This document shows, piece after piece, positions 1 to 64,000 of a stretch of DNA of 64,000 bases (positions within the stretch are counted from its first letter, which is position 1; every line of letters begins with the position of its first letter). The notes under the pieces were generated by a model. It was not told where the DNA came from and searched no databases. It worked only from the letters and a program-made list of their open reading frames with translations. The stretch covers positions 1 through 64,000 of the forward strand of contig JOSY01000069.1 in the NCBI GenBank assembly GCA_000746765.1, written 5' to 3'. This DNA comes from Marine Group I thaumarchaeote SCGC AAA799-D11 (GTDB lineage: Archaea > Thermoproteota > Nitrososphaeria > Nitrososphaerales > Nitrosopumilaceae). Both the position numbers and the translations under genes were made by a program.

Positions 1-618
1 ACTGAAGAAAAAATTAGAAAATTAGTACAAGGGAACACAGTATTTGTTATAGGTTCTGGACCATCACTGTCATATGCAATTCCAAAATTAAAGAACCTAA
101 AAAAAGAAATCAAAATTGCAGCAGATAGTTCACTAAAAGCACTATTAGAAAATGGAATTACACCAGATATCGTTGTAACAGACTTAGATGGTGATGAAAG
201 ATCATTGAAAAAAATTGCAAAAAAAACAATTTTTGTGGCTCATGCACATGGAGACAATATTGAGAAATTAGAGTTGGTAAAAAAATTCAAAAATTGTATT
301 GGAACTACACAAACAAAACCATTTAAAAAAATACAAAATTTTGGAGGATTTACAGATGGAGACAGAGGAGTTTTTCTAGCAAATCATTTTGAAGCAAAAA
401 AGATAATTCTATTTGGAATGGATTTTGGAAATCGGATAGGTAAATTTTCAAATACAAAAAAATCTGAAAGAAAAATAAAATTGAAAAAATTGAAAAAAGG
501 AAAATCACTCTTAGAATGGCTAGCTACAAAATCAAAATCAGAATTATTTACTACTTCAAGCAGGATAGAAGGGTTTGAAAAAATACCATACAAAAGCCTA
601 GATATTATAATTACCTAG
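1..618 (+). CDS. MptE-like (DUF115) 6-hydroxymethylpterin diphosphokinase-type protein, 5' truncated by window edge
   Basis: Frame 1 is open from base 1 (TEEKIRKLVQGNTVFVIGSGPSLSYAIPKLK...DIVVTDLDGD...AHAHGDN) into the 205..618 ORF; GxGPSL and TDLDGD motifs. Confidence 0.8.
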   Translation, partial: TEEKIRKLVQGNTVFVIGSGPSLSYAIPKLKNLKKEIKIAADSSLKALLENGITPDIVVTDLDGDERSLKKIAKKTIFVAHAHGDNIEKLELVKKFKNCIGTTQTKPFKKIQNFGGFTDGDRGVFLANHFEAKKIILFGMDFGNRIGKFSNTKKSERKIKLKKLKKGKSLLEWLATKSKSELFTTSSRIEGFEKIPYKSLDIIIT

Positions 619-653
619 AATGCATTTAATACCCATTCCTCATTTATCAAATT

Positions 654-1226
654 ATGAAATTTTCAGAGGAACAAATGAAGGGGATTGTTACTTTGAAGGA
701 AAGTTTGATCGAGCAAGTCGACAAACATCATGAAGCCATAGAAGCTTTAGAAAAAAATATTACAATTTTAGATCTATTCTTAAAAGAATCTAGTTTTACC
801 AAGGCATCACAATTAACATCCACAGAAAAAGTTGAGCCTCAAAAAATCAAAGAATCAGTTAAAGAGTCACAAAACTCAATCCCAATTACGCAGGGAAAAG
901 ACGGAAAAGTTATTGCCAATGCATTTGTTACGCCTGAACAAGTCTCAATTGTATTAGATGACAATGTAGAGATTAGTGCTGACACTCCTCCTTTCAAATC
1001 ATTTTTCCTAGATAGAATAATAGGAGAAATGAAAAAGAAAGATTCAGCAGATGTAGAGAATGGGAAAATCCAAAGAGAATCAATAATTGATTATATAATT
1101 AACAAAAACGGTTCAGACATTAGAGAAATTATCATCAAAAATTACAGACAAAAAGAGAGAGTAAACGAATTAATCAATACAGCAGGATGGTCATTATCAA
1201 GAATGCTAGAGAACATCAACAAGTGA
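654..1226 (+). CDS. conserved hypothetical protein
   Basis: 190-aa ORF with coding-like composition, directly upstream of guaA. Confidence 0.75.
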   Translation: MKFSEEQMKGIVTLKESLIEQVDKHHEAIEALEKNITILDLFLKESSFTKASQLTSTEKVEPQKIKESVKESQNSIPITQGKDGKVIANAFVTPEQVSIVLDDNVEISADTPPFKSFFLDRIIGEMKKKDSADVENGKIQRESIIDYIINKNGSDIREIIIKNYRQKERVNELINTAGWSLSRMLENINK

Positions 1227-1230
1227 TCAT

Positions 1231-2754
1231 ATGGACAAGATTGTAGTTTTAGATTTCGGTTCACAATACAGTCATTTGATTTGTAGAAGAATTAGGGAAT
1301 TTTCAGTATATGCAGAACTAGTTCCTTTTGATATTAGTTATGAAGAATTACAAAAACATAATCCAAAAGGAATAATTTTTTCTGGGGGACCATCTAGTGT
1401 TTATAATTCAGATGCACCGGCTCCAGAAAGTAAAATTTTTGATATGAATTTGCCATTGCTTGGAATTTGTTATGGTCATCAATTAATTGTAAACAAGTAT
1501 GGAGGTAAAGTAAAAAGAGCAAATAAAGAGTACGGTTCATCACTACTTACAATTGACAATGACAAAGACTTGCTAAATGGTGTTGGTGAATCAGTTAGAG
1601 CATGGATGAGTCATGGTGATGAGGCAGAGGAGATTCCTCCTGGATTTCAAGTCATAGGACATACAGAAAGTGCAAAGGCAGCTGCAATAGCATCAGATGA
1701 AAAATCAGTTTACGGAATTCAATTTCATCCAGAAGTTGTTCACACAGAGCAAGGAACAGAAATTCTCAAAAATTTTGTTTTGAAAGTTTGTGGGGCAAAA
1801 CAAGACTGGACAATGGAAGGTTTTATTGATTCTGCAGTTGAAAAAATCTCAAAGATTGAGGGAAATGTGCTTTGTGGAGTCAGTGGGGGAATTGATTCCA
1901 CTGTTGCAGCACTATTAATTCACAAAGCCATAGGGGACAGGCTCAAATGTGTTTTTGTTAATAACGGATTGCTAAGGCTAAACGAAGAAACAGAGATTGA
2001 AACGATGTTCAAAGATAATTTCAATGTGAATTTTACATCAATTAATGCAGTAGACAAGTTTCTTGATAAGCTCAAAGGGGTAGAAGATCCTGAGAAAAAG
2101 AGAATGATTGTAGGGGAAGAATTTGTTAATGTGTTTACAGAGTTTGCTGAAAAAAATGGTCCATTCAAATGGTTAGCTCAAGGTACTCTTTATCCAGATG
2201 TAATTGAAAGTGGAGTTTCAAAAGGACCAGCCGATGTAATAAAATCACATCACAATGTAGGAGGATTACCTGATTGGCTTAATTTAGAAATTTTAGAACC
2301 ACTAAGAGAATTATACAAAGATGAAGTAAGAATGATTGCAAAAATTCTTGAAGTGCCAGAAAAACTTTTCATGAGACATCCTTTCCCAGGTCCAGGACTA
2401 GCTGTACGAATCATAGGAGAAGTTACACCAACAAAACTCCACATTGCTAAAGTTGCAAGTAAAATTGTTGAAGATGAGTTAGTAGAAGCTGACATGTACA
2501 GTAAAGTTTGGCAAGCTTATGCAGCAGTAGGAGACGACAGAGCAGTGGGTGTTGTTGGAGATGAAAGAAAATATGGAAACATTGTAATGATCAGAGTTGT
2601 AGACTCTATTGATGCAATGACTGCAGATTGGACAAGATTACCACATGGGCTATTAGAAAAGATGAGTAATAGAATAACAAATGAGATTGAAGATGTCACT
2701 TGGGTGACATATACTATTTCAAGTAAGCCTCCTGCAACAATTGAGCCTCAATAG
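1231..2754 (+). CDS. guaA: GMP synthase (glutamine-hydrolysing)
   Basis: GATase motif GICYGHQL, PP-loop GVSGGIDSTVAA, C-terminal RHPFPGPGLAVR and KPPATIEPQ. Confidence 0.98.
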   Translation: MDKIVVLDFGSQYSHLICRRIREFSVYAELVPFDISYEELQKHNPKGIIFSGGPSSVYNSDAPAPESKIFDMNLPLLGICYGHQLIVNKYGGKVKRANKEYGSSLLTIDNDKDLLNGVGESVRAWMSHGDEAEEIPPGFQVIGHTESAKAAAIASDEKSVYGIQFHPEVVHTEQGTEILKNFVLKVCGAKQDWTMEGFIDSAVEKISKIEGNVLCGVSGGIDSTVAALLIHKAIGDRLKCVFVNNGLLRLNEETEIETMFKDNFNVNFTSINAVDKFLDKLKGVEDPEKKRMIVGEEFVNVFTEFAEKNGPFKWLAQGTLYPDVIESGVSKGPADVIKSHHNVGGLPDWLNLEILEPLRELYKDEVRMIAKILEVPEKLFMRHPFPGPGLAVRIIGEVTPTKLHIAKVASKIVEDELVEADMYSKVWQAYAAVGDDRAVGVVGDERKYGNIVMIRVVDSIDAMTADWTRLPHGLLEKMSNRITNEIEDVTWVTYTISSKPPATIEPQ

Positions 2755-3120
2755 GTGAAAAATTTGGAATATGAAAAAATCTGTGATGATATTTTAAAAT
2801 GCGATAAAAAAATCAGATACGTAGGAGTCTATGACTATGGGGAACTGCATGATAAGATGCGCTCAGGAGTAGAAAGTTTCCTATCAAGAGAAGAAACAGA
2901 ACTATCACTATCTCAAGCAGTTTATCGTTGGTCTACACGTAAAAAAACATCAGAAAAGATTGGAAAACCAATATTTGCACTTGCAAAATACGAAAGAATC
3001 TACAGAGTAACAATTCCAATTGGTGGAGCAGGATTAATTTTGATTAGTACTGAATTAGATGCAAACGTAAATGAAATAGTCGACAGGGTTTTAGAAATCA
3101 AAAATAAATACTCGGAATAA
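2755..3120 (+). CDS. conserved hypothetical protein (DUF6659-like)
   Basis: GTG start abutting guaA stop; 121 aa; family call tentative. Confidence 0.65.
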   Translation: MKNLEYEKICDDILKCDKKIRYVGVYDYGELHDKMRSGVESFLSREETELSLSQAVYRWSTRKKTSEKIGKPIFALAKYERIYRVTIPIGGAGLILISTELDANVNEIVDRVLEIKNKYSE

Positions 3121-3126
3121 TTTGTG

Positions 3127-3393
3127 ATGGATATGGATTTTCATGTTTTTGATACATACGTAAAGGCAAAAGATGGTCACACAATGCATTTTGATGTGGT
3201 AACAGACAACAACAATGTAGAAAAAGCCATTTCTTATGCAAAAGAATGGCTTAGTACAATTGGAGAAGAAAATTCTAAAGTAACAACTGAAGAATGCAAA
3301 TTCTGCCATACACAATCAGTTCCAGAAGATATTGAAATTGAGATAATGACTAATGGTTATTTCATTTCAAAGATGGAAGGATGTCCTGAATAA
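3127..3393 (+). CDS. DUF2024-like protein
   Basis: MDFHVFDTYVKAKDGHTMHFDV...CKFCHTQ; ORF track starts at 3124. Confidence 0.7.
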   Translation: MDMDFHVFDTYVKAKDGHTMHFDVVTDNNNVEKAISYAKEWLSTIGEENSKVTTEECKFCHTQSVPEDIEIEIMTNGYFISKMEGCPE

Positions 3394-4263
3394 TTAGTTT
3401 AGTAAAGCAGCACCGTAAACACCTGCAGAGTCTCCCAATTCATTTTTCAAGATAGGAGTATCAACTGAATCTGAAAAAACTTTTTCGTAAACTGAATTTT
3501 TTCCTTCAGTGTACAAGAAATCAATATTTGATAGACCGCCACCAAGAACGATTGCATCAGGATCCAAAATATCAATCACATTTGCAAGGCCAAAACCAAA
3601 GTTTTCTAGAAATTCACTTTTCCATTTTTGTCCAACATCATTTTCAAGATTTGAGAGAATTTCAGGTATGGATTTTGTCTGTCCTGAGAGTAATTCCCAT
3701 TTTTTCTCCAATGCAGGACCACTGATGTAGGTCTCCACACACCCAGTTTTGCCACAATAACAAGGATTTCCATTATGATGTAATGTATGATGTCCCCACT
3801 CTCCTGCAATGTTGGTTCTTCCCGAGTGTAGTTTTCCATTAACAACAATTCCTCCACCAACACCAGTTCCCATTATCACACCAAAAACAAAATCAAATTG
3901 TTTTGCAGATCCCATTTTAGATTCTGCCATAACAAAACAATTTGCATCATTTTCCATAGAGATGTTTTTGTTTAATTTTTCTTCAAGATCCTCTTTGAGG
4001 GGTTTTCTAATTAGACATTGAGTGTTACTGTTTTTTATCAACCCAGTTTTTTTGGAAATTGCACCAGGAGTACATATTCCTAAAGAAAAATCCGAAACGT
4101 TACTTGATATTTCTGAAACTAAATTTGAAATGGCATCAACTATTTCATAATAATTCTCTTTTGGAGTAGAAATTCTTTTTCGCTCTAATACATTAAGTGA
4201 ATCATCTAACAAAATTGCTTCAATTTTTGTACCACCTAAATCTACACCTAATTTGTACAACAA
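3394..4263 (-). CDS. ROK family protein / sugar kinase
   Basis: LGVDLGGTKIEAILLD, GTGVGGGIVVNGKLHSG, CYCGKTGCVETYISGPAL. Confidence 0.92.
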   Translation of the reverse strand: MLYKLGVDLGGTKIEAILLDDSLNVLERKRISTPKENYYEIVDAISNLVSEISSNVSDFSLGICTPGAISKKTGLIKNSNTQCLIRKPLKEDLEEKLNKNISMENDANCFVMAESKMGSAKQFDFVFGVIMGTGVGGGIVVNGKLHSGRTNIAGEWGHHTLHHNGNPCYCGKTGCVETYISGPALEKKWELLSGQTKSIPEILSNLENDVGQKWKSEFLENFGFGLANVIDILDPDAIVLGGGLSNIDFLYTEGKNSVYEKVFSDSVDTPILKNELGDSAGVYGAALLN

Positions 4264-4300
4264 TAACTTATGAAAATTAGAATGCTTAAGTTTTAATCAA

Positions 4301-5929
4301 TTATCCCATTGGAGGCATGCCACCTGCGCCGCCACCTGGACCACCAGATACTGCAATTACGTCATCGATTCTAAGAATCATGCATGCAGCTTCTGTTGCA
4401 GATTTGATAATCTGTTCTTTAACAACAATTGGTTCTACAACATCAATAGAAAGCATATCTGCAATCTTTGTGTTTTTAGCATCAATACCAGTCCATTTGC
4501 GACCTTGGTTTTGTTTTGCTCTCAAGTTTGCCATGGTATCAATTGGGTCCATTCCTGCATTCTCAGCAATGGTTAATGGGATTACCTCTAATGCTTCAGC
4601 ATATTTCTTAATTGCAAGTTGTTCTCGTCCATCAAAATTGTCAGCCCAATCTTTGAGTTGAGATGCTGCAAATGATTCTGGAGCACCTCCACCAGCAACA
4701 ATTTCTGGTTTTTCTATCACATCTTTTACTACCATAAGAGAATCATGAATAGAGCGGTCAACCTCATCAATTACTCTTTGAGAACCACCACGAATCAACA
4801 TAGTAACAGACTGTGGATGTTTACATCCTTCAATGAATACCCATTTATCAGATTCAACTTTCTTTTGGTGAACTAAATTAGCAGAGCCTAGATCTTTTTC
4901 AGAGAGATCATCAATATTACTAATTACACGGCCACCAGTTGCTTTTGCTAGTTTAATCATATCACTTTCTTTTACACGACGTACTGCCATGATTCCATTT
5001 TTGGCAAGATAGTGTTGTGCAATATCATCAATTCCTTTTTGACAAATTAGAACATTGACTCCAAGGTCATGTAATTTGTCAACCATTGTTTTGAGCATTC
5101 TGTTCTCTTCTTCTAAGAACATCTGCATCTGAGTAGGATCGGAAATTCTAATTTCTGAACTCATTTCGGTTTTTTCAATTTCAAGTGCGGAGTTTAGCAA
5201 AGCAATGTGTGCTTTATCAATTTTGGTAGGCATTCCGCTGTGAACAATTTCTTTATCTAAAACAATTCCTTTAACGATTTGAGTATCTTGAATTGAACCA
5301 CCAGATTTCTTTTCAACTTTGATGTTTTCAAGGTCAACAAAATAGTCTTCACCTTTCTTCGTAACTATGCTAAGAATAGCATCAACTACAATTTTTGACA
5401 AGATGTCACTGTCTTCTGAGATTAATTTTGATTGCATGCTTGTTGTAGCAATTTTAATGAGTGATTCTTTATCATCAGGTTTGATTTTCTTGGATAATTC
5501 AGAATAGATTTCAAGAGTTTTTTCTGCGGCAGTTTGATAACCATCAACAATTGTTGAAGAATGAACATCTTTTTTGAGAAGTTCTTCTGCTTTAGCTAAA
5601 AGTGTACCTCCAAAAACTACAGAAGAAGTCGTACCATCTCCAACTTCATTATCAACAGTTTTTGAAATTTCAACCATCATTTTGGCTGCTGGATGTTGAA
5701 CATCAATTTCTTTGAGAATTGTTGCTCCATCATTAGTAATAGTAACATCACCTAAAGAATCAACTAACATTTTATCAAGACCACGTGGTCCAAGGCTGCT
5801 TTTTACTAATTCTGTAACTAATTTTGCTGCTGCAATGTTGTTTTGCTGAGCGTCTTTACCTTTTTGTTGTAATGCACTCTCTTTGAGTACTAAAACAGGT
5901 CCATTTGGTCCTTGTTGAATTGATGCCAT
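4301..5929 (-). CDS. thermosome subunit (group II chaperonin)
   Basis: LGPRGLDKMLVDSLGDVTITNDGATIL, GDGTTS, Gly-rich C-terminus GGPGGGAGGMPPMG. Confidence 0.98.
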   Translation of the reverse strand: MASIQQGPNGPVLVLKESALQQKGKDAQQNNIAAAKLVTELVKSSLGPRGLDKMLVDSLGDVTITNDGATILKEIDVQHPAAKMMVEISKTVDNEVGDGTTSSVVFGGTLLAKAEELLKKDVHSSTIVDGYQTAAEKTLEIYSELSKKIKPDDKESLIKIATTSMQSKLISEDSDILSKIVVDAILSIVTKKGEDYFVDLENIKVEKKSGGSIQDTQIVKGIVLDKEIVHSGMPTKIDKAHIALLNSALEIEKTEMSSEIRISDPTQMQMFLEEENRMLKTMVDKLHDLGVNVLICQKGIDDIAQHYLAKNGIMAVRRVKESDMIKLAKATGGRVISNIDDLSEKDLGSANLVHQKKVESDKWVFIEGCKHPQSVTMLIRGGSQRVIDEVDRSIHDSLMVVKDVIEKPEIVAGGGAPESFAASQLKDWADNFDGREQLAIKKYAEALEVIPLTIAENAGMDPIDTMANLRAKQNQGRKWTGIDAKNTKIADMLSIDVVEPIVVKEQIIKSATEAACMILRIDDVIAVSGGPGGGAGGMPPMG

Positions 5930-5973
5930 TTAGATTCAGCTTCAATCCCCTGAATCCCCCTTTTTAACATTAC

Positions 5974-7737
5974 TTAGTTGATCGGCGAGATGTAACTTCG
6001 TTTTTTCACATCAACTATACCGCCTGAAAGAATTCTAACAGATGGCAAGGCCAAAAATGGTAAGAACAAAGGAATTAGATGAGGTCTAGAAAACTTGCAT
6101 CCAGAATCAACAATAGAGTTATTAATTTTTTCAAAATTAGATGAAACTTTTTCAAATGAATCAGTTGAAACAATTCCTGCAAATTGCAAAGGTAACGAAG
6201 CAAGAATTTTACCAGATTTTACTACAACTAAGCCACCTTGATTTTTGATTAGATGGTTTGAAGCAACTGCCATATCAGAATCATTTGAACCAATAACGAT
6301 CATGTCATTTTCATGAAAACTCCATGTAGATGCAAACGCGCCAATATCAGCACCAAAATTTTCAAGAAACCCTATAGCATGTTTTTTCGTTCCATGAGTT
6401 CTATCAAAAGCTGCAACTTTCCAAATATCAGAGTCCAATGATGCAGAAACCAGATTATTTTTTGATTGGAGTTCAGCAGTTCCTATCTTTGTTATAATTT
6501 CAGTCTGCATGAAAATGGTATTTGCAATAACATCTTTCTTTTTAGATTTTATTTGAAAGTCATTTTTTGAGAATTTTTTTAATTTTACAGTATTTTTTGC
6601 CCAAGGAGAAATTGTTTTTTTCTTTATAGGATAAACAATTTTTCCATCAGATACTGCAAGTTTTCCACCTAGAAATACAGTTTTAGGTTTGAAGGATTTC
6701 AAATCATTGAAAATTAGAATATCAGCTAATTTTCCAGGGGCAATGCCGCCAAGATCTTTTCCCATGTTATAATAATCAAAATTATTTTTGGATGCCATAG
6801 TTACAGCATCAATTGGGTCTAAACCAAGTTTGATAGATTCACGAATGCAATGATCAATGTGGCCAAATTTTGAAATGTCTTTTGGATCAAGGCCATCTGA
6901 ACAAAACATCAATCTATCAATATATGTTCCATGAGATAATACTCGGGGAATAATTTCTTTCAAATCACGTCTAATAGAGCCTTCTCTAATCATTATCCAC
7001 ATTCCAAGACGTAATCTCTCTAACACTTGATCAAAATTGATTGGTTCGTGACAAGAAAGAACTCCAGAAGAGACATATGCATTGAGTTTTTTTTCACTTG
7101 CGCCTGCAGTATGTCCATTGATAATACAATCGCATTCTAACATTGCTGAAAGAGATTTCATTGTTTTTGGTTCACGGAGAGTAACTTTAGTCCAAGAAAA
7201 AACTTCACCTAATCCAAGGACATGTGGATGTTTTACTGCAGACTTTTCTTGAGATAAAGTAAGAGTATTGCTGTTGCTAAACTTTGCATCAACAGGTAAT
7301 CCACCAGGAACAACTTGGAAAATTCTTACAGGAAGATCTTCTCCCAATTTTAAAAATTCTTGAAACCCCTTGTATCCACCTACACTAACAATATCAATTG
7401 GATCAGAGAAAAGAGAAGTTACACCACAAAGAAGTGCTTGTTTTGCAAATTCTGAAGGAAGTACGAATTGATCAATGTGTACATGAGGATCTGCAAAACC
7501 AGGACCAACATACTTGTTTTTGATATCAATGATTTTGGTTTTAGGGCCTTTGGCATGTGTTGCGTCTGGACCAACATATGCAATTCTATCACCAGTTATT
7601 GCAATCTGGGTTTTTGGAATGATTTCTCTTGTGTAGACAGATAGTAAATTACAATTTTTTAAAATCAAGTCGGCTTTCTTTTCGCCCATAGCCACTGAAT
7701 TTAGAGCAGAGATCGAATTTGCTAGGCTCGAAGTCAC
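5974..7737 (-). CDS. ade: adenine deaminase
   Basis: GFADPHVHID, amidohydrolase motifs, conserved C-terminal domain; 587 aa. Confidence 0.9.
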   Translation of the reverse strand: MTSSLANSISALNSVAMGEKKADLILKNCNLLSVYTREIIPKTQIAITGDRIAYVGPDATHAKGPKTKIIDIKNKYVGPGFADPHVHIDQFVLPSEFAKQALLCGVTSLFSDPIDIVSVGGYKGFQEFLKLGEDLPVRIFQVVPGGLPVDAKFSNSNTLTLSQEKSAVKHPHVLGLGEVFSWTKVTLREPKTMKSLSAMLECDCIINGHTAGASEKKLNAYVSSGVLSCHEPINFDQVLERLRLGMWIMIREGSIRRDLKEIIPRVLSHGTYIDRLMFCSDGLDPKDISKFGHIDHCIRESIKLGLDPIDAVTMASKNNFDYYNMGKDLGGIAPGKLADILIFNDLKSFKPKTVFLGGKLAVSDGKIVYPIKKKTISPWAKNTVKLKKFSKNDFQIKSKKKDVIANTIFMQTEIITKIGTAELQSKNNLVSASLDSDIWKVAAFDRTHGTKKHAIGFLENFGADIGAFASTWSFHENDMIVIGSNDSDMAVASNHLIKNQGGLVVVKSGKILASLPLQFAGIVSTDSFEKVSSNFEKINNSIVDSGCKFSRPHLIPLFLPFLALPSVRILSGGIVDVKKRSYISPIN

Positions 7738-7807
7738 GATTTTTGATTAGGTTTTGCGCCTATTATAGATTCAATGCTTAAATTACGGTTGAGAAGGTTT
7801 TGTTGAT

Positions 7808-8089
7808 ATGAACATACCAAAGGTGATCCGAAAGTATTGTGCAAAATGTAAGACACATACTGAACAAAAGGTCTCCATTTACAAGGCTGGAAAGAGACGT
7901 GGTTCTGCAAGAGGTGAACGTAGACACGCTGAACGTAAACATGGATATGGTGGACAGAAATTCCCAAAATTAGCAAAACCAGCCAAAGTTACAAAGAAAG
8001 TTACTCCAATTATGACATGTACTGTATGTAAAAAGAAGTACAATAAACTAGGCGTTAGAATTAAGAAATTTGAGTTGGTGGCAGCATGA
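7808..8089 (+). CDS. rpl44e: 50S ribosomal protein L44e
   Basis: MNIPKVIRKYCAKCKTHTEQKVSIYKAGKRRGSARGERRHAERKHGYGGQ; Cys pairs. Confidence 0.96.
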   Translation: MNIPKVIRKYCAKCKTHTEQKVSIYKAGKRRGSARGERRHAERKHGYGGQKFPKLAKPAKVTKKVTPIMTCTVCKKKYNKLGVRIKKFELVAA

Positions 8090-8283
8090 AAAAAGATCAC
8101 GTCGAAATTCCAAAACCATCAAGTAAATTTCAAAAAGTTAACTGCAATGAATGTGGAGAACTACAAATTGTTTATTCACATGCATCAACACAAATTGCAT
8201 GTAATTCATGTGGAAACACAATTGCAGAAGCAACAGGTTCTAAAGCAAAAATTAATGGCAAAGTCTCAGGCAGTGCTGAGTAA
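8086..8283 (+). CDS. rps27e: 30S ribosomal protein S27e
   Basis: F..VNCNECGELQIVYSHASTQIACNSCGNTIAEATGSKAKI; overlaps L44e by 4 bp. Confidence 0.95.
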   Translation: MKKDHVEIPKPSSKFQKVNCNECGELQIVYSHASTQIACNSCGNTIAEATGSKAKINGKVSGSAE

Positions 8284-8850
8284 ATCATAATCTTGTTTAG
8301 TGTTTAGATTAAGTGCAATTCTTTTATCATCAAGTATTACAAAATTTTCTTCTAAATTTTCAAGTGAATTGATTTTTTGAGAGTCAATTAACGAAATTCC
8401 AGTAAAGTGGCATTTTTGGTTGTTATGAATTATAGAATATTCAGAATTAGTTCCAATAGAGGTTAATAGTTTTTCAGTAACAAGAATACTTGTCCAAATT
8501 TTGTTAGAATCATGTTGGTTTACAATTGTTTGAATAATTTTTTCATCTAATAATGGCATATCACCAGATGTAACAAAAACTAAATCATTGAATTTTTGTA
8601 ACACTAAATTAAGATCTTCAACATAGCCTAATCCAGAAGTATCAAAAGTTTCAATGTTATTTTCTTCAAGTAATTTTTTTGTCTTAGGGGAATTTGGACT
8701 AGTTACTGCAATAACTTTAGAAAAACAGTTTGAATTTTTTAACGAGTCAACAACATGTAAAATAATTGGTTTTTTGTAATGTAATAGTAATTTTTCATTA
8801 TCTAAATTCATACGAGTGCCTTTACCACCGGCCATAACAATGCCAATCAT
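8266..8850 (-). CDS. cobY: NTP transferase, probable adenosylcobinamide-phosphate guanylyltransferase (CobY type)
   Basis: MIGIVMAGGKGTRM, SGDMPLLDE; first in a cobalamin gene block. Confidence 0.82.
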   Translation of the reverse strand: MIGIVMAGGKGTRMNLDNEKLLLHYKKPIILHVVDSLKNSNCFSKVIAVTSPNSPKTKKLLEENNIETFDTSGLGYVEDLNLVLQKFNDLVFVTSGDMPLLDEKIIQTIVNQHDSNKIWTSILVTEKLLTSIGTNSEYSIIHNNQKCHFTGISLIDSQKINSLENLEENFVILDDKRIALNLNTKQDYDLLSTA

Positions 8851-9587
8851 ATGGACACAAACACCATCAGAGAAGCCAGTCTTGTAAGTTCATTCGTAGC
8901 ACCAATTACATCTCCAGTGATTCCACCAAAACTACGAGTAGATACACCAAGTAGGAATAATGTCAATGCAACAGTAACTCCAAGCATTATCAGCCCAGTT
9001 GTTTCACCTATCAAGGCTACAGGAATAAGCATGATGATAAAGGCTGCAGCTAATTTTTTCTTGTCTTTCATCAGATGGACAAATGGTGAATTTGAGCCTG
9101 AGGCAGCTGAATTTCCCAAACTTGCCAAAAGCACCATTGAAAACTTGGCTAAAATTTCACTTATCAGAATTGCCTTAAACAAATCAAACCCACTAGTAAG
9201 CGATATTGTAATAATCAATCCAATAAGATACAAAACGAGTCCAACAATACCTGCTGAACCAGTAGAAAGATCTTTCATTGCTTTGATTTTTTTCTCTTTT
9301 GTTCCTTTTACCATGAGTCCATCTGCAAAATCTGCTAGTCCATCAGCATGATGAATACCAGTAACAATTGCAATAGATGCAACAACTAACAGACTAACAA
9401 GTAATGGATCTAAAAAGAAAGATAATCCAAAACCAAATGAACCAACCAATAGCCCAATTGCAATTCCAACAATAGGAAAAACATACATGTATTTTGCAAT
9501 ATTTTCTAGAGTTGCATTTGATGACGGAAATATTGTCAGAAAAGAAAAGACAGAACCAATTTCTTTAAGCATGTATCCACCATCCAA
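8847..9587 (-). CDS. cobS: adenosylcobinamide-GDP ribazoletransferase
   Basis: FLTIFPSS, HHADGLADFADGLMVKGTKEKKIKAMKDLSTGSAGIVG; likely starts at internal MLKEIGS. Confidence 0.93.
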   Translation of the reverse strand: MDGGYMLKEIGSVFSFLTIFPSSNATLENIAKYMYVFPIVGIAIGLLVGSFGFGLSFFLDPLLVSLLVVASIAIVTGIHHADGLADFADGLMVKGTKEKKIKAMKDLSTGSAGIVGLVLYLIGLIITISLTSGFDLFKAILISEILAKFSMVLLASLGNSAASGSNSPFVHLMKDKKKLAAAFIIMLIPVALIGETTGLIMLGVTVALTLFLLGVSTRSFGGITGDVIGATNELTRLASLMVFVSI

Positions 9588-10536
9588 TTAATGATAAAAC
9601 AGTAATGATTGGAATTGTAACTATTCCAAAGAATAAAACTGAAGTTAATTTCATAATAGATATTGCAGAGCGAACATGTTCTTTTGTAAGAGTTAGTTCA
9701 CCACTACCTAATTTGTAATGATTTACTTTTTCAAATTTTGTGCCAAGTGCTCCAGCTAAGGCAGCCATAGGATATCCTGCATTTGGACTTTCAGTTTTTT
9801 TACCATCTCGAATCATTATCTGATAAGATTCTTTCCAGTTGTTTTGTAATAGGGCAGCTGAAAGTATCATTACAAGTCCAGTGAGTCTTGATGGGATGTA
9901 ATTTAATACAGTATCACATGTAGCTGCAAACCATCCTAAATTTTTGAAGATGTTATTTTTGTAGCCTATCATGGAATCAGCAGTATTAATCACTCTATAC
10001 ACAAATGCTCCAGGTAGGCCAAAAATCGCATAATAAAACAGAGGCCCAGTTATTCCATCTACGGTATTCTCACTAACACTCTCAAGCACGCCTGAAATTA
10101 CATGATTTTTGTCTAAATCAGAGGTATTTCGTTTAACTATCATAGAGAGATTTTCTCTAGCTGAATCCAGATTATCCATCTCAAGGGATTCTACTACTGC
10201 CATTGCGTAACGTTCCATGCCTTTGATTGCAATAGTAGTCTTTAGCAATAAAGCACCCACTACAACTGAAACTATCAATGTTATCCAATCAGTTAAGAGC
10301 AACAAAATTCCATAATCCAGAATTAAAAGTAATGCAACAGTAATTCCAACTGGAATTGTAACTACAAATATGCCACCAACTCTTTCAAGTTTTTGATTTT
10401 GATTTTGTCCTAGAGGAGTTAATTTTGCAATCAATCCTCCAATCCAAGCAGTAGGATGATATCTGTTCTTTGGATCTCCAAATGCAAAATCAAGAACCAA
10501 TGCAAATCCTACAATCATCAGTGATTCTAGAATCAT
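9565..10536 (-). CDS. cbiB: adenosylcobinamide-phosphate synthase
   Basis: FGDPKNRYHPTAWIGGLI, SENTVDGITGPLFYYAIFGLPGAFVYRVINTADSMIGYK, ESPNAGYPMAALAGAL. Confidence 0.94.
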   Translation of the reverse strand: MILESLMIVGFALVLDFAFGDPKNRYHPTAWIGGLIAKLTPLGQNQNQKLERVGGIFVVTIPVGITVALLLILDYGILLLLTDWITLIVSVVVGALLLKTTIAIKGMERYAMAVVESLEMDNLDSARENLSMIVKRNTSDLDKNHVISGVLESVSENTVDGITGPLFYYAIFGLPGAFVYRVINTADSMIGYKNNIFKNLGWFAATCDTVLNYIPSRLTGLVMILSAALLQNNWKESYQIMIRDGKKTESPNAGYPMAALAGALGTKFEKVNHYKLGSGELTLTKEHVRSAISIMKLTSVLFFGIVTIPIITVLSLIGWWIHA

Positions 10537-11372
10537 TTTATCATCTCCTCAATTGCTTTGATGTCTAGATTATTTTTTACAGTTTTTGCTAGTTTATCTA
10601 ATTCTTTATCAATTTTTGAAATATTATTTTTTGTCCATCTCATTTGTTTTGCTTTTACATGAAGTGAGTCTTCTTCAGGAAGATCAATTTTTGTCATAGG
10701 AATAGTTCCAAGTATAGGGATTTTAGTAAGTTGTTTTATTTTTCTAAATCCAGGCTTTAGTACATCAACATCTCCTCTGAATTTATTTAATACAAACCCC
10801 TTTACCAATTTTTTATACTTTCTTTCAATTAAGGCCATAGTTCCTATCAAACTTGCAAATGAACCACCTCTGTCAATATCTGAAACTAAGAGTACAGAAG
10901 CATTTGCTTTTTGAGCAATTTGCATATTTGCAATATCATATTTTTGTAAATTAATTTCAGCTGGAGAACCTGCACCTTCTAAAATTACCAGATCATAATT
11001 TTTTTGGAGTTTTGATAATGAGACAGTAGCTGCTTTGATTCCTTTAGACTTTACAAATTTTGCATAGTAGTCTTTTGCATGCATTTTCTTGTAGTATTTT
11101 CCATTAAGGTAAACTGCGCTATAGTAATTTCCCAGAGGCTTGAGCATGATGGGATTCAAATCAGGCTCAATTGGGCATTTAGCAGCAATTGCCTGTATTG
11201 CCTGAGCACGTGAAATCTCAAAATCAGGTGTGGCATAACCAAAATTGGACATATTTTGTGATTTGAATGGAGCCACAAGGTATCCTTTTTGCTCAAAGAT
11301 TCTACAAAGTGCTGCAACCAATGTGGATTTTCCTGCACCTGAAGATGTGCCCTGAATCATCAAAGATTTCAT
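10533..11372 (-). CDS. cbiP: cobyric acid synthase-like protein, N-terminal ATPase domain only
   Basis: MIQGTSSGAGKSTLVAALCRIF, PFKSQNMSN, NPIMLKP, LEGAGSPAEINL, DIDRGGSFASL; 279 aa, no C-terminal GATase. Confidence 0.85.
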   Translation of the reverse strand: MKSLMIQGTSSGAGKSTLVAALCRIFEQKGYLVAPFKSQNMSNFGYATPDFEISRAQAIQAIAAKCPIEPDLNPIMLKPLGNYYSAVYLNGKYYKKMHAKDYYAKFVKSKGIKAATVSLSKLQKNYDLVILEGAGSPAEINLQKYDIANMQIAQKANASVLLVSDIDRGGSFASLIGTMALIERKYKKLVKGFVLNKFRGDVDVLKPGFRKIKQLTKIPILGTIPMTKIDLPEEDSLHVKAKQMRWTKNNISKIDKELDKLAKTVKNNLDIKAIEEMIK

Positions 11373-12448
11373 GCAATTGCCTCCATTGCATTAACAAGTT
11401 TTAGATTATCTTTGTGAGACTTTATTGCAATACGAATGTAATGATTGTTTAATCCACGAAAATTTTTGCAATCACGAATCAATATTTTATGTTTCAGTAA
11501 TTTTTTTTGTATTTTTGTTGAATCTTGTTTTGTTTTAATTAAAATGAAGTTTGTTGTAGAGTCATGACATTCAAATCCAGGAATTTGAGCAATTTTCTTT
11601 TTTAGAAAAGTTGATTCTTTTTTAATGATTGATTTTGATTTTGTGAGATGAGATTTATTTTCAATTGCAAGCATTCCTGCTTGTTGAGCTAGGGCATTAA
11701 CACTCCAAGGAATTTTTATTTTTTTTAAAATACCAATGATTTTTTTTGAGCCTATACCATATCCGATTCTTATTCCTGCTAATCCATATGATTTTGTTAG
11801 TGATCTTAAAACAAATAGATTATCGTATTTTTTTACTAAATTGATTATAGATAGGTTTGATTCGGGAACCAATTCAATAAAACATTCATCAACAAATACA
11901 AAACTAGATTTATTTTTAGCAGCAGAGATTATTTGTGTTAGTTGTTTTTTTGATAAGATTTTTCCAGTAGGATTATTGGGATTGCATACAAAAACACATC
12001 CATTAATTGGAATTTTTGAGATAAAAGAATCTACATCATCAGAAAGATTCATAGTTTTGAAAAAAATGAATTTACAATCAGCTAATTTTGATGCCGATTC
12101 ATATTCACCAAAGGTAGGAGTTGGAATTAGAACTCGTTTTTGTTGTAAAAAAGTGGTACAAAAATTATAGAGAATTTCAATAGCACCATTTCCAACAACG
12201 ATGTGAGAATCAGATAAACCAGTATACTTTTTGAGGCTAGAGACTAAATTGAGTGAATCTGTGTCAGGATAATACTCCATTTCATCTAGACTTTTCTTCA
12301 TGGCAGATTTTACAGAAGATGGCATTCCTGCAGGACTAGTATTTGAGCTAAAATCCAAGACATCAATCTGTCTATTTCCCCCAGAAAATTTACCTCCATG
12401 AGATACAGGATGGTGCTTGGAAATGCTTGTTTTTGTCCTTATTTTCAC
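11369..12448 (-). CDS. PLP-dependent aminotransferase, CobD-like threonine-phosphate decarboxylase or HisC-like
   Basis: HGGKFSGG, LDFSSNTSPAGMPSSV, NPNNPTGKIL, RSLTKSYGLAGIRIGYGI; last gene of the cobalamin block. Confidence 0.82.
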   Translation of the reverse strand: MKIRTKTSISKHHPVSHGGKFSGGNRQIDVLDFSSNTSPAGMPSSVKSAMKKSLDEMEYYPDTDSLNLVSSLKKYTGLSDSHIVVGNGAIEILYNFCTTFLQQKRVLIPTPTFGEYESASKLADCKFIFFKTMNLSDDVDSFISKIPINGCVFVCNPNNPTGKILSKKQLTQIISAAKNKSSFVFVDECFIELVPESNLSIINLVKKYDNLFVLRSLTKSYGLAGIRIGYGIGSKKIIGILKKIKIPWSVNALAQQAGMLAIENKSHLTKSKSIIKKESTFLKKKIAQIPGFECHDSTTNFILIKTKQDSTKIQKKLLKHKILIRDCKNFRGLNNHYIRIAIKSHKDNLKLVNAMEAIA

Positions 12449-12531
12449 ATTACAAAATAGGAATAGGCGATATAGTATCTTTTGGTAATTTGAATAACGA
12501 TTATTAATTGAAACCGATCAACAATTAATTC

Positions 12532-13608
12532 ATGGAGAAGAAAAGAGTTGCAATCATAGGTGTAACAGGTTCAGTTGGACAGGAATTTGTACAATCTTTG
12601 AATAACCACCCATGGTTTGAGGTAACTCAAATTGCAGCTTCAGAACGCTCCGCAGGTAAAAAGTATCTTGATGCCATCAGAAATGAAGGCGGAATTATCA
12701 TGTGGGATGTCGGTGGCGAGATCCCAGAATATATCAAAGAAATGACCGTTAAGAGAATTGACGAGCTTGATACATCACAATTAGATCTAGTATTTTCGGC
12801 AGTTGAGTCACAAGCTGCAAGGGACATTGAAACTAAAATGGCAGCAGAATTACCAGTGGTCTCAACTAGCTCTGCATATAGATATGAAGAAGATGTTCCA
12901 ATTCTCATTCCAGGAGTAAACGATGAGCAAGCTGAACTCATTGAGACTCAAAAGAAAAACCGCAACTGGAAGGGATTCGTAGCACCACTTCCAAACTGTA
13001 CAACTACAGGTTTAGCAATTACACTAAAACCATTACTTGAAAAATATGGTGCAAAAAAGGTTATGATGACTTCAATGCAAGCAATTTCAGGGGGTGGCAA
13101 ATCTGGAGTTTCAGCAATGGGAATTACAGATAACATCTTGCCTTACATTCCAAAAGAAGAAGGCAAAGTTAGACTAGAAACAAGAAAGATTCTTGGAAAA
13201 CTCAAAGATGGAAAAATTGAGGATGCAGACATTAGAGTTAGTTGTACATGTACCAGAGTTCCAGTAATTGACGGACATACAGAGTCAGTCTTTGTAGAAA
13301 CTTCTGAAGACATTGATCCAGCAAAAGCAAAAGATCTCTACAATAATTACAACAAAGATATCTCAGTTCAAGGATTACCTTCAGCTCCTAAAGAATACTA
13401 TGCATTCCATGAAGATCCAACAAGACCTCAACCAAGGATGGAAAGAGAAGTTGGTGATGGTATGACTACAACAATTGGTAGAGTTGAAAAAGAGGAATTG
13501 TTTGATAAAGGTCTCAAATACATGTTGTTTTCACACAACAAGAAAATGGGTTCAGCAAAAGGTGCAGTACTCTTGGCTGAAATGTTATACAAAAAAGGTA
13601 AGATCTAG
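12532..13608 (+). CDS. asd: aspartate-semialdehyde dehydrogenase (archaeal type)
   Basis: IIGVTGSVGQEFVQSL, PLPNCTTTGLAITLKPL, SMQAISGGG, HTESVFVE. Confidence 0.94.
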   Translation: MEKKRVAIIGVTGSVGQEFVQSLNNHPWFEVTQIAASERSAGKKYLDAIRNEGGIIMWDVGGEIPEYIKEMTVKRIDELDTSQLDLVFSAVESQAARDIETKMAAELPVVSTSSAYRYEEDVPILIPGVNDEQAELIETQKKNRNWKGFVAPLPNCTTTGLAITLKPLLEKYGAKKVMMTSMQAISGGGKSGVSAMGITDNILPYIPKEEGKVRLETRKILGKLKDGKIEDADIRVSCTCTRVPVIDGHTESVFVETSEDIDPAKAKDLYNNYNKDISVQGLPSAPKEYYAFHEDPTRPQPRMEREVGDGMTTTIGRVEKEELFDKGLKYMLFSHNKKMGSAKGAVLLAEMLYKKGKI

Positions 13609-13678
13609 ATTTTTTTTGCAATTTTTTCAATAATAACTTTATAAGAACCAGAAATCTAGAACGACTCAGGTGTTTTAG

Positions 13679-14146
13679 ACGGCAAAAGTAGACGATCTAG
13701 ATCTTCAAATTTTATCAGAATTATCAAATGATGCATCTATCTCGGTTCCACGTTTATCAAAAAAAATCAATGTAAATTCATCAGTAGTGTATTCAAGAAT
13801 TAAGAGACTAGTAAAAAGAAAGTTAATTGAACGATTTACAATTGTTGTAAATGATGCAGAACTAGGATACAATGTTAAGGCTTTAACTGGAATTAACATG
13901 GATACAAAAAAACGCGATCATATAATTGCAGAATTATTTAAAATTGATGGAGTAAGAGAAGTGGCAGAAGTTACTGGTAGGTTTGATATTCTTGTTACAA
14001 TGTATTCAAAATCATTAGATCAGATGCACAAAATGGTCTCAGAAAGAATTGGAAGAATTGAAGGCATCCAGTCTTCAGAGTCATTTATTGAGATGAAATC
14101 ACGTGCCAAAGCAATGCCATATATGCCATCAAAGGATAGTGACTAG
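13679..14146 (+). CDS. Lrp/AsnC family transcriptional regulator, probable non-canonical ACG start
   Basis: Open frame from 13679 reads TAKVDDLDLQILSELSNDASISVPRLSKKINVNSSVVYSRIKRL...; first canonical start is 13787 (GTG), inside the HTH; TAG at 13676-13678. Confidence 0.75.
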   Translation, partial: TAKVDDLDLQILSELSNDASISVPRLSKKINVNSSVVYSRIKRLVKRKLIERFTIVVNDAELGYNVKALTGINMDTKKRDHIIAELFKIDGVREVAEVTGRFDILVTMYSKSLDQMHKMVSERIGRIEGIQSSESFIEMKSRAKAMPYMPSKDSD

Positions 14147-14148
14147 TA

Positions 14149-15078
14149 TTGCAAAAACAAAAGACGGAATCCAGAGTTGCAGTATACTATGAGTTAACAA
14201 AGCCCAAAATTTGGTATTTGTTGGTATTTACCGCATTTGGAGCTGCCCTTACAGCATCTAACATCTACGGAATCGAAATTGCACCTTCTACATGGGCACT
14301 TATGTTATTTTCAGTTGCTGCCGGTTCTGCTGCAGCTAATACTTTGACAAATTATCATGATAGAGATATTGATGCAATAATGGAGAGAACAAAGGGAAGA
14401 CCACTTCCATCAAAAAGGATCTATCCAGCAGTAAAAGCACGTAATTTTGGATTAGTATTAGCTGGAATTTCACTAGTATTGGCATTTGGAATTTCATTTA
14501 CAACTACATTAGAACAAGGCCTATGGGCTACTGCATTCATTGCATTTGGATTACTAAACAATATTCTTGTATACTCTTATGCATTGAAACGAAATTCAAG
14601 GACTAACATAATTTTAGGAGGATTATGTGGAGGTTCACCACCAATGATTGGTTGGGTTGCAGTTACAATGTCAGATTTATGGACCATGGGACTTGCAATG
14701 GCAGGATTGGTATTCATTTGGATTCCAATGCATATTTGGGCATTAACATTGCATTTCAAAGATGATTACAACAAAGTAAACGTTCCAATGCTAACAGCAG
14801 TTCAATCTGAAAAAACATCTGCAAGGGCAATTGCAGGCTCAACGGTAGTCATGGTATTGTTTTCAATAGCACCATTTTTCATAACGACACAATCTGGAGA
14901 AGAGATGGTAGGCGGAGTTTACTTGTGGACTGCAATTGCATCAGGTGCTTTGATGGTTGCATTATCAATCTGGGTAATAGTAAAACCAATGGAAAAAGCA
15001 TCATGGACTTTGTTTAAATTTTCTAGTCCGTATTTGGCAGTATTGTTTATTGCATTAATGGTAGACTCGGCACTATAA
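14149..15078 (+). CDS. ctaB: protoheme IX farnesyltransferase (heme O synthase)
   Basis: UbiA family: ANTLTNYHDRDIDAIMERTKGRPLPS, DDYNKVNVPML; TTG start. Confidence 0.95.
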   Translation: MQKQKTESRVAVYYELTKPKIWYLLVFTAFGAALTASNIYGIEIAPSTWALMLFSVAAGSAAANTLTNYHDRDIDAIMERTKGRPLPSKRIYPAVKARNFGLVLAGISLVLAFGISFTTTLEQGLWATAFIAFGLLNNILVYSYALKRNSRTNIILGGLCGGSPPMIGWVAVTMSDLWTMGLAMAGLVFIWIPMHIWALTLHFKDDYNKVNVPMLTAVQSEKTSARAIAGSTVVMVLFSIAPFFITTQSGEEMVGGVYLWTAIASGALMVALSIWVIVKPMEKASWTLFKFSSPYLAVLFIALMVDSAL

Positions 15079-15282
15079 GATACTGCTATTTTCATCCAGA
15101 CTGTTAAGTTCTTTTGTAATTGAAGTATGTTTTTCAACTAATTCTTCTATTTCTTTTTGTAAATCAGCAGAATCCCATTTTGATGATATTAAAGAAGACA
15201 ATTTTGCAACAATACTCCATTGAACGTTATTTTGCTCATCGATTAGTTCTAAGAAGCGTTTTCCTTTTTCATCATCGTTCAT
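15073..15282 (-). CDS. small hypothetical protein
   Basis: 69-aa ORF convergent with ctaB, 6-bp overlap. Confidence 0.5.
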   Translation of the reverse strand: MNDDEKGKRFLELIDEQNNVQWSIVAKLSSLISSKWDSADLQKEIEELVEKHTSITKELNSLDENSSIL

Positions 15283-15373
15283 GATTGTGATGAAGTGGTT
15301 CAGTGATAAAAATCTGTAGCAGGTAATAGTATAATTTCAAAGTTTTATTAAGAAATTCTAAATATTTCATATA

Positions 15374-15532
15374 ATGCAATGCAGTATTTCAGAGTGTAAA
15401 TCAAAAGCAATTCAAACAGTGCAGATCAGTTTTAGAGAAACAAGAAATCTCTGTAAAGAACATTTTGAATTATTCCAAAACAAAGACAAGAAACACACAA
15501 TAAATTTTACAAAAGCATCAGAATTCAAATAA
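15374..15532 (+). CDS. small Cys-containing protein (52 aa)
   Basis: Manual translation MQCSISECKSKAIQTVQISFRETRNLCKEHFELFQNKDKKHTINFTKASEFK; below ORF-track cutoff; C..C and C..H. Confidence 0.55.
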   Translation: MQCSISECKSKAIQTVQISFRETRNLCKEHFELFQNKDKKHTINFTKASEFK

Positions 15533-15603
15533 AATTAATTTCAGATGTTTTCAAACTTCAGAATTATTGAAAGATTTAACATCTACTATTTTTAAACTAC
15601 CAT

Positions 15604-16104
15604 ATGGCTAAGAAAAAGACCACTACAAAAAAGAAATCAGTAAAAAAAGCAACATCAAAGCCAAAAACCACAAAATCTAAGGCAACAAAGCCAAAATCAA
15701 CTACAAAATCATCTACAAAAAGGCCAGAATTTGAGAAAGCATGGAGAGAATACAATGCTGCATTAAATGGATGGAAAGAGTCTTTGGCACAATGGCAAAA
15801 GGCCACAAATGAAACTTTAATGACATATCATGATGCATGCCAAAAAGCAGTAGAATCAGATGCAGAATTATTAAAAAAAGTCAGTTCTAGTTGGGAAAAC
15901 ACGTGGGAAGAAATTGGTCCTGAATACATCAAACAACAAACAAAGATGATTGAAAATATTTTCAAGGAAACCAATATTGAATCAATTAAGAAATTTAATG
16001 AACAGTGGGAGAAATTCTTGAAAACATCAGGTGATGATTCAATCATAGCATATCAAGAAGCAATAAAGAGATTCAATCAAGCCTGGCAATCAGGTCAGAT
16101 GTAA
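15604..16104 (+). CDS. phasin-like coiled-coil protein with Lys/Thr/Ser-rich basic N-terminal tail
   Basis: MAKKKTTTKKKSVKKATSKPKTTKSK...; then FEKAWREYNAALNGWKESLAQWQKATNE. Confidence 0.75.
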   Translation: MAKKKTTTKKKSVKKATSKPKTTKSKATKPKSTTKSSTKRPEFEKAWREYNAALNGWKESLAQWQKATNETLMTYHDACQKAVESDAELLKKVSSSWENTWEEIGPEYIKQQTKMIENIFKETNIESIKKFNEQWEKFLKTSGDDSIIAYQEAIKRFNQAWQSGQM

Positions 16105-16116
16105 TTTTTACAAGAA

Positions 16117-16857
16117 TTATTTTTTTAATTTCCCTATACGGAAAACTTTACAGTTACAGGTTGAACATGTACCCTTTATTGCAGGCCTTCCATTCTTCAT
16201 AGTTGTTTCTTCAGGGTTTTTGATTTTTCTTTTTGTTCTACATTTAACACAATAAGCTTCTACAGAAGGAGATTCTGAAGTTTCATTGGGAGGCTTGCCA
16301 AGTTTTTTTTCAATATCGTTTAATTTTTTATTTTGTTTTTGTAATGTTTGAATAATTTCATGTTCAATATCAGCAGATTCTAATTTTTCAATCTCTTTTT
16401 CTAATTCCTCAACTTTTGAAATCTGTTCTTGTGTTGGTTCATCAGATGAAGGATGTAATTTTGAGATTAACTCATCTTCTAATTCATCGATTTGATCTTC
16501 TAAATCATTAAATTCAGTATATTCTTCTATTACAGGCTCAACTTCAGGCTCAGATTGAACTTTAGGTACAGGTTTGGCAGATAATTTAGTTTCTAATTCA
16601 TCAATTTGTTTTTGAAGTTCTTCTAATTGTTCAAATTGTTCAGGAGTAGCTTCTTCCTCTTCTGGTTCTGGTGTTGGTTCTTCGGTAACTGGTTCTGGAG
16701 TTAAATCAAGTTCTTGTGGAAGTTCTTCTGAGGATTCTTTTGGTAATGAACCTCTAGGACTTGGGGGAGTTGGTATAGATTCTAACTCTTGGATTTGTTT
16801 CTCTAATTGTTCTAGTCTAGCTAGTTGTTTCTTCCTCTTCGGGTTCTGGTTTAGATT
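16117..16857 (-). pseudogene. C-terminal fragment (Glu/Pro-rich coiled coil plus DUF5679-like zinc ribbon), out of frame with 16817..17401
   Basis: 246 sense codons open from in-frame TAG at 16858-16860 to TAA at 16117-16119; ends YCVKCRTKRKIKNPEETTMKNGRPAIKGTCSTCNCKVFRIGKLKK; only ATG is 27 codons from the end. Confidence 0.75.
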
Positions 16858-17039
16858 CTAACTCTTGGATTTGTTTCTCTAATTGTTCTAGTCTAGCTAG
16901 TTGTTCAGGAGTAGCTTCTTCCTCTTCTGGTTCTGGTGTTGGTTCTTCTGTAACTGGTTCTGGAGCTAAATCAAGTTCTTGTGGAAGTTCTTCTGCGGAT
17001 TCTTTTGGTAATGAACCTCTAGGACTTGGGGGAGTTGGT
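16641..17039. repeat. near-identical 134-bp repeat pair (16641-16774 and 16906-17039), offset 265 bp; nested 54-bp identical pair (16776-16829 and 16852-16905), offset 76 bp
   Basis: Direct alignment: 3 mismatches in 134 bp; nested pair identical; both offsets are 1 mod 3. Confidence 0.88.
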
Positions 17040-17401
17040 TCTGGTGTTGGTTCTTCTGTAACTGGTTCTGGAGCTAAATCAAGTTCTTCTAACTCAAGAT
17101 TTGATACAGTAGGCAAATCTCCAAGATAGTCTAATTCCACTTTGTTTCCATCAATTCGTAAAAATGGATTACCTCCAATTGAAAAAGTCTGGATTCTATG
17201 TCCTTTTTTCCAAGAGTTTTTGCCACTGTAAATTGTGAGGTAGGAAATACCGTTCTTAATATCAGAAGAAATAGTTAATCGATCAACAGGGGTTCCTTTA
17301 GTTATTCCCTTTTCTGTATCTTGATGTCTAATAGCAACAGAAATCAAATGTTTGGCATCATAACTGACTTCAGAGATTAGATAGTCAGCCCATTTATCCA
17401 T
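16817..17401 (-). CDS. DUF3892-like N-terminal domain plus Pro/Glu-rich repeats, apparently frameshift-truncated
   Basis: MDKWADYLISEVSYDAKHLISVAIR...FLRIDGNKVELDYLGDLPTVSNLELEEL then TEEPTPEPE repeats; ends ETTS*. Confidence 0.75.
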   Translation of the reverse strand: MDKWADYLISEVSYDAKHLISVAIRHQDTEKGITKGTPVDRLTISSDIKNGISYLTIYSGKNSWKKGHRIQTFSIGGNPFLRIDGNKVELDYLGDLPTVSNLELEELDLAPEPVTEEPTPEPTPPSPRGSLPKESAEELPQELDLAPEPVTEEPTPEPEEEEATPEQLARLEQLEKQIQELESKPEPEEEETTS

Positions 17402-17510
17402 TATAGAAAAAAGTGATTATTTTCTAGTAAATAAGCGAGTCTAAATCAAAAGATTCAAGGATTTCGCTTGAAAAATAAGATTATAATTGGTTTTAGCAAA
17501 CCATGTTCAG

Positions 17511-17894
17511 ATGGAAATTTCTGTAGAACCATGGAAAAAACTGGTAATTCACGAAGTAATTGAATACAAATTTGATGATTGGGTAAAGCAAATAGCATTT
17601 AGTACCAGATCTTCAGGAGGTGCGATTCCCACAATGCAATGGACAAATGGCATTGTTTTCTCTCCAGCAAATTTTCCCACAACAAATGCTACAGTTGAAG
17701 AACAACTCAAAGGAATCTTACATTGGTCATCAGTATCATTTGCAATAAAAGAAAAATTTGAAAAACAAATAGTCAAAGAAAATGCTACAATAAATCTTGT
17801 AGATGTAAGTGTGAATGAAATTTTTAAAGAATTAGCTATTAGTTTGAAGGCACAATCAAAATTTACAAATTCTGAATCTGACAACGGCCAATGA
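17511..17894 (+). CDS. hypothetical protein
   Basis: MEISVEPWKKLVIHEVIEYKF...; likely ATG start inside ORF 17487..17894; 4-bp overlap with next gene. Confidence 0.65.
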   Translation: MEISVEPWKKLVIHEVIEYKFDDWVKQIAFSTRSSGGAIPTMQWTNGIVFSPANFPTTNATVEEQLKGILHWSSVSFAIKEKFEKQIVKENATINLVDVSVNEIFKELAISLKAQSKFTNSESDNGQ

Positions 17895-18574
17895 ACATTG
17901 AAAAAGCCATTGATGATTGTGAAATTTATCTAAAACAGATAAAGCAACACGAACCTGATCCTTTTTACGTTAATCATTTTTTTTCTGAATTCATAGATTC
18001 AGCAAATAATGTATTAGATGGAATTTTTGAAGAGGCAAATAGGGATTTTGGATTATTCATAACAGAAGAAATTTCATATGAAAAATTTCTTGAAAAGGCA
18101 AAATCAAAAAATGATTTGAAAGCAATAAAATTTTCAGAATGGTACATAGACAAATTTGAACAGGAACACAAAAATAGATTTCCAAAAGCAATAAAAAAAA
18201 TTTGTGAATTAAAAAACAAACACAACAAGTTACCTGAAATCAAAATTATGATAAGAGCACGAGACAGATATGAAAATGACATTAACCAACAAATCATGGT
18301 TGGTTTAAGCAACGAAAAATTACGCTCAAAAGAGGAATTACAAATTGAGATCAATAGACAATTACCAGTATTTTTAGAAGTAATCAACAACAAAAGAAGT
18401 AAAAATAATGAACCTAGTGTAAATGAAAATCAAATAACTACATCAGTATTTACTGATATTGAAGATGTTTCTGAAATTGAAATTGTGTATGCATCAGAGA
18501 TTTACATTCCCGTATTGATAAGACTAGTTGAAGAATCAAGGAAAAAAATCAAAGAATTAACATCTTGGGATTAA
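17891..18574 (+). CDS. hypothetical protein
   Basis: 227-aa ORF coupled to upstream ORF. Confidence 0.75.
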   Translation: MNIEKAIDDCEIYLKQIKQHEPDPFYVNHFFSEFIDSANNVLDGIFEEANRDFGLFITEEISYEKFLEKAKSKNDLKAIKFSEWYIDKFEQEHKNRFPKAIKKICELKNKHNKLPEIKIMIRARDRYENDINQQIMVGLSNEKLRSKEELQIEINRQLPVFLEVINNKRSKNNEPSVNENQITTSVFTDIEDVSEIEIVYASEIYIPVLIRLVEESRKKIKELTSWD

Positions 18575-18575
18575 A

Positions 18576-19301
18576 TTAATCTGAAAATCCAAATATAGAA
18601 TATTCGTTTTTGATTTTAATTATTGGGAAATATGAAAAACCATGATCAACGGCATCAGAAAATTCTGGATTTTTACCTTGATTGCCTTGGTATTTTAAAA
18701 AATTTTTCGTAGGTTCAGAATCTAATTCAACATAATTGAAATTATAATACACATCATCCATTTCTAGTGAAGTAATGTAACCAAGTACCCATGATTTTTT
18801 TCTAGGCAAAGCAAACAATGTTAAATTTTGTTCATCTGGAAATTCAGGATCATATGTTAATCTGGCTAAACTACCTAGATCTTTTACTTGGATTGGATGA
18901 AATTGATCAGTTATGTTTTCTTCATTTTCAGGCAAGGGGGAAATTGCAGATTCCATGTGTATAACAGGGGCATAATGAGAAATATTTTGTGTAGATTCTA
19001 CAATATCACAAATTTCTTTTCCTCCAGTTACTTGATATGAAATGTATCGACCAGATTTTTTCAAAGGTACATAGAAAATCAATAACGTATTAGCCAAAAT
19101 CATACTGCTTGAGACAATACGTTCTCCGTTAAAATCCTGAGAATAGACTCGTTGAGGATATTCTCTAAACGCACAAGCATATCTTGCCAAATCATCAAAA
19201 CTAGATAACTCAACAAAACATTCATTCTGAGAACTAGTCATAAAAAAATTTAGAATAGATGGTGTTTTTATTCTTTCAAAATTTATTTGGATTTTGGCCA
19301 C
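18576..19301 (-). CDS. hypothetical protein
   Basis: 241-aa ORF overlapping the 3' end of the phasin-like gene. Confidence 0.7.
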   Translation of the reverse strand: MAKIQINFERIKTPSILNFFMTSSQNECFVELSSFDDLARYACAFREYPQRVYSQDFNGERIVSSSMILANTLLIFYVPLKKSGRYISYQVTGGKEICDIVESTQNISHYAPVIHMESAISPLPENEENITDQFHPIQVKDLGSLARLTYDPEFPDEQNLTLFALPRKKSWVLGYITSLEMDDVYYNFNYVELDSEPTKNFLKYQGNQGKNPEFSDAVDHGFSYFPIIKIKNEYSIFGFSD

Positions 19302-19696
19302 ATTGAGCCCCAGGTTTCAGTGAATTTTTTCATCATTTCACCATATGCATTCATCTGCTCTAATCCAGATGTGCTAAGACTCTTTTGCCAATTTTCAACA
19401 AATTGTTTGAAAGTAGACATGTTACTATCATTGAGAGCTTTTTGCCAGTTCTCGCTAAATTCTTTGAAAGAATTCATTCCAGCATCAGTCATTGCTTTTT
19501 GCCAATTTTCTCCAAATAATTTCATGGTTTCATTACTTGATTCAATGCTAGCTTTTTCCCAAACTTCATTAAATTTAGATTGCATCTCAGTACTGGCAGT
19601 TTGAATCTGCTCAAAAAGAGATTTCCAATTTTCAAGTGATTTGGTATATTCTTGCCACAATGAATCCCATTCATTATTTTTTTCTTGGTCAGACAT
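19283..19696 (-). CDS. phasin-like protein with 19-aa tandem repeats (F.ENWQKAL...)
   Basis: LFGENWQKAMTDAGMNSFKE/FSENWQKALNDSNMSTFKQ/FVENWQKSLSTSGLEQMNA; 57-bp DNA period at 19383, 19440, 19497. Confidence 0.8.
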   Translation of the reverse strand: MSDQEKNNEWDSLWQEYTKSLENWKSLFEQIQTASTEMQSKFNEVWEKASIESSNETMKLFGENWQKAMTDAGMNSFKEFSENWQKALNDSNMSTFKQFVENWQKSLSTSGLEQMNAYGEMMKKFTETWGSMWPKSK

Positions 19697-19746
19697 TAAC
19701 TAAAGATACAATTCGTTGTTCTTAAATGGTTCTCTGAAAATCAGAA

Positions 19747-20232
19747 TTATTTTTGGCGATTTTTCAATCGTTTTTCCATTCTTATTTTTCCTTCTTCAAA
19801 TTTGACTCGGTCTTCATCAGTTTTTAAGGAAAGTTTTGGGACATGCAGGGGTTTGCCATTTTTGTCTAGTGCAACAAAGGTTACAAAAGCAGTTCCCGTT
19901 ACTGTTCTAATTCCAGTAACAATATCTTCAGCCTCTGCTCTAACTTCAATTTCCATAGAAGAGTTATGGACATAATTTATGCGGGCATTTAGTGAAAGAA
20001 CATTTCCAACAAATACAGGTTTTAGAAAATTAACACTATCCATAGATACAGTAACAGCGTTTGATTGAGAATGTCTTTGGGCAACAATACCGGCAACCAT
20101 ATCAATATGTTTTAAAATTTCACCACCAAACACATTTCCAGCTGGATTTGCATCAGATGGAAACATCCTAACAATTACCTCAGCATGAGATTCAGCAGGA
20201 CTCTTTTCTCGAATATTTGATTCAGACGACAT
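19747..20232 (-). CDS. acyl-CoA thioesterase (hotdog fold)
   Basis: MFPSDANPAGNVFGGEILKHIDMVAGIVAQRHSQSNAVTVSMDSVNFLKPV. Confidence 0.93.
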   Translation of the reverse strand: MSSESNIREKSPAESHAEVIVRMFPSDANPAGNVFGGEILKHIDMVAGIVAQRHSQSNAVTVSMDSVNFLKPVFVGNVLSLNARINYVHNSSMEIEVRAEAEDIVTGIRTVTGTAFVTFVALDKNGKPLHVPKLSLKTDEDRVKFEEGKIRMEKRLKNRQK

Positions 20233-20286
20233 CTTATCTAAAATGATTCTAATTTATCCAAATTTAATTTAATCAGTTGATTTTGG

Positions 20287-21624
20287 TTATTTGAAATATT
20301 TTTCGAGTTTAATTTTGTTAATTTTTGGGATTTTTGCTAATTCAAATCCTTCAGGACGTTTTGAAAGGGATCTTGTTGCATCAATACCCATTTTTGCAGT
20401 TTGTAGTTTATTTTGATCACTTGATGGATCAAGACTAGAACCACGCACATTTTTCAAAATTACAAGATCTTTGTCTGCTTGAAATCTTGTGGCCATTGCA
20501 TATTCTACTGCCTCAGCACTATTAGGATCAATATCTTCATCCACTACAGTAACTTGTTTTAATGAACGATGAGATTCAAATGTTTTTTTGATAATTTTCT
20601 TTGCATCAGAATCACTTTTCTTTTTTATTTGTACTACTGCGTGTAGCCAATTACATCCACCATTTGTCATAGACACTTGTTGTGTTTGTCTAAATGCTTT
20701 TTTCAAATCACCATTTAATTTTGATTCAATTGGCATTCCCATCAATAGTCTATGTTCAGAATAACCAGACAAAACATCATGAAAGATTGGATTATTTCTA
20801 AAATACATATTTTCAAGTTCAAAAACAGGTTGGGATCTTTTATGATCATATGTTTGAAGCATTTCTACCATCCACTCAGGATGAGTTTTGTCCTGAAGAA
20901 TTCTTCCTTCCATAACAATTTCTGAACCAGATGGGACATTCAATCCAGTAAATGGAAGTTTTGTTAAAGTTAATTTTCCACCCAACAAAGAGTTTGCAAT
21001 ATCAATTTCATCTTTTCCCCATTGCGCCTGATATGCTCCAGCAATAGAAACGGCAGGATGGACACCTACAGTTATCGCAATTTTTAGATCTTCGCCATGT
21101 TCTTTTGCATCAACAAAACATCGATGTAAGTGACGTCCTTCAACCATTCTGATTGAAAAATGAGATTTGTCAATGGGCATCATTCTATGAAAAGATGAAT
21201 TTTGTTTTCCAGTTTCAGGATTTTTGGCATATGCAATTGATGAGGTGATAAAAGGACCAGATTCTTTCTCAAAATGAGTTACAATAGGCATAGAAAGAAG
21301 GTTTTTTGACTTGTTTTCTTGAAATTTTCCAGATGATACAATTTTTGGAGCCTTTGCTTTTTTGATAGCGGCGATAACTTTTTCATGAATATTATCTTCA
21401 GTTCCACCAACTGCAAGGGCAAATCTTTTTCGAGTGCCAACCAAATTTGCAACTAAATTAAAATCACTTTCTTTGATGTTTTCAAACAACACGGCATGTA
21501 AGCCGTCAACTTTGGCAGTGATTCCTGCTATCTCATATTTTGTTGAAACTTTAGTTTTTACAGTTTTGAGTTCTTTGTTTTTCTTAATTTTTGAGATATA
21601 ATTTCTTAAATCACTCATTCTCAA
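20287..21624 (-). CDS. UbiD family decarboxylase
   Basis: MSDLRNYISKIKKN, HRMMPIDKSHFSIRMVEGRHLHRCF, GVHPAVSIAGAYQA. Confidence 0.92.
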   Translation of the reverse strand: MRMSDLRNYISKIKKNKELKTVKTKVSTKYEIAGITAKVDGLHAVLFENIKESDFNLVANLVGTRKRFALAVGGTEDNIHEKVIAAIKKAKAPKIVSSGKFQENKSKNLLSMPIVTHFEKESGPFITSSIAYAKNPETGKQNSSFHRMMPIDKSHFSIRMVEGRHLHRCFVDAKEHGEDLKIAITVGVHPAVSIAGAYQAQWGKDEIDIANSLLGGKLTLTKLPFTGLNVPSGSEIVMEGRILQDKTHPEWMVEMLQTYDHKRSQPVFELENMYFRNNPIFHDVLSGYSEHRLLMGMPIESKLNGDLKKAFRQTQQVSMTNGGCNWLHAVVQIKKKSDSDAKKIIKKTFESHRSLKQVTVVDEDIDPNSAEAVEYAMATRFQADKDLVILKNVRGSSLDPSSDQNKLQTAKMGIDATRSLSKRPEGFELAKIPKINKIKLEKYFK

Positions 21625-21952
21625 TCATCTCCATAATCTCAGACATTAAGTCTTTTGCAGTATTTGGGTCTAATTCTTTTTGGATAAATGCCGAAACCAA
21701 TGCAATACCTCTCATCCTGGTACTGACTCGTTCGGCAACAAGTTTGAGAAAAAGCGATTCAGTTCTAGATGGAATAATTGTAGTAGTAATTGGAGTAGGT
21801 CCTGTTGCCATGGATGCTACCATGGAGCCTATTTTATTGGAACCTTCAGCTACAGAAATGAAATAACCATTTTCAAATTTTTGAATAGATAAAGAAAAGT
21901 TACGGCCCTCCAAATTTACCAATTTTTGGAAAAATCCATTTGGAGAGTTCAA
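21611..21952 (-). CDS. conserved hypothetical protein
   Basis: 113-aa ORF overlapping ubiD start by 14 bp. Confidence 0.75.
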   Translation of the reverse strand: MNSPNGFFQKLVNLEGRNFSLSIQKFENGYFISVAEGSNKIGSMVASMATGPTPITTTIIPSRTESLFLKLVAERVSTRMRGIALVSAFIQKELDPNTAKDLMSEIMEMIENE

Positions 21953-21969
21953 TAAGCTATGAACAAGTC

Positions 21970-22410
21970 TTATGCTTTTATTGCTATTGATTCATTTTCT
22001 TGGGAAGCATCAACTAGAGTAGGATTCTTCTTGCAATTCTTTTCGTGTTTGTCTGGATAGACAAATAATTTCTCACAATATTTGCATGGAGTTTTTTCCT
22101 TAGACTTTGTTGTTTTAGATTTTGCAGTTTTTGCTTTAGATTTTGCTTTTACTGCAATTTCTTCAACTTCTGGTTGAACTTCTGCTGATTTTGCTTCAAT
22201 AGAATCAGCCTCAACTCTTGCTCGTAATTTGGCTTTGTATTTCAAATTACGTGGTTTAGTTCTTAATCTATAGCCACAGCATGGACACCATAGTCCTTCC
22301 CATTTGATGAATATTTCACAAATTTGACATCGACGTTGTCCAGAAGCATATCTTCCGGTTCCAACAGGCTTTTGAGCCTTATATCTAACACAAATTCCTT
22401 TACAAGTCAT
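21970..22410 (-). CDS. zinc-ribbon protein with Lys/Ala-rich linker and C-terminal Cys/His motif
   Basis: MTCKGICVRYK...RRCQICEIFIKWEGLWCPCCGYRLR...CKYCEKLFVYPDKHEKNCKK. Confidence 0.8.
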   Translation of the reverse strand: MTCKGICVRYKAQKPVGTGRYASGQRRCQICEIFIKWEGLWCPCCGYRLRTKPRNLKYKAKLRARVEADSIEAKSAEVQPEVEEIAVKAKSKAKTAKSKTTKSKEKTPCKYCEKLFVYPDKHEKNCKKNPTLVDASQENESIAIKA

Positions 22411-22721
22411 CTTGGTAGTATTGTATAGAATTCATAAGTATATAAGGGTGGATCGATAAAATATAGATAAAAAGTATCAAAAAGTTGTAAAAATTTTAAC
22501 TAATTTTACGATCACTCTAATTTGTTTCAATGAAAAACGAGAAATCTTCAATAAATATGTATAGCTTGGTTGAATTTCGTTTTTTTTTGAAAAAATGATA
22601 TGTGTCAATATAGTTGTTTAACTAAAAATTTCAGTTTTTTCTAAAAAAAATATAGAAAATTGAAGAATATCATACAGTATGAATTGAAGAAATAGAGAGT
22701 TTGTTCTCAAAATATGAAAAA

Positions 22722-23384
22722 CTAACCTGTCATAGACAATGGCAAAATAGAATGCCTATATCCATCTCTTTGAGAGATGTATTTTGCAGATAGCATGTCT
22801 CGTTTTCCTCTCTGATTGAAATTCTTAATTTTCATACTTGTCTTTCGCTCATCAACAAATTCTAATTCAAAGGATGAGCAAAATCTGAGATTTAACAGGG
22901 TAACAATTTGTTTTGCTATTCCCATATTTCCATTTCCAATTTTTACAATTTTTCTTTTTGCTCTAAGACCTCCAAGTACTCGAATAATATGAGCAACTAA
23001 TTCTTCAACAGATGAGTGAAACGAACTCTCAATTTCTTTTCCATAATAAAATACGGACAAACCAGTTCTCTCTCCAGGATCAATTCCTAAAATCAGATCA
23101 TTTTCCTCAAAATCAAGATTTAGTTTTTGCATCATAATTCCTCTAATAACTGTTGGAGGGTGTTCAAAAATATCCTCATGAAGTAATGGAGTGTCACATA
23201 TTTTGGGGGATTCTTTATGAGTTGTAAGTATTAGATGGCCAGAATAGTCTTGTATTTCCTCAGGTAAAATTGAATCAAATGATAATTTGAGGGCTTTCAG
23301 ATATGTTGAAAATCTATAGTATGGTTTACCATAGGAGGTAGCAATTCCAATACGTGAATTAAGTAAGGGATCGATATTTGACAA
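22722..23384 (-). CDS. RuvC/RNase H-fold-like protein of unknown function
   Basis: LILGIDPGERTGLSVFYYGKEIE; LEFVDERKTS; RDMLSAKYIS. Confidence 0.6.
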   Translation of the reverse strand: MSNIDPLLNSRIGIATSYGKPYYRFSTYLKALKLSFDSILPEEIQDYSGHLILTTHKESPKICDTPLLHEDIFEHPPTVIRGIMMQKLNLDFEENDLILGIDPGERTGLSVFYYGKEIESSFHSSVEELVAHIIRVLGGLRAKRKIVKIGNGNMGIAKQIVTLLNLRFCSSFELEFVDERKTSMKIKNFNQRGKRDMLSAKYISQRDGYRHSILPLSMTG

Positions 23385-23405
23385 AACGGAATATAGGATT
23401 TAGGA

Positions 23406-23738
23406 TTATGCCTTCAAAACAGTTGACACAACATGTTTCACTGCTTCATCAAAATTAGCATTAATTTTGGATTGAATTTCAGATAACTTAGCCTCACCTT
23501 CTTGAGCAATTTTTGCAGATTCTGCAGTTGCCTTTTCTTTTGAAGCGTTTATCAAAACCTCGGCTTCTTTTGTGGCCATTTCTCGGGTTTTTTCCATAAG
23601 AGCGTCAATTTCATTTTGGGCCTTTACTGAAAGTTGTTTTTTCATATCTCCAACTTTACTGTTTAAGGAGTCAATATCATCTTCTAAGACATTTAGAGAT
23701 TTGATGATTCCAGTGACTTTAGATTCAGCCATGCTCAT
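23406..23738 (-). CDS. coiled-coil protein, resembles V/A-type ATPase peripheral stalk (subunit H/G-like)
   Basis: Heptad-rich Ala/Glu/Lys sequence KTREMATKEAEVLINASKEKATAESAKIAQEGEAKL. Confidence 0.6.
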   Translation of the reverse strand: MSMAESKVTGIIKSLNVLEDDIDSLNSKVGDMKKQLSVKAQNEIDALMEKTREMATKEAEVLINASKEKATAESAKIAQEGEAKLSEIQSKINANFDEAVKHVVSTVLKA

Positions 23739-23800
23739 TACACCCGAATTTCAATAATTCCATTACTTAAATCATTCATTTTTAGGCACAAAATGGAGGA

Positions 23801-24142
23801 TCATCCAGTGGTTAGCAGTAAAATGGCTCGAGCTAGATCGCCTTTTGCTTCCTCTAATGCACTTTTTGCCTTTTCCTCATCAACACCTGCTTGTTGGCTT
23901 ACAAGTTGAATATCTTCTTCAGAGAATATAGGAACCTCTAGTTCTCTTTCCTCATAGCTGTCAGCAGTGACAGTGAAGATGGAATTATCTTTAGCTTTCA
24001 TTTCGGTAACAGATGGTTTTGAAAGAATGATCTCTTTTTTGTCGGTCTTTATGGTGACTTCTTGAACATTAGATAGTTCATTCATGTCCAGCCCCATCTT
24101 GTCCATCATTCTTCGCATTTCGCGATTTCCTCCGCGCATCAT
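23801..24142 (-). CDS. nac: nascent polypeptide-associated complex protein
   Basis: NAC core NREMRRMMDKMGLDMNELSNVQEVTIKT and C-terminal UBA-like AKSALEEAKGDLARAILLL. Confidence 0.93.
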   Translation of the reverse strand: MMRGGNREMRRMMDKMGLDMNELSNVQEVTIKTDKKEIILSKPSVTEMKAKDNSIFTVTADSYEERELEVPIFSEEDIQLVSQQAGVDEEKAKSALEEAKGDLARAILLLTTG

Positions 24143-24612
24143 GGTTCTTTTTCCTCCTTACGACTTTTTAAACTATCTCTAACTTTAATGGCTACGCCCC
24201 TATCAAAGTCAGAAATCATCTCATATGACAGAACAGCTCTGCCTACAGCAATGACTTTGTTTTTGAATAAGATTGGAGTATCAGATGAAATTCTAACATT
24301 TTTTCCACATTTTACTACATGTTTACAAAACACTGATCTTCCTTCTTGTACAAATGGTGCAGCATCTTTGTTTATCTCTACACAGTTTTCTCTGAAGGTT
24401 TTACTCTTCATGAGTATTTGGGCAAAGTAAGGACTAATTGCCAAACCACCATCAATTCTTAATGTACACAATAATTTTCCATTATGCATGACTGTTCTAA
24501 TTCTACCAGTTTTTCTTGAGAAGGTCATTTCAACATCTTTTGGAAGATGTTTTGAGACTCCATTTCCAAATAGAGAATCAATAGAAGATTGTAATTTTAG
24601 AATGTGGTCCAT
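24139..24612 (-). CDS. PUA domain-containing protein
   Basis: RIDGGLAISPYFA, GRSVFCKHVVKCGKNVRISSDTPILFKNKVIAVGRAVLSYEMI; coupled with nac. Confidence 0.82.
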   Translation of the reverse strand: MDHILKLQSSIDSLFGNGVSKHLPKDVEMTFSRKTGRIRTVMHNGKLLCTLRIDGGLAISPYFAQILMKSKTFRENCVEINKDAAPFVQEGRSVFCKHVVKCGKNVRISSDTPILFKNKVIAVGRAVLSYEMISDFDRGVAIKVRDSLKSRKEEKEP

Positions 24613-24702
24613 ATTCAGGCTCGATGTATTCTAAATATTAGTTCAATGATTATGTATAGCAAAGTTAACAAACTATATAGAATGGATTTTTTTATGTAGT
24701 TT

Positions 24703-25749
24703 ATGGAAGAAAGAGAAGAAACAAGGAAAATCCAGTTTACTGGTAAATCATCGTATATAGTTTCACTACCAAAACAATGGATTATGGATTTAGGATTAAA
24801 GCAAGGTGATCAGATTAGAATGGTTAGGAAAGGCTCATCAACCTTAGAGCTTTTTCCTCCAAAATTTGAATCACGTAGTCAGAAAAAAGAAGAAGCCATC
24901 ATTGAAATTAATTCTGAAGAAAAAGCATCTTCTATTGTTAGAAAATTAATTTCACTTTATTTTTTGGGTTTTAAGACAATTAATGTAAAACCAAAAGATG
25001 GAAGATTAAGTCCCATTCAAAGAAACACGGTAAAAGAAGCAGTCAAGCGAATGTTGATGGGTTCTGAAATTATTTCAGATTCTAGCAGTGGAATCACAGT
25101 ACAAGTTCTGGTAAATTTATTGGAGTTATCAGTTGATGGGGCATTCAAAAGAATGATTCATTTGGCAAAATCAATGTCCAGTGATGCCATACTAGCTGTC
25201 AAAGAAAATAATGTGGATTTGGCACAAGAGGTAATCAATACAGATGATGAAGTAGACAGATTCGGATTTTACATTATTCGTCAGTTAAAGATAGCAATCC
25301 AAAATGAACACATGCTAAAAGAGATGGGGTTTAGAAATCCAAGAAATTGTTTGGGTTATAGGTTGGTAGTAAAAAACATAGAAAGAACAGGAGACCATGC
25401 TGCATTTATTGCCAAAGATCTTTTGGAATTCAAAAAATCAGTGAAAAAGGAGATCTTGCAGAAATTGCAAGACATGAATGAGTTTTGTTTATCTGCATTA
25501 GATGATGCGTGCCTAGCTTTGTTCAAGGAAGATTACTCACAGGCTGAAAAAACCATTGAAAAGACTAATGAGATTACGAAATATGAGAAAAAAGTCAGAG
25601 AAGCCTCAAAATCACTAAAAGATGACGAGGAGATTTACAGAGTCAGAAGGATGACAGAAAATATCAGAAGAATTTCTGAGTATGCGAGCGATATTGCAGA
25701 AATAGTCCTGAACATGAACATAGAAAAAGCAATCAAAAAAACAGCATAG
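24703..25749 (+). CDS. PhoU domain / AbrB-type phosphate uptake regulator
   Basis: N-terminal RKIQFTGKSSYIVSLPKQWIMDLGLKQGDQIRMV (SpoVT-AbrB); helical PhoU domain. Confidence 0.9.
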   Translation: MEEREETRKIQFTGKSSYIVSLPKQWIMDLGLKQGDQIRMVRKGSSTLELFPPKFESRSQKKEEAIIEINSEEKASSIVRKLISLYFLGFKTINVKPKDGRLSPIQRNTVKEAVKRMLMGSEIISDSSSGITVQVLVNLLELSVDGAFKRMIHLAKSMSSDAILAVKENNVDLAQEVINTDDEVDRFGFYIIRQLKIAIQNEHMLKEMGFRNPRNCLGYRLVVKNIERTGDHAAFIAKDLLEFKKSVKKEILQKLQDMNEFCLSALDDACLALFKEDYSQAEKTIEKTNEITKYEKKVREASKSLKDDEEIYRVRRMTENIRRISEYASDIAEIVLNMNIEKAIKKTA

Positions 25750-25804
25750 ATTTCAAAACAGTTAGAATCTTTAACTCGAGTTATAGTAAAAACATGGAAT
25801 CAAG

Positions 25805-26917
25805 ATGAAATCAGCGATTTTAATCACATATGATAAGGAAGATGTGATAAGTGAGGCAAAGGGGCTTTGTGATGCAGCAGGTTTTCAAGTAGTTCATACA
25901 ATGAAACAGAAATTCCTAAAGAAACCAAAGTACGGCATCAGTGGAGGAATCTTAGAGCAGTTGGAAGAGATTTCAGAGAAGATTAGACCAGACGTTATCG
26001 TGTTTGATGAGGTTCTAAAACCAAGTCAGAATTATAATTTGGCATCAGTATTGCATAGAGAAATTTTAGACAGAGAAGCACTAATTCTTGAAATTTTTGA
26101 AAGTAGAGCATCAAGTGCAGAATCAAAATTACAAGTAAAGTTAGCTCAACTAAGATACGAAATGGCCAGAGCCAAAGAGAAGGTTCGACTTTCAAGCATG
26201 GGAGAACAGCCAGGATTTATGGGAATAGGAAAATTCGAAGTTGATGTTTACTATAATGATATCAAACACAGAATGAATACAATCAGATCAAAATTAGAAA
26301 AAGCTGGAAAACAAAGAGAGTTACACAGACAAGGAAGAAAAAGAATGGGATTCAAAACAATCTCACTTGCAGGATACACTTCTGCTGGAAAAACTACCTT
26401 GTTTAACACGATGACAGGTGAGACAAGAGACCAAAGCAGTGAGTTGTTTACAACACTTTCAACTACCACACGCAGAGTTACAATTAATCAAGAACCATTT
26501 TTGATATCAGATACGGTAGGTTTTATCAGCAAATTACCTGCATACATGATTGATGCATTCAAATCAACTTTAGAAGAATTAGGCCACACAGATATCATTA
26601 TTGTAGTAATAGACATTAGTGATTCAATTTTTGAGTTAAAAAAGAAATTTTCAAGCTGCATGAGAACACTTAGTGAATTAGGAGTTGAGAAGGATAGAAT
26701 GGTTTATGCATTAAATAAATCAGATTTACTTGAAAATAGTAAAATTGAGGAAAAAATTGAGACGTTAAATTTGGTAGATAATAAAAAATGGGTTCCAGTT
26801 TCTGCAAAAACTGGAAAAAACGTAAAACAACTCAAAGAACTAATAAAAGATATTTTGGAAAGTTACAATTCACACAAATTTGAAAAACAGGGAGTCGAAA
26901 AGACATTTGGTAATTGA
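25805..26917 (+). CDS. hflX: GTPase HflX
   Basis: [50 protein letters not shown]. Confidence 0.94.
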
Positions 26918-27440
26918 AGTAGTACGTATAGGACAAAGACTAGTTAGAGATGATAGAGTTACAACCCATGTAGCATTAGTTTCAAGAGCATTTGGTGCAG
27001 AGACAATTTTCATGACAGAGGTCAATCCAGAAATTAAAGATACGTTAGGAAAAATTAACGAAACATGGGGCGGGAATTTTACAGTTGAATTTATAGAAAA
27101 TTGGAAACCAATTATCAAAAAGAAAAAGGAAGATGGTTTCAAAATAGTACATCTATCAATGTATGGTGAAAAGATTAATGATATTCAAGATAAAATTCGA
27201 GGAAGAGAAAATCTGTTAATCGTTGTAGGTGCTGAAAAAGTTCCCCGGGAAATTTACGAGTTGGCAGACTATAATGTAGGAATAGGAAGTCAACCTCATT
27301 CTGAAATAAGTGCTCTTGCCATACTTTTAGATCGTATTCAAGAAGGTCAACAATTTGAGAAAGAGTTTCTAGGTGCAAAGAGGAAGATTATACCCACAAA
27401 AACAGGCAAAAATGTACAGGTAAAAGAAACAAGGGATTAA
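26907..27440 (+). CDS. tRNA (cytidine(56)-2'-O)-methyltransferase
   Basis: [71 protein letters not shown] start at 26907. Confidence 0.9.
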
Positions 27441-27466
27441 TAATAGATTATCAGGAGAAATTAGAG

Positions 27467-27982
27467 TTGGTAGACAAATACGAAGATCCTTTTGTCAGAA
27501 TTGCTTCAATGATTGGAGGGGACGAATATCTCAAAGTAGCTCGTTCATTACTAAAAGCAGAAGATGCAACTGATGAAGAAATTGCTAGTTCGACAGGACT
27601 TAGAATCAACATGGTAAGAAAAGTATTGTATGATCTTTTTGGAAAATCTCTCATTACAGGAATTAGAGTAAAAGATGAAAGAAAAGGATGGTTTGTCTAC
27701 AGGTGGAGAACCCGAAGAGAAGAAGTAGAGCACTTTATTGAAAATCAGAAAAAGAAAATTGAAGAGAGATTACAGCAAAGACTAGACTATGAGAATGCAT
27801 CTGATTTCTATCATTGTGGAAATGAAGATTGTCCAAGAGTAACATTTGAGAACGCACTTGAGGGAATGTTCAAATGTCCATCGTGCGGAAATGTCCTTAA
27901 TCTAAAAAAGAACGATAAATCTAAAAAAGCATATCAAAAGAAAATCGATGAAATCAAGAAAGATATGCAGCAAATTTTCTAA
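27467..27982 (+). CDS. tfe: transcription factor E (TFE alpha)
   Basis: Winged helix TGLRINMVRKVLYDLFGKSLITG plus zinc ribbon CGNEDCPRVTFENALEGMFKCPSCGN. Confidence 0.93.
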   Translation: MVDKYEDPFVRIASMIGGDEYLKVARSLLKAEDATDEEIASSTGLRINMVRKVLYDLFGKSLITGIRVKDERKGWFVYRWRTRREEVEHFIENQKKKIEERLQQRLDYENASDFYHCGNEDCPRVTFENALEGMFKCPSCGNVLNLKKNDKSKKAYQKKIDEIKKDMQQIF

Positions 27983-28037
27983 TTAGATTCGAGTATTAAG
28001 TTACTAAATTAAATAGGAGATATAGTTCCAAAAAATC

Positions 28038-29429
28038 CTGAGTCAAATTACTACAGTTAATCCTACAACAGGTGAAGATATCACAACATTTTCAGCAATG
28101 GGCAAAGATCAGGTATTTGAGTTAGTAAGAAAAGCAAAAAGAGCATTTCCCGAATGGAAAAAAGATTATGAAAAACGTAGAAGTTACATTTACAATTTAG
28201 TTGAACATTTAAAGAAAAACAAAACAGAATTAGCAAAAATTGCAACTAGTGAAATGGGAAAGGCACTAAAAGAATCAATTGGAGAAGTTGAAAAATGTGC
28301 ATGGGCTTTAGAATTTTATGCAGATCATGGAGATAGTTTCCTTTCTGACGAAGTACTAAATACAGATGCAAGAAAAAGTTTTCTTACATTTGAACCACTA
28401 GGAGTAATTGGTTCTATTATGCCATGGAACTTTCCGTATTGGCAAGCTCTAAGATTTGCAGCTCCATGTTTGATGGCAGGAAATGTAATTGTAATGAAAC
28501 CATCCAGAGTTACCATGCAATCAGGAATTGAAATTGAAAAAGCATTTGCAGAAGCAGGAATACCTGAAGGAGTATTCTCAACTGTAGTAGGAAGTGTAGA
28601 TTCTGCAAATCATCTTATTGATTCAGAAGTTAATGCTGTCACATTTACTGGAAGTACCAATGCAGGAGCAAAGGTGGGAGAAAGAGCTGCCATGAATCTA
28701 AAAAAATGTGTGTTAGAATTAGGTGGAAGTGATCCTTTCATTGTTTTAGATGATGCCATTATAGAAAAAGCAGCTGAAGGTGCAGTAAAAGGCAGGTTCA
28801 TTAACTGTGGACAAAGTTGTGTAGCCTCAAAAAGATTCTTTGTAGGCAAAAATATTGCTGAAGATTTTATTGAGTTATTCATCAAAAAAGCATCTCAACT
28901 CAAAGTAGGAGATCCGATGTCAATTGATACAGATGTTGGGCCACTATCAAGCAAGGATGGATTAGAAACAATTTCAGGAATTGTAGAGGATGCAAAGGCA
29001 AAAGGTGCCGAAGTACTCCTAGGCGGAGAAGAGATGGACGGAAATGGATATTTCTACAAGCCAACAATTCTAACAAACATTACATCAGATATGAGAATTG
29101 CACAAGAAGAAACGTTTGGACCGGTTGCACCAATAACAATTGTTGAGAATGAAAGTGACGCTATCAAGATGGCAAATGATAGTGAATTTGGATTAGGGGC
29201 AAGTATTTGGACAAAAGATCTTGCCAAAGCAGATAAGATGTCAAGAAGAATTGAATCAGGAATTGTTAGTGTAAACAATGTAGTAATTTCAGATCCAAGA
29301 ATTCCTTTTGGTGGAATAAAGCACAGTGGATTTGGAAGAGAGCTATCAAGATACGGAATGCTAGAATTTGTAAATCTGAAATCAGTTAGATTCTATGACA
29401 ATCTAACACATCATCATTACGTAGAATAG
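28038..29429 (+). CDS. aldehyde dehydrogenase, succinate-semialdehyde dehydrogenase-like; probable CTG start
   Basis: FTGSTNAGAKVGERA, ELGGSDPFIVLDDA, NCGQSCVASKRFFV; first ATG is 28098 but frame is open from 28026 and reads LSQITTVNPTTGEDITTFSAM. Confidence 0.88.
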   Translation: MSQITTVNPTTGEDITTFSAMGKDQVFELVRKAKRAFPEWKKDYEKRRSYIYNLVEHLKKNKTELAKIATSEMGKALKESIGEVEKCAWALEFYADHGDSFLSDEVLNTDARKSFLTFEPLGVIGSIMPWNFPYWQALRFAAPCLMAGNVIVMKPSRVTMQSGIEIEKAFAEAGIPEGVFSTVVGSVDSANHLIDSEVNAVTFTGSTNAGAKVGERAAMNLKKCVLELGGSDPFIVLDDAIIEKAAEGAVKGRFINCGQSCVASKRFFVGKNIAEDFIELFIKKASQLKVGDPMSIDTDVGPLSSKDGLETISGIVEDAKAKGAEVLLGGEEMDGNGYFYKPTILTNITSDMRIAQEETFGPVAPITIVENESDAIKMANDSEFGLGASIWTKDLAKADKMSRRIESGIVSVNNVVISDPRIPFGGIKHSGFGRELSRYGMLEFVNLKSVRFYDNLTHHHYVE

Positions 29430-29572
29430 TTTTTCACAGTTGAAATTATGAGCATCCTTTAAGTATAATTTTAGCGTATTATACAGTGACGAGGACACTC
29501 GATAACATACATTGTTGAGTGGAGATCAAAGAGATCTTGGGAACGCCTTGAGCTTTGAGATACATTCAGAGT

Positions 29573-29875
29573 TCATGATTCCTCTGGGACAAAGTCCTCG
29601 TCAAATTCTTCATCTTCGTCGCCTTCATCATCACATTCTTCTAATTCTACATGTGTCGGAGTACCATCATCTCCAAAGAAAATTTCAATACAGATATCGG
29701 TAGATAGTGTAGATGCTAAAGTTTCAGCCAACTCTTTTGGAAAGTTTCCTAATCGACTTGGATCAGATGAGTATCTATATTTAGTGACTACATCATCATG
29801 GTAGAAATCTAATTCAATGTCCCCATTTGCAAATTTTCGTACAGCAACAACTTGACCAAATAGACTGTCAGCCAA
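29573..29875 (-). CDS. hypothetical protein with acidic C-terminus
   Basis: 100-aa ORF ending EECDDEGDEDEEFDEDFVPEES. Confidence 0.65.
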   Translation of the reverse strand: MADSLFGQVVAVRKFANGDIELDFYHDDVVTKYRYSSDPSRLGNFPKELAETLASTLSTDICIEIFFGDDGTPTHVELEECDDEGDEDEEFDEDFVPEES

Positions 29876-29877
29876 GC

Positions 29878-30435
29878 CTAATTTCCTTGCTCAGCAACAT
29901 CTCGTGTGAGATTTTCAGCAAGTTCTTCATAATGTTGTCGAGTTTTTCCTAAATCTTTGAGTTTTTCAGCTTCAATTTCATTTAATTCTCCATCAACCTT
30001 CTGTGCAACATATTGCAATCGAGCCTCTGCCATCATAAACAATCGATTATTTTCTTTCCAAAGATGTTCTGTGATATGTTCCACATATTGTTTCATATCA
30101 GAAATTAATTTTGTAGAATCACCTGAAGATAGATATTCTTTTGCAGAAGCTTCCATATTTGCTGCAATCTCTCTAGAGCGTTCATGATCTATTAACATCA
30201 TTGCAATAGGACCCATGTTTTTTGGAAGTCCTGCTTGTTCTAATGCAGGGAACAAAGAATTTTCTTCTTTACTGTGATGACAAACATCTGTAAAGTTTTT
30301 TGAAAAATCAATTACTGGAAGTAAGATTGATTCAGAAATTTTTTTATTTTCATTTAATAATTGAATGGTTGCATCCATTGCTTTGATAACTTTTTCAATT
30401 AACTCGTGATCACGTCTTAATGATGCAGTTGACAT
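29878..30435 (-). CDS. hemerythrin-like HHE domain protein
   Basis: LRRDHELIEKVIKAMD, CHHSKEENSLFPAL, LIDHERSREIAANME, HLWKENNRLF. Confidence 0.88.
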   Translation of the reverse strand: MSTASLRRDHELIEKVIKAMDATIQLLNENKKISESILLPVIDFSKNFTDVCHHSKEENSLFPALEQAGLPKNMGPIAMMLIDHERSREIAANMEASAKEYLSSGDSTKLISDMKQYVEHITEHLWKENNRLFMMAEARLQYVAQKVDGELNEIEAEKLKDLGKTRQHYEELAENLTRDVAEQGN

Positions 30436-30501
30436 ATTGAGTTGAGATTTTTTCCAGTATCTATATCTTATTTTTTTTAAAATAATTAAAAGATAGAAAG
30501 T

Positions 30502-30521
30502 GTTAACGATAAATCGTTAAC
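30502..30521. repeat. inverted repeat GTTAACGA-taaa-TCGTTAAC
   Basis: Perfect 8-bp arms at 30502-30509 and 30514-30521 between two minus-strand genes. Confidence 0.8.
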
Positions 30522-30529
30522 AAGTGGGT

Positions 30530-30784
30530 TTAACGATTAGAAAGGCGTTTTGATTTTACAAATGCCCAAATCTTTTTGGTCATTTCACTTGGAGCAATTG
30601 GTTTTTTACCAAATATTTGTTCAGCAGTTTCTGTACGACCTGCAAAACTAATGGCATATCCACCAAATGCTGGCTTTTTTGCTTTTGATTTAGTTGCTTT
30701 CTTTTTTGGTGCAGCCTTCTTTTTTGGTGCAGCCTTCTTTTTTGTGGTAGTTTTTCTTTTGATTGTTTTCTTTTTTACTGCCAA
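30530..30784 (-). CDS. Lys-rich protein with partial SWIB/MDM2-like C-terminus
   Basis: KKKTIKRKTTTKKKAAPKKKAAPKKKATKSKAKK basic tail; IFGKKPIAPSEMTKKIWAFVKSKRLSNR resembles first half of SWIB. Confidence 0.65.
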   Translation of the reverse strand: MAVKKKTIKRKTTTKKKAAPKKKAAPKKKATKSKAKKPAFGGYAISFAGRTETAEQIFGKKPIAPSEMTKKIWAFVKSKRLSNR

Positions 30785-30820
30785 TTTCTTGTAGTTGTAT
30801 TCGAAATAAAGTATAAGAAC

Positions 30821-31495
30821 TTAGAGCTTTTCATAATGTAAAATTATATGATTTTTGAGCCTCTTTACGGATTTGAGTCTAAGATTAGGAGAATTAGAAA
30901 TTTTGGAAAATCCAGTACCACGTAAATAAGAAATCGAATCTTCACCACCAATTAAAAATGGAGATAGAGTTACTATCAGTTCATCAAAAAGCTCTTGTTT
31001 GACAAATTCCCAATTTACTGTTCCTCCTCCTTCAACTAGTAGTGTCTTGATTTTCTTTTTTGAGAGCTTTTTCAATAATGATTTTAGATTAACAGAATCA
31101 TTACCTACACTAATTATTTCAACAGGAAATTTCTGCAATTTTTCAAGGTTTCTTTTAGTAATTTTTTTAGATACTGCAATTATAGTGGGAATTTTATTAC
31201 TTGATTGCAAAATTTTTGATGTTTTTGAAATTGTTCCTTTAGAATCTAAAATAATTCTAACAGGGTTTTTTCCTTTAACATAACGAACAGTTAGCATAGG
31301 ATCATCACGAGATACAGTATTTTTTCCAACAAGTATTGCATCTACACTTGAACGTAATTTGTGGAGTCTTTGAATATCTTTTCTAGATGAAAGCTTTGAA
31401 TCATTTGTTTTAGTTGCAATTTTTCCATCAATAGATATTGCACCACTTAGTATAACACGAGGTCTAGATTTTTCCATGAACAATTTTACCTCCAA
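30821..31495 (-). CDS. 2,5-diamino-6-(ribosylamino)pyrimidinone 5'-phosphate reductase (RibD C-terminal/RIB7 type)
   Basis: RPRVILSGAISIDGKIATKTNDSKLSS, DAILVGKNTVSRDDPMLTVR, LLVEGGGTVNW. Confidence 0.9.
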   Translation of the reverse strand: MEVKLFMEKSRPRVILSGAISIDGKIATKTNDSKLSSRKDIQRLHKLRSSVDAILVGKNTVSRDDPMLTVRYVKGKNPVRIILDSKGTISKTSKILQSSNKIPTIIAVSKKITKRNLEKLQKFPVEIISVGNDSVNLKSLLKKLSKKKIKTLLVEGGGTVNWEFVKQELFDELIVTLSPFLIGGEDSISYLRGTGFSKISNSPNLRLKSVKRLKNHIILHYEKL

Positions 31496-32654
31496 TCATT
31501 ACTGCTTGTATTGCAGATTCAGATGCCCTATGAACAATTGACGCATAGGGTTCATGCATTGGTTCTAAATCTAATGCATGTTTGTTGAGAAATACACAAT
31601 CAGCAATTTTTTTTGTTTCAATTACTCCAATGTCTTTTTTTAATATTTTTCCGCCATTTACAGTAGACATCTTTAGAATTTCTTTTGGATTGATTCTTTT
31701 CTTATGAATTCCCATGGTGACTTTCCACAGATAATCCATTTCTCTGAACATATCAGGAGAGTTAATCATGACATTATCCGTGCCTAATGCCAGCATACAA
31801 CCAGCTTTTTGCATCAATGTAATGTCAGGTATTCCTTCAGCCAAGGAAGAATTAGCTCTTGGACAAATTACTATTCCTCTAATTTTTTTTGCTGCCACAT
31901 GAAGATCACTTTTTGATGCATGAGTCATGTGAACAAGGAAGTGAGGTTTTAGCGATAATGCTCTAAGTGTTTCAGATTTTCCAGTCATTTTTTTAGATTT
32001 TGCGGTACTTTGTTTTGTTTCAGCAGAATGAATTGCTCTAATCTTTGACGTTTTTGAATAGTGATTTAATACGGAATTACTGTTCTCATTTGCGCCACTT
32101 ACTCCAATACCATCACATTTTTGAATAATTTTAGGGAGTTCCTGGGCTTTTTCTTTTGGAATAGGGAGATTTTTTTTAATTTCAACTGAATTTTGGTAAA
32201 AATCTACTCTCCCTAAGATAATTGATCGTATTGGAATTTCAGATAATGTTTTTTTGAGTAAAATTACACCGTCTAGCCCACCTTCTCTAAAATCAACAAA
32301 AGTTGTGATTCCCTTTCTAATCATAGAGTGACAAGTGTTTTTCATAAAATTTGACAAATTCTCAGGAGGAGTGTTTTTTAGAATTTTTGATTTTGCACCA
32401 AAAACAGGATGTATTTTTTTATCTACAGAACTATCTAAAGTGACATCTTTTCCAATTGAATCACCTATGTGAGTATGTGCATTGATAAAACCAGGAATCA
32501 ACAAGAGACCTTCACAGTCAATGGAATCTTCTTTGCCGCTTGGATTAATGTTAGGTTGAATTCGTTTGAATTTTCCATTTTGAATTTGCACATTTGTTTT
32601 TGAAACAAAATCTAGTTCTTTTCCTAAAAGGAGACTAACGTTTTTGATTAACAT
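31464..32654 (-). CDS. amidohydrolase / nucleoside deaminase-like metal-dependent hydrolase
   Basis: LLLIPGFINAHTHIGDSIG, IHSAETKQS, LALGTDNVMINSPDMFREMDYL. Confidence 0.88.
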   Translation of the reverse strand: MLIKNVSLLLGKELDFVSKTNVQIQNGKFKRIQPNINPSGKEDSIDCEGLLLIPGFINAHTHIGDSIGKDVTLDSSVDKKIHPVFGAKSKILKNTPPENLSNFMKNTCHSMIRKGITTFVDFREGGLDGVILLKKTLSEIPIRSIILGRVDFYQNSVEIKKNLPIPKEKAQELPKIIQKCDGIGVSGANENSNSVLNHYSKTSKIRAIHSAETKQSTAKSKKMTGKSETLRALSLKPHFLVHMTHASKSDLHVAAKKIRGIVICPRANSSLAEGIPDITLMQKAGCMLALGTDNVMINSPDMFREMDYLWKVTMGIHKKRINPKEILKMSTVNGGKILKKDIGVIETKKIADCVFLNKHALDLEPMHEPYASIVHRASESAIQAVMIGGKIVHGKI

Positions 32655-33400
32655 GTTAATTCATAAACTTCAGGTTTTTCTTTGCCTGAATCTCGAATTT
32701 CACGAATTGTATCAAGGGATTTTGTAGCTAATTTTACAGCATCTCTGCAAGTACTAGCATTTCCAATTCCACAGTTCAGAAAAATCTTATCGTCATTTTT
32801 TATCATGTTAATGAAATCCTGCACAGAGTTTTTTGCATCGTCACTTGCAATTACCATAAAGTTATCACCTCCCATAAAAAATGTGAGTGAATTTTTTTCC
32901 AAAAAATATTTTGACATTTTAGAATATAGTTGAAAAATTATTGAGGAAATTTCATATGGAGAATTTGTTGTTCTTTTGGAAGTAAGATCATCAACATCCA
33001 AATGCATGATAGTAACTTTAGGGTTAGCTGTATCATTAACAAAACCAAAAATATTGTGTTGTTTATCTAAAACAATTTCATTTTTCTTTCCTTCATATGC
33101 TTTCAAATTTGCTTCAAATGGGGATTCAGCAAACCCGATTGAAATTGTTAGATGTACTTCAAATGATTTTTCAAGTGTTTTTTGAATTTGAATGTGATCT
33201 TCTAGACCAATACCATTTGAAACAACAAAAAATTCATCAGATCTATTAAGAAAAACAAGACAATTTTTTTCAGAAAATAATTGTTGTAATTGTTTGTACA
33301 AAGATGCCTGAAGCATTTGTAGTTCATGTTCTCTGTCACTACCCAAAGTCAAAGTCCATGGGCCATAACCTGTTATTTTTAGAATACTTAGTTGAATCAT
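32648..33400 (-). CDS. GTP cyclohydrolase IIa (GTPCH III)
   Basis: ILKITGYGPWTLTLGSDREHELQMLQASLY, MGGDNFMVIA; within riboflavin cluster. Confidence 0.9.
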   Translation of the reverse strand: MIQLSILKITGYGPWTLTLGSDREHELQMLQASLYKQLQQLFSEKNCLVFLNRSDEFFVVSNGIGLEDHIQIQKTLEKSFEVHLTISIGFAESPFEANLKAYEGKKNEIVLDKQHNIFGFVNDTANPKVTIMHLDVDDLTSKRTTNSPYEISSIIFQLYSKMSKYFLEKNSLTFFMGGDNFMVIASDDAKNSVQDFINMIKNDDKIFLNCGIGNASTCRDAVKLATKSLDTIREIRDSGKEKPEVYELTC

Positions 33401-33813
33401 TTTTGAATCCTTTTTAGTTCTGATGAAATTTTGATTACTGCCTCTACAGCACGTTCAGCTACAGGTCTGATTCTAGCATGAGCATGCCTTTCTTGCATTC
33501 CAGGACCAGATATGCCCAGAGATACAGGTTTTTGGTATTTTATGGATATATCAGTAAGGGCCTGAGCAGCAGCATGAGAAATAACTTCATCATGTTTAGT
33601 CTGACCCTTGATAATTGCACCCAGAGTTACTACGGCATCAACATCATTTTTTTGTAATAAGGAATCAACAATTATGGGCATATCATATGCGCCTGGAACA
33701 GAGCAAGTATAGGTTATTTTCAATTTTAGGGAATCAGCTTTTTCTTTTGCAACAGAGAGCATCCTAGATGTCACTTCGTCATTGAATTCCGAAACTACTA
33801 TAGCAATATTCAA
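33397..33813 (-). CDS. ribH: 6,7-dimethyl-8-ribityllumazine synthase
   Basis: VVSEFNDEVTSRML, CSVPGAYDMPIIVDSLL, GAIIKGQTKHDEVISHAAAQALTDI. Confidence 0.95.
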   Translation of the reverse strand: MNIAIVVSEFNDEVTSRMLSVAKEKADSLKLKITYTCSVPGAYDMPIIVDSLLQKNDVDAVVTLGAIIKGQTKHDEVISHAAAQALTDISIKYQKPVSLGISGPGMQERHAHARIRPVAERAVEAVIKISSELKRIQK

Positions 33814-33815
33814 AA

Positions 33816-34499
33816 TTAATGCACCTTGGCGTATTCTAATAGTTCTTTTCCATCAATCAATGGAATTCCATTTTGTTTTGCAAATTTTTCTGCTTTATCA
33901 ACAGATAATGCAGTATATGTTTCAGCATCCATCATTTCACATATTGCAGTAACAGGGGTTAAACCAGCAATCTGTGCAAGATAAACAGACATTTCTGTAT
34001 GTCCTTGACGTGCTGCTAACAAACCTTTTGATGCAATCAATAAAGGAACATGTCCTGGAGTTTTAAAAGAAGATACAAACTTTTTTTGTTTATTTTCAAC
34101 ATTGTAAATATTTGCCATTTCACGTATTGTCAAAGATCTATCATTATCAGTAATTCCAGTGTAGGTTTGATAATGATTTACAGACAATGAAAATGTTGGA
34201 TGATCACCATAAGGGGCTAATCCCATAATCATCTCTTTATTGGATATTGACGAATCAGATAAAATTTCATGCATGTATTTGAGATCAAGGGAATTAGCAA
34301 ATTGATTATCTATTGCAATGCAAAGTAATCCACCAGCATGTTGACGCATTCTGGCAACATGTTCAGGAGTTACAAATTCTGCTGCCACCACCATATCAAT
34401 CTCATTTTCTCGTCCGGCAGAGTCAAACAAAAGTACAAACTCTCCTCTTTTTAGAGATTGTAATGCGGTTTCAAGGGACATAAACAAAAAAATCCTCAA
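33816..34499 (-). CDS. ribB: 3,4-dihydroxy-2-butanone-4-phosphate synthase
   Basis: ALQSLKRGEFVLLFDSAGRENEIDMVVAAEFVTPEHVARMRQHAGGLLC, RQGHTEMSVYLAQIAGL. Confidence 0.95.
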   Translation of the reverse strand: MRIFLFMSLETALQSLKRGEFVLLFDSAGRENEIDMVVAAEFVTPEHVARMRQHAGGLLCIAIDNQFANSLDLKYMHEILSDSSISNKEMIMGLAPYGDHPTFSLSVNHYQTYTGITDNDRSLTIREMANIYNVENKQKKFVSSFKTPGHVPLLIASKGLLAARQGHTEMSVYLAQIAGLTPVTAICEMMDAETYTALSVDKAEKFAKQNGIPLIDGKELLEYAKVH

Positions 34500-34559
34500 A
34501 CAGATTATAAAGTTTACTTAAAAATTGGTAATTACCAACAAAATGGTAGGTTATTAGGT

Positions 34560-35147
34560 TTATTTTAGAATGTATTTTCCAAGAATGTCAGTTTCAATAT
34601 TAACTTTGTCGCCTACTTTTTTTGTTTGAAAATTTGTGACTTCAATTGTATGAGGAATTAATGAAACAGATGCAAGATTTTTTTTGATGTCAGTAACAGT
34701 TAAACTGATTCCATCAACTGCAATTGAGCCTTTTTTGACTACATATTTTGCTAGTTTTTTAGGTACTTCAAACCAAACTTGAACTTCTTTAGGTTTCTTT
34801 AGAATTTTTTTAATTGTTCCAACACCATCGACATGTCCTAAAACAAAATGGCCTTCTAATCTATCTCCAGCCTTTAGACTTCGTTCAATGTTTACTATTC
34901 CACCAACTTCAAGATTTCCAAGATCTGTTTTCTTTGTTGTTTCTTCAATCATTTCAAAGATACAATTAGATTTTGAGAGTTTTGTTGCAGTAAGACAAAC
35001 ACCATTTAATGCGACACTTTGTCCAACTTTCAATCCTTTTGCGTGTTTACCCAGGTTTACAGTCATTTGTACTGCGCTTCGATTTTTTGTATTTTTAGAA
35101 ATTTTTTCTACTTTACCAATACCTTCAACAATTCCTGTAAACATCAA
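34560..35147 (-). CDS. riboflavin synthase, bacterial alpha-subunit type
   Basis: MFTGIVEGIGKVEKI, VALNGVCLTAT, GHFVLGHVDGVGTI, DGISLTV. Confidence 0.94.
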   Translation of the reverse strand: MMFTGIVEGIGKVEKISKNTKNRSAVQMTVNLGKHAKGLKVGQSVALNGVCLTATKLSKSNCIFEMIEETTKKTDLGNLEVGGIVNIERSLKAGDRLEGHFVLGHVDGVGTIKKILKKPKEVQVWFEVPKKLAKYVVKKGSIAVDGISLTVTDIKKNLASVSLIPHTIEVTNFQTKKVGDKVNIETDILGKYILK

Positions 35148-35198
35148 AATGACCTATAGATTCACGTATAAAATGATTTAGTTAATTTTCATTTGATA

Positions 35199-35903
35199 TT
35201 ATTTTGAATCTAGTTGCTCAAACTCATTTTCGCAAACTTGATGAAATAAAGAGCAATTATTTTCTTTTGCAGCAAGTTTGATTTTTTCCATATCTTTGTT
35301 AAGAATTCCTTGAGCTGCCAAAAATGCATTGTCGTTGTCGCCTAATTTTTCAAATAATTTAGATTTTGCAAGAGGGATTTCCTTGAGGCTAGAATCAACT
35401 AGTTGTGCCTTGTCGTAAAATTCTATTGCGATTTCATAATCTCCCAAGTGGCTGTGAGATATAGCCTTGTTCATCAAAGCAGTAACATTATTTGGATCTA
35501 GTGCAAGTGCTTTTTCATAATACTCAAGTGCCTCTTTGTGTTGGTTTAATTCATTTAATGATAGCCCCATACTATTCAATGCCCAAGAATCATTAGGATT
35601 GGATGAAAGAATTTCTTCACATAATTTTAAAACTTCCTGATACTGACCCAAGCTTTCTAGGGCATAGATTTTATTTTTTAATGCATAAGTATCTGATTTT
35701 TTTATTTCAAGAACTTTATCACAATAAGTTATGGCTTCTTGATATTTTTCAAGATAAATCAAAGACAAGCAAATGTTTTGTAGTGCAACCATATCATTAG
35801 GAATTTTCTCAAGTAGTCCCTTGCAGTAATTGTACATCTCTTCATATTTTCCTGCATTAAACAGTCTAGTTATGACATTGCTAGGATCTAAAAGATTAAC
35901 CAT
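35199..35903 (-). CDS. tetratricopeptide repeat protein
   Basis: Consecutive TPRs, e.g. ALNSMGLSLNELNQHKEALEYYEKALALDPNN. Confidence 0.9.
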   Translation of the reverse strand: MVNLLDPSNVITRLFNAGKYEEMYNYCKGLLEKIPNDMVALQNICLSLIYLEKYQEAITYCDKVLEIKKSDTYALKNKIYALESLGQYQEVLKLCEEILSSNPNDSWALNSMGLSLNELNQHKEALEYYEKALALDPNNVTALMNKAISHSHLGDYEIAIEFYDKAQLVDSSLKEIPLAKSKLFEKLGDNDNAFLAAQGILNKDMEKIKLAAKENNCSLFHQVCENEFEQLDSK

Positions 35904-35966
35904 TTCTAATAATTAGATAGAATTTCATTATCTTTAATCTATTCTGAAAAAAAGGAAAATTCCCAG

Positions 35967-36110
35967 TTATTTTAAGACTTTACGAATGGTTTCGTTTAAT
36001 ACTTTAGAATAACTATAGGAGGCTTGTTCTTGTTGAATTAACTTTGCTTGACGAAGTCGAAGTTTCTTATCGATGTCATCATCAATCATAATGGTAACTC
36101 TTTTTGCCAT
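35967..36110 (-). CDS. small ribbon-helix-helix-like protein (47 aa)
   Basis: Manual translation MAKRVTIMIDDDIDKKLRLRQAKLIQQEQASYSYSKVLNETIRKVLK; below ORF-track cutoff. Confidence 0.75.
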   Translation of the reverse strand: MAKRVTIMIDDDIDKKLRLRQAKLIQQEQASYSYSKVLNETIRKVLK

Positions 36111-36167
36111 GTATGTAAGTATGAGAATTATTATATAACATTATATGAAATGTCCCAAAAATGGGAA

Positions 36168-36518
36168 TTAATCATTTATGCTTGATACTACGTGTTCGAT
36201 ATTGAAGGGTTTTTGAACAACAGGCACGTTGAGTTTTTGTAGTTTTTCTTCAGTTTCAGTACTGGTATCAGCCGTAACTGCAATTATGCGTGCTTTGGGT
36301 TGAATTTCATGAATTTTCTTGATTGCATAAAATCCTGAGCCATTAGGCATGTTAAGATCAATTAGAGTAACATCAGGTTTTAATTTTTTATACAATTTAA
36401 CTACAGTAACACCATCAAATCCATTTCCTACAACATTGATTCCTTTTTCCTCAAGAAATTCAGAAAATAATCTAACAGTATCCTCATCATCATCAATAAT
36501 GATAACAGATTTGCTCAT
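36168..36518 (-). CDS. response regulator receiver domain protein (CheY-like)
   Basis: SVIIIDDDEDTVRLFSEFLE, DVTLIDLNMPNGSGFYAIKKI, VVQKPF. Confidence 0.93.
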   Translation of the reverse strand: MSKSVIIIDDDEDTVRLFSEFLEEKGINVVGNGFDGVTVVKLYKKLKPDVTLIDLNMPNGSGFYAIKKIHEIQPKARIIAVTADTSTETEEKLQKLNVPVVQKPFNIEHVVSSIND

Positions 36519-36570
36519 ATGTTCATAAAGTAAATGAGTTCTTTATATTTCACATTGTTAGATACCATAT

Positions 36571-37182
36571 ATGGCCGGATTAGACAAATTAATTTCAATT
36601 TCATTACCTAAAAAAATTAAGAAAAAAATTGATGCAGACACACTAAAGAAAATTGAACGTGAGTTATTTCTAGAACACGGAATGTCAATCAAACTTGCAA
36701 CTGAGCATTTTCAAACATTATTAAAAATTATTAAAAAAAATTCTGAATTAGATATTAATCAATTTGAAAATGAGTGTCTAAAAGAAATTATTCAGGTAAA
36801 AAAAGTAAAAGAAAATTATCATCTAACCATACTTGATACAAGACTAGTTCATTTTATTTTAGACATATTTGGAGACGATGAAACCAGAAAGATGATCGTA
36901 TCTATTCTAAAAAGCGAACACACTATACCAGAAATTCTAAGAGAGTCAGGTGTGCCTAAAACTTCAGGATATAGAAAGATAGAGAATCTTCTAATCAATG
37001 GATTTTTCATAGAGACAGGAAAGGTACTAAGTGAGAGTAAAAAGATATCAAAAATTCAATGTATTTTTCAAGAGATTGTAATAGATGCCAAAAAAGAGAA
37101 GCTTATAGTCAGTGGAATTGTGCCTAAAAAAATATTTGAAAAGAGCACAACAATGAAATCTATAATTAAAAATCTAGAATAA
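36571..37182 (+). CDS. HTH transcriptional regulator-like protein
   Basis: ETRKMIVSILKSEHTIPEILRESGVPKTSGYRKIENLLINGFFIETGK. Confidence 0.75.
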   Translation: MAGLDKLISISLPKKIKKKIDADTLKKIERELFLEHGMSIKLATEHFQTLLKIIKKNSELDINQFENECLKEIIQVKKVKENYHLTILDTRLVHFILDIFGDDETRKMIVSILKSEHTIPEILRESGVPKTSGYRKIENLLINGFFIETGKVLSESKKISKIQCIFQEIVIDAKKEKLIVSGIVPKKIFEKSTTMKSIIKNLE

Positions 37183-37183
37183 T

Positions 37184-38038
37184 CTATTTTACAAGTTCAA
37201 GTAGAGCTTTTGCTTGTTTAAAATGAACTTCATCAATCATTTTTCCATCAACAGTGGTAGCTCCTTTTCCCTTCTTTGTTGATTCAAGGTAAGTTTTGCA
37301 AACTTTTTTGGCCCATTCAATTTCACTTTTGTTTGGATGGAATAATTTGTGAGTTACAGAAATATGATCTGGATGGATTATGCTTTTTCCTGAATAGCCT
37401 AAACTTTTTCCAATCTTACAATCATTTTCTAATCCCTTTGAATCTTTGAGATCTTGCCAGATAGCATCTATTGCAGCTACACCTGCAGCTTGTGCATCTA
37501 CAGGAATTTTTCTTCTAGAATATTTTGCGCCTTCAGCATCTTTAGTATATTCCACACCAATATCATTTAGAAGATCAAAAACACCAAAAACTACTGCAAC
37601 TACCCTTTTACTGCTAGAAGCGATTTGGTATGTGTTAACAACACCTTCTGCAGATTCTATTGAAGGAATTAGTTGTGTTGGTTTTAGTTTTCGTTTTTTC
37701 TCTAATCCTGCAATTGTTTTTTCGATTTTTTTCAATTCTTTTGCATTGTTAACTTTGGGAATAACAATTCCATCAATTCCTTTTTGAACAATTTCTTTAA
37801 GATCAGATGGAATTTTGCCAGATAGAGGGGAGTTTGTACGAACAAAAATTGAAGACTTGTATGATTTTTTAGATTTGAGAGCAGACTTGATTAGCTTTCG
37901 TGCATTTGTTTTTTCATTATCAGGCACAGAATCCTCTAAATCAAAGCATACAATGTCAGCTTGAAGTTTTTTTGCTTTTTCTAGAAATCTAGGATTATTT
38001 CCAGGAACAAAAATGAGACTTCTGAAGAGCTGAGTCAT
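37184..38038 (-). CDS. HpcH/HpaI aldolase / citrate lyase beta-like CoA ester lyase
   Basis: RSLIFVPGNNPRFLEKA, CFDLEDSVPDNEK, IESAEGVVN, GKSIIHPDHI. Confidence 0.9.
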   Translation of the reverse strand: MTQLFRSLIFVPGNNPRFLEKAKKLQADIVCFDLEDSVPDNEKTNARKLIKSALKSKKSYKSSIFVRTNSPLSGKIPSDLKEIVQKGIDGIVIPKVNNAKELKKIEKTIAGLEKKRKLKPTQLIPSIESAEGVVNTYQIASSSKRVVAVVFGVFDLLNDIGVEYTKDAEGAKYSRRKIPVDAQAAGVAAIDAIWQDLKDSKGLENDCKIGKSLGYSGKSIIHPDHISVTHKLFHPNKSEIEWAKKVCKTYLESTKKGKGATTVDGKMIDEVHFKQAKALLELVK

Positions 38039-38045
38039 TAAATGA

Positions 38046-39122
38046 CTAAGCGCCTTCAGGCTTCATTAAGATTTTGCCAAAGAATTTACCTTCTAACATT
38101 TTTGTGTGAGCCTCTGCGGCTTGCTCAAATGTGTAGACAGAATCAACAATGGATTTTAGTTTTCCTTGTCCCATCCAGTAAAGACCTTGATCAAGTTCAG
38201 CTTTTGTTCCTTGTGTTGAACCTAAGACATTGATTCCTTTGAAGAATATGTGTCTAAGATCTATTTGTGCGTCATAACCTGTTGTTGCACCACATGAAAC
38301 AAGTGTTGCACCATACTTGAGTAAGGTTAGTTGCTTGTTAAAGTGAGTTTGACCAATGTGATCAAATGCAATATCAATTCCAGGTGCTTCACCTTTTGTT
38401 TTTGCAAGTTCTTTTGAAATTTTGAAGACTTCTTTTTGCCAATCGTCTTTTCTGTGGTCTACTGCATAATCTGCACCTAGTTCTTTACATTTGTCTAGTT
38501 TGTCTGGACTTGCAGTTGCAATTACGTCACAGTTGTATAATTTTGCAATTTGAATTGCAAAGCTTCCAACACCAGAACCACCACCCATTACGAGTACTGT
38601 TTGTCCTGGAGTAATCTTTGCTCTACCAACTAGCATGTGCCATGAAGTTAGGAGAGTCATTGAAGCTGCTGCTGCGTCTTCAAATGAAACACTATCAGGA
38701 ATTTTTGAAACGTTGACTTCTGGTAAGTGGATTTGTTCAGAGTATGCACCCCATAGTGGTCCAGTTTGGAAACCCCAAACTTGTCTTCGGGTACAGTCAA
38801 ATTCTCTTCCATCAGTACATGCTTTACAAACTCTGCATGCAAGGTTTGAGTGAGAAACAACTCTGTCACCTACTTTGAAATTTTGTACATCTTCGCCTAC
38901 GGCGATAACTTCTCCAGATACATCAGAACCTGAAACATGTGGAAGAGGAACTGCTACTGGAACTCCTCTCATTCCCCAAATATCATTATAATTTAGGGCA
39001 GATGCTTTATTGGTAAAAATTACCTCATCTGGTTTTGGTTTTGGTTCGTCTATATCCTGGACTTTAAGGATCTTAGCATAATTATCATCTGGTGCATATT
39101 CATTGTATACGACTGCTTTCAT
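38046..39122 (-). CDS. zinc-binding MDR-family dehydrogenase/reductase
   Basis: SALNYNDIWGMRG, HVSGSDVSGEVIAVGEDV, CRVCKACTDGREFDCTR, GGGSGVGSFAIQIAK. Confidence 0.9.
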   Translation of the reverse strand: MKAVVYNEYAPDDNYAKILKVQDIDEPKPKPDEVIFTNKASALNYNDIWGMRGVPVAVPLPHVSGSDVSGEVIAVGEDVQNFKVGDRVVSHSNLACRVCKACTDGREFDCTRRQVWGFQTGPLWGAYSEQIHLPEVNVSKIPDSVSFEDAAAASMTLLTSWHMLVGRAKITPGQTVLVMGGGSGVGSFAIQIAKLYNCDVIATASPDKLDKCKELGADYAVDHRKDDWQKEVFKISKELAKTKGEAPGIDIAFDHIGQTHFNKQLTLLKYGATLVSCGATTGYDAQIDLRHIFFKGINVLGSTQGTKAELDQGLYWMGQGKLKSIVDSVYTFEQAAEAHTKMLEGKFFGKILMKPEGA

Positions 39123-39164
39123 GGAATAACAGGCTGGTTACCCATAATTATATTTTATCGGGGA

Positions 39165-39446
39165 TCAGACACGATTGAACTTAAAATCGCGTTTTGGTTG
39201 TTGTGTTGAAAGCAAGATTTGCTTTAATTGATCGTCTGAAATTTGGCCGGGAATTTTTCCCTGAGTTGCCATTCCTATTAGATATTGTTCAACCATATCT
39301 GCCAACTCGGGTTTTACCATCTTGATATTGTTTAACCTCATTCTTGCTTCAGGTACAAGAATTTGTTTTAGAATCTGTTCTTTTTGTGCAGCTAGTTCAT
39401 TATTTGTATTGTCTTGAGGTTGATCGTTTGATTCAGGAAAACTCAT
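39165..39446 (-). CDS. PDCD5-family DNA-binding protein
   Basis: ILKQILVPEARMRLNNIKMVKPELADMVEQYLIGMATQGKIPGQISDDQLKQIL. Confidence 0.93.
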   Translation of the reverse strand: MSFPESNDQPQDNTNNELAAQKEQILKQILVPEARMRLNNIKMVKPELADMVEQYLIGMATQGKIPGQISDDQLKQILLSTQQPKRDFKFNRV

Positions 39447-39453
39447 TTTGAAT

Positions 39454-39906
39454 CTAAGTGTAAACTTTCAATTGAGGATTTTCAACAACCATTTCTTTTA
39501 GAATTTCTGTTGCTAATCTATCAAGTTTTTGCATACCTTGTTTAGAAACTACACGTCCTTTCTTCTCAACTTTTTCCAAGTAACCTAATTTTTCTAATCC
39601 GTGAATTGCGTTTCTGATAATTGCACCACCGGCATCTTTGTGATGAGCTGCACCATAACCAGAGGGTTTGCCTCCACCATAATCTTTTCTTAATTCGTTA
39701 ATTCCAATTGGTCCATTAAGGTAAATTTTTCTCATAATTGAAGCACATCTAGTATGCCACCAATCGCGGTTTTGTGGTGGTTTGTCTGCATGGGCTCCAG
39801 TTTTTACAAATGGAATCCAAGAAGGAGCTGGAATATCTTCATTTTTTAGAATATCAGCTAGCTTTCCTATCAAAACATCTGCTGGTACATCGTATACCTT
39901 TGCCAT
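39454..39906 (-). CDS. rps19e: 30S ribosomal protein S19e
   Basis: VYDVPADVLIGKLADILK, PSWIPFVKTGAHADKPPQNRDWWHTRCASIMRKIYLNGPIGI. Confidence 0.95.
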   Translation of the reverse strand: MAKVYDVPADVLIGKLADILKNEDIPAPSWIPFVKTGAHADKPPQNRDWWHTRCASIMRKIYLNGPIGINELRKDYGGGKPSGYGAAHHKDAGGAIIRNAIHGLEKLGYLEKVEKKGRVVSKQGMQKLDRLATEILKEMVVENPQLKVYT

Positions 39907-39937
39907 GAAGACAAAAAATCGAGAATCGTCTTATAAA

Positions 39938-40258
39938 TCATTGAGATATTATTTTGCGGTACGTGTGCCCACACAAGTAGCAAGAGATTCTGATCGACTT
40001 GACAGATGCCCTACCCAAACGAAATCTAGAGTTAACACCAGGTGCAATGAATGATTTGCATTTTTTACAAAAAACCATCCTTAGTTCATAAGGCATTCGA
40101 ATTTTGTGTCTAGTACTAATTCTACGAGCAAGAAGAGCTTGGCGTTGAGAAAGTTCAGGATCGGTTTTTGCATTGCTAATTGCATTTTTTATTAGAATCT
40201 GCATTCTCTCCATTGCAAGTTTTCTTACTGCAGGTTTCACAATAATTTCTGAAGTCAC
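39938..40258 (-). CDS. ribonuclease P protein component 4 (Rpp21/Rpr2 family)
   Basis: RQALLARRISTRHKIRMPYELRMVFCKKCKSFIAPGVNSRFRLG...CYLCGH. Confidence 0.9.
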   Translation of the reverse strand: MTSEIIVKPAVRKLAMERMQILIKNAISNAKTDPELSQRQALLARRISTRHKIRMPYELRMVFCKKCKSFIAPGVNSRFRLGRASVKSIRISCYLCGHTYRKIISQ

Positions 40259-40293
40259 ACCTAAAAATTACTTCTCATTAGAATCAAAGAAAT

Positions 40294-40366
40294 GCAGTCA
40301 GCGGGATTCGAACCCGCGTCACAGGGTTGGAAACCCCGAATACTAACCAGGCTATACTATGACTGC
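40294..40366 (-). tRNA. tRNA-Gly (anticodon TCC)
   Basis: Hand-folded: acceptor GCAGTCA/TGACTGC, D-stem GTAT/GTAT with GU pairs, anticodon arm CGGGG-TTTCCAA-CCCTG, T-arm GCGGG-TTCGAAT-CCCGC; no encoded CCA, no intron. Confidence 0.95.
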
Positions 40367-40388
40367 AACAAAGTGCAAATTTTGGTGC

Positions 40389-41057
40389 CTACATAAAAAT
40401 GGTTTTTTCGTACTCATAGAGCATTCGGGCAACTACAGTATGACCTTCAAAGGATTCATCACCAACAGAATACATTTGAGCAAACTGTTTTTCAATAGAA
40501 TCTGAAAAATGTCCTTTCTGAAATCCTCCAAATACAAGGCAATAGTCATCATTGATCTCTCCCGCAATTTTTTCATACGAGTTTTGAGTTCCCTTGGTAG
40601 AAAGCCCAATTATTTTTGATGGATGTATGTCATCAATTAGTTCTGAGAATGTTTTGTTTTTGATTTCAAGTAGTGTGTCATCGTTTGCGGTTATCTTTTT
40701 TTCTTTATACAATTTTTCAATCAATCCTGCAAATCTATGATAAGACTTTGGCACATGCACATTTTGACCAAAATAGATTACTTTATCATCAATTGTATGA
40801 ATATAGAGTTTGATTTTGTTTTTTAGATAAAGTGGAATTGTTGTAGCTTCAAGTATTGAAAAGTGAACAAGATCAGGTCTGCCTCTCTTTAATTCATTAT
40901 TGATTCCTTTCATTGCTGCAAAGTGCCAAGAGTTATCTAGTAAAATTTCAGATGAAAGTTTTCCTAGCTTTCTTGCATGTGAAACTACTGATGGGTGATG
41001 TTTTAGATCAGATGGGACAAGCTCTAGTGCAGATTCAGCTAAAACTATAGAAATCAT
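40389..41057 (-). CDS. 16S rRNA pseudouridine N1-methyltransferase Nep1/Emg1
   Basis: LDNSWHFAAMKGINNELKRGRPDLVHFSILEATTIPLYLKNKIKLYIHT, HVPKSYHRFAGLIEKL. Confidence 0.92.
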   Translation of the reverse strand: MISIVLAESALELVPSDLKHHPSVVSHARKLGKLSSEILLDNSWHFAAMKGINNELKRGRPDLVHFSILEATTIPLYLKNKIKLYIHTIDDKVIYFGQNVHVPKSYHRFAGLIEKLYKEKKITANDDTLLEIKNKTFSELIDDIHPSKIIGLSTKGTQNSYEKIAGEINDDYCLVFGGFQKGHFSDSIEKQFAQMYSVGDESFEGHTVVARMLYEYEKTIFM

Positions 41058-41058
41058 T

Positions 41059-42174
41059 TTAGTTTAACATTTGAATTTGATTCTTAAATTCATTCCAACC
41101 TGGTTTAGGATTTCCATTCTCATCAAACAGTCCAGCATTACAGACATAATGATTTAGTCGCTCAATTACGTGTTCGCTACTACCAAAACCTGAACCACCA
41201 ATCTCAAGTTTGCTTTCTCCAATATCCTGTACTTCAAATGAGCAGGTCCCCTCAGGCTTGTCATTTTGCCTGTACCAGGTGAAAAATTCTAGTTCTGATT
41301 CATTTTCTGCATAAAATTCAAAAGATTTTTCTAAAAATTCAGTCTGGGACTCTTCACTTCCCCCAACAAAGTCAGATGTACTCCAACTTATCTCAAAAAT
41401 AGCAGCATTTCTATCTCCTGCTAAATCAATAGCCTGTTCTAGGTCTTCTTTTGCTTGTTGCGGGGTTTTTACCATATCACCAACAGTGTCAACTGGGGAA
41501 TACGAGAATGCAACAAAATCGCCAACATCCAAATCAGCTACAATGTTTTCCAAGTTTTTATTCAAAACCTGGTGCAATGCAAATGCATTTCCAATCTTTA
41601 CGTCAGGATGTTTTTCTTTAATTTTATCATATACTCCGGTGAACAATTCTTTGTAGGGCGGAATATTTTGTTCATAGTATCGGAATTGAGATTCTGTTTC
41701 ACCTGCAAGAATTACAGTGTCAACAATATGATAGCGAGATAAAATTGCATCAAGAACACTAACTACTCTATCTTCATTTAGTGATTGAATAGGTGGTTTT
41801 CCAATCCAATCTGGAAACGGTCCTAGTGTTTCTCCATTAATTAGTGAAAAGTAAAGTGTAACTTTGAGATCATTTTTTTGGTTAAAGCTCATCAATGCAT
41901 CAGAGTATTGCCAATTGTATTCTCTGTGTTCAGGTTCAATTAAATTCCAAAATAGATAGACATTACTTCTTCCAATTCCAGATTCAGATGCAGTAGCATA
42001 GATTTCATCTAGTTCTTGCAATGTTACAGATTGAGTTGGAGAATTAATTACTAGACCAATTTTCTCATTAGTCTTTTGAGGAATAATTTCTGAACTTGGA
42101 AGAGTTAAGAAACCTGCAGTTATTGCAATAATTGCAGCTACACCAATAGATAATCCCAAAAATTTCTTATTCAC
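41059..42174 (-). CDS. exported/membrane-anchored TIM-barrel glycosidase-like protein
   Basis: N-terminal hydrophobic segment; VYLFWNLIEPEHREYNWQYSDALMSF, VILAGETESQFRY, AIFEISWST. Confidence 0.6.
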   Translation of the reverse strand: MNKKFLGLSIGVAAIIAITAGFLTLPSSEIIPQKTNEKIGLVINSPTQSVTLQELDEIYATASESGIGRSNVYLFWNLIEPEHREYNWQYSDALMSFNQKNDLKVTLYFSLINGETLGPFPDWIGKPPIQSLNEDRVVSVLDAILSRYHIVDTVILAGETESQFRYYEQNIPPYKELFTGVYDKIKEKHPDVKIGNAFALHQVLNKNLENIVADLDVGDFVAFSYSPVDTVGDMVKTPQQAKEDLEQAIDLAGDRNAAIFEISWSTSDFVGGSEESQTEFLEKSFEFYAENESELEFFTWYRQNDKPEGTCSFEVQDIGESKLEIGGSGFGSSEHVIERLNHYVCNAGLFDENGNPKPGWNEFKNQIQMLN

Positions 42175-42285
42175 AAGATAGCCATCATTAAATGAGAGTA
42201 AAAAAGTTTACAAAAAGATCATTATGGATCGTGGGAACTTTTATTATGTCTGAGTTTGGTTTGTAATTTGATTAAGTTAAGATAA

Positions 42286-42363
42286 CGATGAGTGGCTCTC
42301 GGGCAGAGATTAATCCACAACCGGCTTGCGAAGCCTTAACGCGTGGACCTTAACCACTCATCG
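42286..42363. ncRNA. candidate structured RNA of unidentified family, strand unresolved
   Basis: 10-bp closing stem CGATGAGTGG (42286-42295)/CCACTCATCG (42354-42363); hairpin CTCT-CGGGC-AGAG; TCCAC/GTGGA enclosing GGCTT-GCG-AAGCC; elevated GC locally. Confidence 0.5.
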
Positions 42364-42422
42364 GTCATCGTAATATTCCGATAACTATTATGTTTCGTAT
42401 GCTTTGGTTGTGATTCTGTTAT

Positions 42423-45074
42423 CTATCCAGAAGTACAACCACTAAATCCACATTCAATGCAGATACTACAACCTTCTACAAATACAAGGTTGTTCTTACA
42501 TGTTGGACATAGACGATCTTCTGCAACCTCTTCTTGTTGTAGCGGTTCAGATTTGATTTCTTCGTCATGAACTTTCAATGCAAGTGCTGCATTAACTTGT
42601 GATTTGATGTATGGATTTGTAATTTGTGTTGTAACATAATCTGTTACATGTTCACTTGGCATAACATCAAATGTTTTTTCTGCATTTTCACTTGTCATGT
42701 GAAGCACTTGTTTGTGTCTAGAGCCATCACGATATACTGTGATACCTTTGAGACCAATTTCGTGTGCTAGCAGATATGCAGATTTTACGTCTTCTGCTGT
42801 TACATCATATGGCATGTTGATTGTTTTTGCAATTGCATTTCCAATCCAGTCTTGCCATACACCTTGAGCCATCAAGTGATCAGCCCAGTGAATATCCATT
42901 GCAGTTACAAAGACATCTTGCATCCATTGAGGAATTTCATCAATTCCTTTCAATGAACCATAGTTGTCTGCAATCTTTGCAAGAATTTCATCGTTGTAAA
43001 GATTATTTTCTTTTAGGACTTGTTCTACAATTTTGTTTGTGTAGAAGAATCTTCCTACAGTAACTCTCTTTTCAAATACCAATGCAAATGCAGGTTCCAT
43101 TCCGTTTGAACAGTCTGCAATCATTGACAGTGTACCTGTTGGGGCCACTGTTGTTGTTAGGACATTTCTTACTCCATATTGTTTTATTTTTTCAATTAAT
43201 GCATCCCATTCATAGGAGTGAGATTCTTTTGGTTTTTCATAATATCCTGCAACAGGAATCTTTCCTTCAGGATATTCTGTCTTGGAACATAGTGGGAATT
43301 CGCCACGAGACTTTGCAAGGGCTACACTTTCTTCCATGGAATAGTATGTTAGGGTTTCAGATAATTTGGATTGTAGTTCATATCCCTCTTTGGAGTTATA
43401 TGGGATTCTTAGTTTGTACAAGAGATCTGCTACTCCCATTACACCTAATCCAATTCTTCGAGATTCTTTTGATGCTACGTTGATCTCTGGGACTGGATAG
43501 TGATTAACATCAATGATGTTATCAAGGAATCTTGTAGTCTTTCTGATTGTCTCTTCATATCTTTGCCAATCAAATTCATAGGTTCCATCGGCTTGTCTCT
43601 TTACGAGATTTACCAAATTGATAGAACCAAGATTACATGATTCGTATGGGTAAAGACTTTGTTCACCACATGGATTTGTTGCACGTAATGGTGCTTGTCT
43701 TGCTTTTGCAAATACATTGTATTTGTTAATTTGATCAAAGAAGATCAAACCAGGTTCTGCACTTTTCCATGCAGATAATGCAATCAAGTCAATTAGTTGA
43801 TGTGCGTTGATTTCTTTGACTGGTTTTTTATCACGAGGACTACGTAGAACGTAGTTACCGTCACTAGTGTTTACAAGTGCATGCCAAAAGTCTTCCCAAA
43901 CACCAACACTGACGTTAAAGTTTTCTAAAACACCAGGCTCGGTTTTGTTTGTGATGAATTTTTCAACATCTGGATGCCATGCTTCAATTATACCCATGTT
44001 TGCACCACGTCTCTTTCCTCCTTGTTTAACAACTTCAGTTACAGTGTTAATGATGTTCATGAAAGACACTGGACCTGATGCAACACCTGATGTTGATGCT
44101 ACAATGTCACCTTCTTCACGAAGATCAGAGTAGTTGATTCCAACTCCACCACCAGATTTGAAGATTAATGCTGCATCAGAAGTTGATTTCATAATTTCTT
44201 CCATGCCATCTTGCATTCCAAGTACAAAGCATGCAGAGAGTTGACCTAGTCTTCCACCTGCATTCATCATTGTTGGAGAGTTTGGCAAAAAGTCTTGTGA
44301 AACCATCAGATCAAAGTACTCAGTGATTTTGTCTGCATAGATATCAAGTTTCTTTGCTGCAAGTAGTGTCAAAAGTTCTTTGAAGCTTACTTTCATCTGA
44401 CCTTTGTTTGCAAGTGTTACATAGTGGTTGATGAGTGATCTGAAATGCCATTTATTGAAGAAATAGTCTCCGACTTTGAATTTGTAGTCAAAGGCATCTA
44501 GTTTTTCAAGATAGGACTTTGCTTCTTCTACATCTTGTTTTGAATTTCCAGATTTGTCAAATACTTGTGCATCATACATGAGATCACCTATTCCGACGAG
44601 TATTGCTACTCTCTCAAACATTTGAGTTGGAGATTCAATAATCTCATTCTTTCCATTTCTGAAAAGATATCTTGATGCCAAAACTCTAAGACAATTCAAG
44701 TCAAACTTTTTGGAAACTGGATCAAGGGCCTTTAGATTCAAGACCTTCATTTTCTCGTCTCTTAGCTTTCTTCTCTCATGACGATAAACGATGTATGCTT
44801 TTGCAATATCGCTATTACCACTGTCAATCAAAGTAGACTCTACAATATCTTGAATATCTTCAACTGTAGGAGTTCTCGAACTTGTAAATCCCTGTTCGAC
44901 TAATTTGTTAACAACATTATCTGCTAACTGATCGGCTAGACCACGGTCGGCTTTAGAGGTGGCAGCCAATGCCCTGAAAATGGCATTTGAAATTTTATCT
45001 TTATTGAAAGCCGTTACTGCGCCACTGCGCTTACGGATCTCATTGATAGTATTTTCTATTTGTGAATTATCCAT
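42423..45074 (-). CDS. nrdJ: adenosylcobalamin-dependent (class II) ribonucleoside-diphosphate reductase
   Basis: ATP-cone, LPNSPTMMNAGGRLGQLSACFVLGMQDGMEEI, ATNPCGEQSLYPYESCNLGSINL, TTVAPTGTLSMIADCSNGMEP, C-terminal CPTCKNNLVF...CSICIECGFSGCTSG; ATG at 45074 behind GGGGAG; ORF track starts at TTG 45104. Confidence 0.96.
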   Translation of the reverse strand: MDNSQIENTINEIRKRSGAVTAFNKDKISNAIFRALAATSKADRGLADQLADNVVNKLVEQGFTSSRTPTVEDIQDIVESTLIDSGNSDIAKAYIVYRHERRKLRDEKMKVLNLKALDPVSKKFDLNCLRVLASRYLFRNGKNEIIESPTQMFERVAILVGIGDLMYDAQVFDKSGNSKQDVEEAKSYLEKLDAFDYKFKVGDYFFNKWHFRSLINHYVTLANKGQMKVSFKELLTLLAAKKLDIYADKITEYFDLMVSQDFLPNSPTMMNAGGRLGQLSACFVLGMQDGMEEIMKSTSDAALIFKSGGGVGINYSDLREEGDIVASTSGVASGPVSFMNIINTVTEVVKQGGKRRGANMGIIEAWHPDVEKFITNKTEPGVLENFNVSVGVWEDFWHALVNTSDGNYVLRSPRDKKPVKEINAHQLIDLIALSAWKSAEPGLIFFDQINKYNVFAKARQAPLRATNPCGEQSLYPYESCNLGSINLVNLVKRQADGTYEFDWQRYEETIRKTTRFLDNIIDVNHYPVPEINVASKESRRIGLGVMGVADLLYKLRIPYNSKEGYELQSKLSETLTYYSMEESVALAKSRGEFPLCSKTEYPEGKIPVAGYYEKPKESHSYEWDALIEKIKQYGVRNVLTTTVAPTGTLSMIADCSNGMEPAFALVFEKRVTVGRFFYTNKIVEQVLKENNLYNDEILAKIADNYGSLKGIDEIPQWMQDVFVTAMDIHWADHLMAQGVWQDWIGNAIAKTINMPYDVTAEDVKSAYLLAHEIGLKGITVYRDGSRHKQVLHMTSENAEKTFDVMPSEHVTDYVTTQITNPYIKSQVNAALALKVHDEEIKSEPLQQEEVAEDRLCPTCKNNLVFVEGCSICIECGFSGCTSG

Positions 45075-45208
45075 TATAATCTCCCCGCAAGAGGTTATGA
45101 TCAATATGGGTATAAATGGTTTGTCAGTTTTTGTCTTGAACTTCGGTTCAAAAAATTTGACAACGCTACTATGAAGTTCATAATGGCATAACTTTCACAA
45201 TATACGAT

Positions 45209-45253
45209 GATCGCAAAGATCTGAAACAGATCAAAAAGTTTCTAAAAATGATC
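45209..45253. promoter_or_regulatory. GATC cluster upstream of nrdJ (45209, 45218, 45229, 45250)
   Basis: Four GATC in 45 bp, start-to-start spacings 9, 11, 21 bp; another at 45099. Function not established. Confidence 0.35.
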
Positions 45254-45278
45254 GTAACTAGTTTTTCAATTATGAATT

Positions 45279-47447
45279 TCAGACAACGTATGGAGACTTA
45301 CACTTTGGACACTTGTCTTCAAATGGTTCGTCTTTGAAACCACACTCACCACAGATTGCAATCTCCTGAACTGGTTTGAATGAGGTTGTAAGTTCGGATG
45401 TCTTCTCAATTGCCTTTTTGATTTCTGCAGGCTTTGCATCTTTGCCAATTTTTAGTGTGACAAACAAACCACCATTTAGCAACTTTGCAAGTTTGTTGCA
45501 TTCAGAGATAGGCTCACTCTTGGCAGTATAATCGGAGATTTCAGAAGCATCAATAGTAATTCCTTCAGAGTAAGAGTCTCCTTCCATGGAGTTTAGTGAG
45601 GAGTTTTTGCCGTATTTCTCACCATCAAGTGTGGCAAATCGGGTTGCACTCTCAGTCTCAGTCATACAAATAGCCACAGTATCACCTAATTCTTTGCCTT
45701 TTTTGGCTCCAACATCGACTGCAGTCTCAATTACCTTGTGAAGTATTTCACGACCTTCCTTGTTATCCTGGAATCCAAGGATGTTAAAGACTGCCTCCTT
45801 GAGGCCTACTAGATTAACTACAAGTGAAACATTGCTTTTTTGCATATATTGGGTATTTTTGGCCAAAATTGGGTTCAAGCCACGTCTGGTCAAATCTGAA
45901 ATGTCTTTCTTTCTTAACGCCATTGAAGACAAAGCTGGTTTCATGAGCAATGCCAATCTTGCTCTAAAGTAAGTTTCATCTTTGTTTGATTCAAATGCCA
46001 ATCTTGGAAGATTGATTGAAACTGACTCAAGCATAATTGAAAGTGGGCCAGAGTTCTTAGTGGAGCCATTGGTAACACCATGACTTGATGTTTGTCCTTT
46101 AGCAAACATTACTTTTCCACCAAGTGAAATTATTTCAGATGCAGTTGCTGAAACATCTGTAATCTTTCCCTTTTCATTATCTATGATTAAACCGATCTTT
46201 GGAATTGGAGTGAGCTTTGTGTAGTTTTTGTATGCATTGATAATTGAATTAATTATTTTTGTATCAGATCCTAATTGCAATCTAATTGAAACGTTAGTGC
46301 TTGATTTGTTGTATTTAGAAGTTGTAGATGCAGTTGCAAATGCTGCAGTTAATTTTTGTTCTAGTTCTGGAAGTGACTTTGAGTGTTTTGAGAACAGTGA
46401 AACTAATCCATCAAGTACAATTTCTTGTGAAGCTTCTTTTGAAAGAAGTGAAATTACAACAGACAATGCACTTGTGATTTCATCAAGTTGTTTTGATGCA
46501 GGAATTCTTGAAACATCAAGATATTTTCCGCCAAGATCAATTCCATCTTCGATTAATTCTTTAACATTAACAAATATTGTATCAGGTATCATTGACCAGA
46601 TTCCAGGATTTGCAATGTGCAGATCACCAGAAAGATGAGAGTCAGCTACATCTTTTGGTAAGATGTTTGTAAGAAGGTGTTCAGCAAAAACTCTTTGACC
46701 TGTTTTAAACAAGAGACCTTCAGCACCATTATCGACATTGTCCAAGTTAGTAATCATCTCTTGAACATCAAACACTGGCAAGCCTAGGCGTGCAAGCTTG
46801 TTGCGGTATTCCTCATGACCGTGCTCAAGCAGCACAGAGTTTACCATTTCTCGAATAAGTGAGCCTGTAAGATAGGTGGTTTGATACTTGTAAATTCTAT
46901 TTTCAACTTCTTCAGTAATTTTTTGTGCTAGTTCAAGTGGTAGGCTGCCCTCACGTACCAAAGACTGAATAATTTTATGGGAATTAAATTCCTCAATTGA
47001 TTCGTGTGATGTTCTAACATACATCTTTCCGCTTTCAATAATTGATCTTTCTTCAATTTGTCTGGCTAAGCTTAAAACTAATTTTCCGAGATTTGTAATT
47101 GTGTAACGTCTTTCAGATTTGTTTAATGCAACAAGTGATTGTCTAAGTAATTTTCTCAAGTGGTATGCAAATTTTCCACTCTCTTTTTTTGATTTGAATC
47201 CAGCTAGGGATTTTAATTCTGAATAAGTCAGAGGGCCTTTTGAATTTAGAATTCTCAAGATATCAATTCTGTTAGGACTTGCCATTACAGAGAAGATCAT
47301 TCTGACACGTTTTGATGTAGATTGTAAAATTCCACCGCGTTTTTGTGAATCCGAATCATCATCTAAGTCTGCATCTAGATCATCATCCATATCGGCATCT
47401 AGATCACCTTCTAGATCCATTTCTAATTCTTCATCACTCATTTTCAT
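45279..47447 (-). CDS. wHTH + ATP-cone + NrdD-like domain + zinc ribbon, no glycyl-radical motif; probable RNR regulator
   Basis: wHTH VMASPNRIDILRILNSKGPLTYSELKSL...FAYHLRKLLRQSLVAL; ATP-cone MYVRTSHESIEEFNSHKIIQSLVREGSLPLELAQKITEEVENRI; NrdD-like TETESATRFATLDGEKYG; C-term CGECGFKDEPFEDKCPKCKSPYVV*. Confidence 0.8.
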   Translation of the reverse strand: MKMSDEELEMDLEGDLDADMDDDLDADLDDDSDSQKRGGILQSTSKRVRMIFSVMASPNRIDILRILNSKGPLTYSELKSLAGFKSKKESGKFAYHLRKLLRQSLVALNKSERRYTITNLGKLVLSLARQIEERSIIESGKMYVRTSHESIEEFNSHKIIQSLVREGSLPLELAQKITEEVENRIYKYQTTYLTGSLIREMVNSVLLEHGHEEYRNKLARLGLPVFDVQEMITNLDNVDNGAEGLLFKTGQRVFAEHLLTNILPKDVADSHLSGDLHIANPGIWSMIPDTIFVNVKELIEDGIDLGGKYLDVSRIPASKQLDEITSALSVVISLLSKEASQEIVLDGLVSLFSKHSKSLPELEQKLTAAFATASTTSKYNKSSTNVSIRLQLGSDTKIINSIINAYKNYTKLTPIPKIGLIIDNEKGKITDVSATASEIISLGGKVMFAKGQTSSHGVTNGSTKNSGPLSIMLESVSINLPRLAFESNKDETYFRARLALLMKPALSSMALRKKDISDLTRRGLNPILAKNTQYMQKSNVSLVVNLVGLKEAVFNILGFQDNKEGREILHKVIETAVDVGAKKGKELGDTVAICMTETESATRFATLDGEKYGKNSSLNSMEGDSYSEGITIDASEISDYTAKSEPISECNKLAKLLNGGLFVTLKIGKDAKPAEIKKAIEKTSELTTSFKPVQEIAICGECGFKDEPFEDKCPKCKSPYVV

Positions 47448-47498
47448 GTATCTTTCTAAAAAAACGCACTAATTAAGACTTATGACAGTATGATTTTG

Positions 47499-47588
47499 GA
47501 TCGAAATTGATCATTTTTCTAAATGCATTGAAAGGTTTTAGATCGATTTTTTAAAAATTATAAAAAAAAAGATCAAATATGATAGATC
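47499..47588. promoter_or_regulatory. GATC cluster upstream of the wHTH/NrdD-like gene (47499, 47509, 47541, 47571, 47585)
   Basis: Five GATC in 90 bp, spacings 10, 32, 30, 14 bp; last site overlaps the stop codon of the upstream small gene. Function not established. Confidence 0.35.
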
Positions 47589-47748
47589 ATTTTTCTTGAA
47601 CATCTAATGAAAACTCGGATGTAGAGAGTTTCTGTCCACATGACGGACATTTTCCACTGTAAGGATTCATTACATCTTTTAGAGATTTTAACATCTTCAT
47701 GTTTGTGATCTTTTCACCACATTTTCCACATGTTACTTCTACTGACAT
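47587..47748 (-). CDS. small zinc-ribbon protein (53 aa)
   Basis: Manual translation MSVEVTCGKCGEKITNMKMLKSLKDVMNPYSGKCPSCGQKLSTSEFSLDVQEK; two CxxC; below ORF-track cutoff. Confidence 0.75.
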   Translation of the reverse strand: MSVEVTCGKCGEKITNMKMLKSLKDVMNPYSGKCPSCGQKLSTSEFSLDVQEK

Positions 47749-47818
47749 GAAAACAATCAGTATTACAAAATAATTAAAAATCGATTTTGATTTTTTTTAA
47801 TAATTCAAACAAATAATT

Positions 47819-48184
47819 TTACTGTTTTTCGATGATGATTCCTCGTTCATCAAAACCAGTGATTTTTGCCGGAGTTCCAACTGGAAGATCAGCAGGGGTG
47901 GCAATTCCACCCATAAATCCTGAAATCCTCAAATCAGAGTTATCTAGTTTGAGCACCACAAAGGCATATGGGGTGTATTTCTCAAAGCCTGCAGGAGGCA
48001 CGGTAATTATGGTATAGGTGGCAACTTTGCCAACACCGTCTAAAAGCACATCCTCAAAACCCTTACTACCACACTCCCTACAGAAATAAGCAGTAGACAG
48101 GTGAAGGTATCCACAATCAGTACATTTGTGAGTTAGTAGTTTGCCGTTTTTGGCATTTTCAATTACTTGTTCTTCAATTGACAT
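47819..48184 (-). CDS. DUF35/OB-fold zinc-ribbon protein, thiolase partner
   Basis: CTDCGYLHLSTAYFCRECGSKGF then OB-fold; likely start at MSIEEQVIE; adjacent to thiolase. Confidence 0.88.
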   Translation of the reverse strand: MSIEEQVIENAKNGKLLTHKCTDCGYLHLSTAYFCRECGSKGFEDVLLDGVGKVATYTIITVPPAGFEKYTPYAFVVLKLDNSDLRISGFMGGIATPADLPVGTPAKITGFDERGIIIEKQ

Positions 48185-48185
48185 T

Positions 48186-49349
48186 TTACACACTCTGGAA
48201 AACATGAACAGCACAACTTGCGCCAGTTGCACCAAAGTTATGAGTTAAACCAATCTTTGCATCTTTAACAGTTCTTTCTCCAGCGTTTCCAGTCAATTGA
48301 TCATATACTTCAACAACTTGTCCAACACCAGTAGCTCCAATTGGATGTCCTTTTGATTTAAGACCGCCTGATGGATTAATTGAGATATCAGAATTTAATG
48401 ATGTTCTGCCTTCACGTACAGCTTCAACGCCTTTTCCTTTTTCAAAGAAACCCAAGTCTTCAGTGTCAACAACTTCGGCAATTGTAAAACAGTCATGTAC
48501 TTCTGCAAAGTCTACATCTTTTGCAGTAATGCCTGCCATCTTGTATGCACTAGCTGCTGCAAGTTTTGTACTTGGAATTGTTGTCATGTGATCACGTCCT
48601 TGCAATGCAGCAGGAGAACCACCACGACCTGAACCAATACATTCAACATAATCACCACCGTGTTCTTTTGCAAACTTTTCAGAACAAAGAATTACAGAAC
48701 TTGCTCCATCTGAGAATGGACAGCAATCAAATAGTTTTAGTGGACTTGCAACTACTGCAGAGTTCATTACATCATCAATAGTAATTTTTTTCTGCATGTG
48801 AGCTTTTGGATTTAGTACACCATTGTCGTGATTCTTTACTGCAACTCTTGCAAAGTCTTCTTCAGTTGTGTTAAACTCTGTCATGTAAGCTCTTGCCATT
48901 GATGCAAACAATCCTGGAAATGATGCACCGGCTTGACCCTCATAGAAAAAGTCTGAACAATATGCAAAGTAAGTTGTAGTCCATTCAGTTCCAGTATGAG
49001 TTACTTTCTCAACACCAGTAACTAAAAGACAATCGTAAAATCCTGCTGCAACGTTGGCATATGCCTCTCTAAATGATACAGAGCCACTTCCACATGCAGA
49101 CTCTATTGTTAATGATGGTTTGTCTGGAATACCTAATCTACTCATCAAGACAGGACCAATGTGTACCTGTTTGTCTGCGACTCCAAATACGTTTGAGATG
49201 TAGGATGCATCAATATCTTTAGGAGAAATTCCGGCACTCTCTATGGCTGCAACTGATGCATGAGTAGTAATATCAGCAATACTATCTGCTAATTTTCCAT
49301 ACTTGGTGCTACCTGCGCCAAGAACACAAACCTTTTCCACAAATGTCAC
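48186..49349 (-). CDS. thiolase (acetyl-CoA C-acetyltransferase-like)
   Basis: ESACGSGSVSFREAYANVAAG, EVHDCFTIAE, INPSGGLKSKGHPIGATG. Confidence 0.93.
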   Translation of the reverse strand: MTFVEKVCVLGAGSTKYGKLADSIADITTHASVAAIESAGISPKDIDASYISNVFGVADKQVHIGPVLMSRLGIPDKPSLTIESACGSGSVSFREAYANVAAGFYDCLLVTGVEKVTHTGTEWTTTYFAYCSDFFYEGQAGASFPGLFASMARAYMTEFNTTEEDFARVAVKNHDNGVLNPKAHMQKKITIDDVMNSAVVASPLKLFDCCPFSDGASSVILCSEKFAKEHGGDYVECIGSGRGGSPAALQGRDHMTTIPSTKLAAASAYKMAGITAKDVDFAEVHDCFTIAEVVDTEDLGFFEKGKGVEAVREGRTSLNSDISINPSGGLKSKGHPIGATGVGQVVEVYDQLTGNAGERTVKDAKIGLTHNFGATGASCAVHVFQSV

Positions 49350-49398
49350 TGACCCAAGTCCCTATAAAAATCGTTTTAGTAATTTCAATACAGAACAT

Positions 49399-49855
49399 GC
49401 CATCAAAAAAACTTCAGACAGTACAGATCAAAAAGACAATAGTAAGACATTCAGTCAAAACTACAAAGTCAAAAACTAATGTATTCAAAAAAGAGATTAT
49501 TCAATATCTAGATGGGAACGGGTATCTTTCCTGGTCATCAAAAGACAAAAAATACATGATTCTTGGAACAAATTCTCCAAAAAACGGGTTGGTTCCATGT
49601 CCTCAATGTAAAGTAGGTGAACTTATGGTAATTCGTTCTAGAACAACAAGAAAGCGGTTCATGGGCTGCTCTAACTTTTATGGTGGATGTAAGGCATCAT
49701 CACCACTATTACAAAAAGCAAAACTCAGAGCAACAAAGAGTCCTTGTGGTGTTTGCAAATGGCCAATGATAATTTTTCGCTATTCACGAAAACAACAGTG
49801 GACTAAACAATGTTCTAACTTTAATTGCAAAAGCAGAGTCAAGCCTTCAAAGTAG
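49399..49855 (+). CDS. topoisomerase-type C4 zinc finger protein
   Basis: VPCPQCKVGELMVIRSRTTRKRFMGCSNFYGGCKASSPL; likely start at MPSKKLQTVQ. Confidence 0.82.
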
Positions 49856-50669
49856 GATAGACATCTGTTCTTCTGTTCTTTAGCAGAGGTAAGACTTTGC
49901 GAGTTTGTTTTACTTTTTTGAGATCAATGTTTGCATATCCAATACCTTGTTTCTTTTTCATGTCAAGTAAAATTTTTCCATATGGATCTACAACTAAACT
50001 TCTTCCACAGTAAATGTTTCCAACTTGATCAGGTGCAATGACATAACAACCATTTTCAATTGCACGTGTCTTGTTAATCGTAATCCAGTGTTCTTCTTTC
50101 ATGTTACCCTTTACCCAAGCTGATGGTGCAACTAATACTTCAGAGCCTGCAGCTGCAAGTGAACGTGACATTTCTGGAAAACGTAAATCATAACATATCA
50201 TCATTCCGACTTTGCCAACTGCAGTCTTTACAGGCTTTGCAATCTTCGAGCCTGATGCCATCTTGTCTGATTCTCTAAAACCTAACGCATCATAGAGATG
50301 AATTTTTCTATACGTAGAAATCACTTTACCAGATTTGTCAATTACAAACGAAGTATCATAGACTCTGTCTTTCTTTCTACTCTTCTCATAAAAAGAGCCT
50401 ATAACTTGAATATGGTTTTCTTTTGCAGCCTTTGCAATAGTCTTTACAAAGTTTCCGTTAATGGTTTCAGCTAGAGAGGCAAGTTGCTTTGGTGTTTGAG
50501 AAGAGTTTGTGTAAAACATCATAAACTCTGGGAATGCACACAATGTTGCATTTTTAGAAGCTGCCTTTTCAATGTATGAAATAATTTTTTTGAGATTGGT
50601 TTCTTTATTTGTTGATGCTTTGAATTGCACAACTGCAGCTTTCATTGTAAAACAATAATCAAATGACAA
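49839..50669 (-). CDS. carbon-nitrogen hydrolase (nitrilase family)
   Basis: CAFPEFMMF, YRKIHLYDALGFRESD, MICYDLRFPEMSR; probable start at MKAAVVQFKAS. Confidence 0.93.
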   Translation of the reverse strand: MSFDYCFTMKAAVVQFKASTNKETNLKKIISYIEKAASKNATLCAFPEFMMFYTNSSQTPKQLASLAETINGNFVKTIAKAAKENHIQVIGSFYEKSRKKDRVYDTSFVIDKSGKVISTYRKIHLYDALGFRESDKMASGSKIAKPVKTAVGKVGMMICYDLRFPEMSRSLAAAGSEVLVAPSAWVKGNMKEEHWITINKTRAIENGCYVIAPDQVGNIYCGRSLVVDPYGKILLDMKKKQGIGYANIDLKKVKQTRKVLPLLKNRRTDVYPTLKA

Positions 50670-50683
50670 TAAAAGGATAAACT

Positions 50684-50710
50684 AATGGTACAATCGCAAA
50701 ATGTACCATT
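50684..50710. repeat. inverted repeat AATGGTACA-n9-TGTACCATT upstream of nitrilase gene
   Basis: Perfect 9-bp arms 50684-50692 and 50702-50710, starting 15 bp upstream of the minus-strand ORF. Confidence 0.8.
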
Positions 50711-50819
50711 TTCTTCTTATGCAAAGTCGTTCTAATAGAATCATACCGACCATAGTGTGTATGTCATACCTGCGACTGGACAGGAGGAGTCATCCAGTCA
50801 AATTTTTTTAAAAAAATAA

Positions 50820-50996
50820 TTAAAGTTGGTTTCCTGCCAAAAACCAATTTTCTTTTGGATTGTCTTCAAAAACAACAATAACGTGATTTTCTTTTGTTTT
50901 TAGAATCTCAACTGCTGATTTTGTGATTGCTTTTGCGTATTCGTCTTTTTGTTCCTGAGTTCTTCCAGGATACATTGACACTGTAATCAATGGCAT
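50820..50996 (-). CDS. 4-oxalocrotonate tautomerase family protein (58 aa)
   Basis: Manual translation MPLITVSMYPGRTQEQKDEYAKAITKSAVEILKTKENHVIVVFEDNPKENWFLAGNQL; Pro2. Confidence 0.88.
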   Translation of the reverse strand: MPLITVSMYPGRTQEQKDEYAKAITKSAVEILKTKENHVIVVFEDNPKENWFLAGNQL

Positions 50997-51029
50997 GAAA
51001 ATTCAAACTAGGGTCAGGAATTTATGCTT

Positions 51030-51788
51030 TCAATAGTCTGGACGATATCCGTATCGTGTACCATATGTGTATTCAGAGCTATGTGTTTTTTTGTAGAGAT
51101 ATCCTGTTGCAAATCCTATTGCAAATCCTCCAATGTGTGCCATGTATGCAACGCCGCCGCCTGCAACACCAAAACCACCTATGAAAAATGGCAACAGATT
51201 CTGGAAGACTAGCCAAAATGGCAAGAACCATCTTGCCTGGATATGCATCATTCTCCAAAAGAATCCCAACATAAGGAAAGTGGTAATTTTAACTCGTGGG
51301 AACATTGCCAAGTATGCACCAAGTACGCCAGAGATTGCTCCTGATGCACCAACTGCAGGAATAGAACTTGTAGGATCAATTACAATGTGAGCTAAACCTG
51401 CACCAATTCCCCATGCAAGATAAATTAAAAGAAATTTTGCTTTGCCAAACTTTAGTTCAATGTTGTCACCAAATATCCACAAAAACAACATGTTACCACC
51501 CAAGTGCATCAAACCGCCATGCATGAACATTGAACTAATCAATGAAAAGTATGGAGTGTCAGGACAAGCGATTCCTGGTTGAATCATTGATGAGAAACCA
51601 GTAATACAGCTAGGAACTGCACCCCATTCAAAAAACATGAATGCAGCTCTTTGATTAGAAAATTCCCAGAATTGACCTGTAACAGCTATCTCATAGAAAA
51701 ATATTACAACATTGAGTATGATTAATCCAATTGTAATTTTTGGTTTGAATCCTGGTGGATGGGGGTTTTCATCTCGTAATGGTAACAT
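51030..51788 (-). CDS. rhomboid family intramembrane serine protease
   Basis: MFMHGGLMHLGGNMLFLWIFGDNIE, VGASGAISGVLGAYLAMFPR, AHIGGFAIGFATG. Confidence 0.93.
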   Translation of the reverse strand: MLPLRDENPHPPGFKPKITIGLIILNVVIFFYEIAVTGQFWEFSNQRAAFMFFEWGAVPSCITGFSSMIQPGIACPDTPYFSLISSMFMHGGLMHLGGNMLFLWIFGDNIELKFGKAKFLLIYLAWGIGAGLAHIVIDPTSSIPAVGASGAISGVLGAYLAMFPRVKITTFLMLGFFWRMMHIQARWFLPFWLVFQNLLPFFIGGFGVAGGGVAYMAHIGGFAIGFATGYLYKKTHSSEYTYGTRYGYRPDY

Positions 51789-51828
51789 TAGTTGTTTAGC
51801 TTGAATAAAATTTGTATAATAAGATTTT

Positions 51829-53706
51829 TCAATTTTGAATTTGTAAAATCCCTTCTTTGATCAAATATTGAATTCCTTGAACAAAGGCATTATCATCAAT
51901 TGCACCTTCTGCCCACCAGCCAGCATTGTTCTTTATCCATGCTGGAATTTCATTAGAGCCTGAACCTTCATTTGAAGATGTAGGTGGAATGCGTAGAACA
52001 TCTTCTTTGATCAAATATTGCATTCCTTGAACAAAGGCATTATCATCAATTGCACCTTCTGCCCACCAGCCAGCATTTTGTTTAATCCATTCAGGGACAG
52101 CAGGTTTTGTATCTCCAACAGTGATAGACCCAATCATCCAAGGATGAAGTGTACAATAGTAATCATAAACTCCATTTTGTTCAAATTTGAAGGAAAATTT
52201 TTCTCCTGCAGGTATTATTCCACTATCAAAAATGCTCGAAGTGTCTTCCTCTGGAGTTCCAGAAGTAACGGTATGAGCAGAACTATCCTTGTTATCCCAT
52301 AATACAACTTGATTAGGCTCAATATTCAGGTTTGTAGGTAGGTAACAGGTGTCATTGTTTTCACATCCAGGTATTGAAGTTCCAACGCCAATATCTACAA
52401 AGTGATCACCAGTCAATTCTTCTTTTGGTGCATATACTTGGAATGAAAATTCTCCAGATGTATCAAAATTGTTTACATTTGAAATTCTTACAATTGCAGA
52501 ACCTGTTTGATCAAAGTTTACTGTGACAGAATCTGTTCCATCAGGTGCTTCTAATCCTTGTTTTGATTCTACAATTCTTCCATTAAGAAAAATATCTAGA
52601 TCATAAACATTTTGTTGAATGATTACATTAGAAATTGGATCATGGAATTCTATATGCAGTGTGACATCATTACCTGGATTAATTTTTCCTTTAGGAGATA
52701 ATGATAAGTGGAATTTCCAATCTTCTTCAGAAGACAATTGAATTACTTTGTCACCATCTTCTAGTGATGCATCACTTTTTTGCACATCTCTTTTTTTACC
52801 TGACTCAATACCAAAGATCATTTTACCACTTAGGTCTGGAGGATTTTCATCAATCATTTTTAGTAATTTTTTTGATGAAAGCAAAAAGTGAACTACAATT
52901 TCTTCATCACCAGAACGATCAATCGTGCCAAAATAAGACATGTCATTTACAGTCATTATGATTTCATAATTTTCAAAAACATCTACTGTTTTTGGAATAT
53001 AATATTCAGCATGAACGAATGGTATTGATTCAATAAAGTCTTCATCCCAATTAAATGGCATATGTGCAGTTAGTTTTTTATCACGTTCATCATAGTGAAA
53101 GTTTTCTATTTTATCAAAGTATGTTGCAAACATCAAGTCATGAGTTACATCGTCAACATCAATAGAAAATGGAATGAATTCTCCCATCGTAAACAAAATT
53201 TGAAATGTTGTTTCAGTTCCAGATACAGGTTCATTGTCAATTGACAATAATGTCATTTGAACATCAACCAAACCTCCTTGCAAGAATAGTGGAGCCTCAA
53301 TAGTTAGAGGAGAATCATTTGAGGCTAGCCAGGCACCATTTTCGGCAGTTTCTCCCAAGAAATTAAGACTTTGACTAGGCACAATTTGTGTCTGTATTTT
53401 GTCATTAGGAGAATATGCCTCAAATTCAACAATCAGATTTCCTTGCCCATCAAAGATCTCAACTTTATGTTCGGCACCTAGAACAACTTCTCCAGTGTCA
53501 TCATTGATTGTTATAATATCAAAAACAATATGATCTTCATTTCCTTCTAAAATTGATGGACTTGTTTCTAATTGCACTTTGAAATAATTTTGATTGATAA
53601 AGAGAATATCACTTTCTTCACTACCAGAACCACCACCATATGCTACTTGTATTGAACTAAAAACAAGAACTAGAGAAAATAAGCCAACTAAAAATTTGTG
53701 ATTCAT
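51829..53706 (-). CDS. exported multidomain protein with cupredoxin domain and two C-terminal W-rich repeats
   Basis: Signal peptide; AHTVTSGTPEED...YDYYCTLHPWM; two copies of [35 protein letters not shown]. Confidence 0.85.
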   Translation of the reverse strand: MNHKFLVGLFSLVLVFSSIQVAYGGGSGSEESDILFINQNYFKVQLETSPSILEGNEDHIVFDIITINDDTGEVVLGAEHKVEIFDGQGNLIVEFEAYSPNDKIQTQIVPSQSLNFLGETAENGAWLASNDSPLTIEAPLFLQGGLVDVQMTLLSIDNEPVSGTETTFQILFTMGEFIPFSIDVDDVTHDLMFATYFDKIENFHYDERDKKLTAHMPFNWDEDFIESIPFVHAEYYIPKTVDVFENYEIIMTVNDMSYFGTIDRSGDEEIVVHFLLSSKKLLKMIDENPPDLSGKMIFGIESGKKRDVQKSDASLEDGDKVIQLSSEEDWKFHLSLSPKGKINPGNDVTLHIEFHDPISNVIIQQNVYDLDIFLNGRIVESKQGLEAPDGTDSVTVNFDQTGSAIVRISNVNNFDTSGEFSFQVYAPKEELTGDHFVDIGVGTSIPGCENNDTCYLPTNLNIEPNQVVLWDNKDSSAHTVTSGTPEEDTSSIFDSGIIPAGEKFSFKFEQNGVYDYYCTLHPWMIGSITVGDTKPAVPEWIKQNAGWWAEGAIDDNAFVQGMQYLIKEDVLRIPPTSSNEGSGSNEIPAWIKNNAGWWAEGAIDDNAFVQGIQYLIKEGILQIQN

Positions 53707-53749
53707 GTAAATCAGAACCCAGTAAATTATTTTAAGTTAACAAAGATTC

Positions 53750-55552
53750 TCAAACTTTGATTAATCCAGAAGCCATCAAAAATTTGATTCCATTTGCAAA
53801 TTCAACATCAGTTAAATGACCCTCAGACCACCATGCTGCATTATTTCTTACCCAAATAGGAATGGATGTGATATTTGCTTCTTCATCATCAACTGTTTCT
53901 TCAGTTGCTGGCACGTTAATGATATTTTCTTGAACTAGATATTCAATGCCTTTTGCAAAGTCTGGATCATTGATTTGTCCTGCAGCCCACCAGGCAGCAT
54001 TGTTTCTAATCCATGATGGGATTTCTTGCGATTCAGAATCTTCTTGCTCAGTTGGAGGAATTACAATAATTTGGTTTTTAATCAAATATTCAATTCCTTG
54101 GACAAACGTATTATCATCGATTTGTTCTTCAGACCACCATAAAGCATTGTTTCTAATCCAATCAGGTATTGTAATCTCTTTTTGAGTTGTAACTCTATCA
54201 ACAACAATTGGAATAGTTGTTCTTGCAAGATTATTGTTATCTAAATTATTAAAATTCAAATGTATAATTCCTGAAACATCTTCTGGAATCATAAATTCTG
54301 CTACATTATGTTCTTCTCTTGAATCAGTACTGATTCCGCTTTGTTGATAAATTACTTTGTTGTTTTGTGTGACAGAGAATTGATAGTTTGTGGAAACAGG
54401 TTTGTTTTTCAAGAAAACATCTGTTACATCAAAAAGTATTTTTGCATTTGAATTAGATTTGAGATTTTCTGGCTCCCAAGATGCAAGAATTCTAAATTGC
54501 CCATTCTCAGTAACTGAGCTCATGTGTGGATAATCTCTATCAGGGGCGATAACAAAATTCATGCCATTGTCATTAGAGCCATTTTCAAGAACTTTGAGTA
54601 ATTCCTTTTGATAAATAATAAAATGAACTATTCTGCCATCAGAAAAGAAGTCATCAATTGTTGCTACATCATCGGACAATTTCACTCCATTGACATACAT
54701 TGTAAATCCAGACACAAGCAAGTCACCAAATGTTTTTGGAATTACTAATTCTTCATGCACAACTGATGTTTGATTGATGTTTGTCTGACTCCATTCAAAT
54801 GGCATAGAAAAACTAATTTCTTTTGAATCAGGATCATATTCAAAATCAGAAATTTCATCATAGTAGGTAACTACATGGATATTCTGGTCTCCAAAGTTTG
54901 GATCAACAAAATCATGTCTAGATGTTTGAGCAATAGAGATTCCTGCATTGAACACTAGTGGTTCTTCAAGATTATTGGAATAACCATCTGCAGTAAGTAT
55001 ACTGATATCGAATTTGTACAATCCGCCTTCGCTTAGTTTTGGACCCTTTACATGAATCAGTCTACTATCTAATCCAAGTAAGGAGCCAAAGACATTGCTC
55101 TCACTTTCTTCTTCTACTATAATAGAAGATATATCTTCAGAGACAAAATTGAATACTAAAAAACCGTTATCTGCTTTGAATTCTTGCTCAAAAAGAAATT
55201 GGTTTCCTTTCTCCGCTTTTATGTGAAAAGTAACATCACGTAAAGTAATTTTTGAATCAAAGTTAATCATGGAAATAGAAATTTGTTGATCATCACTTGC
55301 TTCAGGATCATTTTGTGATGAAGAAACCTCTATGGTCACTTGTTTTCCATTAAGATCTACAGGAGGAAATGTTTCACTTCCCACACCATGACCAAATGCA
55401 TTATCAAATGCAAATACAAACAATAACGGTAGTAAAAGTAACAGGAATAGATTTTTCAAATTATGTCCACTTGTTTGGATCTTTTTTGCGAATTTCTTTT
55501 CCATCAATTGTAACAGAGTCTTTTTCTTCAAAGATAGTATGCCATTTACCAT
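53750..55552 (-). CDS. exported protein, paralog of neighbours, three W-rich C-terminal repeats
   Basis: IPDWIRNNALWWSEEQIDDNTFVQGIEYLIKNQIIVIPP and two more copies; true start probably MEKKFAKKIQ... Confidence 0.82.
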   Translation of the reverse strand: MVNGILSLKKKTLLQLMEKKFAKKIQTSGHNLKNLFLLLLLPLLFVFAFDNAFGHGVGSETFPPVDLNGKQVTIEVSSSQNDPEASDDQQISISMINFDSKITLRDVTFHIKAEKGNQFLFEQEFKADNGFLVFNFVSEDISSIIVEEESESNVFGSLLGLDSRLIHVKGPKLSEGGLYKFDISILTADGYSNNLEEPLVFNAGISIAQTSRHDFVDPNFGDQNIHVVTYYDEISDFEYDPDSKEISFSMPFEWSQTNINQTSVVHEELVIPKTFGDLLVSGFTMYVNGVKLSDDVATIDDFFSDGRIVHFIIYQKELLKVLENGSNDNGMNFVIAPDRDYPHMSSVTENGQFRILASWEPENLKSNSNAKILFDVTDVFLKNKPVSTNYQFSVTQNNKVIYQQSGISTDSREEHNVAEFMIPEDVSGIIHLNFNNLDNNNLARTTIPIVVDRVTTQKEITIPDWIRNNALWWSEEQIDDNTFVQGIEYLIKNQIIVIPPTEQEDSESQEIPSWIRNNAAWWAAGQINDPDFAKGIEYLVQENIINVPATEETVDDEEANITSIPIWVRNNAAWWSEGHLTDVEFANGIKFLMASGLIKV

Positions 55553-55667
55553 TACTTGGGAAAATTTTGTTCATCTCTTCAACTTTTTCATTAGTTGGAG
55601 GTTTATTCATTAAAGCCCCCCATTTCATGTTAGGAACTTTTGGCATGATATCATTGATGTCTTTCAT
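55461..55667 (-). CDS. small hypothetical protein overlapping the N-terminal region of the 53750 gene
   Basis: MKDINDIMPKVPNMKWGALMNKPPTNEKVEEMNKIFPSNGKWHTIFEEKDSVTIDGKEIRKKDPNKWT. Confidence 0.6.
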   Translation of the reverse strand: MKDINDIMPKVPNMKWGALMNKPPTNEKVEEMNKIFPSNGKWHTIFEEKDSVTIDGKEIRKKDPNKWT

Positions 55668-55700
55668 TACATTATCACTTGACTGAATTTATTTAAAAAC

Positions 55701-57413
55701 CTATGATTGAACTTTCATGATTCCTTCTTTAATCAAGAATTGAATTCCTTGAATGAAAGAGTCATCATCGATTGCACCTTCTGCCCACCAGCCTGCATTG
55801 TTCTTTATCCATGATGGAATTTCATTAGAACCTGTACCTTCACCTTGTGAGGTTGGAGGGATTTTTAGAATTCCTTCTTTGACTAGATATTGAATTCCTT
55901 GAACAAAGGAGTCATCATCTATTTGTCCATCAGCCCACCACTCTGCATTGTTCTTAATCCATGCTGGGATTGCTGCAGGAGGAGCAACTTCTGGTGCAGT
56001 CGTTTTGCCTGTACTAGGACCTATCTCAATTATTCCTGAACCAATTCCGGCATAAGTCTCCTCATAAGCAAATCCAGTTCCTAAGGCTCTAACATCAATT
56101 CTATAGACTCCTTGAGAAGGAACAAGAATTTTTCTTATGTCAATTCCTTCTGTAGCAACAATTCCTGGCATTTGTGGATCATCTCCCATGAATGTCTCTA
56201 GGATGTTATCATTTTCATCAATAAAGGATACAACATATTTCATATCGCGAATAAGTTCTCTATTTTCATCAAAAAATGCTATCTCAAATGGAATTTCATC
56301 TCCTGCACCATAATTTCCATCCCAGGAAATGTTAACAGTTGTTGGGACAGGTTCATAGTTTGTTGTATCTACAAGATAAAACTCAGTGAATTGTTTTTCT
56401 ACTGCACTAAGTGGTACAAGTTTCAAATCCATTTTTTTATTATCATAATTGGATTCACCTAATGTTTCGTTTATTTTCTTTAGTTCTTGATTAGTAATTA
56501 GGAAATGAACAATGTTAGTATCATCATATGAATATGGATCATTTAGTAATGCTCTTTGATCAATTTCTACACCATTAACATATCCTTTGAACTGTTTACC
56601 TTCGGCATACGGAGAAAATGTTTTTGGAACTCTAACTTCTTCATGAACCACTTGAACTAAATCAACATAATCAGGACTCCAGTCAAATGGCATATCAAAA
56701 GAGATAGAATTATCTGATTGATCAAATTTGAAATTATCTACATCATCATAGTATGTTTTTACAATTACTGGTATTTCTTCAGCATTTGCTGTTTGAATTA
56801 CAAAGTTTTGTTCTTGTGCAATACTAACAAAAGTGTCATAACTTAACAAAGAGGCAACTACAGTTCTAGGGCTAGTAGCGCCTTCAATGTCCACTTTAAT
56901 ATGATACAATCCACCTTTTGTAAATATGGGACCAGTAATTGTTGGTCTTGCACAAATATCTAAATTGTTATCATTACATTCTTCACCATGAACAAATAAG
57001 GCTTCAGGGGCGCTAACATGTTCAGAGCCACCATAGACGGTACATTGCCAAAGATTTTCTTCATTACAATTTGCTTTTGGTCTAATTTCAACATCCAATC
57101 TACCATCTAAATCATAAAACAGGTTTCTAGCTAAAAGCTCACCACTTTGCCAAACTTCTACTCGGTATGTGACTTTGTCTAAATTAGTATCAGTTAATGT
57201 ATCAAAGAATCGTATTTGCATATTAGCAGAATCTACCTCACCCACTGTAATGTCTGATGGAGTTAGTTCTGTTCTTACAGTTACTTCCATACCACCAAAT
57301 GTGAGTGGTTCAGCTTGATCTCCACCCAGACCATGTCCAAAGACATCAGGGATTAATGCAGGTATTGTAAAAATTCCGACAATTATAATGAATAATGAAA
57401 ATTTGTTATACAA
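55701..57413 (-). CDS. exported protein, paralog of neighbours, two W-rich C-terminal repeats
   Basis: N-terminal hydrophobic segment; [39 protein letters not shown]...[37 protein letters not shown]. Confidence 0.85.
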
Positions 57414-57523
57414 TGTGGAAATTATGTTAATTCCATATTTAAAGATGGTACAGGATTTCTATGCGTGGAATTTTTTTTAAAATCAGAGTACGATTTTTAT
57501 TTAATCATTTTTTTAAAGTATGT

Positions 57524-58345
57524 ATGAAAATTCTTTTTGCATTATTGCTTCTTCCACTTTTAATGGTTCCAGCATTTGCTGAGACTCAAACGTTACCTAC
57601 AGACAAGAATACTTTAGATGTTAAATTAACATATGATGCAATTGAACCAGGTGTTCAAACAAAGATTGGCATAGATTTTATCAATCCACAAACTCAAAAA
57701 GTTCAAGAGCATATTGACTATACAGTGGCCGTTTCAAAAGATGGTGAAACAGTATTTGGACCAATTCCATTAACACATACATCTGTAGGTTCTGTAAAAA
57801 TTCCAATAGAGTTCAACCTTGGAGAAGGAGTATATTCAATGGACTTTGAGATCGAAGGGATATTATTCCAACCAATTCCAAAAGAAACTGTATCTTTTGA
57901 TATCCTAGTAGGCGAGGCTAACGCACAACCAATTACACCACCAGAAGATGAAAAACCAAGTGATGAAAACGGTGGATGTTTAATTGCAACTGCAACATTT
58001 GGTTCTGAACTTGCACCCCAAGTGCAACAACTAAGAGAGCTTAGGGACAATACGGTTCTAAAAACAAATTCAGGAATTGCATTTATGACAACTTTTAATC
58101 AGTTCTATTATTCATTCTCACCTGCTGTTGCAGACTTTGAAAGAGAACAACCGTTATTCAAAGAAGTTATGAAAGTAACACTAACTCCAATGCTATCATC
58201 ACTATCATTGCTAAATCATGCAGATATTGATTCTGAACAAGAGATGTTGGGATATGGTATCTCTATAGTACTACTAAATCTCGGAATGTATGTTGGAATT
58301 CCTATATTTGGAATTCTAAAGTTGTACCAATTTAGAAAAAACTAA
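57524..58345 (+). CDS. exported protein with CFI-box-CTERM-like tail
   Basis: Signal MKILFALLLLPLLMVPAFA; GGCLIATATFGSELAPQVQQLRELRDNTVLKTNSGIAFMTTFNQFYYSFSPAVADF. Confidence 0.8.
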   Translation: MKILFALLLLPLLMVPAFAETQTLPTDKNTLDVKLTYDAIEPGVQTKIGIDFINPQTQKVQEHIDYTVAVSKDGETVFGPIPLTHTSVGSVKIPIEFNLGEGVYSMDFEIEGILFQPIPKETVSFDILVGEANAQPITPPEDEKPSDENGGCLIATATFGSELAPQVQQLRELRDNTVLKTNSGIAFMTTFNQFYYSFSPAVADFEREQPLFKEVMKVTLTPMLSSLSLLNHADIDSEQEMLGYGISIVLLNLGMYVGIPIFGILKLYQFRKN

Positions 58346-58404
58346 GATTCACTTATTGGAAATTCCAGTGAGGTTTTTATGTATCCGACCAAGTAATCTG
58401 TTTA

Positions 58405-59280
58405 ATGAAGACTATAGCAATTTGCTCTCTCTTCGTACTATTTGCTATGGTAGCTGGATTAGTTGCAACAACACCAGCTGCTTTTGCAGATCATCCAGAA
58501 GTCACAATCGTACCAGCAGCAGGTTCTGGTGCACCAGGTTGTGAAGAAACTGCAGACGGATGTTACATTCCAAGCACTGCAACAGTTGCTGTTGGAGGTA
58601 CTGTAATAATGTCAAACACTGACACTGCAGCACATACATACACTTCAGGAACTCCAGACGACGGACCAGATGGTATCTTTGATACCAGTTTGTTAATGGC
58701 TGGAAGTTCATTTGAATGGAGTCCAACTGAAGCAGGTGAATATCCTTACTTCTGTATGGTACATCCTTGGATGCAAGGTACGATAATAGCAGAAGCAGAA
58801 GGAGCTGAAGAACCAGCTGACGATCATGGTGATCACATGGATGACGCAGGTCATTTGATCACAGAAGCATCTGCAACAGGTATGATGTCTGACGGAACAA
58901 AAGTTTCAGTTTGGACTACAGAACCAATGGCAGGTGAGATGATGGAAATTCATGTAGAGTTTGTTGACTCAGAACATGTTAACCATGACATTACTGTTAC
59001 ACAAAATGGTGAAACAGTACTAGATGACATGGGTGCACATCATCATGAGGGCTCAGGTATGCATACAACAGCACCATTAAGTTCTTCTGACCCAGTAGAC
59101 ATCACTATTACCTTCCAAGGTTATGGTGTATCTGATCCTAAAACAGGACCAATTGGTGAAGAAGTAGTATTCACAAGTGTTGTTCCAGAATTTGGTACAA
59201 TTGCAATGATGATACTAGCTGTTGCAATCATAAGCATCGTAGCAGTCACTGCAAAATCTAGAATAGTTCCAAGATTCTAG
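58405..59280 (+). CDS. plastocyanin-like cupredoxin with PEFG-CTERM sorting signal
   Basis: AHTYTSGTPDDGPDGIFD...YPYFCMVHPWM; C-terminal VVPEFGTIAMMILAVAIISIVAVTAKSRIVPRF. Confidence 0.92.
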   Translation: MKTIAICSLFVLFAMVAGLVATTPAAFADHPEVTIVPAAGSGAPGCEETADGCYIPSTATVAVGGTVIMSNTDTAAHTYTSGTPDDGPDGIFDTSLLMAGSSFEWSPTEAGEYPYFCMVHPWMQGTIIAEAEGAEEPADDHGDHMDDAGHLITEASATGMMSDGTKVSVWTTEPMAGEMMEIHVEFVDSEHVNHDITVTQNGETVLDDMGAHHHEGSGMHTTAPLSSSDPVDITITFQGYGVSDPKTGPIGEEVVFTSVVPEFGTIAMMILAVAIISIVAVTAKSRIVPRF

Positions 59281-59293
59281 GAATCCTCTTTTT

Positions 59294-59986
59294 CTATTTT
59301 CTTTTTACTAAAGCAACTATCGCTAAGATTATAGCTGCACCAGCAATAGACAATCCAAATATTGCAAAGTCATAAGCTGCACCACCATCTGATGCAACTT
59401 CTGTTTCACCAGATTTTAGTTTAGAAACATCCTGTTGTAAAGAGGAAATTGCATTCTTGAGAGCAGCGACATCTGCAGTACCTTCACTACTTGTAGGTGG
59501 GAAATCTAAAACTGCTGTAGGTTCAACATCTTCAATTGGAATTTTAATATCAACTGGCACACCATGAATTTCTCCTTTTAGTTCTATCATGTATGTTCCA
59601 GTTTTAGTTGGGATAACTGGTGAGAAATAATATCCAGGCCTAGGATCAGAATTTACTTCAATTTTCTTTGTTGCACCACCAAACATAGCAGTCACATCAA
59701 CATTTTTGAAAGCATTCGTAACTCCTGTAAAAGTACCCTCTTTTTCTCCACGTTCAATAATTTTTAGCATGAATTCATTTCTTATCCCTACAACAGGAGG
59801 TTCAACTCCCCAACCTGCTTCAATTTCATATTGTTCAACATAAACAGTAGTGTGAGCAAATGATGGTGCAATCATTCCAATTGAGAATAATAAACCAATA
59901 ATACCAAAAACTACTATTTTCACTGCTATCATTTCATAATTACACGTTATTATCTTTACGTGAATTGGTACAAAGCTCGAATTCAT
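59294..59986 (-). CDS. membrane-anchored exported protein of unknown function
   Basis: Hydrophobic N-terminus, C-terminal TM helix FAIFGLSIAGAAIILAIVALVKRK. Confidence 0.75.
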   Translation of the reverse strand: MNSSFVPIHVKIITCNYEMIAVKIVVFGIIGLLFSIGMIAPSFAHTTVYVEQYEIEAGWGVEPPVVGIRNEFMLKIIERGEKEGTFTGVTNAFKNVDVTAMFGGATKKIEVNSDPRPGYYFSPVIPTKTGTYMIELKGEIHGVPVDIKIPIEDVEPTAVLDFPPTSSEGTADVAALKNAISSLQQDVSKLKSGETEVASDGGAAYDFAIFGLSIAGAAIILAIVALVKRK

Positions 59987-60025
59987 AAAAACTGTTTAAA
60001 TTATCAATGTTGCCCTGAAGAGTAA

Positions 60026-62812
60026 ATGCAAAAAATTCTGATTTTCTTATTGATGATATCATTTATTTCAATTCCATTTGTGTCTGCACATCCATTTACT
60101 GAAGAAACCATTCCAAGTTTAACATCAAATGCTCCAGCTGGAACAACTGAAGTAATAGTATATTTTTCAGAACCAGTTGACATCAACTTTAGTGAACTTA
60201 GAGTATTTGATACAAATGGAAACCAAATAGATAACAAAGACACAGATTACTATGAAGGGGAATTATCTCTTATCATTACAACCCCACCATTAGAAGATGG
60301 TGTTTACACTGTATCAACTAAAGTCCTCTCTAAAGTAGATGGACATCTTGTTCCAGATGCATTCTTGTTTGCAGTAGGTGATATTGTAATTGATCCATCC
60401 CTGTTAGATGTTGAAAGACCATCAGAAATTGTATTTTTACCTGAAGCTGGTGCAAGATTTCCAGGATTAGTAGGTCAAACAATTGTTTTAGGAGCAGTAA
60501 TTGCATCTCTCATAATTTGGGGAACACAAAACAAGCAGATAATTAGAGAACAACTAGATAAGATTGGAAGTTTCCACCATGGAAAATTTATGTCAATTAC
60601 AGGAGTAGGTCTTGTTTTAATTTTCATCTCAAATATTTTGATGATTGCAGTACAGAGTGTAAGACTAGGGGTTTCTCCACTTGATGCAATTCAAACAGAT
60701 TTTGGAATAACATGGATTATGAGAATGAGTATTACAGTAATTTTACTAGGCATTTGGTTTTGGCTTGATAGAAGTAAATCTCTATCAAAAAAGAATCAAA
60801 TTCCAATGTTAGGAGCAATGCTTGCATTAATTGCAACATCAAGTTTGATTGGGCATGGTGCAGCTAGTGGTCAAACACCAGCATTGATACTTGATTATAT
60901 TCACAATCTAGTTTCGGGAATTTGGATTGGTGGAATAATTTATTTTGTTTTTGTTTTACTGCCAACATTTTCTCAATTAAAAGATGTGCAACGAGAAAAG
61001 ATGAGTCTGTTAATGATTCCACGGTTTTCAATTGCGTTTATTATTGCTGTAGGAGTAGTAATAATTACAGGGCCAACATTGATGTGGTTCTTAGAAAGTG
61101 ATATTGGATTAATTACTGAATCAATCTACGGTCAATTAATCATTCTAAAGATATCCATTGCAGCAGCAATAATTGCATTTGGAGGATTTTTCCAATTAAA
61201 ATTACAAAAGAACGCAGAAAAAAATCTTCAATCAGGAAAAATTACTGTTCATAAAAAATTAAAAAAATCACTCAAGGTTGATGTGGTGTTAGGAATCATA
61301 CTTTTGGGAGTTGTTGCATTAATTACAAACGGAACATTACCTGCAGGGGAAATTCAGAAGGTTGACGCACAAGAAATTGTATATGGTTTCAAAACTCTAG
61401 AGTTTACCGAAAACACAAAATTTGATATCGATATTTCTCCATTTTCAAGCGGCTCAAACACAATTCTAGTCAAAGTTAGTGATTTTGAAGGGAACCCACT
61501 AGACGATTCAGATCAATTGAAAATCAAGATATCAAATCCATCAAAGAATATCTCACCAATTGAAGTCCCAATGGAGATAATCAAACAAGAAGAAAATAGA
61601 CCAACAGAATTCCAAGGAGAATTAACATTTGGATTTTCAGGAGAATGGTTGGTTGAAATTGAAGCACAAAGGACTGAGAATGCAAATGAATCAAAACTGT
61701 TGAATGTACTTGTAAAGCCAAGGCTAACAGATATTCAAACACAAGTTATTGAATACGAAATGCCTGAAGAATCAAAACCATTATTCCCATTGTATGACGG
61801 ACGAGATTCTCTTTGGATAAGTGATGCATCAGATAATGGACGCTTATGGGAATTTTCACTTGTAACTCAAGAGTTCACATCATATTCATTTGATGGAATA
61901 ACTACAACATTTCTTACTCAAGACAACGATGGAAATATTTGGTTTGTAGATACTCCAAGAAATCAAATTGGATTCATAGATCCTCAAACAAAAGAGATCA
62001 CAACAAAGACACTTCCAAAATTTGATCCTGTTATATCAGACAATACGCCACTTTTCATTAAAGCAGACTTTGATGGAAATATTTGGGTAACAATTGTTAA
62101 CAAAGATAGAATTGTAAAATACATACCAGAAACTGACGAGTTTGAAGAGATCATTTTGCCTGGAAAAGATAACTTGCCATTTGCTTTAGCACTTGATACA
62201 GATGGAAATGTTTGGTTTACAACAACTGGAGCCGGCAACATTGGATACATCGATCCAAAAGATAATCACATTACTCAATTTTCAAATGATCCACCATTAC
62301 AAGGACCTGAAGCACTACTCTTTGATGACGATGGAAATCTTTGGATTGCAGAACACACAGGCTTGGCAATTACCAAATTTAACCCAGTTTTAGAGACATT
62401 TGAGAGAATTACTGTACCCAATGATGAAGCATTACCATTTGGCATGACATTTGATAGATATGGAAATGTTTGGTTTGCACAACACACCATAGACGATATT
62501 GGAGTATATGATCCTGATAACAATGATTTGATTGAGGTTCCTGTACCTTCAGAAACATCCTTTGTGCAATTTATGACATCAGATGGAGATGAGAATGTTT
62601 GGTTTGTAGAACAACAAGCAAGTAAGATTGGTACAGTAAAGATGACAGAGATTCCAGTTATTCCATCACAAGTTCAATCATCAGGAGAGTTTGAATTAAA
62701 GTATACAGAACTAGCATCACCACTAATTGCATTAGGAATTATTGCAACATCTTTGTTTTATGTGAAAAGTATTCAAGATAAAAGAAGATTAAATGATTTG
62801 ATTAATTCTTAG
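60026..62812 (+). CDS. CopC-CopD-beta-propeller (Vgb/streptogramin-lyase-like) fusion protein
   Basis: AHPFTEETIPSLTSNAPAGTTEVIVYFSEPV (CopC), multi-TM LDYIHNLVSGIWIGGIIYF (CopD), DGN(I/V/L)WF repeats, C-terminal TM. Confidence 0.88.
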   Translation: MQKILIFLLMISFISIPFVSAHPFTEETIPSLTSNAPAGTTEVIVYFSEPVDINFSELRVFDTNGNQIDNKDTDYYEGELSLIITTPPLEDGVYTVSTKVLSKVDGHLVPDAFLFAVGDIVIDPSLLDVERPSEIVFLPEAGARFPGLVGQTIVLGAVIASLIIWGTQNKQIIREQLDKIGSFHHGKFMSITGVGLVLIFISNILMIAVQSVRLGVSPLDAIQTDFGITWIMRMSITVILLGIWFWLDRSKSLSKKNQIPMLGAMLALIATSSLIGHGAASGQTPALILDYIHNLVSGIWIGGIIYFVFVLLPTFSQLKDVQREKMSLLMIPRFSIAFIIAVGVVIITGPTLMWFLESDIGLITESIYGQLIILKISIAAAIIAFGGFFQLKLQKNAEKNLQSGKITVHKKLKKSLKVDVVLGIILLGVVALITNGTLPAGEIQKVDAQEIVYGFKTLEFTENTKFDIDISPFSSGSNTILVKVSDFEGNPLDDSDQLKIKISNPSKNISPIEVPMEIIKQEENRPTEFQGELTFGFSGEWLVEIEAQRTENANESKLLNVLVKPRLTDIQTQVIEYEMPEESKPLFPLYDGRDSLWISDASDNGRLWEFSLVTQEFTSYSFDGITTTFLTQDNDGNIWFVDTPRNQIGFIDPQTKEITTKTLPKFDPVISDNTPLFIKADFDGNIWVTIVNKDRIVKYIPETDEFEEIILPGKDNLPFALALDTDGNVWFTTTGAGNIGYIDPKDNHITQFSNDPPLQGPEALLFDDDGNLWIAEHTGLAITKFNPVLETFERITVPNDEALPFGMTFDRYGNVWFAQHTIDDIGVYDPDNNDLIEVPVPSETSFVQFMTSDGDENVWFVEQQASKIGTVKMTEIPVIPSQVQSSGEFELKYTELASPLIALGIIATSLFYVKSIQDKRRLNDLINS

Positions 62813-63620
62813 AAAGTAACCCAGCAGATTTTATTCCCATAGTACCAGCTAGCAATCCAATTGAGATCAAAACAATTGTTCCTGCAGGAGTGATATCAAA
62901 GACATATGATACTAGAATTCCTGCAACAACAGAAAAAATTGAAAATCCAATTGAGATTAATGCAGTTTGTTTGAATCCTTTTCCATACATTATTGCCGAA
63001 ACATTTGGAATTACAAACAAGGCCGAAATTAACAAAACACCAACTAATTGGATTGATGTAACTACAGTTAATCCAGCCATAAACACTACAAGATAATTAA
63101 TTTTCTCTACAGGTATTCCACTAACTTTAGCTTGCTCTTCATTAAATGTAGAATAGAGAAGTTCTCTGAACAGTAACAAAACAACAATCAAAATTCCACC
63201 TGTCAAGGCTAAAATCAAAACAACGTCATCAACACTAACTAACAGAATGCTTCCAAACAAGAAACTAAAGATATCAAGCGTAAAACCTCCTGACAATCCA
63301 ATAATTACGAGTCCAACTGCAATACCAGATGATAAAAGGACAGCAATTGATGCATCACCAGAAATATTGAATCTGTCTTTGACTTTTGTTATTACAAGTG
63401 CACTAACAATTGAAACAACATATGCAGTCCAAAGTGGGTAAATTCCTGCAAGTAAACCAACAGCAACACCACCAAATGATGAATGTGCAATAGCATCACC
63501 AAATAATGAATATCTCCTTAGAACAAGAAATAATCCAACAACTGAACAAAGAATTGCAATAGCAATTCCTGCAATCAGTGCTCTATGCATGAAGCTATAG
63601 GTTAGAATTTCAAAAGACAT
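62802..63620 (-). CDS. metal ABC transporter permease (ZnuB/MntB family)
   Basis: SFMHRALIAGIAIAILCSVVGLFLVLRRYSLFGDAIAHSSFGGVAVGLL. Confidence 0.92.
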   Translation of the reverse strand: MSFEILTYSFMHRALIAGIAIAILCSVVGLFLVLRRYSLFGDAIAHSSFGGVAVGLLAGIYPLWTAYVVSIVSALVITKVKDRFNISGDASIAVLLSSGIAVGLVIIGLSGGFTLDIFSFLFGSILLVSVDDVVLILALTGGILIVVLLLFRELLYSTFNEEQAKVSGIPVEKINYLVVFMAGLTVVTSIQLVGVLLISALFVIPNVSAIMYGKGFKQTALISIGFSIFSVVAGILVSYVFDITPAGTIVLISIGLLAGTMGIKSAGLLSKN

Positions 63621-63622
63621 GA

Positions 63623-64000
63623 CTAATGATGATGCATATGCTCCTGCATTGATGCTTCTGAATATTGTTTAACAAGATCATCATTAGAAAAGAAGTCTTC
63701 AGATTCTCCATGGAAGAATAGGGTTCTGTTAAGACATGCAACGTGGTTTGCAAGTTGGTTTACAGCATCTAGATCATGAGAAGACCATATAATGGTGATA
63801 TTTTGTTTTGAATTTAGTTCACGTAATATACTATAGAATAATTCGATGCTTTGTTGATCAATTCCTGTAACGGGTTCATCCAAAATCAATAGTTTTGGTT
63901 TGTGAACCAAAGCTTTTGCAATAAATACACGTTGTTGCTGACCTCCAGACAACTCACCAATTCTTCTATTTCCCAATTCATGAATCCACAATTGTTGTAA
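63623..64000 (-). CDS. metal ABC transporter ATP-binding protein, 5' truncated by window edge
   Basis: IGELSGGQQQRVFIAKALVHKPKLLILDEPVTGID, IIWSSHDLDAV; His-rich C-terminus MQEHMHHH. Confidence 0.93.
   Translation of the reverse strand, partial: LQQLWIHELGNRRIGELSGGQQQRVFIAKALVHKPKLLILDEPVTGIDQQSIELFYSILRELNSKQNITIIWSSHDLDAVNQLANHVACLNRTLFFHGESEDFFSNDDLVKQYSEASMQEHMHHH

Follow-up and report, generated by a model that had tools for sequence, protein, structure and literature searches.

A putative regulator of ribonucleotide reductase genes derived from class III NrdD in Nitrososphaeria

How do archaea without NrdR match the supply of dNTPs to replication? The bacterial regulator NrdR (TIGR00244) was found in none of the members of the class Nitrososphaeria sampled, the source genome (G000) included, and among 151 genomes of the phylum it reached the cut-off in seven, all of one family outside Nitrososphaeria. 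The question is addressed here with a gene of Marine Group I thaumarchaeote SCGC AAA799-D11, located in a window of 64,000 nucleotides (contig JOSY01000069.1, positions 1 to 64,000). The encoded protein probably regulates the transcription of ribonucleotide reductase (RNR) genes, as NrdR does in bacteria, and arose from a class III RNR that has lost catalysis; we assign this reading a probability of about 0.66. No published description of a protein joining a winged helix, an ATP-cone and an inactive NrdD was found in the open-licence literature.

The gene and its NrdD-like body

The open reading frame of 722 aa is located on the minus strand at 45279-47447, and the plus strand there is riddled with stop codons. 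The preliminary description of this DNA had placed it at exactly these coordinates, without naming the strand. The architecture proposed there, with acidic N-terminus, winged helix, ATP-cone, NrdD-like region and C-terminal CxxC...CxxC, was recovered with Pfam domains above cut-off: NRDD (E-value 6.6e-26), ATP-cone (PF03477, 1.5e-8; 35.5 bits, cut-off 25.8), DUF7347 (2.9e-10) and HTH_20 (8.2e-8). Immediately downstream and in the same orientation lies nrdJ (Ribonuc_red_lgC, 1.1e-145, plus an ATP-cone). An assembly artefact, a frameshift or a truncation was ruled out, as the architecture is intact in about 190 genomes. The features of the region are:

45279..47447, minus strand: protein of 722 aa with winged helix, ATP-cone, inactive NrdD body and zinc site, putative RNR regulator
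47316..47447, minus strand: acidic, Asp-rich N-terminal tail, residues 1-44 (13% mean identity in Nitrososphaeria; pLDDT <50)
47058..47315, minus strand: winged helix-turn-helix, residues 45-130 (HTH_20 and DUF7347 above Pfam cut-off; 89% mean identity)
46773..47024, minus strand: ATP-cone, residues 142-225, with VRTS replacing the usual Lys-Arg lid (PF03477, 1.5e-8)
45378..46727, minus strand: NrdD-like barrel, residues 241-690; catalytic Cys, HxHD and NxN gone, NLPR retained
45300..45353, minus strand: CxxC...CxxC zinc site, residues 699-716; stop six residues on, without glycyl-radical loop
42423..45074, minus strand: nrdJ, class II RNR with its own ATP-cone; first ATG at 45074, conserved; reading frame open to 45104

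Just upstream of the 722-aa gene, on the same strand, a zinc-ribbon ORF of 53 aa was observed (47587-47748), which keeps this position in Nitrosopumilaceae.

Comparison with NrdD was carried out at the level of profiles, structure and phylogeny. The family profile matched archaeal catalytic NrdDs with an E-value of 1.3e-87 over 629 columns and solved NrdD structures (9d3x, 5e-31; also 8p23, 4coi and 1h78) over almost the whole body. A structure was predicted with AlphaFold from 43 sequences; its mean pLDDT is 75, with low confidence in the acidic tail, ATP-cone and linker. The 36 PDB entries closest to this model are all class III RNRs (TM-score about 0.5-0.67, normalised to the target); the proposed comparison of fold and full-length homology thus points to NrdD on both counts. 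The class III-like signature SATRFATLDGEKYG noticed earlier is present and aligns with a class III motif of T4 NrdD. Against the NCBIfam NrdD equivalog model the protein scored 84 bits, below the cut-off of 326, and by that standard it is NrdD-like, not NrdD. In an LG tree, 28 catalytic and 39 regulator-type proteins were split with support 1.0.

To compare residues, 41 regulator-type proteins and four catalytic NrdDs encoded beside such genes were aligned. The positions equivalent to T4 C79 and C290 are T and V in the window protein, and both cysteines are lost in 21 of 21 Nitrososphaeria; catalytic residues are lost in all three subgroups of regulator-type proteins. Of the NrdD substrate motifs as named in PMC11226230, HxHD has become HIAN and NxN has become L.N in the window protein, and both are lost family-wide. 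The NLPR asparagine is invariant (41/41), and the four-Cys zinc site is kept in 20 of 21 Nitrososphaeria and retained in long members generally. The preliminary description was also right about the C-terminal end: the protein closes with CGECGFKDEPFEDKCPKCKSPYVV and a stop codon, where catalytic NrdDs go on with WSRVTGYYQ..GWN..K. The glycyl-radical loop WSRVTGYYQ is absent from the window protein and from 21 of 21 Nitrososphaeria; elsewhere the regulator-type proteins carry decayed remnants only. The motif is present in 24 of 24 further NrdDs from the phylum. The alignment check suggested for the radical glycine and the thiyl cysteine therefore finds both gone family-wide, and an active NrdD is ruled out by the loss of the catalytic cysteines and substrate motifs.

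An associated NrdG activase had been named as a possible refuter. With the one NrdG model run (NrdG2, TIGR02495), five Nitrososphaeria gave at most 54 of 131 bits; the model was above cut-off in two NrdD-bearing genomes. A surviving reductase activity, with the glycyl radical supplied in trans by a separate small protein in the manner of YfiD and pyruvate formate-lyase, is highly improbable. The NrdD fold, NLPR and the zinc site are indeed retained, but both catalytic cysteines, HxHD and NxN are gone as well, no NrdG2 is above cut-off in those five genomes, and the NRDD profile reveals neither a second protein with a radical loop nor any other NRDD-type gene in the source genome (87% complete). 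Since the two cysteines and the radical loop were lost together, rescue by a radical protein encoded elsewhere need hardly be considered. A weak second NRDD match, on contig C77, proved to be the DNA primase small subunit.

Long relatives outside Nitrososphaeria keep traces of the radical loop (e.g. FSRVSAKHLP, YSRTASGYLP), and these decayed remnants indicate descent from a glycyl-radical enzyme. The protein is homologous to class III NrdD from the ATP-cone via the barrel to the zinc site and has the same predicted fold; unlike NrdD, it lacks the catalytic cysteines, the radical glycine loop, HxHD/NxN and an activase partner, has a winged helix added and falls in a separate clade. Judged by its sequence, the protein has an NrdD ancestor without being an NrdD enzyme itself. 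The idea of a converted anaerobic RNR thus stands as to descent and to the family-wide loss of catalysis, but the conversion is not peculiar to the lineage of the window: proteins of this architecture are spread through much of Thermoproteota and in some cases are encoded next to catalytic nrdD, which makes the protein an old paralogue and not a recently converted enzyme.

Distribution and linkage to RNR genes

The gene was detected in 187 of 201 sampled Nitrososphaeria genomes. Across the phylum, some match was obtained in 112 of 151 genomes, although weak ones can be the ATP-cone alone; many of these matches are long versions with the winged helix, in genomes that also encode a catalytic NrdD. 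The best 80 matches listed in the contig profile scan were filled by Nitrososphaeria. Two records labelled Phycisphaerales bacterium (L187) and bacterium (L148) bear the archaeal regulator-RNR pair and are probably mis-binned contigs.

Synteny with RNR genes, put forward earlier as a check, held in both sets of loci analysed: the gene is followed directly, in the same orientation, by an RNR gene at all 50 Nitrososphaeria loci inspected and at all 75 named public loci with a contig long enough, two sets that overlap in species, are ranked by similarity and are not independent samples. The partner itself varies, being an NrdJ with an ATP-cone, an NrdJ with TSCPD and without ATP-cone, an enzyme of the Ribonuc_red_2_N type or, in one case, an RNR with an intein. 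This last partner (locus L052, 2343-5792) carries a LAGLIDADG endonuclease in its intein. The linkage has thus outlasted changes of the enzyme, which is what a regulator of RNR expression would lead one to expect. Outside Nitrososphaeria some copies are located beside nrdJ (L059) or catalytic nrdD (L054, L063, L064, L065), and other copies stand alone. Short relatives of 535-650 aa with winged helix and ATP-cone were also observed in other Thermoproteota (L066-L073); several are beside NAC and HflX, not RNR, and their zinc site is mostly lost too.

By itself, the linkage is compatible alike with transcription control and with an accessory subunit of NrdJ, a dead body pairing with the enzyme to lend it an ATP-cone or to alter its activity or specificity, with the winged helix serving protein contacts or tethering. 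The latter is rather unlikely. It would account for the fixed gene order, for the retention of an RNR-type body and for the many partners without an ATP-cone; however, partners with their own ATP-cone, the nrdJ of the window included, are linked just as tightly, exchange of the partner for distant subfamilies would disrupt an evolved interface, the gene is elsewhere beside class III nrdD, and the winged helix, not the body, is the most conserved part. Across 20 diverse Nitrososphaeria, the winged helix is on average 89% identical to that of the window protein and the ATP-cone 78%; the body reaches 38-49% and the zinc end 39%. This difference makes DNA binding and the cone look like the working parts. 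A body of about 700 aa exceeds the needs of a simple repressor, and a protein-protein role fits too.

The nucleotide residues of the NrdR ATP-cone are V48, K50, R51, E56 and K62; K50 and R51, on the cone lid, contact the nucleotide, and mutation of K50 impaired both nucleotide and DNA binding (PMC9110341). The window cone matches NrdR at V144, E152 and K158 (V48, E56 and K62) and has T146-S147, nearly invariant, in place of K50-R51, next to an invariant R145. The Lys-Arg pair is likewise missing from the four archaeal NrdDs compared. Because Thr-Ser replaces the phosphate-binding pair of NrdR and of typical RNR cones, sensing of ATP/dATP by the cone cannot simply be assumed, though it is plausible.

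Flanking promoters and GATC arrays

The regions on both sides of the gene were analysed for candidate operators:

45075..45278, no strand: intergenic region with the nrdJ promoter; GATC at 45099, 45209, 45218, 45229 and 45250
47448..47588, no strand: promoter of the regulator gene; GATC at 47499, 47509, 47541, 47571 and 47585
45170..45182, no strand: palindrome TATGAA-N-TTCATA, upstream of the TATA-like box of nrdJ, largely conserved in the Nitrosopumilaceae alignment

GATC is slightly under-represented in the whole window (205 against 238 expected), and these two are the GATC-richest of its 21 intergenic regions. Over 34 Nitrosopumilaceae loci, which are related sequences and not independent, the stretches upstream of the regulator gene hold 132 GATC where about 18-19 are expected, and those separating that gene from nrdJ hold 127 where about 28 are expected; in a reduced set of ten loci the counts were 40 against 6.7 and 41 against 9.4. 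No tetramer is more enriched than GATC in either region, and the GATC spacings cluster near 10, 20-21 and 32 bp, with a phase coherence of 0.50-0.66 at 10.5 bp. The phased clusters are thus candidate operators in both flanking promoters of Nitrosopumilaceae. No cobalamin riboswitch or other known RNA of Rfam was found in the region.

A search of genome G044 with a pattern of three close GATC, followed by inspection, yielded one further strong conserved intergenic array, at the divergent rfcS / gins-mcm promoter (182 GATC against 41 expected over related loci), and a few single intergenic matches without an evident theme. The array, GGATCGATCAATT...GATCAATTGATCC, is conserved in Nitrosopumilaceae (L076, 2219-2394, corresponding to about 36218-36393 of contig C6 in G000; L099-L126). 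A replication regulon is possible on the strength of this motif. That the protein acts as master switch of an S-phase-like regulon, with the dNTP state read out through phased GATC arrays onto its own gene, nrdJ and rfcS / gins-mcm, is doubtful. Separately, a 35-bp repeat, GATCATTTTGTAAAATAATTACGATCATCTTGATC, was observed in about ten copies, several of them near contig ends (G000 contigs C7, C10, C11, C15, C16, C47, C52, C57 and C76).

In Nitrososphaeraceae, GATC clusters are absent from the promoters of the regulator gene and nrdJ, and no convincing shared k-mer was found in these promoters; the winged helix is nearly identical there, so another protein may bind GATC. Such a separate factor would control nrdJ, the regulator gene and the replication genes, leaving the 722-aa protein a narrower or different target and still compatible with its being an RNR regulator. 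Genome G046 adds to this, as it keeps clusters at rfcS / gins-mcm and has few at the two RNR-side promoters. However, operators can drift, and in Nitrosopumilaceae the two promoters adjoining the gene are the richest, as expected under autoregulation. We regard a separate factor as possible, though on the unlikely side.

Proposed function and relation to known regulators

As a regulator of RNR genes, the protein recalls NrdR in its ATP-cone, in a gene placed beside RNR genes of different kinds and in the proposed autoregulation and dNTP feedback. It differs in having a winged helix instead of a zinc ribbon, in lacking a TIGR00244 match, in carrying a whole inactive RNR body and in the replacement of the Lys-Arg pair of the cone. 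No NrdR-box-like site was found in the window with a simplified box and one mismatch allowed. On these sequence criteria the protein is NrdR-like in outline and not a member of NrdR, since its DNA-binding domain is of another kind and neither a model match nor a box was found. ArsR/SmtB regulators share the HTH_20 match and the size of the DNA-binding domain, but NF033788 gave 23.5 bits against a cut-off of 55, and here the winged helix is fused to RNR domains. BirA and PutA are enzyme-derived regulators in which a metabolic protein is joined to a DNA-binding domain and catalysis is kept; in the 722-aa protein catalysis is lost, and the parent is an RNR.

The proposed role as a dNTP-sensing regulator of the adjacent nrdJ stands in part: descent from NrdD, loss of catalysis and the fixed linkage to RNR agree with it, and the missing Lys-Arg pair speaks against the sensing. 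Of the refuting observations named with it, those within reach of computation did not turn up. We infer that the protein binds DNA, that its effect is repression and not activation, that it senses nucleotides and that the GATC clusters are its sites. An old duplicate of NrdD would have gained a winged helix ahead of its ATP-cone and lost catalysis. A dimer or higher oligomer would bind the promoter of the following RNR gene and its own promoter; the nucleotide state, read by the ATP-cone and perhaps also at the effector site in the dimer interface of the RNR body, would shift oligomerisation and hence DNA binding. The dNTP supply would in this way feed back on RNR expression, in Nitrososphaeria the role of bacterial NrdR.

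The fixed gene pair and the candidate sites make this reading directly testable. If the reading is true, a dead reductase regulates the reductase genes of ammonia-oxidising archaea, and the ATP-cone transcription regulator would have been invented a second time, independently, in a group that ranks among the most abundant microbes of the ocean.
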